64,000 nucleotides of DNA from Chloroflexota bacterium. Its GTDB lineage: Bacteria > Chloroflexota > Anaerolineae > Anaerolineales > Villigracilaceae. Where the stretch lies: NCBI GenBank assembly GCA_021414245.1, contig JAIOOU010000004.1, positions 248,001 through 312,000 of the forward strand. Reading direction: 5' to 3'. The position numbers and the translations under genes were made by a program. The notes under the pieces are model-generated. The model saw only the letters and a program-made list of their open reading frames with translations. It searched no databases and had not been told where the DNA came from. Below, in pieces: positions 1 through 64,000 of the stretch. Position 1 is the first letter of the stretch. The number at the start of each line of letters is the position of its first letter.

Positions 1-174
1 AAGGGCGAGAAAAATCACCTGTCTCTCGCCGATGCGGATCTGGACTTGAAAGCCTTGTTCAAGGCTCTAAACGATTTTGGCTGTGCCGGACGCATCCTGT
101 GCGAAAGCCCCATTATGGAAGAGGATGCGCTGAATATGAAGAAAGCCTGGATGAAGGTCAGTGGGGAAAAGTAG
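1..174 (+). CDS. C-terminal fragment of a TIM-barrel protein, possibly deoxyribonuclease IV (AP endonuclease family 2)
   Basis: Open frame 1 from window edge to TAG at 172-174: KGEKNHLSLADADLDLKALFKALNDFGCAGRILCESPIMEEDALNMKKAWMKVSGEK; the ESPxxExDALxMK ending resembles Nfo-type proteins. Confidence 0.5.
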   Translation, partial: KGEKNHLSLADADLDLKALFKALNDFGCAGRILCESPIMEEDALNMKKAWMKVSGEK

Positions 175-237
175 TAACTACTTTAGTCGTTTTTTTTACG
201 GCAAAGAGCGATTGAAGTCATTACCACAAAAAATGAG

Positions 238-1031
238 GTGTATGTGAAAAGGTTTTTGCTTTCTTTAATTATTTTGCCGATTTTAATTCTCGCCGCTTGT
301 GCGCCCGCGACAATTAAGCCAAGTGAAACGCCCAGTCCCAGCCCAACTGATGCTCCGACCACCACCCCAAGCGCATCACCAACTCCACTAAAAGCATATT
401 CTGAAGAACAACTTTTTCAGATGGCAGATGATGAGAAGCTTTCTAAAGCACCTCAAATTGAAGATTTAGTAAAAAGCAATGTAAGTACAGTTAGAAACAA
501 TTTGGTTATCTATCGTAATATAACTGGGGACGCTATAAAAGTATATGATCTAACTATAGGAAAGGAACTGACGCTACAAGAAACTGGGATTATTGAGCTT
601 GCATTAAAGGATGGTGGATCATTTGAAATGTTAAGTTTTCAAACTGCAGAAGATTTGATCGTCTACGCGATTAATGATGGGGTTGTTTGGAAAAACGGTA
701 ATGATAGTGATAGAGTGAGTTACTGGAATCAATATTTTTTCAGGAACTTCAATCCGACAGATCAAGAAAAAGATGTATGCGAAACAGTAAATAACATTCT
801 AGGAATATCGGTATTAAGTTTTAGAAATGTAACGTTGCCAAAACAAAAGAATGTAAGTGAAAGGCAGATTTTTTTGGGATACTTTTGACTCCGGTTTACA
901 ACGAAACGATTGTTGAATATAAAACTCTTGAAGATGTGTTAAAAGTAGTGCATTCAAGTATGAGTCTTGGTGCCTTGTACGGCACTTTGAATAATGTTGA
1001 TGGCTCTCTGCTTGTGTTTCCCGCAGAATAA
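238..1031 (+). pseudogene. Putative lipoprotein with an apparent frameshift at a T7 run (~869-875); 0-frame stops at 888, the -1 frame continues to TAA at 1029-1031
   Basis: Signal peptide plus lipobox LAAC, PSPSPTDAPTTTPSASPTP linker; after the T-run another frame reads GILLTPVYNETIVEYKTLEDVLKVVHSSMSLGALYGTLNNVDGSLLVFPAE*. Confidence 0.6.
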
Positions 1032-1070
1032 ACTCTATGTTGAATTCTTGTGGTTTTCTCATGCTAACAA

Positions 1071-1175
1071 ACTAGAAGCTATCTCAAAAATACCCTTGCT
1101 GGGCAAAAGTCCCAAATTTACAAGGGAAATCCGACAGTTTCAGAGACTTTAACCATTTTTGAGATGACTTCTAGT
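1071..1175. mobile_element. MITE-like element, 105 bp, with ~21-bp imperfect terminal inverted repeats (ACTAGAAGctATCTCAAAAAT / ATTTTTGAGATgaCTTCTAGT)
   Basis: Inverted repeat read directly; an inner inverted repeat CCCTTG...CAAGGG is also present; no coding capacity. Confidence 0.6.
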
Positions 1176-1231
1176 GAATAAAAGAAGAACTTTTTATTGT
1201 AACAATCTTTAGCATTCTGAGTTTAGTGAAA

Positions 1232-1798
1232 TTATAGTTTCGCAGGTAGTCCAAAATCTGAGGGGAGTAGTGAATACATATGTGCGTCGTAAATCTCTTT
1301 TCCAATCACCATCCGATTGAGCAGCAGGCCTTCGTAGTGCGCTCCGGTTTTTTCCGCGACGCGCCTGCTGGCTTCATTTCCTGCGGCGATCACGATCTCT
1401 GCGCGGATCAGCTTTATCCGTTCGAAGGCGAATTTTGCAGCCAGTTTCGCCGCCCTTCCGGCGATCCCTTCGCCGCGCCGTGCGGATCGCACCCAGTATC
1501 CCAGGTTGCAAAAATGATAGACGGGATGCATGTGGCTCAGGCTGCATCCGCCCAGAAACTCGCCTGTCTGCGCATCTGTCACCGCAAAGGCATACATCAC
1601 CCCGCCTGACCATTGTGCCCGGGTCAGTGCGATGAAGTTGCGGGCCACCTCGACGGAATAATCCTCGTTGGCCCACACCATCCAGGGCTTGAGCTCGGGC
1701 AGGGACTGCTGCACGGCTCTGTGCAGTTCATTTTCTTCGCCGAATTCGTACGGCCTGAGGGTGATGGTTTCATCGGTCAATTTCAGGAAAGGGAACAT
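1232..1798 (-). CDS. GNAT acetyltransferase, RimJ/RimL type
   Basis: TDETITLRPY...LGYWVRSARRGEGIAGRAAKLAAKFAF...NEASRRVAEKTGAHYEG. Confidence 0.85.
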   Translation of the reverse strand: MFPFLKLTDETITLRPYEFGEENELHRAVQQSLPELKPWMVWANEDYSVEVARNFIALTRAQWSGGVMYAFAVTDAQTGEFLGGCSLSHMHPVYHFCNLGYWVRSARRGEGIAGRAAKLAAKFAFERIKLIRAEIVIAAGNEASRRVAEKTGAHYEGLLLNRMVIGKEIYDAHMYSLLPSDFGLPAKL

Positions 1799-1890
1799 GG
1801 ATGCTCTCTTTTATTTAAATAAAAACAGAGACACGCTTTCACCGAGGTTGCCTCTGTGCCTGCGGATCCCTGTCATTGGGTGCGAATGGA

Positions 1891-2550
1891 TTACAGGGAA
1901 ATGTATTCTCTTAAGCTGTGCTGCACGGCATACGCAGCGGCTTCCGCGCGATTGTTCACGCTGAGTTTCGAAAGAATGCTCGAAACATAATTGCGGACCG
2001 TGCCTTCGCCGAGGAACAGGCTCTTTGCAATCTCGCGGTTGGTCTTGCCCTCCGAGACCAGCAGCAGCACATGCTTTTCCTGCTGACTCAAATGCGAGAA
2101 GGCGGAGGCTTCCTCTTCCTTTACCGCGCGGCGCACTTCCTGGAAAACGCGCTGGGTGACTGCAGGATCAAGCAGGGCCTCGCCCCGCCCGACGGACTCA
2201 ATGGCCTTTACCAGGTCCTCGCTGCCGATCTGTTTAAGGATGTACCCTGAAGCGCCGGCGCGAATGGCGGAAAATAACATCTCATCCTCGGCATACGAGG
2301 TCAGCATGATGACTTTTGTATTGGGAAACTGGTTGACGATTTGTTCGCAGGCCTCGATTCCGGAGGTGCCGGGCAGGCGAATATCCATCACAACCACATC
2401 CGGCTTGTGCGAGGCCACCTGTTCAAGGGCTTCGCGGGCCGAACCCGCTTCCCCTACAACATCGAATTGGGGGTGTTGCTCAAGTAGGGATTTTAAGCCG
2501 AGGCGCACAACTTCGTGATCGTCTACCAGAATAATTCGTTGTTTTTTCAT
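1891..2550 (-). CDS. NarL/DevR-type response regulator (receiver plus LuxR HTH)
   Basis: [66 protein letters not shown]. Confidence 0.93.
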
Positions 2551-2600
2551 GCCCTTATTTTACCTCGAAATATGTATAAAACGGGCAAAAATCCCCGGTT

Positions 2601-3062
2601 TTAGGCCTTTTTCAAGGCCAGTAAATGTTCCTCAATATGAGCCAGACTCCGCTCCACCCACAACTGTAAAGTCAGGTCTCCGCCGATCGTTTCGTGCCGG
2701 CTCGGACGGGACCAGGCCGGCCGTGGCAGTTCACGCAAGGTTTTGCACAATTCCGTGCAGTTTTTGGAGAGTTCGTCCAAAATTTTCGCGACCGGCTCGT
2801 TTTTGTCGTAATGAGCCGCCATCCACTCGTCCGCATCAAAACTGCTGAACTCCGGATTCTCCTCATGCAGGGTGCGCTGAATTCGCATTCCATAGACCAG
2901 CTTGTCCACATCCCGGGTGTGTGCCGCGATCTGGTGTACGGTCCACGTTCCGGCAGGAAGCTCATGGGGGTCTTGAATTTCCCTGCAAGCGGCGATAAAT
3001 TCCTCAGTAGCCGTCTCCAGCCTCTCGACCAATTTGACACGGTATTCAAGCAATTCCTTCAT
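2601..3062 (-). CDS. DinB-like (DinB_2) family protein
   Basis: Four-helix-like sequence with WTVHQIAAHTRDVDKLVYG and SLAHIEEHL. Confidence 0.7.
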   Translation of the reverse strand: MKELLEYRVKLVERLETATEEFIAACREIQDPHELPAGTWTVHQIAAHTRDVDKLVYGMRIQRTLHEENPEFSSFDADEWMAAHYDKNEPVAKILDELSKNCTELCKTLRELPRPAWSRPSRHETIGGDLTLQLWVERSLAHIEEHLLALKKA

Positions 3063-3688
3063 TTTGATTTCTCCAGGATCGACATGACTTCCTTGACGAC
3101 CTCCGCTGAATTCTGCACGGCATATACCCGGACCCCGTGCGGACTTAATTCCCGATCAGCCTGACGGGATAACTCTGCCAGGCCGGCTTTGGCGGCCAGA
3201 TAAGCCCCCGCATCCCTCCCGGACCCGGCGTCTGCTCCGCTCACGATATTGAGGATCGTCCCGTGACCATTTTCCCGCATTACCCGCCCCACGGACTGGA
3301 TCATCAAAAAAGCGCCGGTCAGATTGACATCCAGGGTGCGGTGCCAATCCCATTCATCCATGTTGAGCAGCGGGGCATGCGGCTCAACCGCTGCATGATA
3401 GACCAGGATATCCACCCGGCCCAATTCATCTTCCACGCCTTTTACAAGATACTGTACACCCACTTTTTTTGCGATATCCTCAATATAAGCCCTGGCTCTG
3501 CCGCCGGAGGTCGTGATCCCGGCCACCACTTCCTCCACATTGTTTGGAGAAATGTCATTGGCTGCGACAATGGCTCCGCGGTCTGCAAAGGCCAGCGCAA
3601 GCGCCCGGCCCGCCCCCTTGCCTGCGCCAGTGATCAATATAACCTTGTCCTTTAAATTCATTATTTTCACCTGAAGGGTTACTGACAA
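3059..3688 (-). CDS. Short-chain dehydrogenase/reductase; start probably internal at MNLKDKVILITGAGKGAG
   Basis: TGAGKGAGRALA (TGxxxGxG), NILVYHAAVEP-like region, Y-x-x-x-K (AYLAAKAG). Confidence 0.85.
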   Translation of the reverse strand: MSVTLQVKIMNLKDKVILITGAGKGAGRALALAFADRGAIVAANDISPNNVEEVVAGITTSGGRARAYIEDIAKKVGVQYLVKGVEDELGRVDILVYHAAVEPHAPLLNMDEWDWHRTLDVNLTGAFLMIQSVGRVMRENGHGTILNIVSGADAGSGRDAGAYLAAKAGLAELSRQADRELSPHGVRVYAVQNSAEVVKEVMSILEKSK

Positions 3689-4404
3689 AATGGAATGGTA
3701 TCAGAGTTCTCGTTGGCGTTCAAAGGCAGCCCAAAATAGGGCGAGGGATCATAGGTATTTTGAATCTCCAGCTCGTTTTTGAAGTTTCCGGTGCCGTCGT
3801 CCTTCACGACTGAAACATGCAGGTGGACTCCAACCGGGTTGTTTGGGTCGCCCGAGTAATTTCCCTGATAGCCAAGCAGGGTTCCGGCTTCCACATACAG
3901 CTCCCGTGTGCCTTTTGGAAAGTCGGGCGAGACAAAGGAATTGCCCTGCGGGTCGGCCATGTGGGTATAGTACACCCAAATCTGCCGGCCCGGCTGCAGG
4001 GGGTCATCCGGCACACGGATGATGACCGTGGACGTCCAGTCCGATTGCCGGGTGAGATAGCCCGGGTAGGCGGCAGTGACCGGGGTGAGACCGGCCTCCG
4101 TCCCGGCGAAAATATCGATTCCGGCATGGCGGTGACCGGGTTGGAATGAATCGTCCCAGATAAACCCGATCAATCCATCGGTTGGAAAAATGAATGGGGC
4201 ATTTTCACAGCGCGTGCCGGCTGTCATTCTGAATTCAGCAAGAGAGGACTGGTCATGGAACCAGGCATATATTTTCTCAGTCCTTGGCGACGAAGGTCGC
4301 CTGAGCCGGAAATAATAAATATAGGCTCCGGCAGTCGCGACGGCCACAAGCAGGGCAAGAGTGAGGAATTTTTTATGCATGGGATAATTATACTTGTCTG
4401 ACAT
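3679..4404 (-). CDS. M23-family (LytM-like) peptidase, secreted
   Basis: N-terminal TM; HAGIDIFAGTEAGLTPVTAAYPG...GVHLHVSVV. Confidence 0.8.
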   Translation of the reverse strand: MSDKYNYPMHKKFLTLALLVAVATAGAYIYYFRLRRPSSPRTEKIYAWFHDQSSLAEFRMTAGTRCENAPFIFPTDGLIGFIWDDSFQPGHRHAGIDIFAGTEAGLTPVTAAYPGYLTRQSDWTSTVIIRVPDDPLQPGRQIWVYYTHMADPQGNSFVSPDFPKGTRELYVEAGTLLGYQGNYSGDPNNPVGVHLHVSVVKDDGTGNFKNELEIQNTYDPSPYFGLPLNANENSDTIPFCQ

Positions 4405-4438
4405 CTACCTGGATGAACGTGGGAATTCAAAAACCCTC

Positions 4439-4467
4439 TTGTGTTTTGTTTGGAATTATTGTATTCT
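4439..4467 (+). promoter_or_regulatory. Candidate promoter TTGTGT-N17-TATTCT upstream of the GEMM riboswitch
   Basis: Spacing and hexamers read directly; imperfect match. Confidence 0.4.
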
Positions 4468-4486
4468 TAATCAGGTTTTCCGAAAA

Positions 4487-4574
4487 CTCGATAATGGCAA
4501 ACCCATCGTGAGGTGGGGGCGCAAAGTCATGGGTCTGTGCATGCCCTCGCATCAGATCGCCAGGCTGCCGAAGG
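4487..4574 (+). ncRNA. Cyclic-di-GMP-I (GEMM-I) riboswitch aptamer
   Basis: AATGGCAAACCCATCGTGAGGTGGGGGCGCAAAGTCATGGGTCTG...CAGATCGCCAGGCTGCCGAAG: P2 CCCATC-(GTGA, GNRA)-GGTGGG, the CGCAAAG motif, GGGTCTG/CAGATCGCC stem and terminal GGCTGCCGAAG all fit GEMM-I. Confidence 0.9.
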
Positions 4575-4597
4575 TGATTTTACCTCGGCAGTTTTTT
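4565..4597 (+). terminator. Intrinsic terminator overlapping the aptamer 3' strand (expression platform)
   Basis: CTGCCGAAGGT-GATTTT-ACCTCGGCAG followed by TTTTTT. Confidence 0.85.
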
Positions 4598-4700
4598 GTT
4601 TAACTGCCAGGCGAGGAGGTGTCAGGACGGATTACAACATCATCGTTGCACGTACCGGTTTGCAAGCTAGATCATCCAATTACTGTGAGGAGAATGATTT

Positions 4701-6986
4701 ATGAAAGCAAAATGGTTTGGTTCGATTTTGATCGTGATAATGTTTGTGATGAGTTTTGTGCCGGCGGCTGCCGCGGCACCGGCTTTCGATGGCGGCGATG
4801 AAAATATTGGTGCAAATACCGATACCCCGTCTTTCCCGCAGGGCGATGAACAATCTGCTGCCCGATCCATTGGGTTTGAAGCCAAGATAAACGGCAAGAC
4901 CAGCGGAAACACTCATCAAGTGGCCAAGGGTCAGTACGTTGAATTGGCTCGTCAAGGCGAAGACAAAATCTGGACCATCATCGGTGAATTTAGCAATACG
5001 ATTCACCCCGCCTACGGCGGCACAGCAGGACCTTTGCACAATCAACTGCCTATGCCAAATCGCGCCGTGGATAATACTTCGATCTGGTCCCCTGATTTCA
5101 GCAAGGCCTATTATGAAAACCTGTTATTTTCAGAAGCACCGGGTGCCGTATCGATGCGTAACTTCTACATTGAGCAGTCATCCAACCGCTATACCGTGAA
5201 CGGCGAAGTTACCGATTGGGTAACAGTTCCTTATAATGAGGCCCGCTACGGTTCCAACTATTGCGGTGGCATTGTCTGTGCCACGACCTGGCGTTTCGTA
5301 AATGATTCAGCTGATGTATGGTACGCAAATCAGATCGCGGCAGGCAAGACTGCTGCCCAAATCGATGCCTACCTGGCTCAATTTGATGTGTGGGATCGTT
5401 ATGACATTGACGGTGACGGGAATTTCAATGAGCCAGATGGCTACATTGATCATTTTCAAGCTGTTCATGCAGGTGAAGGCGAGGAAACAGGTGGCGGCGC
5501 GCAAGGCACGGATGCCATTTGGAGCCATCGTTGGTATGCCTGGTATACCGCAGCTGGTCCTGATGGCGCCGGCCCGAGCAATTTTGGCGGCACACGTATC
5601 GGTAATTCCAGCTACTGGATCGGTGATTACACCGTTGAGCCTGAGAACGGTGGTGTAGGTGTCTTCTCGCATGAGTTCGGTCACGACCTCGGTTTGCCCG
5701 ATCTGTATGATACCTCCGGTAACACAGGCGGTGCTGAGAACTCAACTGGATTCTGGACGCTATATTCACAGGGTTCTTATGGCAGCACCGGCCTTCCTGC
5801 AGATGGTATCGGTTCCAAGCCGATTCCCATGAGCGCTTATGAGAAGATTTTCCTTGGTTGGTCAAATTATGAGGTTGTTGGATTTGGTCAGCAGGCTTCT
5901 CTTAAACTTGGTCCTGCCAACTACAATACCAAACAGGCGCAACAACTTGTTGTGTTACTGCCAGACAAGCAGCTTGATACCTTCATTGGCGACCCATATG
6001 CGGGTGGTTACTTCTACCATTCCGGCTCCGGCAATGATCTCGACAATAAGATGACACGCAGTGTGACCTTGCCGGCCGGTTCAGTCGCATTCTCGGCCAA
6101 GGTGAGATATGACATAGAACTTGACTGGGATTATGCCTACCTGACCATCAATGGAACTCCGGTAGCGACAAATCTTTCTAGCGCTACCAACCCGAATAGT
6201 CAAAACTTTGGCGAGGGTATCACCGGCTCCTCTGGCGGTGCGTGGGTCGATCTAACCGCTGACCTTTCAGCTTATGCCGGTCAAACTGTTGACCTCGGTT
6301 TCCGCTATTGGACTGATGGCGCGGTTGCCGAAGCCGGCTTCGGCGTGGATGAGATTTCAATCACCGGCCTGCCAACGGATGACGGAGAGACAGAGCCGGG
6401 TTGGGCCTATGCCGGTTTCAGCCGCACCACCGGCACGGTGACACAGTCTTTCTTCAATGCATACTTTGCTGAATTTCGCACATACCTGGGCTATGATAAC
6501 GGTCTGCTCACCGGCCCTTACAATTTTGGCTTCCTCAATACCAAGCCCGACTGGGTTGAGCACTTCCCATATCAAGATGGGCTGCTGGTCTGGTATTACG
6601 ACACTTCCTTCGCTGATAATAATGTCGGCGACAATTGTCTCAGCGGCCGCTGCGGCGGTTTGTTCCTGCCGGTTGATGCACATCCTGATTTGTTGATGCG
6701 CCCCAATGGCACGGTCTGGCGCCCACGGGTTCAAGCATACGATTCGACCTTCGGCTTGGATAAGACAGATAGGATCTTCCTGAGCATCAATGGTGTTGGT
6801 CAGTGGTATGGTGGCTTGCCAGCCAACAAGGTCTTTGATGACACTCAAAGCTATTGGGTTGCCCCGAACCCCGCCATTGGCAACTTTGGTTGGGCTAGTG
6901 TCCCCTTGCCCGGCACCGGAACCACGATCCGTGTGGTAAGTGTTTCGGCGCAGGGCACATTTATGCAGGTGCAAGTCAACAAGTAA
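4701..6986 (+). CDS. Secreted M6-family (immune inhibitor A-like) metalloprotease
   Basis: Signal peptide; VFSHEFGHDLGLPDLYD (HEXXHxxGxxD) active site; start ATG 4701. Confidence 0.9.
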   Translation: MKAKWFGSILIVIMFVMSFVPAAAAAPAFDGGDENIGANTDTPSFPQGDEQSAARSIGFEAKINGKTSGNTHQVAKGQYVELARQGEDKIWTIIGEFSNTIHPAYGGTAGPLHNQLPMPNRAVDNTSIWSPDFSKAYYENLLFSEAPGAVSMRNFYIEQSSNRYTVNGEVTDWVTVPYNEARYGSNYCGGIVCATTWRFVNDSADVWYANQIAAGKTAAQIDAYLAQFDVWDRYDIDGDGNFNEPDGYIDHFQAVHAGEGEETGGGAQGTDAIWSHRWYAWYTAAGPDGAGPSNFGGTRIGNSSYWIGDYTVEPENGGVGVFSHEFGHDLGLPDLYDTSGNTGGAENSTGFWTLYSQGSYGSTGLPADGIGSKPIPMSAYEKIFLGWSNYEVVGFGQQASLKLGPANYNTKQAQQLVVLLPDKQLDTFIGDPYAGGYFYHSGSGNDLDNKMTRSVTLPAGSVAFSAKVRYDIELDWDYAYLTINGTPVATNLSSATNPNSQNFGEGITGSSGGAWVDLTADLSAYAGQTVDLGFRYWTDGAVAEAGFGVDEISITGLPTDDGETEPGWAYAGFSRTTGTVTQSFFNAYFAEFRTYLGYDNGLLTGPYNFGFLNTKPDWVEHFPYQDGLLVWYYDTSFADNNVGDNCLSGRCGGLFLPVDAHPDLLMRPNGTVWRPRVQAYDSTFGLDKTDRIFLSINGVGQWYGGLPANKVFDDTQSYWVAPNPAIGNFGWASVPLPGTGTTIRVVSVSAQGTFMQVQVNK

Positions 6987-7017
6987 CTTAATAAATCCCT
7001 GTTTTACCCTGTAGAAA

Positions 7018-7050
7018 GAGAGCCCGCCATCAAGGCGGGCTCTCCCTTTT
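7018..7050 (+). terminator. Intrinsic terminator after the M6 protease gene
   Basis: GAGAGCCCGCC-atcaa-GGCGGGCTCTC then CCTTTT. Confidence 0.85.
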
Positions 7051-7054
7051 ATGA

Positions 7055-7501
7055 TTATGGAGGCAGGAAGATTTCATGAGGAGGACGTATATCGCACAAG
7101 ACAACCCGCTCCGAATCATCTGTGTGATAGGAAAATGTCTGTCCCATTGTCTCCAGTAATATTTGAAAACCCGGCGTGACCACTTGAGCATATACAATTC
7201 CTTCTTGCGGGCACCCCAAACTGGTATCTGGCCAGGCCATGGCTACCATCTCAGCAAGATGGATTTTATTTTCGCTAATCTTTAATTTTCCAGCCAGGGA
7301 AAGTTTGGCAAGTTGTATCATTTTTTGAGCCTGCAGATCCGGATTTATGACAGGATCATACATTTCATCACCTTCGTTGTTTTCAGCGGGCAGTGAAGTG
7401 GATATCGGGAAAGTTGGGCTTGCTCCGGCAAATGCATCAGGCTGGCAGCCGGTGATGAAAAGAAGGCAAGGTAAAACAAGAAAGCCGGATATATTTCTCA
7501 T
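7055..7501 (-). CDS. Small putative lipoprotein
   Basis: Signal peptide with LFITGC lipobox; AWPDTSLGCPQEGIVYAQVVTPGFQILLE...YHTDD motif. Confidence 0.75.
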   Translation of the reverse strand: MRNISGFLVLPCLLFITGCQPDAFAGASPTFPISTSLPAENNEGDEMYDPVINPDLQAQKMIQLAKLSLAGKLKISENKIHLAEMVAMAWPDTSLGCPQEGIVYAQVVTPGFQILLETMGQTFSYHTDDSERVVLCDIRPPHEIFLPP

Positions 7502-7653
7502 GCTGTCAACTCCTGTTGATAAGTATAAGACGTTTGACGCCCATGAAAAGTTCGATTTTTCTAACAGTCTTTCAATCTTTCGCAGATATTTTTCTTATAT
7601 GCCCCAGTTAAGATAGTAAAAATGAAAAATCAATATCAAGGAGAAAATAGAAA

Positions 7654-8037
7654 ATGACCCTCTATGTCCAACCCTATCAACTTCGCCGCATGACCCGCCG
7701 CTGGAATGAACAACCCCGGGAGCAGACATTGCGCGTAAATATCCGTGAGCACGAGGATGCCTATGAGCTTAAGGCCCTGGTGCCCGGTCTGCAGGCCGAG
7801 GACTTGAACATTCAAGTCCTGGAAAATGTGGTCAGCATTGAAGGTGAGTACCGGTCCGAAGATTCGGAATTCCTGTTGAACGAGCTTCCGGGCGGCTCCT
7901 TCAGCCGCACCCTGCGCATGCCAGTGGGCTTGCAGGCGGACAAGGTCGAAGCGAAGATCGTCGACGGGGTGCTTACCCTGACTCTGCCCAAGGCTGAGTC
8001 AGCCCGGCCGAAGAAGATCAAGATCGCCGTTCATTAA
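7654..8037 (+). CDS. Small heat shock protein, Hsp20/alpha-crystallin family
   Basis: VNIREHEDAYELKALVPGLQAEDLNIQVLENVVSIEGEY...FSRTLRMPVGLQADKVEAKIVDGVLTLTLPKAE. Confidence 0.93.
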   Translation: MTLYVQPYQLRRMTRRWNEQPREQTLRVNIREHEDAYELKALVPGLQAEDLNIQVLENVVSIEGEYRSEDSEFLLNELPGGSFSRTLRMPVGLQADKVEAKIVDGVLTLTLPKAESARPKKIKIAVH

Positions 8038-8049
8038 GAGGCGGTTTAT

Positions 8050-8090
8050 ATCAAAAAGAGGAGCGCCTGTAAAACGTTCCTCTTTTTGAT
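8050..8090 (+). terminator. Strong hairpin terminator, potentially bidirectional
   Basis: ATCAAAAAGAGGA ... TCCTCTTTTTGAT 13-bp perfect stem. Confidence 0.85.
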
Positions 8091-8190
8091 TCGATGGCAG
8101 GTACCGGTGGGATGTGGTATCTTTTATCCAGCCTGCCTTTGTGAGAGGAGGCAGTATAATTCCGCCATTCTTAATTTTTGGAGTAGTCCC

Positions 8191-9207
8191 TTGCGAGCCA
8201 AACATATCCTTTTCGCGGTGTTGACCATCGCTATATTAAGTGCCTGTGGCAAATCGGCCCCTGAGGTCTCCGGCCCCACCGTGTTGCCGACCAATACGCC
8301 GCCACCCACTCCAACGATTATTCCGACATTGTCCACTCCGCTGGCGATCCTTGTCATCCCCGCAGATATGGACAAGGAAAGTTCTGATCTATATCAAAAG
8401 ACGGTCTATGACCTTGCCCAGCAATCTGGTTTTCGCTCCCAGGTGCGCAATTCATTGACCCCGGCTGATCTGGCCGATCCGACCTTGAAAGTGGTAATTG
8501 CCCTGCCTCCAGATCCCGGAATTGCGGCCCTCGCCCCAACGGCTCCGGGTGTGCAGTTTTTGACCGTGAATATTCCCGATATTACCGCTGGGGGGAATGT
8601 AAGCGTTCTGGCTGGAGACAGTCAGGTCGAGCTTCCGGCTTTCCTGGCTGGATATACTGCTGCCATGATCACGGAGGAATATCATATCGGCATGGTCATT
8701 CCACAGGGCGATGCAGATGCAAACCGCGCCTATGCCGCTTTTGTTAATGGCCGGACCTATTATTGCGGTTTGTGCCGGACTTTTTATTTTACACAAACCA
8801 CGTATCCCACTTTTGTGGAAATCCCCGCCAGTGAAGATCCCAAAAATTATGGCGGTTATGCCAATTTGTTGATCAACGACCGTGATGTCGACACCCTTTA
8901 TATTTATCCCAGCCTGGCCAATGATGACCTGCTCTCCTATATCGGAACTCAGGGCGTGTTATTGATCGGGACCGCCATGCCGGTTCCGCGCCCGGGCGGC
9001 TGGGTGATGACCATTCGCCCGGATACGATCAAGGCCATTCAGACTGCCTGGCCGAATTTAATTGCCGGTCAGGGCGGAGTCAACGTTCAATCCCCGCTCG
9101 GAATTGCTGACGTGGACTCTACGTTGCTCACCCCCGGAAAGCTTCGGCTTGTCCAGGAAACCCTGGATGGGCTGCTGGCCGGGCGAATCCTGCCTTCCAG
9201 TCCATAA
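8191..9207 (+). CDS. Lipoprotein with periplasmic-binding/BMP-like fold (tentative)
   Basis: TTG start with upstream GGAG; lipobox AILSACG; PTNTPPPTPTIIPT linker; IGMVIPQGDADANRAYAAFVNG. Confidence 0.65.
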   Translation: MRAKHILFAVLTIAILSACGKSAPEVSGPTVLPTNTPPPTPTIIPTLSTPLAILVIPADMDKESSDLYQKTVYDLAQQSGFRSQVRNSLTPADLADPTLKVVIALPPDPGIAALAPTAPGVQFLTVNIPDITAGGNVSVLAGDSQVELPAFLAGYTAAMITEEYHIGMVIPQGDADANRAYAAFVNGRTYYCGLCRTFYFTQTTYPTFVEIPASEDPKNYGGYANLLINDRDVDTLYIYPSLANDDLLSYIGTQGVLLIGTAMPVPRPGGWVMTIRPDTIKAIQTAWPNLIAGQGGVNVQSPLGIADVDSTLLTPGKLRLVQETLDGLLAGRILPSSP

Positions 9208-9243
9208 ATAAAAGGACGAGCCAAAAGCTCGTCCTTTTATTTA
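9208..9243. terminator. Intrinsic terminator between convergent genes
   Basis: ATAAAAGGACGAGC-caaaa-GCTCGTCCTTTTAT. Confidence 0.85.
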
Positions 9244-9639
9244 TCAAGCGTAGACTTTCGCGCGTGCTGTCATGCAATCCTGCCGGACCAGCCAGGCCAT
9301 GGACTTAATTAACAATGCCATGGGGCTGATGGGGGTTACAAGATGTTCATCCACACCCGCATGGTAATACTCGTCGAAAATTTCTCCATCCTGTTCCCTT
9401 GGGGCAAGAAGTACCAGAGTCCCTGATGTGGTGGAGCGAAGTTTTTGACAGAGACGGATTCGTTCCTGTTTTGGCAGATCCAGGTCAAGGACGATCAGCG
9501 CCGGGGAGAGCAATTGCGCCGATTGCAGGGCGTCCCGCCCGGATGTTTCGCTCATGACCAGACAGTTCTTTTGCTGGCACAGGGTTTCCCAGACTGCGAT
9601 CATCTCCTCATCCCGTGAGATGATCAAAACGCTGTTCAT
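9244..9639 (-). CDS. Response-regulator receiver-like protein (stand-alone); start re-assigned to ATG at 9639
   Basis: MNSVLIISRDEEMIAVWETLCQQ...PALIVLDLDLPKQERIRLCQKL...GVDEHLVTPISP. Confidence 0.7.
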   Translation of the reverse strand: MNSVLIISRDEEMIAVWETLCQQKNCLVMSETSGRDALQSAQLLSPALIVLDLDLPKQERIRLCQKLRSTTSGTLVLLAPREQDGEIFDEYYHAGVDEHLVTPISPMALLIKSMAWLVRQDCMTARAKVYA

Positions 9640-9742
9640 TTCCTCAACCTTTCGCATGCTCATATTCTGATATCTCCATTTATTCTGTCGTTGAAGACGA
9701 CCGATTTGGGTCTCGAGTTTGAAAACATGCCCATTTAAATCC

Positions 9743-9770
9743 TTGACTACTTTTTCCCTTGCATGATAAA
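9743..9770 (+). promoter_or_regulatory. Candidate sigma70 promoter TTGACT-N16-GATAAA
   Basis: Read directly; precedes a strong SD and a 27-codon ORF. Confidence 0.45.
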
Positions 9771-9818
9771 CTCTGCCTGCTTGAATAAAGCAAATCTTTG
9801 AAAGGAGGCGCACGTCCG

Positions 9819-9902
9819 ATGATTCTTAACCAGTTTTACATCTTGCCCGCATTCACCGGCAAAGCCGATGTTGATTCTCGCAGTGCGCCTGCTTATCGTT
9901 AG
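9819..9902 (+). CDS. Candidate small ORF, 27 aa (MILNQFYILPAFTGKADVDSRSAPAYR), not in the supplied ORF track
   Basis: AAAGGAGG Shine-Dalgarno ~10 nt upstream of ATG; terminator starts 19 nt after the stop. Confidence 0.45.
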   Translation: MILNQFYILPAFTGKADVDSRSAPAYR

Positions 9903-9920
9903 ACTGATCTAGTTGTCTTG

Positions 9921-9956
9921 CGGTCACGGCGTTCCTGCGAACCTGTGGCCGTTTTT
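9921..9956 (+). terminator. Intrinsic terminator 1 of a tandem pair
   Basis: CGGTCACGGCGTTC-CTGC-GAACCTGTGGCCG then TTTTTATTT. Confidence 0.8.
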
Positions 9957-9968
9957 ATTTAACCGTAA

Positions 9969-10007
9969 AGCGTCCATGGGTTTAATGACCTGTGGCCGCT
10001 TTTTTTA
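9969..10007 (+). terminator. Intrinsic terminator 2 of a tandem pair
   Basis: AGCGtCCAtGGGT...ACCtgTGGcCGCT then TTTTTTTATTT. Confidence 0.65.
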
Positions 10008-10069
10008 TTTCCATGACCGCCTATTCCCGGCCGGGAAGAAGCAATGGAAGCTTTGAATTGGAGGAAATC

Positions 10070-10654
10070 ATGTTAGACATTCAAACCCAGTTGTTTGAAG
10101 CGAAGGATGTCCGTTTCGGTCCCATCGACCATGAAACGCATCCCGAAATCGAATCCAAATGGACGCATGACGCCGAATTCATGCGCCTGTTCGACCTGAA
10201 ACCCGCCCGCCCGCTTTCGCCCGCCCTGGTGAAAAAGCAGTATGAGGCCATTGAAAAGGAGATGGAGGAGGATAAGAACCTCTTCTATTTCACCATTCGT
10301 TCCCGGGAAGACGACCGTTTACTCGGCAAGGCGATGGTGGAATGGATCGACTGGACCAATGGCAACGGCTTTCTCCGGCTCGGCATTGGCGCCGTTCAGG
10401 ATCGCCGCAAGGGCTATGGTTCACAGGCCCTGGGCATGCTCTTGCGCTACGCCTTCGGAGAACTCAACCTGTTTCGAGTCACGGCGGTTGTACCTGCCTA
10501 TAACGACGGCGCGCTGCGTCTCTTCCAGAAGTTCGGATTTATGGAGGAAATCCGCCGGCGTCAGGCGTTGAATCGGGATGGACAATTTTGGGATCTCGTC
10601 TCCTTCGGCTTGTTGAATTCCGAATGGCGGGAGCAGAATAACGGTCGAGGGTGA
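10070..10654 (+). CDS. GNAT acetyltransferase (array member 1)
   Basis: Start ATG 10070 with GGAGG; LRLGIGAVQDRRKGYGSQALGMLLRYAFGELNLFRVTAVVPAYNDGALRLFQKFGF. Confidence 0.88.
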   Translation: MLDIQTQLFEAKDVRFGPIDHETHPEIESKWTHDAEFMRLFDLKPARPLSPALVKKQYEAIEKEMEEDKNLFYFTIRSREDDRLLGKAMVEWIDWTNGNGFLRLGIGAVQDRRKGYGSQALGMLLRYAFGELNLFRVTAVVPAYNDGALRLFQKFGFMEEIRRRQALNRDGQFWDLVSFGLLNSEWREQNNGRG

Positions 10655-10658
10655 AGCG

Positions 10659-11219
10659 ATGAAAGACATCTATCGCGGATCCCTCGTCCGCCTCGCCGAT
10701 GAGTCCCCGGAAATGATGGCAAAAGCCCACACCCAATGGGACCGGGACACCGAACAGCACCGTCTTGCAGACAGCGAACCTGCGCAGCTTTGGTCGGAAA
10801 AAAAGATCAAGGAGTTCCTTGAAAAACGGGAGAAAAATAATTCGCAATCCTTCCGCTTTGCGATCCGAACCCTGGCCGACGATCAATTGATCGGCGGCGT
10901 GGGGTTGTGGGTCAGTTCCTGGAGCCACGCGGACACCTGGCTGGGGATCTCCATCGGCGACCGCCGGTATTGGGGCAAGGGCTACGGTACGGATGCCATG
11001 CGCCTGGCCGTTCAATATGCCTTTGTTGAACTGAATTTACGCCGGGTCTCGCTGGGCCTGCACGCCTACAATGAGCGGGCCCTGCGGACCTATCAGAAGG
11101 TCGGGTTCAAACTTGAAGGGCGTATGCGCGGCGAAGGCCTGCGCGACGGTGTCCGTTTCGACAGTTTGTGGATGGGCATTCTGCGCGAGGAGTGGCTGGC
11201 GGCGGAGGCGTCGAAATGA
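10659..11219 (+). CDS. GNAT acetyltransferase (array member 2)
   Basis: LGISIGDRRYWGKGYGTDAMRLAVQYAFVELNLRRVSLGLHAYNERALRTYQKVGFKLEGRMR. Confidence 0.9.
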   Translation: MKDIYRGSLVRLADESPEMMAKAHTQWDRDTEQHRLADSEPAQLWSEKKIKEFLEKREKNNSQSFRFAIRTLADDQLIGGVGLWVSSWSHADTWLGISIGDRRYWGKGYGTDAMRLAVQYAFVELNLRRVSLGLHAYNERALRTYQKVGFKLEGRMRGEGLRDGVRFDSLWMGILREEWLAAEASK

Positions 11220-11776
11220 AAGATATATTCAAGGGCAATCTTATCCGTCTCTCCGCCATGGATTCCGAGGAGATCGGCAAGGCGATGTCCTGGCAGGGGC
11301 GCGATTCGGAATTAATGCGTCTGATGGACACTGGTCCAACCCGCCTGCATTCCGCGAAAGCGGCGTCAAAATTTTTCGAAAAAATAATCGAAGACGATTC
11401 GCCCGCGAGTCATTTTTTCAGCATTCGCGCCCTGGATGATAACCGCCTGCTGGGCGACATCAATATTGATGTGATCAACAACTGGGGTTCGCGTGATGCG
11501 TTCGTGGGGATCGGAATCTACAAACGTGAGGATTGGGGCAGGGGCTATGGCACCGAGGCCATGCAGCTGATTTTGCAATTCGGCTTCATCGAACTCAACC
11601 TGCGCCGGATCACCCTTAGCGTCTTTGAATACAATCCACGCGCGATCCGCTCTTATGAAAAATGCGGTTTTCAAGTTGAGGGTCGCATACGCGGCAGAAT
11701 CATTAAAGACAACAAACGCTGGGATGTGCTCTTTATGGGCATCCTGCGTGAAGAATGGAAGGAGATGTATCAATGA
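11216..11776 (+). CDS. GNAT acetyltransferase (array member 3)
   Basis: ATGA overlap with the upstream stop; VGIGIYKREDWGRGYGTEAMQLILQFGFIELNLRRITLSVFEYNPRAIRSYEKCGFQVEGRIR. Confidence 0.9.
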   Translation: MKDIFKGNLIRLSAMDSEEIGKAMSWQGRDSELMRLMDTGPTRLHSAKAASKFFEKIIEDDSPASHFFSIRALDDNRLLGDINIDVINNWGSRDAFVGIGIYKREDWGRGYGTEAMQLILQFGFIELNLRRITLSVFEYNPRAIRSYEKCGFQVEGRIRGRIIKDNKRWDVLFMGILREEWKEMYQ

Positions 11777-12753
11777 AAACAGAACCGCTTTTGGCGCCGG
11801 CGTTTCGGCTGCGGCCCCTCAATTGGGCAGACAGCAAAGCTGTGGCGCAGGTAATTTATGCTGCATGTGAGGCCGATGGGGATGTGATCGCCGCAATGAC
11901 CGCGGAGGAATTGGAGAGCGAATGGCGCAGCGAAGGTTTTAATCTGGAGACCGACGCCTTTGTTGTGGAAACTGCGGACGGCCGTGTTGCCGGTTATGGC
12001 GAATTTTTCAATGATAATCAGCACGCCAAGTTAAGTGTGGATTGGAATGTTCATCCGCAATTCAGAGATCAGGGTGTTGACGTTTCCTTGTTGAAACGCC
12101 TGGAGGAACGTGCCCGCGAAGAAATCCCACTGGCAGAGGCTGATTTGCGGGTTTTTCTGCGCAGCACCATCAGTGCCCGTGATATAGCCAGCCATAAGAT
12201 TCACACTGATTTGGGCTATGCTCCGATTCGATATCAATGGCGCATGGAAATCAAGTTGGATGGACAGCCGCCCGCACCGTCCTGGCCGGAAGGCGTAGAA
12301 CTGCGTCCCTTCAACCGCGAGCAGCATGCTAAAGCTGTCTGGCAGGCGAATAACGAAGCCTTCCGTGATCATTGGGGAAGCCGTGATGCGACCTTTGAAG
12401 AATTTGTTCACGGTCGTTTCGATGACCCCGAATATGACCCGGCTCTTTGGGTAATTGCCTGGGACGGGGAAGAAGTGGCTGGTTTTTCGTTGAACCGCTA
12501 CCGTATGGGTATTGGCTGGATCCGTTCCCTGGGTGTCCGCCGTCCCTGGCGCAAAAAAGGACTTGGACTTGCCTTGTTGCATCATTCCTTTGGCGAATTT
12601 TACAAACGCGGTATGAAGACCATCGGCCTTGGTGTGGATGCCTCCAACCCCACAGGCGCCACGCGCCTCTACCAACGGGCAGGCATGTACGTAGCCAGCG
12701 AATTCCTCACCTTTGAGAAGGAACTCCGTCCCGGGCGAAGTCTGGACGAATAA
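11773..12753 (+). CDS. Tandem (double-domain) GNAT acetyltransferase (array member 4)
   Basis: ATGA overlap with the upstream gene; two GNAT-like halves; SLGVRRPWRKKGLGLALLHHSFGEFYKRGMKTIGLGVDASNPTGATRLYQRAGM. Confidence 0.88.
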   Translation: MKTEPLLAPAFRLRPLNWADSKAVAQVIYAACEADGDVIAAMTAEELESEWRSEGFNLETDAFVVETADGRVAGYGEFFNDNQHAKLSVDWNVHPQFRDQGVDVSLLKRLEERAREEIPLAEADLRVFLRSTISARDIASHKIHTDLGYAPIRYQWRMEIKLDGQPPAPSWPEGVELRPFNREQHAKAVWQANNEAFRDHWGSRDATFEEFVHGRFDDPEYDPALWVIAWDGEEVAGFSLNRYRMGIGWIRSLGVRRPWRKKGLGLALLHHSFGEFYKRGMKTIGLGVDASNPTGATRLYQRAGMYVASEFLTFEKELRPGRSLDE

Positions 12754-12766
12754 TTAGGAGATCGTC

Positions 12767-13744
12767 ATGACTGAAAAAACACATCTCGGCTCAGGCCTGA
12801 TTCTCCGCCCAGCCAGCATCAGAGACGTCAATGCCGTGGCGAAACTCACGCATGACGTTGCTCAGATCGAAGGAGATGCGAGTTTTGTAATGACTGCTGA
12901 AGAACTGACAAATGCATGGCGTAACGAAGGCTTTCTTGTGGATCGTGATGTTTTTGTCGTCGAAACCGAGGATGGGCAGGTGGTAGGCAGTGAAGAATTC
13001 TATAATGAGAATGATCACTGTAAACTTAAGGCAGATGGATGTGTTCATCCTGAATTCCGAGGTTTGGGGATTGGCACTGCCCTGCTTGAAAAAATGGCCG
13101 AACGCGCACGCGCTGAAATGGCGCTGGCTGATCCGGATACGCGGGTGGTGATTCAAAGTATGATTAATACCAAAAACGAAGCTGGGGACCCCTTGCTCCG
13201 TTCGGCGGGTTACTCTCCCATTCGCCATTACTGGCGTATGGAAATCAACTTACGGGAAGCGCCTGAGGCAGTGACCTTCCCATCCGGCCTTGAGTTGAGG
13301 CCGTTCATCAAAGACGAACATGCGATTGCCGTCTGGCAGGCGGATAACGAAGCCTTCCTTGATCATTGGGGCAGCCATGAATTTACCTACGAAAACTGGT
13401 CCAAAAAATTTGATCATCCAAATTTTGACCCCACACTATGGATGGTTGTTTGGGATGGGGATCAAGTTGCCGGGTTTTCACAAAACCGCTTCCGCATGGG
13501 ATCGGGCTGGGTGGGCACAATCGGAGTCCGCCGCTCGTGGCGCAAAAAGGGGCTCGGGCTGGCCCTTTTGCGCCATACGTTCGGTGAATTTTACAAACGC
13601 GGCATGAAGACCATCGGCCTCGGCGTGGATGCCTCCAACCCGACAGGCGCCACCCGTCTCTACCAACAGGCAGGCATGGTCGTGGCCAGTGAGCATGTCA
13701 CCTATGAAAAAGAGCTGCGTCCGGGCCGGAATCTTGCAGATTAA
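12767..13744 (+). CDS. Tandem (double-domain) GNAT acetyltransferase (array member 5), paralog of 11773-12753
   Basis: TIGVRRSWRKKGLGLALLRHTFGEFYKRGMKTIGLGVDASNPTGATRLYQQAGM. Confidence 0.88.
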   Translation: MTEKTHLGSGLILRPASIRDVNAVAKLTHDVAQIEGDASFVMTAEELTNAWRNEGFLVDRDVFVVETEDGQVVGSEEFYNENDHCKLKADGCVHPEFRGLGIGTALLEKMAERARAEMALADPDTRVVIQSMINTKNEAGDPLLRSAGYSPIRHYWRMEINLREAPEAVTFPSGLELRPFIKDEHAIAVWQADNEAFLDHWGSHEFTYENWSKKFDHPNFDPTLWMVVWDGDQVAGFSQNRFRMGSGWVGTIGVRRSWRKKGLGLALLRHTFGEFYKRGMKTIGLGVDASNPTGATRLYQQAGMVVASEHVTYEKELRPGRNLAD

Positions 13745-13816
13745 AGCCGGTTCGTAGGGCGGGGCGAATATAGTGTAGAATCAACTTATACCCGCTATCC
13801 AGGAAAGGATACTCAC

Positions 13817-14230
13817 ATGAACCTGCGTTGTATCTACTGTCAGACCCCGTTTACCCTAGCCCGCACGGAAATGTTAAGTGCGATCGTTACGATGAACGAA
13901 AAGAGCCAGAACCATTATGATGCTCATTGTCCGCGCTGTCGCCGCGCCAACTCCATCTCGCGCCAGCGTATGGAATTATTTTTTCCGAACTGGCAGGAGG
14001 CTGCCAAGCAGGCCGCTGCCGCGCCGGCGAAACCGGCTCCAACCCCGGCTTCCGCTTCCCTTAAGACCGAACCCCTCCCCAAATCGGTCAAGGCCGCTGC
14101 TGTAAAGAAGGCACCTGCCAGGCCCGCCGCCAAGAAGGCGCCTGCTTCCAAAAAGCCGGCTGCTGCAGCAAAGAAAACAACCGCCAAGCCAGCTGCGAAG
14201 AAGGCGCCTGCAAAGACCAAGAAGAAATAA
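13817..14230 (+). CDS. Zinc-ribbon-like N-terminus with Lys/Ala/Pro-rich histone H1-like tail
   Basis: MNLRCIYCQTPF...HCPRCRRANSI (CxxC...CxxC) followed by AAAVKKAPARPAAKKAPASKKPAAAAKKTTAKPAAKKAPAKTKKK. Confidence 0.8.
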   Translation: MNLRCIYCQTPFTLARTEMLSAIVTMNEKSQNHYDAHCPRCRRANSISRQRMELFFPNWQEAAKQAAAAPAKPAPTPASASLKTEPLPKSVKAAAVKKAPARPAAKKAPASKKPAAAAKKTTAKPAAKKAPAKTKKK

Positions 14231-14252
14231 CCCTGATTTCTTTCAGACTACT

Positions 14253-14288
14253 ACAAAGCCAAGAAGACGAAAGTCTTTAAGGCTTTGT
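14253..14288 (+). terminator. Stable hairpin without a clear U-tract; possible terminator or mRNA 3' structure
   Basis: ACAAAGCC-aag-AAGAC-GAAA-GTCTT-taa-GGCTTTGT. Confidence 0.45.
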
Positions 14289-14309
14289 GTGTTTATAAAA
14301 AGAGAGTAC

Positions 14310-14918
14310 ATGTCCATTCGCGCAGTTTTTTTTGATTTTGGCGGTGTAATCATGCGCACCGAGTACCAGGCACCGCGCCAGCATTTGGCGGAGCGTTTTC
14401 GCATGGATTACGACGATATCGACAGGGTGGTCTTTGGGAGCGAGTCTGCGCGCCGTGCCTCGTTGGGCGAGATTAGCGAGGATGCGCACTGGGCGGAAGT
14501 GCTTAAACGGATGAAGCTGCCCCTTACCGAGAAAAAGGCCTTTTCAGACGAATTCTTCGGCGGCGATGTCATCGACCATAAACTGGTCGGGTATCTGCGT
14601 TTGTTGCACGGCAAGGTCCATACGGGACTGATCTCAAATGCCTGGAGCGGATTGCGTGATTTCATTACAAGGGAAAAGATCATCGATATTTTTGATACTG
14701 TCATCATCTCGGCCGAGGTGGGTGTGGTTAAACCGGAGGCAGGGATCTATCAACTTGCGCTGGAGCAGGCCGGGGTCCGCGCAGAAGAGGCGCTCTTTGT
14801 CGATGACATGACTGCGAATATCGAGGCCTGTCAAAAGGTGGGCATGAAAGGCATTCTGTTCCGGGATGCGCAGGAAACGATTGAACAACTGGATCGTCAT
14901 CTTAAAACCGGCCGGTAA
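14310..14918 (+). CDS. HAD-superfamily hydrolase
   Basis: IRAVFFDFGGVIMR; TGLISNAWSG; VGVVKPEAGIYQLALEQAGV...LFVDDMTANIEAC. Confidence 0.9.
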   Translation: MSIRAVFFDFGGVIMRTEYQAPRQHLAERFRMDYDDIDRVVFGSESARRASLGEISEDAHWAEVLKRMKLPLTEKKAFSDEFFGGDVIDHKLVGYLRLLHGKVHTGLISNAWSGLRDFITREKIIDIFDTVIISAEVGVVKPEAGIYQLALEQAGVRAEEALFVDDMTANIEACQKVGMKGILFRDAQETIEQLDRHLKTGR

Positions 14919-15047
14919 ATTCTCCGCGTACTTTCGCCGGAGGACAGGTACGTGTTGAATTCCCTGAAATTTTACATGCTTGAATGTTGAAAGTGTTTGA
15001 ACAACGTCCATGTCGTTTTGATTGGTTTGATAACTCTGGAGGTAAAA

Positions 15048-15110
15048 ATGAAAATCGCGATTTTTTTCAATACTTTATTCCGACTTAAAGGAGAATTCCC
15101 CGCCTGTTGA
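15048..15110 (+). CDS. Candidate leader peptide, 20 aa (MKIAIFFNTLFRLKGEFPAC), upstream of the MFS gene
   Basis: GGAGGT 5 nt before ATG; ends 27 nt before the MFS start. Confidence 0.35.
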   Translation: MKIAIFFNTLFRLKGEFPAC

Positions 15111-15136
15111 TCGTTTAACTTTATCGAAAGGCAAAT

Positions 15137-16399
15137 ATGTTTCACAATTTAAAATTAGACGCGGCCAAAGTCTATTTATTTATTGAATTTACAGCATCGG
15201 CTTTCTTCTCCATGATGTTTGTGACCATGTCGTTGTATGAAGCCACGGTGGCCGGGCTTACCCCGCTGCAGCTTGTGCTGGTGGGTACGACGGTGGAACT
15301 TTCCATTTTCGTGTTCGAGATCCCCACCGGTGTGGTTGCGGATGCGTTTTCCCGCCGCTTGTCCATCATCATCGGATATGTTGTGATGGGGATTGGCACC
15401 CTTGTGGAGGGATTTTTTCCGGCTTTCCTGCCGATTCTGCTTGCCCAGGTGATTTGGGCATTTGGTTATACCTTCACCAGTGGCGCCACACAGGCTTGGA
15501 TTTCCGACGAGATCGGTGAAGGACCTGCCAACCAACTTTTCATGCGCGCCACCCGGATCGGGTTGATCGCATCTTTGCTCGGGATGGGGCTGGCCATTTT
15601 CATTGGCGCCAACAACGTTGCCCTCCCCATTCGGTTTGGCGCACTGGGCGTGCTTGCCATCGGTTTAGCCCTGATCTTTATCATGCCTGAAACCGGATTT
15701 AAACCGGCTTCGAAAGAGGATCGGAACAACTGGCAGCATATGTGGCATACCTTTAATGAGGGGTTGAGGTCCGTGCGCGCCCGTCCGCGACTGATCACCA
15801 TTCTTGGAGTGGGACTGTTCTATGGCTTGTATAGTGAAGGATTCGACCGGTTGTGGGTCAAACACCTGATCGATCATTTTGAGATCCCGGTGATCTTCGG
15901 GAATAACCAGGTGGCCTTCTTTGCAGTATTGCGCATCGCCGGTTCAATCCTGACCATCTTTGCCATACGCTTTGTTGAGAAGCGGGTCGACTCAGGCAGT
16001 CCGCTGGCGATCGGGCGGGCGATGCTGATCGTGACCGGGGTGATCGGATTGGCAATGATCGGGTTTGCAATTTCCCCGCTTCTGTCCCTGACCCTCGGCT
16101 TGTATCTCGTTATTAAAGTTTTGCGGGACGTGCATGATCCCCTAAATTCGGCTTGGGTGAACCAAAAACTCGACCCGGAGACCCGCGCCACCGTGCATTC
16201 CATGGTGGGGCAGGTTGACGCAATAGGGCAGGTTGCAGGCGGTCCGGGCGTGGGCTTGATTGCGCGGTTCTTTTCGGTGGGTGCAGCCATCGCGACTTCG
16301 GGACTGCTGCTCATGCCGGCCATGTTCCTCGTAGGCAGGGCCAACTCACAGTCCGGGCAGGAAGCGGATACGGGGGCGGATGCGGCACTGATCGTGTAG
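15137..16399 (+). CDS. Major facilitator superfamily transporter
   Basis: Multiple TM segments; FEIPTGVVADAFSRRLSIIIGYVVMG (motif A-like). Confidence 0.88.
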   Translation: MFHNLKLDAAKVYLFIEFTASAFFSMMFVTMSLYEATVAGLTPLQLVLVGTTVELSIFVFEIPTGVVADAFSRRLSIIIGYVVMGIGTLVEGFFPAFLPILLAQVIWAFGYTFTSGATQAWISDEIGEGPANQLFMRATRIGLIASLLGMGLAIFIGANNVALPIRFGALGVLAIGLALIFIMPETGFKPASKEDRNNWQHMWHTFNEGLRSVRARPRLITILGVGLFYGLYSEGFDRLWVKHLIDHFEIPVIFGNNQVAFFAVLRIAGSILTIFAIRFVEKRVDSGSPLAIGRAMLIVTGVIGLAMIGFAISPLLSLTLGLYLVIKVLRDVHDPLNSAWVNQKLDPETRATVHSMVGQVDAIGQVAGGPGVGLIARFFSVGAAIATSGLLLMPAMFLVGRANSQSGQEADTGADAALIV

Positions 16400-16406
16400 T
16401 TAATCT

Positions 16407-16449
16407 GGTGGATGAAGGGCATTGCGGCTGTCTTTCATCCACCTTTTTA
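16407..16449 (+). terminator. Intrinsic terminator
   Basis: GGTGGATGAA...TTCATCCACC then TTTTTA. Confidence 0.8.
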
Positions 16450-16479
16450 TTATCCCTGACAAGTCTGTATGGTGGAAAA

Positions 16480-16508
16480 TTGACGCATTATCCCCTTGCA
16501 TGTATAAT
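16480..16508 (+). promoter_or_regulatory. Near-consensus sigma70 promoter TTGACG-N17-TATAAT driving the signalling cluster
   Basis: Hexamers and 17-nt spacer read directly; first gene starts at 16553. Confidence 0.8.
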
Positions 16509-16552
16509 TTTCGAACCTATCCCTACATCAAGGGGTAACCAGAGGAAATGAT

Positions 16553-17359
16553 ATGGCCCTGCGCGGAAATTTACGAGATTTTACCGTCACCCAATTGCTT
16601 AATCTTATTAACCTTGCAAGCAAAACCGGTACGCTGGTGGTGGATGGGGCATCGGAGCAGGCCTATATATCGTTCCGTGATGGAAAACTTGCCTACGCCC
16701 GGATCGGCCAGGAGGATGGAAGCCTGGCCGCTGTTTTGCATAAGGCCAATAAGATCAATGCCAATCAATACCGGGCGATCGCGGATCGTGCAGGCCAGAT
16801 GACTGACAAGGAACTCGGCCTGCTTCTTATTAATGCAGGATATGTTTCACAGGAAGACATCCTTTTAAATCTGCAGGGGTATTTTACGGAAGTCGTCCGC
16901 AGGTTGTTCACCTGGGTGGAGGGCATCTTCCGTTTTGAGAACGAAATGCTTCCCCCGGAAGACCGCATCAATGTGCGGCTTGACCTTGAAAACATTATTA
17001 TTGAAGGCTCCCGCCAGCTGCGCGAGCTGGAGCAGCTGCAGGACGAGATCCCAAGCCTGGATATGGCCCTTAAGTTTACGGAACGTCCACTGACCAATGT
17101 GAATTTGAGCGTGGATGAATGGAAAGTGGTGAAGTTCGTAGATCCAAAGAACACCATGCGCCAGATCGCAAGCACGAATAAATTAAGCGACATTGAAGTC
17201 CGCCGGATCGTATATGGACTGCTGCAGGCGGGACTGGTGGAAATGGCGCGTCCCGCAGGGGCTGCGCCGATCCCCAATCCCAAGCAGTTCCCAACCCAGG
17301 ACAAGGACGAACAGAAATCATTGATCAATAAATTGATCGGCCGAATTCGCACAATGTAA
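16553..17359 (+). CDS. DUF4388 (PATAN-like) protein with C-terminal winged-helix-like region
   Basis: MALRGNLRDFTVTQLLNLINLASKTGTLVVDG...AYISFRDGKLAYAR; C-terminal TMRQIASTNKLSDIEVRRIVYGLLQAGLV. Confidence 0.8.
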   Translation: MALRGNLRDFTVTQLLNLINLASKTGTLVVDGASEQAYISFRDGKLAYARIGQEDGSLAAVLHKANKINANQYRAIADRAGQMTDKELGLLLINAGYVSQEDILLNLQGYFTEVVRRLFTWVEGIFRFENEMLPPEDRINVRLDLENIIIEGSRQLRELEQLQDEIPSLDMALKFTERPLTNVNLSVDEWKVVKFVDPKNTMRQIASTNKLSDIEVRRIVYGLLQAGLVEMARPAGAAPIPNPKQFPTQDKDEQKSLINKLIGRIRTM

Positions 17360-17387
17360 CACACTCAGGGTTAGAAGGATAGAAATT

Positions 17388-17921
17388 ATGCAAACGGTCA
17401 AAATGGTAGTAACGGGTCCATTCAGTGCTGGCAAGACGCAGTTCATTCAGTCTGTCAGCGAGATCGATGTCGTTGCCACGGAACGAAAGATCACGTCGGA
17501 AGAGGAGCGTTCCGTCAAATCGGCAACCACGGTTGCGATGGATTTCGGCCGCATTACCGTGGACGAGGACCTGGTACTTTACCTGTTCGGCACACCGGGC
17601 CAAAAGCGTTTCGACTTCATGTGGGAGATTCTCTCGGAGGGTATGTTGGGCTTCATTGTCATGGTGGATAGCACCCGGCCCGAAACCTTCCGCGAGGCGC
17701 GTTCCATCCTTGAGACCTTCCGGGCCTATGCCCCCACGCCCTTTGTGGTGGCTGCAAACAAACAGGATGCGGAAGATGCCTGGGAGATCGAAGATGTTCG
17801 TCATGCCCTGCGCCTGGACAGCAATACCAAGCTGTTGCCTTGTGTGGCGACCAATCGTGAAACTGTAAAATCTGTATTGCTTGAACTGCTGTACAGCATC
17901 ATTAAAGAAATGGATTCCTGA
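17388..17921 (+). CDS. Small Ras-like GTPase (COG2229/CvnD-like)
   Basis: TGPFSAGKTQFI (P-loop), LFGTPGQKRFDFM (G3), AANKQDA (NKxD, G4). Confidence 0.9.
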   Translation: MQTVKMVVTGPFSAGKTQFIQSVSEIDVVATERKITSEEERSVKSATTVAMDFGRITVDEDLVLYLFGTPGQKRFDFMWEILSEGMLGFIVMVDSTRPETFREARSILETFRAYAPTPFVVAANKQDAEDAWEIEDVRHALRLDSNTKLLPCVATNRETVKSVLLELLYSIIKEMDS

Positions 17922-17948
17922 AATCTGGGAGCGGGTCAATCGGCTGCT

Positions 17949-18746
17949 GTGTCATCAATCACCACTGATCAGGGAATAGTTCATTACGAAGTATATGGGC
18001 GCGGGCGTCCCGTCATTCTTTTACATGGATGGCTGGGATCCTGGGGGCTTTGGCAGGAAACCATGGCCTATCTGGGTGCGTTTTATCGCACTTACGCACT
18101 GGATTTCTGGGGATTTGGTGAATCGGGCAAGAAACGCGATACCTACGCTGTTTCTGATTTTGTCAGCCTTGTCAATCAATTTATGGACCAGTTGGGAATT
18201 GTCCATGCGCCGCTGGTGGGTCACAGCATGGGCGGGACCGTCAGCCTTTCTGTTGCCATCAAATACCCCGAGCGTGTCAGCAAGGTTGTGGTGGTGGGAT
18301 CTCCGATGATAGGGTCCTCGCTTGCACCCCTGCTCAAGCTGGCAGGTTATCGTCCAATCGCATTCATGTTGTTTAATATGATGGGTGTTTTTCGGGCCGG
18401 GATGCGCTTGTATTCCCCCATCATTTGCAAGGACCCGCGCTTTCCTGAGATGATGGATCGTGACCTGTCCCGCACCACGGTTGAATCCTTTCTTCGTTCG
18501 ATTGCATCCCTGCGCCGCACAGATCTGACCCCGATGCTGTCCCAGATCAAGGTGCCTGCCATGGGTATGTATGGGGACAAGGATGTTATTGTTCATCCTT
18601 TGCAATGGCAGCCCATGCAGCAGGGGATTCCGCAGGCAGTTATTGAACGCTTCCCAACATCCGGTCATTTTCCGATGTTGGAGGAGCCAACGATTTTCAG
18701 CCAGAAATTAAAGGCATTCCTCGACCAGGATTCTCCAGCATCATGA
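17949..18746 (+). CDS. Alpha/beta hydrolase with Ser nucleophile elbow (GHSMG)
   Basis: GTG start; VILLHGWLGSWG, LVGHSMGGTVSL, GHFPMLEEP. Confidence 0.9.
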   Translation: MSSITTDQGIVHYEVYGRGRPVILLHGWLGSWGLWQETMAYLGAFYRTYALDFWGFGESGKKRDTYAVSDFVSLVNQFMDQLGIVHAPLVGHSMGGTVSLSVAIKYPERVSKVVVVGSPMIGSSLAPLLKLAGYRPIAFMLFNMMGVFRAGMRLYSPIICKDPRFPEMMDRDLSRTTVESFLRSIASLRRTDLTPMLSQIKVPAMGMYGDKDVIVHPLQWQPMQQGIPQAVIERFPTSGHFPMLEEPTIFSQKLKAFLDQDSPAS

Positions 18747-19363
18747 GCGGCGAATCCTTTTTTTATCCCCAGAAAATGGGCAGGTTGATCTTTTTGGGCA
18801 TGGAGGAGGTGATTGGCACGAGCGGGGTGGATGCCGTTCTGCGTGTTGCATCCCTGGAGAAGTTCATCCACAATTACCCCCCATCCAATTCTGAACGCAA
18901 ATTTTCGTTCGAAACGGTCAGTCTGCTGCAGAGCGCACTGGAACAGATTTACGGTCCTCGTGGTGGGAGGGGGTTGGCGCTGCGGACAGGACGTGCCTGC
19001 TTTAAATATGGTCTCAAGGAATATGGATCCATGCTTGGGTTGACTGAAATGGCGTTTCGACTGCTTTCCCTGCCCACGAAACTGCATTCCGGCACCCGCA
19101 GTTTTGCGGACCTTTTTAACAAGCAGACCGATCAAAAAGTGACTGTGGAAGAAAAAGACGGCATGATCTTGTGGCATATCGAGCGCTGCCCGTTGTGTTG
19201 GGAGAGAAAAGCTGCAGAGCCCGTCTGTCACCTGGCGGTGGGATTGCTGCAGGAGGCTTTATACTGGCTGAGCGGGGGCAAGGTGTTTAACGTGGAGGAA
19301 ACTGCCTGTATTGCCAGGGGCGACGCAACCTGTACCATTGCCATCGATCAAACCCCATTTTAG
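18743..19363 (+). CDS. V4R (4-vinyl reductase) domain protein
   Basis: ATGA overlap with the upstream gene; CPLCWERKAAEPVCHLAVGLLQEALYWLSGGKVFNVEETACIARGDATCTIAI. Confidence 0.8.
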   Translation: MSGESFFYPQKMGRLIFLGMEEVIGTSGVDAVLRVASLEKFIHNYPPSNSERKFSFETVSLLQSALEQIYGPRGGRGLALRTGRACFKYGLKEYGSMLGLTEMAFRLLSLPTKLHSGTRSFADLFNKQTDQKVTVEEKDGMILWHIERCPLCWERKAAEPVCHLAVGLLQEALYWLSGGKVFNVEETACIARGDATCTIAIDQTPF

Positions 19364-19433
19364 AAGTCCTGCTACATTAACAGTTTTGTTGAATGGGGTG
19401 TTTTGCGGTCACTTTGCTTTATAATCCCTGATT

Positions 19434-20711
19434 ATGCTTAAAATCATACTGCACGCGCAGGACCAGATCATGCCATTTTGCGAGCCGGCGCGTGAATTAC
19501 GCATACAAAATTCACCTCTTTGGCTGCATCAACGAAATCTGCTTGCTCCCTACGTCACCCGCGAAATGGAGTTGAAGCAGGGTGAACGTCTGCAGCCGGT
19601 GCGTGAGCCCACCATTGTTTATCGCGACAACCTGTTTTTTGACGAATTTTATATCCGGGCTTTTATGACGGAGGCGATGAAAAAGAATCGCCCTGTGCGG
19701 GCGGCGTTTCGCGCAGACGACCCGGCCTTTAAGGAGCACGCACTGCCCCTTTCCACTTCCTACACCCCGGCAGGAAGTTTATATCTGGCTGATCTTTGGT
19801 ATTACCCGAACGGCCCTGTCGCGGGGGTGGAACCCCTTGTGATCGACATGCAGGCCCGCGAGATCGGCTATTATCATGTCCCAACGTACATGGGCGACCA
19901 AAGCGGCGATCTGATTTTTCAGGTGCCCTTGCGCTCCATGATTGCAATTGATTCCTGGGTGCATGTCTTTATTGCAGATGTGGTGTTTGGTCTGTTCGCG
20001 CGCGGCGCCCGCTATGAAAAAAGGGCAAATGAGGAGTTTTCTTTCAAACTCAAGATCATCGGAAAAGCCGTTTACGAGGGACGTCAGGTATTGGAGTGTT
20101 CCGAAGTTGTAAAAATCGGCAAGAATTGCGTGATTGACCCAAGCGTTGTCATTAAAGGTCCCACAACCATCGGCGATAATGTCACCATTAATGCGGGTGC
20201 TGTGATTGATAACAGCATCATTGGGAACAACGTTAATATTTCCCAGGGTGTGCAGGTCATGCTGTCTGTGGTGGGGGATGGGGCCTTCCTGCCCTTCCGT
20301 GCCGCGTTGTTCATGACCACCCTTATGGAAAACGCCATGGTGGCGCAAAATACCTGTCTGCAAATGTGTGTGATCGGCAGAAACACCTTTATCGGCGCCG
20401 GTTCCACATGGACGGATTACAACCTGATCCCTGCACCTCTTCGTGCCCGGGATGGCAACGGCAAGTTGAGCCTGTCCAACCGGCCCGTCATGGGCGGGGC
20501 CGTCGGGCACAACTGCCGCATCGGTTCAGGCATGATCATCTACCCGTCGCGCACGATCGAATCAGATGTCGTGTTAACAGCCTCTGCTGAAAGACGTGTG
20601 ATCGATCGAGACATCACCTTTGACCAGAGCGATCATCACCATCTCAAGCTTGCTCATTTGCATCAAACGCCATACCACCGGCATTTGAAGGCCGAGGTGG
20701 AGTCGTGGTAA
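19434..20711 (+). CDS. Left-handed beta-helix (hexapeptide-repeat) acyl/nucleotidyltransferase-like protein with a ~200-aa N-terminal extension
   Basis: IGKNCVIDPSVVIKGPTTIGDNVTINAGAVIDNSIIGNNVNISQGVQV and GHNCRIGSGMIIYPSRTIESDVVL. Confidence 0.8.
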   Translation: MLKIILHAQDQIMPFCEPARELRIQNSPLWLHQRNLLAPYVTREMELKQGERLQPVREPTIVYRDNLFFDEFYIRAFMTEAMKKNRPVRAAFRADDPAFKEHALPLSTSYTPAGSLYLADLWYYPNGPVAGVEPLVIDMQAREIGYYHVPTYMGDQSGDLIFQVPLRSMIAIDSWVHVFIADVVFGLFARGARYEKRANEEFSFKLKIIGKAVYEGRQVLECSEVVKIGKNCVIDPSVVIKGPTTIGDNVTINAGAVIDNSIIGNNVNISQGVQVMLSVVGDGAFLPFRAALFMTTLMENAMVAQNTCLQMCVIGRNTFIGAGSTWTDYNLIPAPLRARDGNGKLSLSNRPVMGGAVGHNCRIGSGMIIYPSRTIESDVVLTASAERRVIDRDITFDQSDHHHLKLAHLHQTPYHRHLKAEVESW

Positions 20712-21797
20712 ATGGATAGCTTTGCCTTCATTATTCACCCGATCGATCCCAAGCGCGATGTAAGCCGAAAGTTTCCATTTTTAGGACGTGTTCTGACTGA
20801 AAGACAAATCGATTTCTTTTCCACGTTCTTTCCGCCCGTATATATTTCGGAGATCGAAGGGATCACTTCCCGGGCGACCGGCAAAGTGGTCAGGGGCTGG
20901 TTCATTGCCTGTCCGTATACGCCGCGTCGCATGATGGAGTTGCGTGAGCGCACGGTCTATCGTAAAATTATTCAAACCGGCCGCATGGCTGAAAAACTTG
21001 GCGCAAATATTCTCGGTCTGGGCGCTTTTACATCGGTGGTGGGCGATGCAGGTGTGACCATTGCGAATGCGCTTGAGATCCCCGTCACCACAGGCGATTC
21101 CTTTACTGTGGCCATGGCCGTCCAGGCCATTCGGGATGCGGCGCAGGTAATGGATATTAAAATTGAAGAGGCGACGGTGGCTGTTGTCGGCGCGACCGGG
21201 GCAATTGGCCGCGTCTGTGCCGAACTGTTGGCCGGAGAAGCTGCGAGGATCCTGCTCGTGGCCCGGGATGAGAAAAAGCTTCAGGTGCTGCAGGACAGGC
21301 TCAAGGTCGGGGCGAGAAGCGAGCTCGTCATCAGCACGAAAATGGACGTGTTGAAGGATGCCCAATTGATCCTGACCGTCACGAGTTCGATCCACGATGT
21401 CATCCGTCCGGAGCATCTGCAGGCCGGCAGCGTGGTTTGTGATGTGGCCCGCCCCCGCGATGTTTCTGCAATGGTGGCGGCAGTGAGAGATGATATATTA
21501 GTGATTGACGGCGGCATGGTGGATGTGCCAGGCACCGTAAATTTTAATTTTAACTTTGGTTTTCCCGAAGGAAAAGCCTATGCCTGCATGGCCGAGACAA
21601 TTGCACTGGCTTTGGAGGGTCGTTTCGAGGATTACACGGTTGGCAGGGATATTACTATCGAACGCGTGAAGGAAATTACTGCGATCGCCGAAAAACACGG
21701 TTTTCGCATGAGCGGCTTCCGCTCTTTTGAGCGCGAAGTGACAAATGAACAGATCGAAGCCGTTAAACGTAATGCGCGTCTGCGCATACAAGCGTGA
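20712..21797 (+). CDS. NAD(P)-dependent oxidoreductase resembling cyanobacterial long-chain acyl-ACP reductase (AAR)
   Basis: LGANILGLGAFTSVVGDAG, VTTGDSFTVAMA, EATVAVVGATGAIGRVCAELL, YACMAETIALALEGRFEDYTVGRDITIERVKEITAIAEKHGF. Confidence 0.7.
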   Translation: MDSFAFIIHPIDPKRDVSRKFPFLGRVLTERQIDFFSTFFPPVYISEIEGITSRATGKVVRGWFIACPYTPRRMMELRERTVYRKIIQTGRMAEKLGANILGLGAFTSVVGDAGVTIANALEIPVTTGDSFTVAMAVQAIRDAAQVMDIKIEEATVAVVGATGAIGRVCAELLAGEAARILLVARDEKKLQVLQDRLKVGARSELVISTKMDVLKDAQLILTVTSSIHDVIRPEHLQAGSVVCDVARPRDVSAMVAAVRDDILVIDGGMVDVPGTVNFNFNFGFPEGKAYACMAETIALALEGRFEDYTVGRDITIERVKEITAIAEKHGFRMSGFRSFEREVTNEQIEAVKRNARLRIQA

Positions 21798-21817
21798 CGC
21801 GGCCAGAGGAGATATAT

Positions 21818-22723
21818 ATGGGAAAAGCCCGCCTTTTGGTAGTAGAAGACGATGTGGATATCGCCAACATGCTCAAGATCTATTTTTCGGGCATGCAATA
21901 CGATGTGGAGGTTGCGCACCGTGGACGTGATGCCCTGGAAAAGACAAAACAATCCCTGCCGCACCTGATCGTACTCGATATCATGCTGCCGGATATTGAC
22001 GGGTATGAGGTCTGCCGTAATTTGCGAACCAGCACCCGCACCAGCCATATCCCGGTCATCTTCCTGACCCAAAAGGACGAACGCAGCGACAAGCTGCAGG
22101 GTCTTGAACTCGGGGCTGATGATTACATCACCAAACCCTTTGATATTGAAGAGTTGAAACTGCGTGTTCAAGGGGCCATTCGCCGCTCGGAACGCGAAAG
22201 TCTGACCGATCCCCGCTCGGGCCTTCCCGCCGGGCGTTTGATCGAGGAGCAGTTGCGCCGGATCATCCGTGAGACCAGCTGGGCCCTGTTGGACGTGCGC
22301 CTGAATAATTTTGACGCCTTCAAGGATGTCTACGGTTTCGTGGCCGGAGACGATGTCTTGCGCTTTGCCGCGATGATGATTGGTGAAGTGGTGGATGAAT
22401 TTGGAACCACAAGCGATTTCATCGGTCATGCAGGCGGGGATAACTTCATCATTATTACGACGAACGAAGCTGCCCCGAGCATTCGTCAAAGGTTAAAAGA
22501 AAGATTTGCAACAGAAGTGCAAAGCCACTACAACTTTATCGACCGCCAGCAGGGATTCATCCAGGTCCCGAAAGCTGAAGGTGGCTTTGAAAAAGCCGGC
22601 TTTATGACCTTCTCTGCGGGGCTGGTTTCCCCAAGTTCGCATTCCTTTGCGGATATCCGTGAGATCACCGAACTTGCAGCCGATGCTCGCAGACAGGACG
22701 CGGCAACTGCCTCAGCCGCTTGA
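21818..22723 (+). CDS. Response regulator: receiver plus degenerate GGDEF-like domain (GGDNF)
   Basis: ARLLVVEDDVDIANML, IVLDIMLPDIDGYEVC; DVRLNNFDAFKDVYGFVAGDDVLRFAA...HAGGDNFIIIT. Confidence 0.88.
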   Translation: MGKARLLVVEDDVDIANMLKIYFSGMQYDVEVAHRGRDALEKTKQSLPHLIVLDIMLPDIDGYEVCRNLRTSTRTSHIPVIFLTQKDERSDKLQGLELGADDYITKPFDIEELKLRVQGAIRRSERESLTDPRSGLPAGRLIEEQLRRIIRETSWALLDVRLNNFDAFKDVYGFVAGDDVLRFAAMMIGEVVDEFGTTSDFIGHAGGDNFIIITTNEAAPSIRQRLKERFATEVQSHYNFIDRQQGFIQVPKAEGGFEKAGFMTFSAGLVSPSSHSFADIREITELAADARRQDAATASAA

Positions 22724-22739
22724 TAGGTGAGTATCTCCC

Positions 22740-25700
22740 ATGTTGCCCGGGTTGGGAATTAATCTGTTCTTTATTGCGTTGGTGCTGATTGCGGCCGTTC
22801 TGACGGCCTTGTGGCTGTTAACGCGCTCCCGCGCGGCACTGCCTGTAATTTCCAAACCCGTTGCCTACCCTGATGCTTCCCGTTCATCCAATGATGCAGT
22901 GATCATCATTGAACCCGGCGGACGGGTTGAACATATTAGTCCGCTTGCACGCACTTTTTTCGATCTACGTGAGAATGAGCCTTATGACCTGGAGCGGCTT
23001 GCACGCCGGGTACGTCCCTCCGATGATTTCCTGGATATTTGTGTTTCCCCCGGATACAAGCGTGTTTCCATCGGCGGAAAGTTGATGGAAATCGCCTCTT
23101 ATGAAGTACCAGGTGTATACCCGCTCATGCTGGTTTCCCTGCGTGGGAAGGATTTTTCCCCGGCTCTTGAGCAGGGTGGCGGAGCCTCGGAAGAGATATT
23201 AAGGGTGGTTACTGAATTCAGTCAGGGAATTGCCGCCAGCCTCGATCTTGATACTACAGTTCAATCCATCCTTGATAATGTAAGTCGTCTGGTCCCCTCC
23301 GATGTTCTTGAATTAAAACTCTGGAATGCGGAAAACCAGGCTCTTGTGCCCCATCAATCATTCAAGCTTAATGAGAGAAAGGGACGGGTTGTGATTCCGC
23401 CATCCCAGTTTGGAAGCCTGACCACTCAATTGGCGGCAAAACGGGTTCCAATGATGCTGGCAGATGCCCGATCCCAGCCTGAACTTGCCGTGAACGGTGA
23501 ACTGCTTCCAATCCAGTCTTATTTGGGAATTCCCCTCCTGGCAGGCGGGGAATTGATCGGTTCGATCGAGGCGGGTCAAAAAGGTGGCGGGGCGTTTGGT
23601 CAACATGATCTTGACATGCTTTCCCTGATTTCCACCCAGGCCGCTGTTGCGATCCGGAATGCCAGATTATATGAAGAGGAACAAAAGCGTGGACTGGAAC
23701 TTGCCGGCCTTGCAAATTTAAATCAGTCACTTGGATCTGTACGCGATGTTCAGGATATTTTTGTTCGGCTTGTGGAAAGCATCGCCCCGCTTTTCGCCGT
23801 GGATATTGTCGGCTTCCTGATCTATGATGAAGAGAAGCGCACCCTCGAGGGCAGGGCGCCTTTCCACGGATTACCCACCCATCTGGTTGATATTTACCGC
23901 GCAGGCATCGCAGCTGATGGATCGGCTGAGCGTGTACTTTCGAGCCAACAGGCTGTTTTCACCTTAAATGCAGCCAGTGATGAAAAATGGCAGGCCCTTG
24001 GCCTTTCTGACATTGCGATTGCAGCCAGTTTGCGTGACAATGCCCTTATTCCCTTGATTTCATCAGGACATGTGCAGGGATATTTGCAGATCGGCCACCA
24101 TACGCAAGGTGCATCGGCGTTTACTGCGGAGGAAGTCCGTCTCGCGAACATTGTTGCCAATCAGGCGGCAGCGATCATAGAGAATGTGCGTCTGGTACAA
24201 CAGGCACGCATCCGAACGCAGCGTTCTGAAGCATTGCGCCGCATTGCAAGCCTGTCCGGTTCATCCGCCACCCTTGAAGAGATCTTGAAATACTCGGTAC
24301 AGGAGCTGGCCGGTCTTCTTCAGGCGGATACGGGCGCAATATTCCTTATGGATGAGTCCCGCGGCGAATTGCGCCTGCGCCGCGAATCCACCTTTGGCAT
24401 TTCCGAGGATGTCAGCAAATCCTTCCTTCAGATCTTTGTGGATGACCCGAATTACCCTTATACAGTTTCAGGTAGTCAAAAACCATTCCTGTCCGGCCGC
24501 TTGAGCACGGATCGAAGGGTCTTGCCGGTCTATCGGCCTTTGACGACCGCGCTTCTGGTTGAATCCGCCATTGTTGTTCCACTGGTGGTTCGGGAGCGCA
24601 GTATTGGCGAATTAATGCTGGGCAGTTTTAAAGCCGATCATTTTAATACATATGACCTGCAAATTGTCTCCACGGCAGCGGCGCAGTTGGCGACCGCAGT
24701 GGAGTCGGCAGGGTTGTTGGCTCAAACGGATGTTTCTTTACGCCGACGGGTGGATCAGCTTTCGGCGATCACGCGAGTTGGCCGGGAATTGGGCGCAACC
24801 CTCGATATTCAACCTTTGCTCAAGATCATTCATGATGAAGGGTTAAGGGTTGTGCATGCAGATTGCGCATCCATTGTTTTGTTTGAACAAAAAACAACCC
24901 TGTCAGACCCCAAAGTCGAATTCTTTGCCGGTTGTGAGCCGGGCGCTGGAATGTCCGATATTCAACAGGCCGCATTGACAAGCGCTGAACCTCAAATCGT
25001 TGCCGATTTTTCATTGGAAAACAAACGGATTCCGCATCAGGGAGTGAATTCCGCCCTCGTTGTCCCGATCACTTATCAGGCCCAGATTGTGGGCTTGATA
25101 AGTCTGCATTCGCGCCAGCCCGGTTTCTTTACAGCGGATGTAGCGGAACTGGTTCAGGCCCTTGCCGTGCAGGCCGGGATCGCGTTGAGCAATGCCCAAA
25201 GCTATAAGATCGAAAAACAAAAGGGCGAGTTGATGCGCCGCCGTGCTGATACCCTTGTGACTCTTACGGACGTCAGCTACAGTATCGGCCAGGAACAACC
25301 GCTTGATCAGGCTTTGCAAATTATCGCGCGAGGCATTCGTGATTCAACCCCCTTCCGGGTTGTGTTGATCAGCATTGTGGAGCAGGATTCTGGTTTGCTG
25401 CGCCGGGTGACCGCGGTGGGAATCCCGGCGGATACGCTCAATGAACTTCTGGCCCGCAAACAGCCGTTGTCTGGTGTTCAACAGCTGATGCATCCTGAAT
25501 TTAAGATCAGCCGTTCCTATTTCATTCCCATTGATCAATCCCCGGTCGTGCCCTCGGATGTACATATCGTCACCCTGGATGTGGCGGAAGCCGCAACCAA
25601 GTCCCCCAATTCCTGGGACCCGGACGATACTTTGCTTGTCCCGCTTGAAAACGCTGAAGGGAATATCATTGGACTGATCAGTCTGGATGATCCGGGAAAT

Positions 25701-28700
25701 GGCCTGCGCCCAGATAAAGCCACCATTGAATCTGTGGAGGTTTTCGCTTCGCAGGCGGCACTTTTGATCGGCACCACCTTCCGCCAAAGTGACCTGCGTA
25801 CCCGCATCGATTCCCTTTCGGCTGGACTGCAGCGCCAGCAAAAATTGCTTAATCTCACACAAAATGACCTGCCCGTCCTGCTTCATAAGGATTTGGAGCA
25901 AACGATCTCCCTGCATGATCTGGATAGACGCGCCCAACGCGTTCGCGCTGGGTTGGCCATTACTGAATCCGTAAGCCGCCAATTGGATGCCTCTTCCGCC
26001 CTGTCTGCCCTTGGCCGGGAAACTTTGACCCAGTTGAGCATGTCGGTTGCGCTGGTGGCAGAAAACACCCCGGATGGTCCGCGCCTGTTGCATGTGCTTG
26101 GCAGCCTGCCGCGTTCCACAAATGTTGAGGCTCTTTTTGGCCAGCGCAATCCGTTGCGCACCTGTTTGCAGAGCGGCACGCCCATATTGATCTCCAATTT
26201 GGATGATTCCGATGAATGGCGTGATGCCTCCCTGCTCACTTCCCTGCGTGCAAAAGGGATGATCTGTCTGCCGGTCGTTGTGGAAGGCAAACCAGTGGCA
26301 GCCATGCTTGCCGTCAGCCCTGAACCGATCACCTCCTTTACGGAGGAGGACTATCAAGTCTATCTGCAGATCTCGCAGCAGACCTCCCTGATCCTTCAAA
26401 ACATCTCCCTTTTGAATCAGACGCGGCGCCGTCTCGATGAAGTGAACCTGTTGCTGGACTTCAGCCGCAAGCTTTCAGCCATGGATACGGATGCGATCAT
26501 CAAATCCCTGCTCGAAAGTTCGCGCCGCGTCCTTCCACATGCTCATGCGGGAGCTGTCCTGCTTTGGAATCCAAAAACAGAAACGCTTTCCCCGCGCATG
26601 GTCTCCGGCTATGCGGATAATGCCAGCATGCTGCAAATCAATTACCGCATGGGGGAGGCCCTGCCTGGAAGTACGTTCTCCCGCAAGACCGCGCGTCGGG
26701 TGGACGAGATCAATTTTGTACGTGACTACAATCTGAATTCGGATAATCTTGCATTATATCGTCAGGCCACTGGCGGTCGTTTGCCGGTTTCCAGTTTGTT
26801 GATCCCGATCATCTCCAGTGAGCAGCCCCTCGGTTTGCTGGTGTTGGACAATTTCAATACCACTTCAGCATTCCGGCCGGAGGACGAGGTTCTGTTGCTT
26901 TCGCTTGCCCAGCAGGTCGCCCTTTCCCTCGACAACTTGCGTCTCGTTCAGGCCACGACCGAACGCGCCGGTCAATTACAGGCATTGAATGATGCCTCCG
27001 CATCCCTTACCTCCAGCCTACGAAGTGACCAGTTGGTGGGCTCCCTGCTCGACCAATTAAGCCCGATCATTCCATACGATACGGCCACCCTCTGGCTGCG
27101 TGACAAGGATCGCCTTTTCGTTGCGGCCGCCCGCGGATTCACAGACGCCGAACATCGCCTTGGATTGTCTGTTGCCGTTTCAGACAGCGTGCTCTTCAAG
27201 GAAATGGCCCAGACCGGGCAGCCCATCCTGGTGCGGGATGTTCGTGAGGATTCCCGCTTCCTGCCGGTTGAGGCTCCTCGTCTTTCTTGGCTGGGGATTC
27301 CGCTGATTTCCAAAGGCGAATTGGTGGGCGCGATCGCCATTGAGAAATGGCAGTCTCATTTTTACACTCATGAACAAATGCAGGTCGCTTTGACCTTTGC
27401 CAGTCAATCTGCTGTATCTTTGGACAATGCCCGGCTGTATGAAGACAGCTTGAACCGCGCCACGGAATTGGATCAACGTTCCCAGCGCCTTACCACGCTC
27501 AACCGTTTCACATCCGCCCTGACCGGACTGCTTGATACTGAACGCATTTTGAATGTCACTGCCGATGAATTGTTCAGGGGCCTTGGAGTGAAGCGCGTTT
27601 CCATCGTGACCTTTGAACGGGGCCAGGCGTACTGGAAGATCACCACCCCCCGTGGGCGTGTCAAACTTCCACGAGCCCTGCCGGATGCTCCAATTTTCAA
27701 CCGACTGCGCGAGTCTCTGGGTATTTTTAATACCGAGGATGTTCGCAACGAACCTGACCTCGCCGAACTCATGGATATGTTCGGGGAAAACACCACGGCC
27801 CTGTTGATCCTTCCCTTGATAAGCGGTCAGCATCTGACGGCGCTTGTTTTTGCACAAATGACGGGTGAGGCCCGCTTTGGTTCGAATGAAATTGAAGTAG
27901 CCCGCACCATTACCAATCAGGCTACCATCGCGCTTGAAAATGCCCGTCTGTATCAATCCACCGTCCGCACGGCCGAGCGCTTTGCCATTTTGAATGAGAT
28001 CAGTGCCCAGATCAGCGCCAGCCTTGACCCCGAGGAGATTTACGTCTCGGTTCACAAGGCGGCGGAACGCTTGATGCCTGTGGAAGCTTTTGTGATCACC
28101 CTTCTGGACGAAGAGAGAAATGAGATCGATCCGGTCTACCTCCTGGATCTTGGCAAGCGCATCCCGGGTCAGCGCGTCCCGTTTGGAAGGGGCATGAGCA
28201 GTGACGTGATCAAGAGCGGAAAGCCGATCCTGGTTTCCTCCCTTGAGCAGGCCAATAACCTGAATGCAGTTCAGACCGGGTCCGGAGAGACCCAGTCCAT
28301 TGTGGCCGTTCCAATGATGTTGGGCGGCAAGGTGCTTGGCATGTTGTCCGCACAAAGCTATCAGGCCGGTGTGTACAGTGAGGAGGATATGCAGATCCTC
28401 GGAACGCTCGCCAATCAGGCCATTGTCGCCATCCAAAACGGACGTCTCTTTGCCGAAACACAAAACCTTGCCGCCCAGTTGGAAATGCGCGTGGTGGAGC
28501 GCACTTCGCAATTGCAGCGTGAACAGCACAATACGGAAACCCTCCTGCGCATTCTCACCGAAGTTTCATCCAGCCTTGATCTTGACCGTGCCTTGAATCG
28601 AACATTGTCACTGCTGAATGACGCCATTGGCGCTGAACAGGGAACCATTCTGCTCCTGCATGCGGAGGACAACCTTTTGCATTTCCGCGCGGGATATGGT

Positions 28701-36009: not shown

Positions 36010-36455
36010 AGGTTCTGAAGAAAAATCCTGCCGGAGAGGTGACCTGGCAGTATGAAGGCGTTGTTTTGAGCCGTGCCAAAAACTCTCTGACCCTCGAGGC
36101 GCTCTTCAACCGTGATGACATGCCTTTCATGGGGATCGTATTAAAACGCAATGACCGTTTTATCGAAACCTTTTATTCGGACCGCTGGTATAACATCTTT
36201 GAAATTCATGACCGCGATGACGGGAAATTGAAAGGCTGGTACTGTAATATCGGCAAGCCGGCCATATTGGATGCGGACTCCATCTCCTATCTGGACCTGG
36301 CCCTGGATCTGTGGGTTTCACCGGATGGCACGCAGACGGTCCTGGATGAAGATGAGCTGGAGGAACTGGGTCTGGATGAGGACCTAAAACAAAAAGTGTA
36401 TGACGGCCTGCGTGAATTGCAGGAAATGTTTCGAACAAAAAATCCCCCGGGTTGA
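36006..36455 (+). CDS. DUF402 (FomD-like) family protein; start ATG 36006 overlaps the upstream stop
   Basis: RNDRFIETFYSDRWYNIFEIHDRDDGKLKGWYCNIGKPAILDADSISYLDLALDLWVSPDG. Confidence 0.8.
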   Translation: MKVLKKNPAGEVTWQYEGVVLSRAKNSLTLEALFNRDDMPFMGIVLKRNDRFIETFYSDRWYNIFEIHDRDDGKLKGWYCNIGKPAILDADSISYLDLALDLWVSPDGTQTVLDEDELEELGLDEDLKQKVYDGLRELQEMFRTKNPPG

Positions 36456-36473
36456 CCGGGGGATTTTTTGTTC
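36433..36473. terminator. Bidirectional intrinsic terminator, 18-bp perfect stem
   Basis: GAACAAAAAATCCCCCGG-gttga-CCGGGGGATTTTTTGTTC. Confidence 0.9.
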
Positions 36474-36484
36474 GCGGGCGGGAT

Positions 36485-36640
36485 TTATCCGCCAAAGGCC
36501 TGGACGATCTGATCGCCGAATTGCCAGCCGAGGACGGCAGTGAGGCAGCAGCAGCAAAGCACGACAACAACAACCACTCCAATGATGATGGGGGTGTTGT
36601 TCTTCTTGGGAGCATCAGGGGTAACCGGCATTTCATTCAT
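36485..36640 (-). CDS. 51-aa single-TM Cys-rich peptide (not in supplied ORF track)
   Basis: MNEMPVTPDAPKKNNTPIIIGVVVVVVLCCCCLTAVLGWQFGDQIVQAFGG*; upstream AAGGAGAAG SD on the minus strand. Confidence 0.65.
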   Translation of the reverse strand: MNEMPVTPDAPKKNNTPIIIGVVVVVVLCCCCLTAVLGWQFGDQIVQAFGG

Positions 36641-36694
36641 GATTTCTTCTCCTTGTAATAATGAGTTCGCGCAAATAATTTTGCGTGTGATGAA

Positions 36695-36892
36695 CTAGAC
36701 GATCCAGCGGCCCGAATAAACCAGGCTGAAGTCCGAGTTTTCGAGAAAATACTGTCCGATCAACAATGCGGCACAGCAAAACAGACAAAAGGCGGCCACT
36801 CCCAGAACAATATAAAGAATCTTTTTGTTCCCGTTCTTCGGCGCATTGGATTGCATGGCTGGTTCATTGTTTGGTGCGGGTGATTCGGACAT
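36695..36892 (-). CDS. 65-aa single-TM Cys-rich peptide
   Basis: MSESPAPNNEPAMQSNAPKNGNKKILYIVLGVAAFCLFCCAALLIGQYFLENSDFSLVYSGRWIV; upstream GGAGCGAG. Confidence 0.65.
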   Translation of the reverse strand: MSESPAPNNEPAMQSNAPKNGNKKILYIVLGVAAFCLFCCAALLIGQYFLENSDFSLVYSGRWIV

Positions 36893-36927
36893 GCTCTCGC
36901 TCCTGCTTCGGAATTTTACCGATTATA

Positions 36928-37500
36928 TCAGGCAGTCTCCGGCTTGTCTGTGCGCCGCCAGAGCCACCAAAGTACTAGTGCCAGGAGGATGAGCAGGACT
37001 GTTCCCATGACGACCGGCAGCAAAATGGCGAACACGGAGGCGGTAAAGGCCAGCATATCCTCTGCGATGGAAACCGGCACATTACCCATGCCGCCCGTGG
37101 TTACGGTGACTGCCGGGCGCACCGCTGCCGACTTGACCACATGCACGCCGCCCGCCATCAACAGACCACAGGCCAAAGCCAGCAGGGGGTGAATGTCTGT
37201 GACGACTTTTGCACTGGCTGCGAAGGCGATTGCTCCAGCCACGGGGCGGACAACAGTTTGAATGATGTCGTTAATATGGTTAACCGCCGGGACCTTGTCT
37301 GCCACCATCTCAATGATGACCAGCAGACCCAGCAGGATCAGGATCCAGGGGTTGGCGATCAGATCAAAGGGCTGGCTGAGGGTGAGGACCTTGGGAAAGT
37401 AATGTGCGATCACTCCAACCACAAGCAGGGGGATGTAGGCATTCAGTCCCGCGCTTGCGGAGAGCCCAAATGCAGAAAAAACGCCAAGTAATATATCCAT
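36928..37500 (-). CDS. DUF4126 family membrane protein
   Basis: FGLSASAGLNAYIPLLVVGVIAHY...VADKVPAVNHINDIIQTVVRPVAGAIAFAA. Confidence 0.8.
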   Translation of the reverse strand: MDILLGVFSAFGLSASAGLNAYIPLLVVGVIAHYFPKVLTLSQPFDLIANPWILILLGLLVIIEMVADKVPAVNHINDIIQTVVRPVAGAIAFAASAKVVTDIHPLLALACGLLMAGGVHVVKSAAVRPAVTVTTGGMGNVPVSIAEDMLAFTASVFAILLPVVMGTVLLILLALVLWWLWRRTDKPETA

Positions 37501-37562
37501 TTAATATTTCTCCTTCTTTCAATAACTTTCAGCCTATATACGTTTTATGCACATGTTCGTTG

Positions 37563-38402
37563 CTAGCCTGTGATTCCCGGCAGGCCGCCCCAGGTGCCGG
37601 TCAATTGCAGACGCAGCAAGTCAATACTGAGAATCATCAACAAGGCCAGTGTCAGGCCTGCAAGAAGAGGAAGCCAGAGCTGGCGCGCATGTTCGAATGA
37701 ATTGTCCTGTTTCATGATCATGATCCATAAAATGGTGAAGACGATCACCAGCAGGGACAGAGTCCCGAGTGCACTGATGTAGGCAATGGGATAAAGCACA
37801 ATCGGGCTGTCGGTCAGCACCAGGAAATTGATAAGGACCACACTGGCGGCCAGAATGCCGAAGGATTTCCATTCGAGTGCGGGGCGGTCGTCCTGTTCGC
37901 GCCAGAGGGTCTGGTTGACAATCGGATATAGTACGGCGGCCAGGGTGATTCCCATTCCGCTGCCGGTGAAGAGGCGCAGGGTGTTGTTCGGGATATAGAG
38001 ATTGGGGATCTTGTTCAGTGCGCCCTGCGAAGTCTGCTTGAGCAGGTATAGATAGGAGTTGCTGCCGTCTATGCCAAAGGCCAGAAAGAAAAGCACAAGC
38101 ACGGCAATGATCCCGCGCGAGGGCAGCTTGCTGCGCTTCCCGCTCACGAAAATTTGAAAAACAAGCGCCAGTCCGGCTGCATAAAATTCGCCTGTGCACC
38201 GGGCGCAAAGCGGAAGCTGGCGGTCGCCGATCTGAAAGGAGCGGACATCGATGCGGTGGCAGACCGCGTAGCCGATCGCATCCAGTTTGCCGAGGGCGCC
38301 TTCAGGCGAGTTGTACATCCATGCTGCAAACGCAAGGGCGGCGGCAATGGGAATGAACCACTTAAGCAGTTCTTGAAAGCGTGATGTCTGATTTGTATTC
38401 AT
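37563..38402 (-). CDS. DUF2085 family membrane protein
   Basis: IGYAVCHRIDVRSFQIGDRQLPLCARCTGEFYAAG. Confidence 0.85.
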   Translation of the reverse strand: MNTNQTSRFQELLKWFIPIAAALAFAAWMYNSPEGALGKLDAIGYAVCHRIDVRSFQIGDRQLPLCARCTGEFYAAGLALVFQIFVSGKRSKLPSRGIIAVLVLFFLAFGIDGSNSYLYLLKQTSQGALNKIPNLYIPNNTLRLFTGSGMGITLAAVLYPIVNQTLWREQDDRPALEWKSFGILAASVVLINFLVLTDSPIVLYPIAYISALGTLSLLVIVFTILWIMIMKQDNSFEHARQLWLPLLAGLTLALLMILSIDLLRLQLTGTWGGLPGITG

Positions 38403-38538
38403 CGTTCACATTATATGGGCAATGCAGGGGGATTGCAAGAAAACCACACATTTTCACCCCGCTTCGCGGTATTATAAGATGGTGGGAAGAGTTGAAATAT
38501 GTTTTGCTGGGATACGATAGGTCCCGGTAAAAAGGAGC

Positions 38539-39627
38539 ATGGATATGAAACGACTTGGGATCCTGACAGGCGGCGGTGATGCGCCCGGGTTGAATGCCGT
38601 CATTCGAGCAACAGTGAAGACTGCGATCAAGGAATATGGTTGTGAAGTCTTTGGCATTCGAAACGGATACGACGGTTTTCTGGAAATGGAAGGGATCGTT
38701 CCCCTTGGCATGCAGGAGGTGCGCGGGATCCTGCCGCGCGGCGGGACGATCCTCGGTTCTGCGAATCGGGGAAACCCCTATGCGCGCAAGGTGATCCGGG
38801 ATGGAAAGGAAATAACGGTCGATGTTTCCGAAGAGATCGTGAAGGGCATTAAAAGATTGGAGCTGGATGCCCTGATCGTGCTGGGCGGTGATGGAACCCT
38901 GCACATTGCCCATGAACTTGCGGAAAAAGGTGTGCCGATCATTGGCGTGCCGAAGACGATCGACAACGATATCAGCGGCACCGAAGTGACCTTTGGTTTT
39001 GACACCGCGTTAAATATCGCCATGGAGGCGCTGGATCGTCTGCATACCACGGCCGAGTCCCATCATCGCGCGATGGTCCTGGAATTGATGGGGCGCGACG
39101 CGGGCTTTATTGCCCTGCAGGCGGGCATTTCCGGTGGCGCGGATGTGATCCTAATTCCGGAGATCCCGTTTAAATTTGAGAGCGTGATGGCCAAGGTTCA
39201 CGAGCGCGCGGAGAAGGGCAGCAAGTTCAGCATTCTGGCGGTTTCAGAGGGGGCAAAGCCTGTCAATGGCGGACAGATCTTTTCACGCAAAGGCGATGAA
39301 ATATATGTGCCGCGCCTCGGCGGGATTGGACAAGTGGTGGGAGAGTATATCGAGAAACAGGGTTTCGAATCGCGCGTGACCGTTTTGGGACATCTGCAAC
39401 GGGGCGGCACACCCACCGCCTTTGACCGGTCCCTGGCCACACGCTTCGGCGCTGCGGCTGTCCGGCTTGCCGCTCAAGGCGGATTCGACCGCATGGTGGC
39501 CTTGAAATGCAGCCGCATCACCGACATTTCCCTGGTGGAAGCCACCGCCACCCTCAAACGGGTGAAACTGGATGACGATGCGGTTGTCACTGCCCGCAAT
39601 GTGGGCATCTCATTCGGCGATGAATAA
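38539..39627 (+). CDS. pfkA: 6-phosphofructokinase
   Basis: RLGILTGGGDAPGLNAVIRATVK, LGGDGTLHIAHEL, KTIDNDISGTEVTFGFDTA, ELMGRDAGFIAL. Confidence 0.95.
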   Translation: MDMKRLGILTGGGDAPGLNAVIRATVKTAIKEYGCEVFGIRNGYDGFLEMEGIVPLGMQEVRGILPRGGTILGSANRGNPYARKVIRDGKEITVDVSEEIVKGIKRLELDALIVLGGDGTLHIAHELAEKGVPIIGVPKTIDNDISGTEVTFGFDTALNIAMEALDRLHTTAESHHRAMVLELMGRDAGFIALQAGISGGADVILIPEIPFKFESVMAKVHERAEKGSKFSILAVSEGAKPVNGGQIFSRKGDEIYVPRLGGIGQVVGEYIEKQGFESRVTVLGHLQRGGTPTAFDRSLATRFGAAAVRLAAQGGFDRMVALKCSRITDISLVEATATLKRVKLDDDAVVTARNVGISFGDE

Positions 39628-39631
39628 AAAA

Positions 39632-39659
39632 GCAGGTCGCGCTTCAAGCGCGACCTGCG
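39632..39659. terminator. Intrinsic terminator between convergent genes
   Basis: GCAGGTCGCGCTT-caa-GCGCGACCTGC. Confidence 0.75.
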
Positions 39660-39682
39660 ATATTCCCGGTAAAAAGAACGAC

Positions 39683-40807
39683 TTATTTTTCGAAAACGAA
39701 CTGGCCGTTCTTGTAGAACAGTTCGCCGTCCACCAGTATCTCAGCATCCTGACGCATGTCACAGATCATGTCCCAATGGATCGCACTCTTGTTTTTCGAA
39801 CCAGTTTCGGGGTAGCCCGCTCCGAGTGCCATGTGGAAGGAACCGCCGATCTTCTCGTCAAACAGGATGTTGCCGGTAAACTGTTGAATGTCAAAATTGG
39901 TTCCGATGGCGAATTCACCCAGGGTGCGCGAACCCGCATCACTGTCGAGGGTCTTCAGCAGGAATTCCTGATTCTTGTCGGCTTTTGCGGTTGTCACGCG
40001 GCCGTTCGAGAAGGTCAACTCTGCATTTTCCACGCTTGAGCCGCCATAGTTGGCGGGATACGTAAATTTAACCCAGCCGTTGACCGAGTCTTCCACAGGC
40101 CCGGTGTAGATCTCACCGTCCGGCATATTATAGGTTCCGTATGAATTCATGAACGTACGGCCTTTTACGGAAAGGGTCATGTCTACATTCGGCCCGCGTA
40201 ATATGACCTGGCTCTTGCCCTTCATGAAGTCCACCGCTGACTGCTGCTTGCTTTCCACGCTTTTCCAAAAAGCGATCGGATCTTCTTCGTTGGTGTGCAC
40301 TGCGCCAAATACGAAGTCTTCGTATTCCTTCAAGCTCATATTGGCGTCCTGGGCATAGGCTTCAGTGGGGAAGAGGGTGGTCACCCATTTGAATGACCCA
40401 TCCGCCCCGCGGCGGAATTGCGCTTCGGTGATAACCGAGGATGCCTTGCCCCGCCGTTGAAGTTTGGCCGGGTCGATATTGGTGGTGCCGCGCGTGTTGG
40501 TGGCGGAATGAATGCGGATGCGGCTTTCAAACTGTTCGTACGCCAGCTTGTAAAAAGTGGGCACGAAATCCAGCTGTGCATCGTTTGCATAGGTGAGGAA
40601 TAATTCATCCTGGCTGAAAGGCATCGTGCCCGGCAGGGCCATCATCAGGTGCGGGTGCCCGCCCTTTTCCAGGATCTGAATATACAGTTCGCGCAGCAAC
40701 GGTTCGGCGGCCGTCGTACCTTCAAGCAGCACACGATCGCCGGGGACGATTCGGGCGGAATGTTCCACCAGAACTTTTGCATATTTTTGAACACGGATAT
40801 CAGACAC
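39683..40807 (-). CDS. M29-family (thermophilic metalloprotease) aminopeptidase
   Basis: DIRVQKYAKVLVEHSARIVPGDRVLLEG; EFAIGTNFDIQQFTGNILFDEKIGGSFHMALGAGYPETGSKNKSAIHWDMICDMR. Confidence 0.92.
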   Translation of the reverse strand: MSDIRVQKYAKVLVEHSARIVPGDRVLLEGTTAAEPLLRELYIQILEKGGHPHLMMALPGTMPFSQDELFLTYANDAQLDFVPTFYKLAYEQFESRIRIHSATNTRGTTNIDPAKLQRRGKASSVITEAQFRRGADGSFKWVTTLFPTEAYAQDANMSLKEYEDFVFGAVHTNEEDPIAFWKSVESKQQSAVDFMKGKSQVILRGPNVDMTLSVKGRTFMNSYGTYNMPDGEIYTGPVEDSVNGWVKFTYPANYGGSSVENAELTFSNGRVTTAKADKNQEFLLKTLDSDAGSRTLGEFAIGTNFDIQQFTGNILFDEKIGGSFHMALGAGYPETGSKNKSAIHWDMICDMRQDAEILVDGELFYKNGQFVFEK

Positions 40808-41045
40808 AGCCTAACTCCTGTTAATTGAATGGGATTTTTGGATTATATCATGCGCATTCCCGACTAAAATCAAAAAATTGTAAATCAAAGGACCACCCGT
40901 TTTTACCCTGGCCCGCAACATGCCGCGGCTTCGAACTGGAGGCGGTTTGTCATTTTAAAAATTGGTACTTATGTCACATGAAATTTCCTAGAAAATGGAT
41001 ATGCTTGGTGTTAATTCCTGTATTTTAATTTGGCAAGGAGCAGAC

Positions 41046-42314
41046 ATGCAAGTTTTATCCCAAAAACCCACGACAGCCTGGGCGGAAGTGGACGAAAACG
41101 GACGCCTCATTCTTCCGCCCGAAGTTGCCCGCCAGTACGGACTGACTCCCGGCTCCAAGGTCCGCCTTGATGAAGGAATGAACTTTGTGCGCATGCACCG
41201 CCCTGTGACGCATCTCACGAAGGTGTATATTGAACCGACGGTCGCCTGTAATCTGGACTGCATCACCTGCTTTCGCAATGCCTGGGACCAGCCCATTGGC
41301 CGCATGACCGAGGAGACTTTTGAGAACATCTTCAGTGGCCTGAAGAAAATAAGCCCAATTCCGGGTGTGTATTTCGGCGGGATCGGCGAGCCCCTCTTTC
41401 ATGTCAAAACCATTGAGTGGATTCGGCGCATCAAGGAACTCGGCGTAAAGGTTGAACTCATCACCAATGGGACCATTCTCACCGAGAAAAAATCCCGGGA
41501 CCTTATTGACGCAGGGTTGGACGTTCTCTGGGTCTCCATTGACGGCGCTTCCCCGGAAACCTACGCGGATGTACGGCTCGGCGCGGAGCTTCCAGATATT
41601 ATCAGCAACCTTGAGCGGTTTGGAAAAATGAGAAAGGGCGGGCATTTCCCCACGCCTGAAATCGGGATTGCATTTGTGGCGATGAAACGGAATATTGCCG
41701 ATCTTCCCAAAGTTATCAAGATCGGAAAATCTCTGCGCGCCAAATATTTTTCTGTCAGTAACTTGCAGCCCGCCACAGAAGATATGCAAGCCGACCGCCT
41801 GTACAACCGAACCACGCGTGACATCGCTTATTTACAGGCTCCGCATCTTCCGCACCTCAGCCTGCCTAAAATGGATTTTGACGAATCCACCCGCGAGGCG
41901 CTCTTCGATGTATTCAACAGCGGCCTGAACATCAGCTATGCAGGTAACAATTGGGGAGGCGCAAACGATGTGTGTAATTTCGTCGAGAACGGCACCCTGT
42001 CGATTGCCTGGACGGGGGATGTCAGCCCGTGCTGGCCGTTGATGCACACGCACATGAGTTACCTGCACAATAAACCGCGACTCTCAAAAAAACATATTAT
42101 CGGGAATGTAAACCAGCGCTCCATTTCCGACCTGTGGTTTGACCCTGCTTACCTGGAATATCGCGAACGCCTGCACAATTTTGTCTTTGCGCCGTGTACA
42201 TTTTGCGGCGGCTGTGACCTTTCTGAAACCAATATCGAGGATTGCCTCGGTAATACGATCGCACCGGTTTGCGGGGGATGCCTTTGGGCGCAGGGGATCA
42301 TTCAATGTCCGTAG
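41046..42314 (+). CDS. Radical SAM/SPASM maturase with N-terminal AbrB-like domain, likely tungsten-cofactor oxidoreductase maturase
   Basis: AWAEVDENGRLILPPEVARQYGLTPGSKVRL; EPTVACNLDCITCFRNAWDQP (CxxxCxxC); C-terminal Cys-rich SPASM region; next to aor. Confidence 0.85.
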   Translation: MQVLSQKPTTAWAEVDENGRLILPPEVARQYGLTPGSKVRLDEGMNFVRMHRPVTHLTKVYIEPTVACNLDCITCFRNAWDQPIGRMTEETFENIFSGLKKISPIPGVYFGGIGEPLFHVKTIEWIRRIKELGVKVELITNGTILTEKKSRDLIDAGLDVLWVSIDGASPETYADVRLGAELPDIISNLERFGKMRKGGHFPTPEIGIAFVAMKRNIADLPKVIKIGKSLRAKYFSVSNLQPATEDMQADRLYNRTTRDIAYLQAPHLPHLSLPKMDFDESTREALFDVFNSGLNISYAGNNWGGANDVCNFVENGTLSIAWTGDVSPCWPLMHTHMSYLHNKPRLSKKHIIGNVNQRSISDLWFDPAYLEYRERLHNFVFAPCTFCGGCDLSETNIEDCLGNTIAPVCGGCLWAQGIIQCP

Positions 42315-42368
42315 AGTAATGCAGCCTCCCCTGAATTTCATTGTATACTTTCATGTGAGGAGCATTGG

Positions 42369-42665
42369 ATGATGGAAGAGACGATCATGAAAGTTAACTT
42401 CTATGCCACTTTACGTCCGATCGTGGGCAGGAAAACGGTGGAATTAAACCTGCCGCCGGGCACCACTGCCATTCAATTGGTGCTGATGTTCGTCAAGGAT
42501 TATCCCGCCATGCGCAAGGAACTGTTGGATGCCAGTGAACAATTTCTGCCGCACATGAAGTTCTTCATCAATGGCCGCGAGGCGGTATATCTGCCCGATA
42601 AATTCGATACGGTCATTCAGCCGGATGACAAGGTGGATATTTTCCCCCCGGTTGGCGGCGGTTAA
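42369..42665 (+). CDS. MoaD/ThiS-family sulfur carrier
   Basis: VNFYATLRPIVGRKTVELNLPPGTTAIQLV...DKVDIFPPVGGG (C-terminal GG). Confidence 0.9.
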   Translation: MMEETIMKVNFYATLRPIVGRKTVELNLPPGTTAIQLVLMFVKDYPAMRKELLDASEQFLPHMKFFINGREAVYLPDKFDTVIQPDDKVDIFPPVGGG

Positions 42666-42922
42666 TGCGGACCCTGGTCCATGAAATGCGCGGCATTCCA
42701 TACTATTTGCTCAAGGAATATTTACAGGAATTGGGCGGCACTTTGCATGGAGAAGATCTGATTGAGGGGAAAGGTTGGAGTGTGAAGATCGAAAAGATGG
42801 AGCCGTTTCGGATTGGTTCGCTGTCGGTGGGGCAATCACGTTTGACGATGGAAATGGAAGAGCACGTCGCGGATGATTTTCTGGATCGGTTTATGAAAAA
42901 AACTCTTCGAGCCGGGGGATGA
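42665..42922 (+). CDS. Small conserved-looking protein in the tungsten-enzyme module, function unknown
   Basis: TAATG overlap with moaD-like gene; MRTLVHEMRGIPYYLLKEYLQELGGTLHGEDLIEGKGWSVKIEKMEPFRIGSLSVGQSRLTMEME. Confidence 0.75.
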   Translation: MRTLVHEMRGIPYYLLKEYLQELGGTLHGEDLIEGKGWSVKIEKMEPFRIGSLSVGQSRLTMEMEEHVADDFLDRFMKKTLRAGG

Positions 42923-42972
42923 TTTTCGTAACAGAAGCAGGCTTGAGCGCGGAAAGAAGCGGGAAATAAATC

Positions 42973-43008
42973 AAAAGAGACGCATCCAGCTGGATGCGTC
43001 TCTTTTTT
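42973..43008. terminator. Bidirectional terminator between convergent tungsten genes
   Basis: AAAAGAGACGCATCC-agct-GGATGCGTCTCTTTT. Confidence 0.9.
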
Positions 43009-43025
43009 GTGTATTGTATATCGCC

Positions 43026-44852
43026 TTATGCGATTCCAAGCTCCTTCAGCTTCGCTTCGCCGACCACGCCGTTTTTCCAGCCGCGTGCAGTGTAATACTC
43101 TTTGAGCATGTCATCCAGCTCGCAGACATGGCCGACCGAGCCGGGCTGTGTGGAGGCTTCTTCAGTGAAACGTTTGGGAAGAACGTCACTGCCTTCGCCA
43201 AAGCCATTGAGGTTGTTGTAATGGCGCTCGAGATTGTAGATCCGTTCGCCGGTCTTCAACACATCGTCTGAGGTGAAGGGTATGCCGGTCATGGCGGAGT
43301 ATTGCTGGGCGTATTCATCGGTGCCCATGGCGAAAGCGCTGAATTTGCATAGGTCCATGCTGTCGGAGAAGGCGTGAATATCCTGGAAGACTTTCACCAG
43401 GCCGCCCTTATCTTTCCAGGCCAGCGGGTCAACCTTGAGCGAACCGAAGGGCATCACGCCCAATTCGGCGGCCGCGACGTAGGCGCGCAGGTGGCAGGCG
43501 CCGCGGTTGGATGTGGCATAACCGAGGCCCATGCCTTTCATTCCGCGCGGATCGTAAGCGGGAATACCCTGACCCTTGGCCGTCATGGCCAGTTCCGGGT
43601 GACCAAAATGTTTGGCGGTGGCGTTGGCGCCATCGGCCATTACATTACCAAGGCCCTGACGTTTGGCGATCATTTCAGCGGCTTTGGTCATTCCGTCAGC
43701 GTCGCCCCAGGCGAGTTTGCCATCGCCGTTGGTATAGCCCTTCTCGCTGGCTTCCATCCAAATGGAAAGCGGGTGACCGATTTCTATGGCATCGAAGCCG
43801 AAATCATTGGCAAGGTCGATCATCTTAGCGACGAGACGCGCGTCGTTGTTGCCGCAGTTTGCGCCAACAGACCAGGCGGGTTCGTATTCCACCGATTCCA
43901 TGTGCAGGCCCTTATATGGGCCGTCTTTTACTTCCACTTCCTTCTTGCACGCCACAGGGCAGGCGTGACAAGTGGGGTTATCCACCAGAAGATGCTCATT
44001 TATATATTCACCGCTGATCTTTTCAGCGTTTTCACCGTAAGAGGTGAGGGCGCTGTTCTTGGTGGGTAAGGCGCCGATGCTGTTGGTGATGTTCATCAAC
44101 ACATTCGTGCCATAGACGGACAGGCCGCCCTTGCGCGGGCTGGTGATGTTCTCTTCAGCCATGATGTTCTTAAGGGCGCGTTCATGGGCGGGTTTCCACG
44201 CATCCCGGGACGCTGCTTTGACGATCTTCTTCTCTGCCTTGATCACGATGGCCTTGAGATTCTTGGAGCCGCCGACACAGCCGGTGCCGCCGCGTCCGGA
44301 AGCGCGGTCATCTTCGTTCATCCAACAGGCAAACTTGACAAGGTTCTCACCAGCCGGGCCGATTGTGATGACGGTCAGGTCCTTTTCGCCGTATTTCTTC
44401 TGGAAATGTTTGATGGTATCGTGAACGCCTTTGCCCCAGACTTCTGAAGCGTCCAATAATTCCAACTTGTCATCATGGATGTAGGCATAGGTCGGTTTTG
44501 CGGCCTTGCCTTTGAAGACCAGGCCGTCGAAACCGGCCCAGCGTAATCGGGCGGCGGACCAGCCCCCATGGTGGGAATCAGTTACGGTTCCGGTCAGAGG
44601 CGATTTGGTCACCACCGCCATGCGTCCGCTCATGTTGGCTTCCGAGCCGGTCAGCGGGCCGTTCATAAAGCAAAGAATATTGTCCGGGGAGAGCGCGTCC
44701 ACCTTGGGGCCGTTGTCATACACATACTTCACGCCCAATCCGCGTCCGCCGATATATTTCCGGGCATCATCCTCTGCAATGGGCTTGAATTCGACCTTGC
44801 CCGCGCTGAGATTGACCCAACCGATCCGGTTTGCATAGCCACCGAGTTCCAT
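43026..44852 (-). CDS. aor: Aldehyde:ferredoxin oxidoreductase (tungsten-dependent); start re-assigned to MELGG at 44852
   Basis: GGYANRIGWVNLSAGKVEFKP, YIGGRGLGVKYVYD, GPLTGSEANMSGRMAVVTKSPLTGTVTDSHHGGWSAARLRWAGFDGLVFKG, NPTCHACPVACKK. Confidence 0.93.
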   Translation of the reverse strand: MELGGYANRIGWVNLSAGKVEFKPIAEDDARKYIGGRGLGVKYVYDNGPKVDALSPDNILCFMNGPLTGSEANMSGRMAVVTKSPLTGTVTDSHHGGWSAARLRWAGFDGLVFKGKAAKPTYAYIHDDKLELLDASEVWGKGVHDTIKHFQKKYGEKDLTVITIGPAGENLVKFACWMNEDDRASGRGGTGCVGGSKNLKAIVIKAEKKIVKAASRDAWKPAHERALKNIMAEENITSPRKGGLSVYGTNVLMNITNSIGALPTKNSALTSYGENAEKISGEYINEHLLVDNPTCHACPVACKKEVEVKDGPYKGLHMESVEYEPAWSVGANCGNNDARLVAKMIDLANDFGFDAIEIGHPLSIWMEASEKGYTNGDGKLAWGDADGMTKAAEMIAKRQGLGNVMADGANATAKHFGHPELAMTAKGQGIPAYDPRGMKGMGLGYATSNRGACHLRAYVAAAELGVMPFGSLKVDPLAWKDKGGLVKVFQDIHAFSDSMDLCKFSAFAMGTDEYAQQYSAMTGIPFTSDDVLKTGERIYNLERHYNNLNGFGEGSDVLPKRFTEEASTQPGSVGHVCELDDMLKEYYTARGWKNGVVGEAKLKELGIA

Positions 44853-45040
44853 GATGTTCCTCCTTGTTACAAACAAAAATAAACAGCCCGAACTGCCTTC
44901 TTGAGACCAGAGTAGCACCCTGAAATTTCGGAGTCAATAATTAAGTTTTTCCTTAATAGAAGAAAGGATGTTTGTCATACCACCTGTTTAATATTGGACT
45001 TCATGGGTCGTATTCCGATTTGCGTTATACTTTCCGCAAT

Positions 45041-47188
45041 ATGAAACAACTCCTTCAAAACATCAAGAACGGGAAAACCGTCGTCGAAGACGTGCCCGTG
45101 CCTTCCCCTCGCGAGGGCATGGCGCTTGTCAAGGTCTCGGCCAGCCTGGTCTCGGCCGGCACCGAACGCATGGTGGTTGAATTTGCCGAAAAAAGTTATC
45201 TCGGCAAGGCGCGTTCACGGCCCGACTTGGTCAAACAGACCCTGGATAAGGCCAAACGCGAAGGAGTGATGCCGACCGTGCAGGCCGTGTTCAACCGGCT
45301 CGACCAGCCGATGGCGCTGGGCTATTCCACCGCCGGCACCATTGTTGCGCTTGGAAAAAATATGCAGGGTTTCAAGGTGGGTCAGCGTGTGGCCTGCGCA
45401 GGCGGCGGTTATGCCACGCATGCTGAATACAATGTTGTGCCGCGCAATCTGTTAACTCCGCTTCCCAAAAATGTGGATTTTGAGTCCGCAGCCTTCACCA
45501 CGCTCGGGGCGATTGCCATGCATGGCTTCCGTTTGGCGGAACCGCAGCTCGGTGAGAACGTCGCCGTCATTGGACTGGGCCTTTTGGGATTGTTGACGAT
45601 TCAGCTGGCGGCTGCGGCGGGATGCAACGTGCTTGGCATTGACCTGGACCCGAAGCGCATCCAGCTCGCCTCTTCTCTCGGACTTCAAGCTGTTTCCCGC
45701 AAAGGTGCAGAATCAGCATCCACGGCATTCACAGTCGGCCGCGGATTCGACAGTGTCATCATTTGCGCGGACACGCCCTCCAACGACCCCGTGGAACTGG
45801 CCGGCGTCATCGCCCGTGACCGGGCCAAAGTGGTCGCCACCGGCGCGGTGGGACTTAACATCCCGCGCAAGATTTACTACGAAAAAGAGATCTCCTTCAT
45901 CAACTCCCGCTCGTACGGACCGGGCCGCTACGACGCAAATTACGAGGAAAATGGAGTCGATTACCCGATCGGATATATAAGATGGACGGAAGGCCGCAAC
46001 TTCCAATCCGTTGTGGATCTGATGGCAGGCGGGAAGTTGAAAGTGACTCCGCTTATCAGTCATCGCTTTCCCATTGAAAAAGGAATACAGGCTTACGAAG
46101 TCATCACCGGGAAAAAGAAAGAAGCATTTCTTGGGGTGTTGTTGAAATATCCAGAAACAGTTGAAAAGTTGGAAAGTTCGAAAGTTGTCAGGTTTAACGT
46201 GCCGGCTTTCAAACCTTCAAACAATGTGAAGTTAGGCGTTCTCGGCGCGGGACTGTACGCCAACGCAACCTTACTGCCTGTTCTCAGGAATAACAAAGAC
46301 TTTGAACTGGTCGGCATCGCCTCTTCGGGCGGACTGCACGCCCAACACTCGGGTAAAAAATTTGGTTTCCAGTACGCCACTTCATCGGAAGATGAAATCA
46401 TCAACGATAAAAATATAAATACTGTTGCCATTCTGACCCGTCACGATTCCCACGCGGACCTGGTCATCAAGGCCCTGAAAGCCGGCAAACACGTCTTTGT
46501 CGAAAAACCGTTGGCCATTAATGACGCCCAGTTGTCGGCCATTGGCAAACAGCTTAAAGCGAACAGCCATTCGCTGCTCACCGTCGGCTTCAATCGAAGA
46601 TTTGCCCCTCTGATCCAAAATCTAAAATCGTCAATCGTCAATCGGCATGAACCTCTCCACGCCCATTACCGGGTCAACGCAGGCTACATTCCCCTCAATC
46701 ATTGGACCCAGGACCCGGTCCTCGGCGGCGGACGTATCATCGGCGAAGCCTGTCACTTCATTGACCTGATCACCTTTCTCGTCGGCGCAGCGCCCGTCAG
46801 CGTGAGCGCGCATGCCCTGCCCGATGGCGGCAAATACCGTGAGGACAACGTTTCGATGACCTTTGCCTTCCCCGATGGCTCGATTGGAGTTGTGGATTAT
46901 CTCGCCAACGGAGACAAATCCTTCCCCAAGGAACGGCTCGAAGTCTTCTGTGAAGGCATGGTCGCGGTGTTGGATGATTATGTTTCTTTAGTGACTGTGA
47001 AAGATGGAAAGAAGAAAGAAGAAAGAATCGCACAGGACAAAGGCCAGAGAGCCGAAATGACCGCCTTCGCCGCAGCCATTAAGAGTGGGGGAAAACCTCC
47101 TATTCCTTACGAACAACTTATCGGTGTGGCCCGGTCCACGTTTGCTGCGGTGGAGTCGATTAAAACTAGCCAGGAAATTAAGCTGTAA
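45041..47188 (+). CDS. Fused zinc-type alcohol dehydrogenase (MDR) plus Gfo/Idh/MocA oxidoreductase
   Basis: N-half VAVIGLGLLGLLTIQLAAAAGCNVLGIDLDPKR; C-half KLGVLGAGLYANATLLPVL...KAGKHVFVEKPLAI. Confidence 0.88.
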   Translation: MKQLLQNIKNGKTVVEDVPVPSPREGMALVKVSASLVSAGTERMVVEFAEKSYLGKARSRPDLVKQTLDKAKREGVMPTVQAVFNRLDQPMALGYSTAGTIVALGKNMQGFKVGQRVACAGGGYATHAEYNVVPRNLLTPLPKNVDFESAAFTTLGAIAMHGFRLAEPQLGENVAVIGLGLLGLLTIQLAAAAGCNVLGIDLDPKRIQLASSLGLQAVSRKGAESASTAFTVGRGFDSVIICADTPSNDPVELAGVIARDRAKVVATGAVGLNIPRKIYYEKEISFINSRSYGPGRYDANYEENGVDYPIGYIRWTEGRNFQSVVDLMAGGKLKVTPLISHRFPIEKGIQAYEVITGKKKEAFLGVLLKYPETVEKLESSKVVRFNVPAFKPSNNVKLGVLGAGLYANATLLPVLRNNKDFELVGIASSGGLHAQHSGKKFGFQYATSSEDEIINDKNINTVAILTRHDSHADLVIKALKAGKHVFVEKPLAINDAQLSAIGKQLKANSHSLLTVGFNRRFAPLIQNLKSSIVNRHEPLHAHYRVNAGYIPLNHWTQDPVLGGGRIIGEACHFIDLITFLVGAAPVSVSAHALPDGGKYREDNVSMTFAFPDGSIGVVDYLANGDKSFPKERLEVFCEGMVAVLDDYVSLVTVKDGKKKEERIAQDKGQRAEMTAFAAAIKSGGKPPIPYEQLIGVARSTFAAVESIKTSQEIKL

Positions 47189-47197
47189 AAAATTGAT

Positions 47198-48430
47198 ATG
47201 ACGCACCAAAGAATATTTTCAGCAATACTAATATTGTTTATTACGTCTTGTGTCCCAAGAACAGAAATAACTCCTGTTATCATTCCAACAAATACTGATT
47301 TTGCAATTGTGCCCTCATCTACACCCGGGTTATCAGTTGCCCAGCCAAAATGGATGAAGAGCCGGGATTCGAATATATTACTTTTGTCATATAGTGGGGT
47401 GGCATTATTTATTGACCCGAAAACTGCTGACATTTTATTTCTAAGTCTCCCCAATGCTTTCTGGATTGACAATAATCATGTTGTCTTTTCATCTACTAAT
47501 CAGATATATCGTCATCCTTCTGAGAGAATATATCAATATGTCTTTGATTTGGCAGATTGGAAAATAACGGAAATTAATCCAAGTCTAGATCAAAACTCTG
47601 ACATGGGTATTGATGGCAACTATTACCCTAATATTTGGTTGGATAGGCAAGTTGCGTATACGCCATTGAAGGTTTATAACAATCTGCTTCAAAAGTGGGA
47701 GGTTTTTTTGTATCCACCACAGGGTTTATACAATCTTTACGAAATTGATCGTGACAATAAAATATTTGTTGTTCAGGGGGGCGACCCTTATGGAAGTGGT
47801 CATGTAATTGCTGTATATGATTATGAAACGAAACAAATGCTGAAGACGTTTGTCGGGAATGTCGAAATGAATATTCTTCAATATTCTGAAGGTAAAGTTG
47901 TTTATGTAACAGAAAATGTCCCCTGCACTATTGATATTCAAACATTGGAAAGGGATTGTGGCTTGCCTATCCCTAAAAAATATGAAAATGTTGCAATTGG
48001 TCGGACTTTGGTTTATCCGGAAATCATTCCTTTTACCTATGAAGAGTATGTAGAAAAATATGCATATACAAGAAAAATGTGTCTCTTAAGTTTCTTCACT
48101 GGTAAGGTAACTTGCCCTACGGAAGATTTGCAGATTTTAAAGCCTGTGATAAGCACTATAAAAGACTGGAAAGATCCTAGTAAGCAAATGGAAATCATTC
48201 AGTCAAAATCCGTTAGTTCTTATTCTATTTCCCCAGATGGCAAATATGTTGTCTTCTGTTACGTTGATAATTATTATGCTCGTTATGAAGGTACAGCAAT
48301 TATTGGTGTTGACGGTGGCGATTTCCATATATTGGATGAAGTTGAGTTTGTTCCAGATTTTATTTCAAATATTTGCAGTAGTGGCACAGTGCCTATTGAT
48401 TTTAAATGGCGCCCTCTGCTACAAAAATAG
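47198..48430 (+). CDS. AT-rich putative lipoprotein, beta-propeller-like, unknown function
   Basis: Lipobox LFITSC; PTNTDFAIVPSSTPG linker; YSISPDGKYVVFCYV-type repeat; visibly lower GC than its neighbours. Confidence 0.7.
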   Translation: MTHQRIFSAILILFITSCVPRTEITPVIIPTNTDFAIVPSSTPGLSVAQPKWMKSRDSNILLLSYSGVALFIDPKTADILFLSLPNAFWIDNNHVVFSSTNQIYRHPSERIYQYVFDLADWKITEINPSLDQNSDMGIDGNYYPNIWLDRQVAYTPLKVYNNLLQKWEVFLYPPQGLYNLYEIDRDNKIFVVQGGDPYGSGHVIAVYDYETKQMLKTFVGNVEMNILQYSEGKVVYVTENVPCTIDIQTLERDCGLPIPKKYENVAIGRTLVYPEIIPFTYEEYVEKYAYTRKMCLLSFFTGKVTCPTEDLQILKPVISTIKDWKDPSKQMEIIQSKSVSSYSISPDGKYVVFCYVDNYYARYEGTAIIGVDGGDFHILDEVEFVPDFISNICSSGTVPIDFKWRPLLQK

Positions 48431-48515
48431 GATTTCTCTGTTCCCTTGCTCACTTCCACTGGGGGAAGTAAACTCACACAACCTGTAACCTTCAAAACTT
48501 CAACTCGGAGCCCCC

Positions 48516-49388
48516 ATGCACCTCAAAGGAATTTACGCCCCCATCGTCACCCCCTTCAACGCGGACGAAAGCATCAATTACCTCGTCCTTGAACAACTGA
48601 TCGAATACCTGATCGCCAACAAGATCGCAGGGCTTGTCCCCGGCGGCACCACGGGCGAAGTCTACGCCTTCACCGAAGCCGAACGGCTGGATATTTTCAA
48701 ATTCACCAAAGAAAAAGTCAACGGGCGGGTCACGCTCATTGCAGGCACGAACTCCGGCGCCACGCGTGACGTTGTCCGCTACTCGCAGATTGCCGAAGAG
48801 ATGGGCTACGACGCGCTCATGGTGGCTGTCCCGCCGTATTCACGTCCCAACCAGCGCGAATTGCTCGCGCATTACGAAGCCGTTGCCAAAGCCGTCAAAA
48901 TTCCCATCGTGCTTTACAACTTCCCCTGGCGCGCGGGCACCGAGGTTGGCTACGAAGTCCTCGACGGTCTCACCCAATATAAACATGTGATCGGCATCAA
49001 GGAAGCCAGCGGAGACATGTCCCGCGTCTACGAAATGCATCTGCGCTTTGGCGATCGTTATCAAATGATCTGCGGCTCCGACGATCAGGCGCTCGACTAC
49101 TTCCTGTGGGGCACCACCAGTTGGATCGGCGGCGCTGCATCTTGCGCGCCTCTGCAGCATCACAACGTCCTCGAAGCCGCGCTCGCCAACGACTTTGTGG
49201 CAGCCCGCAGGCACATGGATAAACTCCTCCCGCTCCTCCGCAACATGGAAAGCGGCGGCTACACCCAAAAGGTCAAAGTCGGCTGCGAACTGCGCGGCAT
49301 CCCAGTCGGCAATCCGCGCATGCCGTTGCTGCCGCTCACCGCGGAGGACCGCGCGGAATTCGAACGTATTTTCAAAACCATAAATTAA
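48516..49388 (+). CDS. DapA/DHDPS-family aldolase/deaminase
   Basis: GIYAPIVTPFNADESINY, VPGGTTGEVYAFTEAER, IPIVLYNFPWRAG, HVIGIKEASGD (Schiff-base Lys). Confidence 0.9.
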   Translation: MHLKGIYAPIVTPFNADESINYLVLEQLIEYLIANKIAGLVPGGTTGEVYAFTEAERLDIFKFTKEKVNGRVTLIAGTNSGATRDVVRYSQIAEEMGYDALMVAVPPYSRPNQRELLAHYEAVAKAVKIPIVLYNFPWRAGTEVGYEVLDGLTQYKHVIGIKEASGDMSRVYEMHLRFGDRYQMICGSDDQALDYFLWGTTSWIGGAASCAPLQHHNVLEAALANDFVAARRHMDKLLPLLRNMESGGYTQKVKVGCELRGIPVGNPRMPLLPLTAEDRAEFERIFKTIN

Positions 49389-49390
49389 TA

Positions 49391-49510
49391 TGTCGTTGCG
49401 AGGAGCGTTCTTGTTCTTTGCGACGAAGCAACCTCCAAACTATTAGGAGATTGCTTCGTCGGGGCACCTGCCCTGGCGGTGCCAGGCAGTGCACCCTCCT
49501 CGCAACGACA
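49391..49510. repeat. Palindromic repeat copy A (120 bp; TIR TGTCGTTGCGAGGAG; inner CGACGAAGCAA...TTGCTTCGTCG)
   Basis: 15-bp perfect terminal inverted repeats plus nested inverted repeat. Confidence 0.85.
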
Positions 49511-49532
49511 TCATCATTCGGATGGCTACCCT

Positions 49533-50558
49533 ATGAAACGAATCCCATACTTGGACTCCCACACCGGCGGCGAACCCACGCGATTAATCACCTCGCTTCC
49601 TTTCGACCTTGGAACTGGTTCCGTTGCTGACAAATTATCCACGCTGAAAAAGAATCACGACGACCTGCGCCGCACTGTCCTGCTCGAACCCCGCGGCTCG
49701 GACGTGCTCGTCGGCGCATACCTCGTCCCGCCCGCGGACCCGACCTGTCAGTTCGGTGTGATCTTCTTCAACAACGTTGGCTACCTTGGCATGTGCGGAC
49801 ACGGCACCATCGGTCTCATTGCATCGCTTGCCTATCTTGGGAAAGTCAAACCTGGAGTCATTCGGGTCGAGACTCCTGTTGGGGTGGTGGAGGCAACTTT
49901 GCATGAAATGTCGTTGCGAGGAGCCGCGGAGCGGCGACGAAGCAATCCCTCAATTAACGGGGAGGTTGCTTCGGGCGAAAACCAAGAGCGCCCTCGCAAC
50001 GACATCTATCCCAACAAAGTCTCCGTCAAAAACATCCCCGCCTATCGTCATTTGACCCATGTGCCTGTCACCGTGAATGGCAAAACGATCCACGGCGACG
50101 TGGCGTGGGGCGGCAACTGGTTCTTCCTCTGCCATGACCACGGACTTGAAGTCAACATGCAAAACCTCGAAGCGCTGACTGAATTCTCTTGGCGCATCCG
50201 CGAGCAATTCACCGCGAACGGAATTACTGGAGCAAACGGCGCAGAGATCGACCACATCGAGTTGTTTGCCTCCACGCCTGAAGCGGACAGTAAAAGTTTT
50301 GTCCTTTGTCCCGGCAAAGCCTATGACCGCTCTCCATGCGGTACGGGCACCAGCGCAAAACTTGCCTGTTTATATGCCGATGGAAAATTGCAAGTCGGTC
50401 AAACTTGGAAACAGCAAAGTGTTGTCGGCAGTATCTTTGAAGGCAGCGTGCAATTGGATGGCGAGAAGATCATCCCGACCATCACGGGCGAAGCATGGGT
50501 GATGGCGGAAGGTATGATTCTGGTGGATGAACGTGATCCATTTGGTACAGGCGTGTAA
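49533..50558 (+). CDS. Proline racemase/4-hydroxyproline epimerase family protein with a 32-codon in-frame repeat insertion
   Basis: DSHTGGEPTRLI; GYLGMCGHGTIGL and SPCGTGTSAKLA (both catalytic Cys present); start ATG 49533. Confidence 0.9.
   Translation: MKRIPYLDSHTGGEPTRLITSLPFDLGTGSVADKLSTLKKNHDDLRRTVLLEPRGSDVLVGAYLVPPADPTCQFGVIFFNNVGYLGMCGHGTIGLIASLAYLGKVKPGVIRVETPVGVVEATLHEMSLRGAAERRRSNPSINGEVASGENQERPRNDIYPNKVSVKNIPAYRHLTHVPVTVNGKTIHGDVAWGGNWFFLCHDHGLEVNMQNLEALTEFSWRIREQFTANGITGANGAEIDHIELFASTPEADSKSFVLCPGKAYDRSPCGTGTSAKLACLYADGKLQVGQTWKQQSVVGSIFEGSVQLDGEKIIPTITGEAWVMAEGMILVDERDPFGTGV
49909..50004. repeat. Palindromic repeat copy B (96 bp, 32 codons) inside the epimerase coding sequence
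   Basis: TGTCGTTGCGAGG ... CCTCGCAACGACA; inner CGAAGCAA...TTGCTTCG; same architecture as copy A. Confidence 0.85.
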
Positions 50559-50559
50559 C

Positions 50560-50592
50560 AAGTGACAGTCACCTTTAAGGTGACTGTCACTT
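50560..50592. repeat. Near-perfect palindrome: 16-bp arms with 1-nt spacer
   Basis: AAGTGACAGTCACCTT-T-AAGGTGACTGTCACTT. Confidence 0.85.
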
Positions 50593-50608
50593 TGGTTATG
50601 GAGAAATT

Positions 50609-51859
50609 ATGCCCACAAAATCAGATGTACTCATCATTGGCGGCGGCCCCGTTGGCTTAAGTTGTGCTTACTACCTTTTGAAATCCGGAAGAAAGGTCAC
50701 TTTGCTGGATGCGAAGGAGATCGGCAAAGGCAGCGGCTCGGGCAACGCGGGGCATATCGTGCCGAGTCACATTATTCCGCTGGCGGCGCCCGGGGTGATG
50801 GCCTCCGCCCTGAAGTGGATGCTTGACCCTGCGCATAGCCCATTTGGGATGAAGGTCAGTCTTGACCCAAATTATCTTTCCTGGCTGCTCAAGTTTGTGC
50901 TTGCGTGCAGTGGAGCCAATGTTCAGCGAAGCATTAACCCTTTGAATGACCTTGGTCAACTGAGCGCGAAGAATTTCGCGCAGATCATCGCCGAAGAAAA
51001 ATTCGATTGCTCATATCAGGAAAAAGGTCTGCTGTTCCTGTATAAAACTGAACAAGCCTTTCGAGATGGACAGCACGAAGGCGAGTTCATGCAGAAGCAT
51101 GGAATCCCTGTCAGTGTATATGACAAAGCCAACGTGCATGAGATCGAGCCTGCCGCATTGGAGGGTGTCATCGGGGGAGTGCATTTTACGGGGGATGCGC
51201 ATCTCAATCCCGCAGTATTTCTCAAGTTATTAAGTGGCCGTGTCCGGGCAATGGGCGCGGAGATGTTGGAGAATACACCTGTCACGGAGTTTGAAACTGC
51301 AAATGGAAAGATTTTCAAAGTCAGGACCAGTGGGGGCGATTTTGAAGCGGAACAGGTTGTGCTTGCTGCTGGCGCATTAACGCCCTCTGTGGCGCGCGAT
51401 CTGAAATTGAATATTCCCATCCAACCTGCACGCGGATACAGCATGACGATGTCTGCAACGAAAACGATGCCGAGCCATGCCTTGATCCTTGGTGAGCGCA
51501 AGATCGCAGTCTCTCCAGTGGATGGACTTTTGCGTTTTACCGGTCGTCTCGAAGTGGGCAATTACAGCATGATCCCGAATCCTGTATGGATTCAGCGCAT
51601 TGAAAATTCCGCACGCGAATATCTGCATCTCGATGAAAAGCTGGACGTGAAAGAGACCTGGGCGGGATTGCGTCCCACCACACCGGATGGCGTGCCGATC
51701 ATCGGTCGTTCGCCGAAGCACAGCAATTTGATCCTTGCCACGGGCCATGCCATGCTGGGTCTTTCGTTGGGACCGGGGACAGGCCAGGTCGTGGCGGAAC
51801 TGGTCAATGGCCGGGAACCAGCTTTCAGCTTAAGTCTGATGCGCCTGGAACGGTTTTGA
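50609..51859 (+). CDS. FAD-dependent oxidoreductase, DadA/glycine oxidase type; candidate D-hydroxyproline dehydrogenase
   Basis: SDVLIIGGGPVGLSCAYYLLKSGRKVTLLDAKEIGKGSGSGNAGHI; TWAGLRPTTPDGVPIIGRSP. Confidence 0.85.
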   Translation: MPTKSDVLIIGGGPVGLSCAYYLLKSGRKVTLLDAKEIGKGSGSGNAGHIVPSHIIPLAAPGVMASALKWMLDPAHSPFGMKVSLDPNYLSWLLKFVLACSGANVQRSINPLNDLGQLSAKNFAQIIAEEKFDCSYQEKGLLFLYKTEQAFRDGQHEGEFMQKHGIPVSVYDKANVHEIEPAALEGVIGGVHFTGDAHLNPAVFLKLLSGRVRAMGAEMLENTPVTEFETANGKIFKVRTSGGDFEAEQVVLAAGALTPSVARDLKLNIPIQPARGYSMTMSATKTMPSHALILGERKIAVSPVDGLLRFTGRLEVGNYSMIPNPVWIQRIENSAREYLHLDEKLDVKETWAGLRPTTPDGVPIIGRSPKHSNLILATGHAMLGLSLGPGTGQVVAELVNGREPAFSLSLMRLERF

Positions 51860-51880
51860 TTTGCCCGGTTAAATGATCCT

Positions 51881-53053
51881 TTGAATTCCTCCCTGATCTT
51901 CATCTTCATCACAGTCTTCGTGGACCTGCTCGGCTACGGCATCATGCTGCCGCTTTTGCCGTTTTATGTCCAGGCTCAGCATGGCGGTGCGGCCATTGCA
52001 GGCGCATTGAGTTCGCTGTATGCATCCGCGCAGTTGTTTGCCGGACCCGTGTTGGGCGCCCTGTCCGACCGCTTCGGGCGGCGCCCGGTTTTGCTGATCT
52101 GCCTGCTGGGCACCTCGTTTGGATATCTCATGCTCGGGCTGGCGGATTCCCTGCCGTTGATCTTCCTGGCTGTGCTCGTGGATGGATTGACCGGCGCGAA
52201 CCTTACAACGGCCAATGCCTACATCGCTGATGTGACCACGCCTGAGAATCGCGCGCGCGGGATCGGCATGATCGGAGCCGCGTTTGGGCTGGGGTTAATG
52301 GCCGGACCGGCTCTTGGCGGATTGTTAAGCCGTTACGGGTTGTCTGTCCCGGCATTTACCGCATCCGTGATCGCGCTGTGCAATGTCATCTTCGGATTTT
52401 TTGTTCTGCCTGAATCGCTGCCGCTGCAGCGGCGTGAGATCAAACCTGTGTCGCAGATGTTCAACTGGGGGAGACAATTCACAAATCTCTTCCGGCAGGC
52501 GAACATTCAAAAATTCCTGATCGCACTCTTCCTGCTTAATCTTGCCTTTGCCGGTTTGCAGTCCAACTTTCCGCTGTATTCGAATTATCGCTTTCACTGG
52601 AACCCATCGCAAAACAGCATCTTTTATTTGTATGTCGGAGTGTGCGCGGTTCTTGTGCAGGGATTCCTGTTCGGAAAACTTCAGCCGGTCTTTGGGGAAA
52701 GGAAACTGACCCTGGCCGGCCTGACTTGCATGGCCGTGGGGCTGTCCTTCATGGCCTTTGCCCGCGAGGCCTGGATGTTATATCCGTCCGTCACGATCAT
52801 CGCGCTTGGCACGGGCATGAGCATTCCATCGTTGACTGCGCTGGTCTCCTTCCGGGTTTCCGAAAGCGAGCAGGGGCGTTTGATGGGCGGCACGCAAACC
52901 CTGCTCAGTCTCACCGCCATCCTCGGACCGTCGCTCGCGGGCCTGACCTTTGAGTGGATTGCCTTCTCCGCGCCGTACTGGCTCGGCAGCCTTTTTTCCC
53001 TCTTTGCACTAATCGTTGCATCGATTGGATTTTCGAAACAAGGAAGTGTTTAG
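51881..53053 (+). CDS. MFS transporter, TetA/DHA1-like
   Basis: VDLLGYGIMLPLLPFYVQ; GALSDRFGRRPVLLICLLG. Confidence 0.9.
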   Translation: MNSSLIFIFITVFVDLLGYGIMLPLLPFYVQAQHGGAAIAGALSSLYASAQLFAGPVLGALSDRFGRRPVLLICLLGTSFGYLMLGLADSLPLIFLAVLVDGLTGANLTTANAYIADVTTPENRARGIGMIGAAFGLGLMAGPALGGLLSRYGLSVPAFTASVIALCNVIFGFFVLPESLPLQRREIKPVSQMFNWGRQFTNLFRQANIQKFLIALFLLNLAFAGLQSNFPLYSNYRFHWNPSQNSIFYLYVGVCAVLVQGFLFGKLQPVFGERKLTLAGLTCMAVGLSFMAFAREAWMLYPSVTIIALGTGMSIPSLTALVSFRVSESEQGRLMGGTQTLLSLTAILGPSLAGLTFEWIAFSAPYWLGSLFSLFALIVASIGFSKQGSV

Positions 53054-53116
53054 TTGAATTTTATGGCTGTATAATCACGGAAACCCTTTTGCTCCCGAAT
53101 CCGATGCCGGAGAATT

Positions 53117-54007
53117 ATGACTCACACTTCCTTTGCCACCACCACGCGCGGACTTAATCGTGATCTGCCCCCAATGCGTCTGTATGAAAAGGCCAAGAAA
53201 CTTGGGATCTGGAACCCGTCTGATATTGATTTCTCAAAAGACAAACAGGATTGGGCTTCCTTCCAGAAGGACGAAAAGGATCTGATCCGGCTCCTGCTTG
53301 CGCTCTTTGTGGCCGGCGAGGAGGCCGTGACCCTTGACCTGCTGCCCCTCATTGAAGTGATCGCCCGCGAAAGCCGCCTCGAAGAGGAAATGTTCCTGAC
53401 CACGTTCCTGTTTGAAGAGGCCAAACACACGGATTTCTTTCGCCGCTTTCTGGATGAAGTCTGCGATGTGTCCGTGGACCTGTCTCATTTTCACACCCAA
53501 AATTACCGGTCGATTTTCTATGAGGCCCTGCCGGAGGCCCTGCTTAATTTGAAGAACGACCAGAGTCCCGCTGCACAGGTCCGCGCTTCTGTGACCTACA
53601 ACATGATCGTCGAAGGCGTGCTGGCGGAGACGGGTTATCATGCCTTCTTCAGCATGCTCGAACGAAATGACCTGATGCCGGGGCTGCGCAAGGGCATTTC
53701 CCTGCTCAAGCAGGACGAGTCCCGTCATATTGCCTACGGGGTCTATCTGTTGTCACGCCTGGTGGCGGAAAACCCGCAGGAGTGGGAAGGACTCGAAATG
53801 CACATGAACAGCCTGCTCCCGATGGCCATCGGCGTGATCGGCGACACCTTTGCGCGTTACGAGGTCGTGCCCTTCGGGCTCGTGGAGGAGGATTTTGTGA
53901 ATTATGCGATGGGCCAGTTCAGCAGGCGTTTTGAAAGACTGGAGAAATCCAGGGGCGCAGGCCTGGAGGAGATCAACCGTATCGCGCGCGAAACCGAGGA
54001 TGCATAA
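53117..54007 (+). CDS. R2-like ligand-binding oxidase (R2lox-type ferritin-like protein)
   Basis: GEEAVTLDL, FEEAKHTDFF, YNMIVEGVLAETGYHAFF, DESRHIAYG. Confidence 0.88.
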   Translation: MTHTSFATTTRGLNRDLPPMRLYEKAKKLGIWNPSDIDFSKDKQDWASFQKDEKDLIRLLLALFVAGEEAVTLDLLPLIEVIARESRLEEEMFLTTFLFEEAKHTDFFRRFLDEVCDVSVDLSHFHTQNYRSIFYEALPEALLNLKNDQSPAAQVRASVTYNMIVEGVLAETGYHAFFSMLERNDLMPGLRKGISLLKQDESRHIAYGVYLLSRLVAENPQEWEGLEMHMNSLLPMAIGVIGDTFARYEVVPFGLVEEDFVNYAMGQFSRRFERLEKSRGAGLEEINRIARETEDA

Positions 54008-54010
54008 AAC

Positions 54011-54547
54011 ATGCCCATGAAACCGTGGAAGATTCTGGAGTCCAGTTACATTCACCCGCGCATCCGCATTGACAAGTGCGAGCTTCCCAATGGAAAGCTG
54101 CTCGATGCAACTGTGATGGAATATCGCAGCTGGGCGAATGTTGTCGCCCTTACGAAGGACCGGAAAGTGGTCACGGTCCGGCAGTATCGGCATGGTGCGA
54201 AGATGGATTTTCTGGAATTTCCCGGCGGCATTGTGGAGGATGGGGAAGACCCGTTTTTGGGGATTCAGCGTGAACTGCTCGAGGAAACGGGATATCAGGC
54301 CTCGAGAGTTGTTGAAGTTGGGACGTTATATCCCAACCCGGCCTTGCAAACCAACCGCATATTTTGTTATCTCGCGTTCGATGCGGAACCGGTCGCTATG
54401 CAGCATCTCGACGATGGGGAGGATATCGAGATCGAACTTGTCCCCTTGGACGAGTTGATCGCTCTGGCAAAAAGAGGGGAGTTTTTACACGCACTGAATG
54501 TGGCTGTGTTCTTTCAAGCGCTTGCTCATTTGGATCGGATCAACTAA
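54011..54547 (+). CDS. Nudix hydrolase (ADP-ribose pyrophosphatase-like)
   Basis: Nudix-box GGIVEDGEDPFLGIQRELLEETGY. Confidence 0.93.
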   Translation: MPMKPWKILESSYIHPRIRIDKCELPNGKLLDATVMEYRSWANVVALTKDRKVVTVRQYRHGAKMDFLEFPGGIVEDGEDPFLGIQRELLEETGYQASRVVEVGTLYPNPALQTNRIFCYLAFDAEPVAMQHLDDGEDIEIELVPLDELIALAKRGEFLHALNVAVFFQALAHLDRIN

Positions 54548-54551
54548 ACCC

Positions 54552-55352
54552 ATGAATGTGAATTTTGGTCTGACCTCCGAAGACTATGCCAGACATCGTG
54601 CCGGATTCCCGGATGCCTTCTTTGAAAAGGTGTTCGAGGCAGGGATTGTCAGGACGGGCAATTCTCTCGTGGACCTGGGAACGGGTACTGGCTCCCTGGC
54701 GCGCGGTTTTGCCCTGCGTGGATGCACCGTGATCGGCCTGGATATTTCCGCGCAATTGTTGGAGCAGGCCAGGGATCTGAACGAGAGGGAGGGCCTGGCG
54801 ATAGACTTCCGTTTTGCCAAAGCCGAAGCCACCGGCCTGCCGGATGATTCGGCCGATGTGGTCAGCGCGGGGCAGTGCTGGCACTGGTTTGACCGTCCGG
54901 CTGCGGCGGGCGAAGTGATGCGTATTCTCAAGCCTGGGGGGCGGACCCTGATTGCACACTTCGATTGGCTTCCTCTAAAGGACAATATTGTGGATGCCAC
55001 TGAAAAACTGATCAGGAAATACAACCCGAAATGGTATGAGGCCTATGCAAATGGATCGGGGCTGCACCCGCAATGGCTGCGCGATCTGGGCGAGGCGGGG
55101 TTTCTGGATATTCAAAGTTTTTCCTTTGACCTGAATGTTCCCTATTCCCCGGATGCCTGGCGCGGACGGATTCGCGCGAGCGCAGGGGTGGGGGCGAGTC
55201 TGCCAGATCAGGATGTGGGCAGACTCGACTCCGAGCTGAAGTCCATGCTGGCGGAGGATGGGCAGACAAGGGTGGGGCAGGAACCGGGACCTCGTTCCGT
55301 ATTGAATATCCCACATCGGATCTTTATCGTTCACGCGCGCAAGGCGGGCTAG
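54552..55352 (+). CDS. SAM-dependent class I methyltransferase
   Basis: SLVDLGTGTGSLARGFALRGCTVIGLDIS; AGQCWHWFDRPAAAGEVMRILKPGG. Confidence 0.9.
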   Translation: MNVNFGLTSEDYARHRAGFPDAFFEKVFEAGIVRTGNSLVDLGTGTGSLARGFALRGCTVIGLDISAQLLEQARDLNEREGLAIDFRFAKAEATGLPDDSADVVSAGQCWHWFDRPAAAGEVMRILKPGGRTLIAHFDWLPLKDNIVDATEKLIRKYNPKWYEAYANGSGLHPQWLRDLGEAGFLDIQSFSFDLNVPYSPDAWRGRIRASAGVGASLPDQDVGRLDSELKSMLAEDGQTRVGQEPGPRSVLNIPHRIFIVHARKAG

Positions 55353-55365
55353 GGAGATCTTCATT

Positions 55366-56217
55366 ATGCAAACCGAATTGATCCTTCATGCAAAGGCCAC
55401 ACTTGGCGAAGGCCCGGCCTGGGATTCCAAAACGCAAACCCTGTACTGGCTGGATGTTCTGGAGAAGCGTTTGTATGCCGGCGTGGAAGCCCTGGCCGAA
55501 CTGGATGAATTGACCGCATGTCTTGCGCCGTGCAGGAACGGCCACCTTATTCTGGGCACGCGCATCGGCTTCGCGGACCTCGATCCTGCCAACGCTCAAC
55601 TCACCCGACTCGTGTCTTTGGAATCCGAGCCGCCCACGAATCGCATCAACGACGGGAAGTGTGATTCCGCGGGCCGTTTCCTGGCCGGCACCATGGATAT
55701 AAATGAGAAGGAACCGAACGGCACCCTGTATTCGTTCGACGGAAAACAGGTCAGGCCGCTCCTGCCGGGCGTGACCATCTCCAACGGTTTGGCGTGGAGC
55801 CCGGATTTGAAGACGCTTTATTACATTGATACACCCACGCGCGAAGTGCAGGCCTTTGACTATGATCCGGTCACGGGCCAAATCGGGAATCCGCGCGTTG
55901 CGATCCGGGTGGGCGATTCGCTTGGATGGCCCGATGGCATGACTTCTGATACAAACGGGAATTTATGGATCGCGATGTGGGGTGGTGCGCAGGTGACCCG
56001 CTGGGATCCCAACACGGGCTCTCTGCTCGAGCAAATTCAGGTCCCGGCCTGGCAGACCTCCTCGGTGGTCTTCGGGGGCGCAAGAATGAACGAGTTGTAT
56101 ATCACCTCCGCACGCAAGGGGATGAGTGAAGAGAAATTAAAGGAATACCCGCTTTCGGGCGGGTTGTTCAAAGTGGTCACAAAAATCGAGGGGATTCCGA
56201 CATTTGAATTTGGTTAG
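55366..56217 (+). CDS. SMP-30/gluconolactonase (regucalcin) family
   Basis: LGEGPAWDSKTQTLYWLDVLEKRLY; NRINDGKCDSAGRFLAGTMD; VTISNGLAWSPDLKTLYYIDTPTREVQAFDYD. Confidence 0.93.
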   Translation: MQTELILHAKATLGEGPAWDSKTQTLYWLDVLEKRLYAGVEALAELDELTACLAPCRNGHLILGTRIGFADLDPANAQLTRLVSLESEPPTNRINDGKCDSAGRFLAGTMDINEKEPNGTLYSFDGKQVRPLLPGVTISNGLAWSPDLKTLYYIDTPTREVQAFDYDPVTGQIGNPRVAIRVGDSLGWPDGMTSDTNGNLWIAMWGGAQVTRWDPNTGSLLEQIQVPAWQTSSVVFGGARMNELYITSARKGMSEEKLKEYPLSGGLFKVVTKIEGIPTFEFG

Positions 56218-56993
56218 TTGACTCCCGTCTGCATTAACTCATCCACGAATTTCCAGCGCTTTGTTTTGGTGTAGTCCCCGTCTTCAGGATAAAAATAACG
56301 GGCATAATCCGCCCAGTTCTCGCGAATGCCGTAGATCGGATCTTTTGTCCTGTTGGGGAGAAGATACCGTTCGATCCTGCCGTGTGCGGTCTTTGAAAGA
56401 ATATTGTCCCGGCCCCAGCCGCAGTACATCACAACTGACTCGGCAAAGTCCTCCCTGCGATCGAAGCGCCAGTTGGAGCCGCTGGGCTTGTCGCCGTAAA
56501 AATATCCGTATGCATTGACGCCGGGTTTTCTGCCATACAACCCAGGCTTGTTTTCAGGTCCACGCCTGCCCGAGTCCCATTGATAGCGCAGCCATTTTTT
56601 CAAACCGGATAAAAAACGATTCGTGCGGCCGCCTGTATATTTTTCCATGGTCCGCGACAATTTCCATTGGGTTTTTGCATCCCAGACATGTGCCAGCTCA
56701 TGGATCACGGACCAGGCGCTGAACGTGCCCTTTTGGCTGAACTGGATGCGGCCTTTATATGCCAGACCCAAATGAGCTCCAGTATCCGCCTTTTCGATCA
56801 TGACCTCTCCAAGCCGCTGCCGGAATTCCTCATGGCCGCCCATGACTTGGGCAAGCAGGGCTGTGGACTGGGACAACAGGTCCAGGTCCCGGGACGGCCA
56901 ATTTCCGATGTCTTCAATCCTGACCTGAAAATCGGCATATAGACGGGATGCCGGGCCGGGCCTTTTTTGTGCCATTTTGCTAGTATAAATCAA
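56214..56993 (-). CDS. Putative metallopeptidase-like protein (HELAH ... DFAES), otherwise uncharacterised
   Basis: FSAWSVIHELAHVWDAKT and RREDFAESVVMYCG. Confidence 0.7.
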   Translation of the reverse strand: MIYTSKMAQKRPGPASRLYADFQVRIEDIGNWPSRDLDLLSQSTALLAQVMGGHEEFRQRLGEVMIEKADTGAHLGLAYKGRIQFSQKGTFSAWSVIHELAHVWDAKTQWKLSRTMEKYTGGRTNRFLSGLKKWLRYQWDSGRRGPENKPGLYGRKPGVNAYGYFYGDKPSGSNWRFDRREDFAESVVMYCGWGRDNILSKTAHGRIERYLLPNRTKDPIYGIRENWADYARYFYPEDGDYTKTKRWKFVDELMQTGVN

Positions 56994-57018
56994 TCAAGGG
57001 AAACCGGCCCCTTTGGTT

Positions 57019-57690
57019 TTACAGATTCAGCCCTTCTCCGTTTTCCCGCAGCCACTTCCTTTGTTTCTTGTATTCCGGATAAATTTTTTCAACGACATTC
57101 CAGAATTTTCGGGAATGATCCCGGACCCGCAGGTGTGCCAGTTCGTGCACGACCACATAATCGATCACGTCCAGCGGGGCCATGACCAGCCGCCAGGTGA
57201 AATTAAGTGTCCCGTCGGGGCTGCAGGAACCCCAGCGTGTTTTGGCCGAGTTGATCCTGACCTGTTTGGGCGTAAACCCGTAAGTCTTTGAATAAAGCGC
57301 AACCCGTTCGGCCAGGACCGCAAGTGCGCGCTCCCGGTACCAGCGAGTAAAAACAGCCTCACCCTTCTTTTGTGCGCTCAAGCTTAATGTGAATCCATTG
57401 TCAAATTTCAGTGTGGGCCGTTGCGGCTTGACCAGTTTCAGGTCATGCGCGGTGCCGAGGTATAAAAATTTATCCCCATCCATATATTGCCGGGGAATCG
57501 TTTGCACGACGGATCTTAATTTTTCACGGGTGCGTTCGATCCAGCCGGATTTTTCACGGATGAATTCCCGGATCATTGCCTGGCTGGCCCGCAGCGGCGC
57601 ACGAACGGTCAGCGTGCCGTCCCGTTCGACGATCAGGGCAATCGTCCTGCGCCTGGTGCGGGTGAATTTGTTGATCTCAATTTGCGTCAT
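57019..57690 (-). CDS. YgjP-like (DUF45) metallopeptidase domain protein
   Basis: RVRINSAKTRWGSCSPDGTLNFTWRLVMAPLDVIDYVVVHELAHLRVRDHSRKFW. Confidence 0.92.
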   Translation of the reverse strand: MTQIEINKFTRTRRRTIALIVERDGTLTVRAPLRASQAMIREFIREKSGWIERTREKLRSVVQTIPRQYMDGDKFLYLGTAHDLKLVKPQRPTLKFDNGFTLSLSAQKKGEAVFTRWYRERALAVLAERVALYSKTYGFTPKQVRINSAKTRWGSCSPDGTLNFTWRLVMAPLDVIDYVVVHELAHLRVRDHSRKFWNVVEKIYPEYKKQRKWLRENGEGLNL

Positions 57691-57749
57691 CGGTCTTTCC
57701 AGTTCGTGATTTATCAAGTAACATGCGAGTGGATGAATTATAACGATAG

Positions 57750-58682
57750 ATGATGAACTGTTCCATTGTGATCCGTGCATATAATGAGGAAAAACACATT
57801 GGCCGCCTGTTGGAGGGGATCCAACAGCAGACGGTCAGGGATGTGGAGGTGATCCTGGTCGACTCCGGTTCGACGGATGCCACCGTCGCCGTTGCTGAAT
57901 CGCACGGCGCGCGCGTGGTGAGAATCCCGTCTGCGGAGTTCACCTTTGGGCGGTCGCTCAATTATGGGATTAAAGAGGCGAAGCGCGAGTTGATTGTCAT
58001 TGTCAGCGCCCATGTCTATCCCGTCTATCCTGACTGGCTCGAAACTCTCCTGGGTCCATTTCAAGACGAGAGCATTGCGTTGACTTATGGCAAGCAGCGC
58101 GGACCGGAATTTGCGAAGTATTCCGAACAGCAGATCTTTCACCAGTGGTACCCGGATGTGAGCACGCCGAGACAGGAGACCGCCTTTTGCAACAATGCCA
58201 ATGCCGCCATCCGAAAAGGTTTATGGGCCAGGAATCCATACGATGAAACTTTGACCGGCCTTGAAGATCTGGCCTGGGCAAAATGGGCCAGGGAACAGGG
58301 GCATGCCATTGCGTATGTGGCAGAAGCCGAGATCGTTCATGTTCATAACGAGACCCCGCGTGGCGTGTACAACCGCTATCGCCGTGAGGCCATGGCCCTG
58401 CGCAGGATCTATCCCGAAGCGCATTTCAATTTTTATGACTTCCTGCGTTTGGCCTTTACCAATATCCTGAGCGACCTGTGGCATGCCGCCCGCGAACGGG
58501 TTCTGTTGAAAAACATATCCTCCATCTTTTGGTTTCGATTTATGCAATTTCACGGCACCCGCATGGGACATCGGGAGACCAGCCTGGTCACCCCGCAGCT
58601 GCGCGAGACCTTTTATTATGCAAGAGAGAGAAAAAAGAGGGATGGGATGAAGAGGGATGTCGAACCCATTCGGTACAAGTAA
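57750..58682 (+). CDS. Glycosyltransferase family 2
   Basis: CSIVIRAYNEEKHIGRLLEGIQQQTVRDVEVILVDSGSTDAT. Confidence 0.93.
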   Translation: MMNCSIVIRAYNEEKHIGRLLEGIQQQTVRDVEVILVDSGSTDATVAVAESHGARVVRIPSAEFTFGRSLNYGIKEAKRELIVIVSAHVYPVYPDWLETLLGPFQDESIALTYGKQRGPEFAKYSEQQIFHQWYPDVSTPRQETAFCNNANAAIRKGLWARNPYDETLTGLEDLAWAKWAREQGHAIAYVAEAEIVHVHNETPRGVYNRYRREAMALRRIYPEAHFNFYDFLRLAFTNILSDLWHAARERVLLKNISSIFWFRFMQFHGTRMGHRETSLVTPQLRETFYYARERKKRDGMKRDVEPIRYK

Positions 58683-58738
58683 AAATGACAGTTGTGATTT
58701 GCAGATCGTTTTAATGGCAGAAATCACCGGAGTGAACC

Positions 58739-59509
58739 ATGAAATCCAAAACCATCGTATTGATTCACGGCATGTTTATGACCCCCTTGTGCTGGGAGAA
58801 GTGGATTCCCCGTTACGAAGCCAGGGGATATCGCATCTTTGCGCCCGCCTGGCCCGGACGGGACAAGTCTGTGCAGGAATTACGCAGGGCGCATCCCAAC
58901 CCTGAACTTGCAAAACTAAAACTCAATCATATTGTTGACCACATGGAAGCCTTCATCAAGGGGCTGGATGAAAAGCCGGCCATGATCGGTCATTCGATGG
59001 GCGGTCTGGTGGTGCAGATCCTGCTTCAGAGGGGCGTTGCAGTTGCCGGTGTCGCGATTGACCCGGCGCCGCCTGCTGGCGTCTTCACCACGGCATGGTC
59101 ATTTGTGAAATCCAATTTTCCAGCCATTAACCCATTCCTGCTCAGCCAGCCGGTGCAAATGAGTTTTGGGCATTTCCAGTATGCGTTCGCCAACACCCTG
59201 CCTTTTGAGGAGCAACGCGCCGCATATGACCGGTATATGGTGCCGGAGTCCCGGGGGGTGCCAATCTCTTCGCTGGGTGCCGCGGGCAAGGTGGATTTTT
59301 CCAGGCCGCGCCGGCCGCTGTTAATCACGGCAGGAGAGAAGGATCACATCGTCCCCGCCTCCTTGAACAGGTCAAACTTGGCGAAATACCAGATCCCGTC
59401 GGTGACGGATTTCAAGGAATTCGCGGGACGCGATCATTTCCTGATCGGCTCCCGCGGCTGGGAGGAGATTGCAGATTACTGCCTGGAGTGGCTGGGCAAA
59501 ATAGAATAA
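58739..59509 (+). CDS. Alpha/beta hydrolase
   Basis: VLIHGMFMTPLCWEKWI; MIGHSMGGLVVQILL; GRDHFLIG. Confidence 0.9.
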   Translation: MKSKTIVLIHGMFMTPLCWEKWIPRYEARGYRIFAPAWPGRDKSVQELRRAHPNPELAKLKLNHIVDHMEAFIKGLDEKPAMIGHSMGGLVVQILLQRGVAVAGVAIDPAPPAGVFTTAWSFVKSNFPAINPFLLSQPVQMSFGHFQYAFANTLPFEEQRAAYDRYMVPESRGVPISSLGAAGKVDFSRPRRPLLITAGEKDHIVPASLNRSNLAKYQIPSVTDFKEFAGRDHFLIGSRGWEEIADYCLEWLGKIE

Positions 59510-59516
59510 AAGTTTC

Positions 59517-59553
59517 GGTGGCATTCGCATGCACAAGGCGCTGCCACCTTTTT
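59517..59553 (+). terminator. Intrinsic terminator
   Basis: GGTGGCA...TGCCACC then TTTTTG. Confidence 0.7.
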
Positions 59554-59571
59554 GTTCGGTATAATTAACCT

Positions 59572-60033
59572 ATGCAAAAACTTATCCCGATGACCCAGAC
59601 TGAATTTGCTGCGTTCATGGAACGCAGCATCCCCGAATATGCGGCGGAGCATGTCCGCGCGGGGAACTGGCTCGAATCCGAATCGCTGGAGAAAGCCCGC
59701 AAGGAGTTCAATGACCTGCTTCCGCAGGGATTGAATAGCGGGGATAATTACCTGTACACCCTGTACGATGGCGATCAGGCCGTTGGCATGATCTGGATGA
59801 AGGTCAAAATGCATCCTTTGAAGAGTGGTTTTATTTATGATGTCTTTATCGAGGAGGCGTTTCGCGGCCGGGGTCATGGAAAGCAGTTGATGCTGCTCCT
59901 CGAGCAGAAGGCCCGCGAAATGGGACTCGCTTCATTGGAATTGCATGTATTCGGGTCCAATGCAGTGGCGCGGAATTTGTACGAATCGATCGGCTATGAA
60001 ACCACCAATGTATCGATGAGCAAAAAATTGTAA
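59572..60033 (+). CDS. GNAT acetyltransferase
   Basis: FIYDVFIEEAFRGRGHGKQLMLLLEQKAREMGLASLELHVFGSNAVARNLYESIGYE. Confidence 0.92.
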   Translation: MQKLIPMTQTEFAAFMERSIPEYAAEHVRAGNWLESESLEKARKEFNDLLPQGLNSGDNYLYTLYDGDQAVGMIWMKVKMHPLKSGFIYDVFIEEAFRGRGHGKQLMLLLEQKAREMGLASLELHVFGSNAVARNLYESIGYETTNVSMSKKL

Positions 60034-60040
60034 ATCCCGG

Positions 60041-60871
60041 ATGATGTCCTCCTTCGAATTTAAACCAGCCAGCACATATTCCATTCCCCGGATCGCAGAT
60101 CTGCTCACCCGCAGCTTTGAGGGATATTTTCTCCCCATTCATATTACAGAGTCTGTTTTGCTGACCATGTTAAGGCGGGATGGCATTGACTTGAACGAGA
60201 GTCGTGTCCTGCTGCGGGCGGGGGAGCCGATTGGGATTGCGCTCATTGCACGCCGCGGCTGGACCTCGCGCCTGGCGGCAATGGGGATTTTGACTTCGGA
60301 ACGACACGGCGGAGCAGGCACCTGGGCGATGCAAAATCTCATTGAAGAAGCACGCACCCGTGGGGAAAGGGAAATGGTGCTCGAAGTGATCGAGCAGAAT
60401 GTTGCCGGCGTTAAGTTGTATCAGAAGGCGGGTTTCAAAATGGTCAGGAGGTTGGTGGGGTTCAAACTGGAGCACCCTTCAGCCGAGTCGTCGGATGCGT
60501 TGCAGGAAATGGATATTCGTGAATTTGCGGCCCTGGTTGGACGTTTCGGGTCAAACGAACTCCCCTGGCAGTTGTCCGCGGCCACCCTGTCAAATTACAC
60601 GCCTCCTGCACGCGCCTTTCGATTGCGGGATGCTGCTTGTTTGATTACCAATCCGGACGTGGAGCATGTGGCGATTTCATCCGTGTTGATAAGGCCGGAT
60701 TCGCGGGAGGCAGACTCGAGTTCCGCCTTGTTGCGGACACTTTTCTTTCAGTACCCGGATAAGGTCTGGCATGTTTCCGCCATTCTGCCGGAGGAGATGA
60801 GTTTTATCTTTGACGAGGTGGGAATGCATCGTGAAGAGATCACACAATGGCAGATGGCTTTGACGTTGTAA
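60041..60871 (+). CDS. GNAT acetyltransferase with C-terminal extension
   Basis: MGILTSERHGGAGTWAMQNLIEEARTRGEREMVLEVIEQNVAGVKLYQKAGFK. Confidence 0.85.
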   Translation: MMSSFEFKPASTYSIPRIADLLTRSFEGYFLPIHITESVLLTMLRRDGIDLNESRVLLRAGEPIGIALIARRGWTSRLAAMGILTSERHGGAGTWAMQNLIEEARTRGEREMVLEVIEQNVAGVKLYQKAGFKMVRRLVGFKLEHPSAESSDALQEMDIREFAALVGRFGSNELPWQLSAATLSNYTPPARAFRLRDAACLITNPDVEHVAISSVLIRPDSREADSSSALLRTLFFQYPDKVWHVSAILPEEMSFIFDEVGMHREEITQWQMALTL

Positions 60872-60886
60872 GATAAAATAGGGGGC

Positions 60887-61543
60887 ATGAAACTCGCCGC
60901 CCTTGTCCCCATGCGTCACCACAGCCAGCGTGTGCCTGGCAAAAACTACCGCCTGCTCGCAGGCAAACCCCTTTTTCATCACATTCTGGAAACCCTGCTG
61001 GCCGTGCCCGAGATCGAAACCGTGATGGTGGATACGGATTCGGAACTCATTCTGGACGGCGTGCGCCGTTTCTTTCCCGGCGTGGTGCTGATCCCGCGCC
61101 CGGAGCATCTTCGTGCCGACCATATTCCCATGAATGAAATCCTGCTGCATGACACCGCGCAACTCCAGGCTGATTTTTACCTGCAGACCCATTCGACCAA
61201 TCCACTCTTAAAGGCTGCGACGATCTCGCGCGGTATTCAGGCGTTTTTCGCCAATTATCCGGCGAAGGACTCCCTTTTCTCCGTGACCCGTTTGCAGACC
61301 CGTCTTTACGATCAATCCGGCAGGGCCATTAATCACAATCCCCTCGAATTGATCCAGACCCAGGATCTGCCGCCTGTCTATGAAGAGAATTCCTGCATGT
61401 ATATTTTCAACCGTGCCAACCTTGCTGCGAAACGCCACCGCATCAGCGATCACCCCTTAATGTTTGAGATCGATGCAGATGAAGCCTGGGACATTGACGA
61501 GGAACTGGATTTCGCGATTGCAAATTTCTTAAAAAGTAGATGA
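60887..61543 (+). CDS. Cytidylyltransferase (acylneuraminate/CMP-sugar type)
   Basis: KLAALVPMRHHSQRVPGKNYRLLAGKPLFHHILETLLAVPEIETVMVDTDSE; FEIDADEAWDIDEELDF. Confidence 0.9.
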   Translation: MKLAALVPMRHHSQRVPGKNYRLLAGKPLFHHILETLLAVPEIETVMVDTDSELILDGVRRFFPGVVLIPRPEHLRADHIPMNEILLHDTAQLQADFYLQTHSTNPLLKAATISRGIQAFFANYPAKDSLFSVTRLQTRLYDQSGRAINHNPLELIQTQDLPPVYEENSCMYIFNRANLAAKRHRISDHPLMFEIDADEAWDIDEELDFAIANFLKSR

Positions 61544-63096
61544 TCATGAAGAAAACAAATCCCACCCTTGTTTGTTTAACGAGTTTCTTTAGCGCGCCCT
61601 GGTATCCGGTGGCCATCAGTGCCTACCCCGTCCTGGCCTTGATGTCGGCAAATACGGGCCAGATTCAGCCGAGTGCAGGCATCCGCCCCCTGATCGTATC
61701 CGTGCTTTTTGGCGGACTGTTGTATCTGATTGTATGGCTGTTCTTCCGCAAGGCTCATAAAGCGGCCTTTCTGACCACGCTGTTATTGGCCCTGTTTTTC
61801 ACCTATGGACATGCCTATATGGCCCTGGACGCGGAATATCCTGATACAAACTATACGCTCTGGCTCGCCGCCGGCTGGGTGGTGTTGTTTGCGCTTTCGA
61901 TCTTCTGGGTCACCCGCCCGAAGCTGACTTTTGTTTCCTCCGCCTCCACCTTGAATACGATCGCGCTCGCGCTGCTGGTCATGTCGTTATGGCAGACCAA
62001 CCTGCGGGGCGGTCCGCGAAACGTGCATGCGCTTGGGTCGAAGAATTCCCCGGTGGAGGCCGATCTGGTCAAGCCGGAAAATCCGCCGGATGTATATTTC
62101 TTCCTGCTTGATTCCTACGGCCGGGCGGACCTGCTTCAGCAGGCCTATGGCTTCGATGACAGCGGGTTCGTCAATGAGCTGGAGCAGCGCGGCTTTTTTG
62201 TGGCCAAGTGCAGCCAGAGCAATTATGTCAGGACGGAGCTTTCACTGGGTTCCTCGCTTAACATGGAATACCTGCAGGACCTCAATGATGCTTTTAAGCC
62301 GGACACCACCGCACGACGCGTGTTGTGGGATTCCCTCAAGTACAATGCCGTGCGGTATAACTTTGAAAGCATGGGCTATGAAACAGTGACCTTTGCGACC
62401 GGCTTTGACTGGCTGGATGTGAATGATTCCGATCATTTCATCAGCCCGCCCCCGGCCTCCTCCGGGATGACCGAGTTCGAAGGCTTATTCCTGCGCACCA
62501 CTCTCGCGCGCTACGCACAGGACCTTGGCCTGGTGGATCCGGATTACCTCCTGGGTGTTGGGTTCCGGGACCGTTTCAACAACATTTTCGATAACATGGA
62601 GAATGTGGCAAAGATTCAGGCGCCCACCTTTTCATACATTCATGTCATTTCGCCTCATCCGCCCTTTGTCTTCGATCCTGAAGGCAACCCCACCTATCCC
62701 CCCGATTTTTGGAATGATCAGCGCCAGTACCCGGCCGACCTGTATCAAAAAGGCTACGTCAACCAGGTGCAGCACCTGAACACGAAGATGCTGCAGGCCA
62801 TTGACACCATTGTGGCGAATTCGGACACGCCGCCGATCATCATCATTCAAGGCGACCACGGTCCGTGGCTGCAACCGAAGAACAAACGCTTCTGGAATCT
62901 CACGGCGATTTATTTCCCGGACCATAGGGACCGGTTGTATGCGTCCATCACGCCGGTCAACATCTTCCGCCTGGTGTTCAACACCTACTTCGGCGGGAAA
63001 TATGATATTCTCAAGGATGTCAGTTATTTTTCCCCGGTGCCCAATCTTTACGATTTCAGCGAAGTCCCGCATCCCTGTGACTATCCAAACAACTAA
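61540..63096 (+). CDS. Membrane-anchored alkaline-phosphatase-superfamily (sulfatase/LTA-synthase-like) protein
   Basis: N-terminal TM helices; PPDVYFFLLDSYGRADLL; SNYVRTELSLGSSLN; PPIIIIQGDHGPW. Confidence 0.8.
   Translation: MIMKKTNPTLVCLTSFFSAPWYPVAISAYPVLALMSANTGQIQPSAGIRPLIVSVLFGGLLYLIVWLFFRKAHKAAFLTTLLLALFFTYGHAYMALDAEYPDTNYTLWLAAGWVVLFALSIFWVTRPKLTFVSSASTLNTIALALLVMSLWQTNLRGGPRNVHALGSKNSPVEADLVKPENPPDVYFFLLDSYGRADLLQQAYGFDDSGFVNELEQRGFFVAKCSQSNYVRTELSLGSSLNMEYLQDLNDAFKPDTTARRVLWDSLKYNAVRYNFESMGYETVTFATGFDWLDVNDSDHFISPPPASSGMTEFEGLFLRTTLARYAQDLGLVDPDYLLGVGFRDRFNNIFDNMENVAKIQAPTFSYIHVISPHPPFVFDPEGNPTYPPDFWNDQRQYPADLYQKGYVNQVQHLNTKMLQAIDTIVANSDTPPIIIIQGDHGPWLQPKNKRFWNLTAIYFPDHRDRLYASITPVNIFRLVFNTYFGGKYDILKDVSYFSPVPNLYDFSEVPHPCDYPNN

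Positions 63097-64000: not shown

Follow-up and report, generated by a model that had tools for sequence, protein, structure and literature searches.

A predicted acyl-thioester reductase related to AAR, PigE and TamH and its probable beta-helix partner in a conserved Chloroflexota locus with signalling genes

Reductases of the AAR type take part in the synthesis of alkanes by cyanobacteria and in the pathways of prodiginines and tambjamines. The N-terminal thioester reductase of PigE (prodigiosin pathway, PDB 4ppm) is reported to turn a thioester into its aldehyde in vivo (PMC8341465), and PtTamH, whose C-terminal TR domain acts in the pathway of tambjamine YP1, is reported to reduce C12-ACP with NADH in vitro while yielding no product from C12-CoA (PMC9594044). 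For AAR, a mechanism proceeding via a Cys has been described (PMC9743570), and PigE and PtTamH both contain the same Cys as the protein P0001 characterized here. This protein is encoded in a stretch of 64,000 nucleotides, termed the window (G000:C7:248001-312000), from a 3.87 Mb draft genome of a Chloroflexota bacterium that is 98% complete. As noted in an initial annotation of the DNA, two open reading frames of 425 and 361 residues directly abut, the TAA of the former (P0002, hereafter also LbH) being followed immediately by the ATG of the latter (P0001). Both are embedded in a module of genes on the same strand, which contains the following features:

16553-17359, + strand: DUF4388 (PATAN-like) protein, with whose gene the module begins (PF14332, 9.8e-26)
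17388-17921, + strand: small Ras/SRPRB-like GTPase (PF03029, PF00071)
17949-18746, + strand: alpha/beta hydrolase with a GHSMGG nucleophile elbow, its stop overlapping the V4R start (PF00561, 2e-31)
18743-19363, + strand: V4R-domain protein, possible sensor of small hydrophobic ligands (PF02830, 7.5e-11; conserved neighbour)
19379-19425, + strand: conserved promoter, AACAGTTTTGTT at 19379-19390 and TATAAT at 19420-19425 (11 aligned upstream regions)
19434-20711, + strand: partner P0002, 425 residues, nucleotidyltransferase-like N-terminal half with an apparently lost GxGTR loop, followed by a left-handed beta-helix (Pfam Hexapep, Foldseek, alignment A2)
20103-20603, + strand: left-handed beta-helix region of P0002, about residues 224-390 (Pfam, alignment, model)
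20712-21797, + strand: AAR/PigE-type acyl-thioester reductase P0001, 361 residues (NCBIfam, PDB, AF2, Foldseek)
21189-21209, + strand: GxxGxxG dinucleotide-binding motif of P0001, G160/G163/G166 (alignment, pairwise map)
21585-21587, + strand: codon of Cys292, predicted acyl-accepting nucleophile equivalent to SeAAR C294 (pairwise map, alignment)
21794-22723, + strand: response regulator, receiver and GGDEF domain with degenerate GGDNF (domain search, motif survey)
22740-30143, + strand: histidine kinase, 2467 residues, about 11 GAF domains and a PAS domain (domain search)

Upstream of the LbH gene, the motif AACA[AG]TTTTGTT and a TATAAT about 8 nt ahead of the start codon align in 11 relatives, and the exact pattern is found once in this genome and once each in three of the five genus mates searched, in all cases at this locus only. 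The conservation of the motif pair and its confinement to the locus suggest that the LbH-AAR unit probably has its own promoter, with a transcript that is probably leaderless since the TATAAT is located so close to the start codon. A second promoter-like site (TTGACG-17-TATAAT, 16480-16508, 11 of 12 matches) precedes the DUF4388 gene. In case of the response regulator, the lengths of homologues and a GGAG site suggest ATG 21819 as the true start, and the replacement of GGDEF by GGDNF in most of its relatives indicates that the protein is probably not a working diguanylate cyclase. The length of the multi-GAF kinase is conserved in its family, and the V4R protein did not match any solved structure in a sequence search of the PDB. 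Outside of the module, an MFS transporter at 15137-16399 resembles TetA(P)/Tet(40) with scores of 287 and 280 bits, far under the cut-offs of 750 and 800.

The motifs by which the 361-residue protein had initially been related to AAR are present, and the likeness is far above chance. In NCBIfam, the PigE model matches residues 4-354 of P0001 (230 bits, 5.6e-68) and the AAR model TIGR04058 residues 28-332 (138 bits, 4.4e-40), whereas the best hits in a sequence search of the PDB are the PigE-like 4ppm (3.3e-38) and the AAR structure 6jzq (1.5e-31), with respective values of 1e-58 and 1.6e-47 if a profile of 26 reductase sequences is used as query. The protein thus matches the AAR model but stays below its equivalog cut-off (449.7 bits), with the PigE family scoring higher; it also misses the cut-off of 850 of the PigE equivalog NF053554 and contains no aminotransferase domain. 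Judged by these scores, the closer relationship of P0001 is with thioester reductases of the PigE type and not with the AAR equivalog. In a pairwise map, C294 of SeAAR corresponds to Cys292, the GxxGxxG glycines G162/G165/G168 to G160/G163/G166 and the basic residues R73/R79/K80 to R78/R84/K85. Cys292 and the three glycines are invariant in all 26 aligned reductase sequences, in line with the proposal that the Cys position of AAR is kept. The AlphaFold model (AF2) has a mean pLDDT of 93.3, and its comparison with the PDB by Foldseek returns AAR itself and not another Rossmann family as best match (TM 0.77/0.81; 6jzu, E 2.8e-26), the first seven matches all being AAR chains (TM about 0.75-0.82), followed by the TAD domain of carmabin. 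In sequence and fold over its full length, and in the acyl-accepting Cys and GxxGxxG motif, P0001 is a stand-alone member of the AAR/PigE/TamH acyl-thioester reductase superfamily. Taken together, full-length likeness, aligned Cys, fold and the position of its scores make it very likely that the protein forms an aldehyde from acyl-ACP or acyl-CoA via a Cys thioester, as predicted from family and active site anatomy.

The preceding gene had been described as encoding a beta-helix protein resembling acyltransferases, of which the first part stands: Pfam identifies the hexapeptide repeat PF00132 with 7.5e-16. Conversely, no specific acyltransferase family of NCBIfam scores above its cut-off (LpxD 39.7 of 207 bits, GlmU 38 bits), and an acyltransferase role is unsupported, with nothing in our data specifically pointing to acyl transfer. 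In its AlphaFold model (mean pLDDT 79.7, with low values of about 50-60 for residues 225-295), the full-length protein resembles sugar-1-phosphate nucleotidyltransferases, the first match in Foldseek being ST0452 (5z09, TM 0.61/0.70). Upon inspection by eye of a 33-sequence alignment (A2), the GxGTR...K signature is unrecognizable in the N-terminal domain. H359 is invariant in this alignment. In light of a nucleotidyltransferase fold with an apparently lost signature, we therefore read P0002 as a degenerate relative, probably a non-catalytic or re-purposed one acting together with the reductase.

The pairing of the two proteins extends across much of the phylum. Of 301 genomes of Chloroflexota, 52 encode AAR, 52 encode LbH and 48 encode both, also where the genes are unlinked. 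The genome-level Fisher value of 5e-46 overstates the significance because the genomes are related, and at the level of families (8 with both, 4 with AAR alone, 2 with LbH alone) p is about 6e-6 if 62 families are assumed, the minimum number covered by the sample. AAR occurs without LbH in G144, G184, G145 and G251, and LbH without AAR in G104, G216, G150 and the fragmented genome G295. Within Anaerolineales, the proteins share a locus with the order DUF4388-GTPase-hydrolase-V4R-LbH-AAR-REC/GGDEF-multi-GAF kinase together with the conserved promoter. The relatives used for the comparison of neighbourhoods were the best 80 matches and are for this reason mostly close kin. Close relatives of the genome bear the names Anaerolineales or Brevefilum (phylum Chloroflexota). 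Of the named relatives, 54 offer 6 kb or more of sequence ahead of the reductase; every one of them has LbH there in the same orientation, and the region also contains the hydrolase (49), DUF4388 (48), the GTPase (48) and V4R (39). REC/GGDEF and the kinase follow downstream in 70 of the 71 relatives with enough sequence. At L125:5478-6566, a close AAR homologue has REC/GGDEF downstream, with no LbH detected within 5.4 kb upstream. In Chloroflexia, the LbH gene still adjoins REC/GGDEF and the kinase, and the AAR is encoded elsewhere in the genome. The genomes include G118, G166 and G110, which we take to be those of Chloroflexus aurantiacus, Roseiflexus sp. RS-1 and Herpetosiphon aurantiacus. 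While the reductase is a variant within a known superfamily, its conserved partnership with LbH is the less expected part of our results.

Most AAR domains of Chloroflexia constitute the C-terminal half of proteins of about 700 residues, where they are fused to an N-terminal domain (NDOM) for which neither Pfam nor NCBIfam offers a useful match as name and whose stand-alone relative is without match in the PDB. These NDOM-AAR fusions form one clade (100/100) in a phylogenetic tree, with copies from WS/DGAT-bearing genomes residing in a subclade of their own, apart from P0001; PigE, SeAAR and a TamH-like protein are found on long branches without firm placement. A WS/DGAT gene directly adjoins the fusion in three genomes (G198, G094 and G230). 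At L047:8213-11802, an NDOM-AAR fusion overlaps the start of a WS/DGAT-family gene and, judging from this arrangement, the two are a probable wax-ester pair. Homologues of NDOM stand alone twice in the genome investigated here, outside the window (G000:C7:520196-521098 and 598821-599705), and in L198, L199 and L201 a stand-alone NDOM adjoins open reading frames that by eye resemble a nucleotidyltransferase and a PAP2 phosphatase.

With respect to the fate of the predicted aldehyde, the absence of an aldehyde-deformylating oxygenase (ADO) from the vicinity of the reductase, which had already been pointed out, extends to the whole 3.87 Mb genome (PF11266, 0 matches; Synechococcus control positive), and alkane synthesis by a cyanobacterial AAR-ADO pathway was thus rejected. 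WS/DGAT was found neither in this genome nor in the other genomes of group f1 that were searched; WS/DGAT wax synthesis was rejected for this genome, where wax esters would have to be made by a different enzyme. Because of the missing ADO, the most likely fate of the aldehyde would be reduction to an alcohol and incorporation into a lipid, and since relatives of the reductase are linked to wax synthases, we favour, with modest confidence, its conversion into a fatty-alcohol-containing lipid. In the scheme that we infer, from the substrate and cofactor through the release of the aldehyde and its reduction to incorporation of the alcohol into a lipid, as well as in the roles of partner and signalling genes, acyl-ACP (or acyl-CoA) would hand its acyl chain over to Cys292, where the thioester would be reduced by NAD(P)H bound at GATGAIG and a fatty aldehyde released. 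The latter would be reduced to the alcohol and enter a wax-ester-like or other envelope lipid, with P0002 working together with the reductase and the V4R, GTPase, REC/GGDEF and multi-GAF kinase proteins controlling or responding to the pathway. As a whole, this is our best explanation, which we regard as having an even chance of being correct. It is at odds with the placement of wax-linked fusions in a subclade away from P0001 and with G104, G216 and G150, which have kept the other genes of the locus but not the reductase.

Concerning the enzyme itself, an ordinary Rossmann dehydrogenase merely resembling AAR appears highly improbable. The Pfam models above cut-off on P0001 are Shikimate_DH (PF01488) and, barely, PF01118, and the HemA model reaches 35 bits, but such matches span only residues of about 130-260 with scores far under those of full-length AAR and PigE, and in Foldseek shikimate dehydrogenase and glutamyl-tRNA reductase trail AAR with TM values of 0.30-0.39 compared to 0.77. 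An identity as shikimate dehydrogenase, SDR or HemA was thus rejected, as only the Rossmann part matches and the respective folds are less similar. A reductase feeding an amine or other specialized product, as in case of PigE and TamH, would agree with PigE being the closest scored family and with an aminotransferase-AAR fusion of TamH layout in one Chloroflexota genome (G145; L054:7018-9567), yet the conserved genes of the module do not include an aminotransferase and the fusion is found on a long, distant branch, which leaves this alternative with little probability.

The content of the locus is the reason to retain a further alternative, where the aldehyde or its product would be a lipophilic signal made by AAR, hydrolase and partner and sensed by V4R and the multi-GAF kinase with REC/GGDEF. 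In DmpR and similar regulators, the V4R domain is a sensor of small hydrophobic ligands. A synthase-like gene beside a kinase and response regulator in nearly all relatives with enough downstream sequence, and an LbH-AAR pair whose conserved promoter is confined to this one position in the genomes searched, would fit this assumption. It is weakened by the persistence of the signalling genes without AAR: V4R-LbH-REC-kinase loci of Herpetosiphon-, Roseiflexus- and G150-type genomes do not contain the reductase, and in G104 and G216, from the same order, the locus is present with no AAR in the genome. Genomes of groups f11 and f12 contain the locus without the kinase, which also speaks against this alternative. 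We consider a signalling role unlikely, though not as unlikely as an amine product, and maintain the incorporation into a lipid as preferred explanation.

A stand-alone AAR-type reductase is thus kept across Anaerolineae without an alkane-forming partner, in association with one particular beta-helix protein and with signalling genes, which suggests that fatty aldehydes serve a purpose not yet described in this large and mostly uncultured phylum. Novel aspects are the co-occurrence of reductase and partner with the shared Anaerolineales locus, and the fusions in Chloroflexia, some beside a wax-ester synthase. Roseiflexus has been reported to make wax esters, as has Chloroflexus (PMC4400912), and with no WS/DGAT match in the Chloroflexus-type G118, the reductase is a candidate source of fatty alcohol in the latter. 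It appears rather doubtful that all of this reflects one Chloroflexota-specific fatty-aldehyde pathway, with the degenerate nucleotidyltransferase/beta-helix protein as obligate partner of the AAR-type enzyme also in Chloroflexus, where the pair would form part of the missing wax-ester route and be tied to control by GTPase, V4R and multi-GAF kinase proteins.

In comparison to known systems, P0001 resembles cyanobacterial AAR (6jzq, 6jzu) in standing alone, with about 29% identity over the fold, but differs in its score against TIGR04058, a shorter loop after GAFTSVV, an extra C-terminal helix and a genome without ADO. The alignment with PigE, the family of best score, and PtTamH runs to residue 353 and includes this helix, which AAR is without, and PtTamH also contains the NAD(P) motif; both proteins are fused to a PLP aminotransferase, whereas P0001 stands alone in a GTPase/V4R/two-component locus. 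Its partner shares the two-domain fold of GlmU/ST0452/GMPPA-type sugar-1-phosphate nucleotidyltransferases with beta-helix, a likeness in which the LbH half is partly modelled at low confidence, but has only about 13% identity, a short N-terminal domain and the unrecognizable signature. Finally, although the reductases of the WS/DGAT loci of Chloroflexia form a separate subclade and the genome of the window is devoid of WS/DGAT, the reductase domain of their NDOM-AAR proteins is homologous to P0001, and for these wax-ester loci a route from aldehyde to alcohol to ester is plausible.
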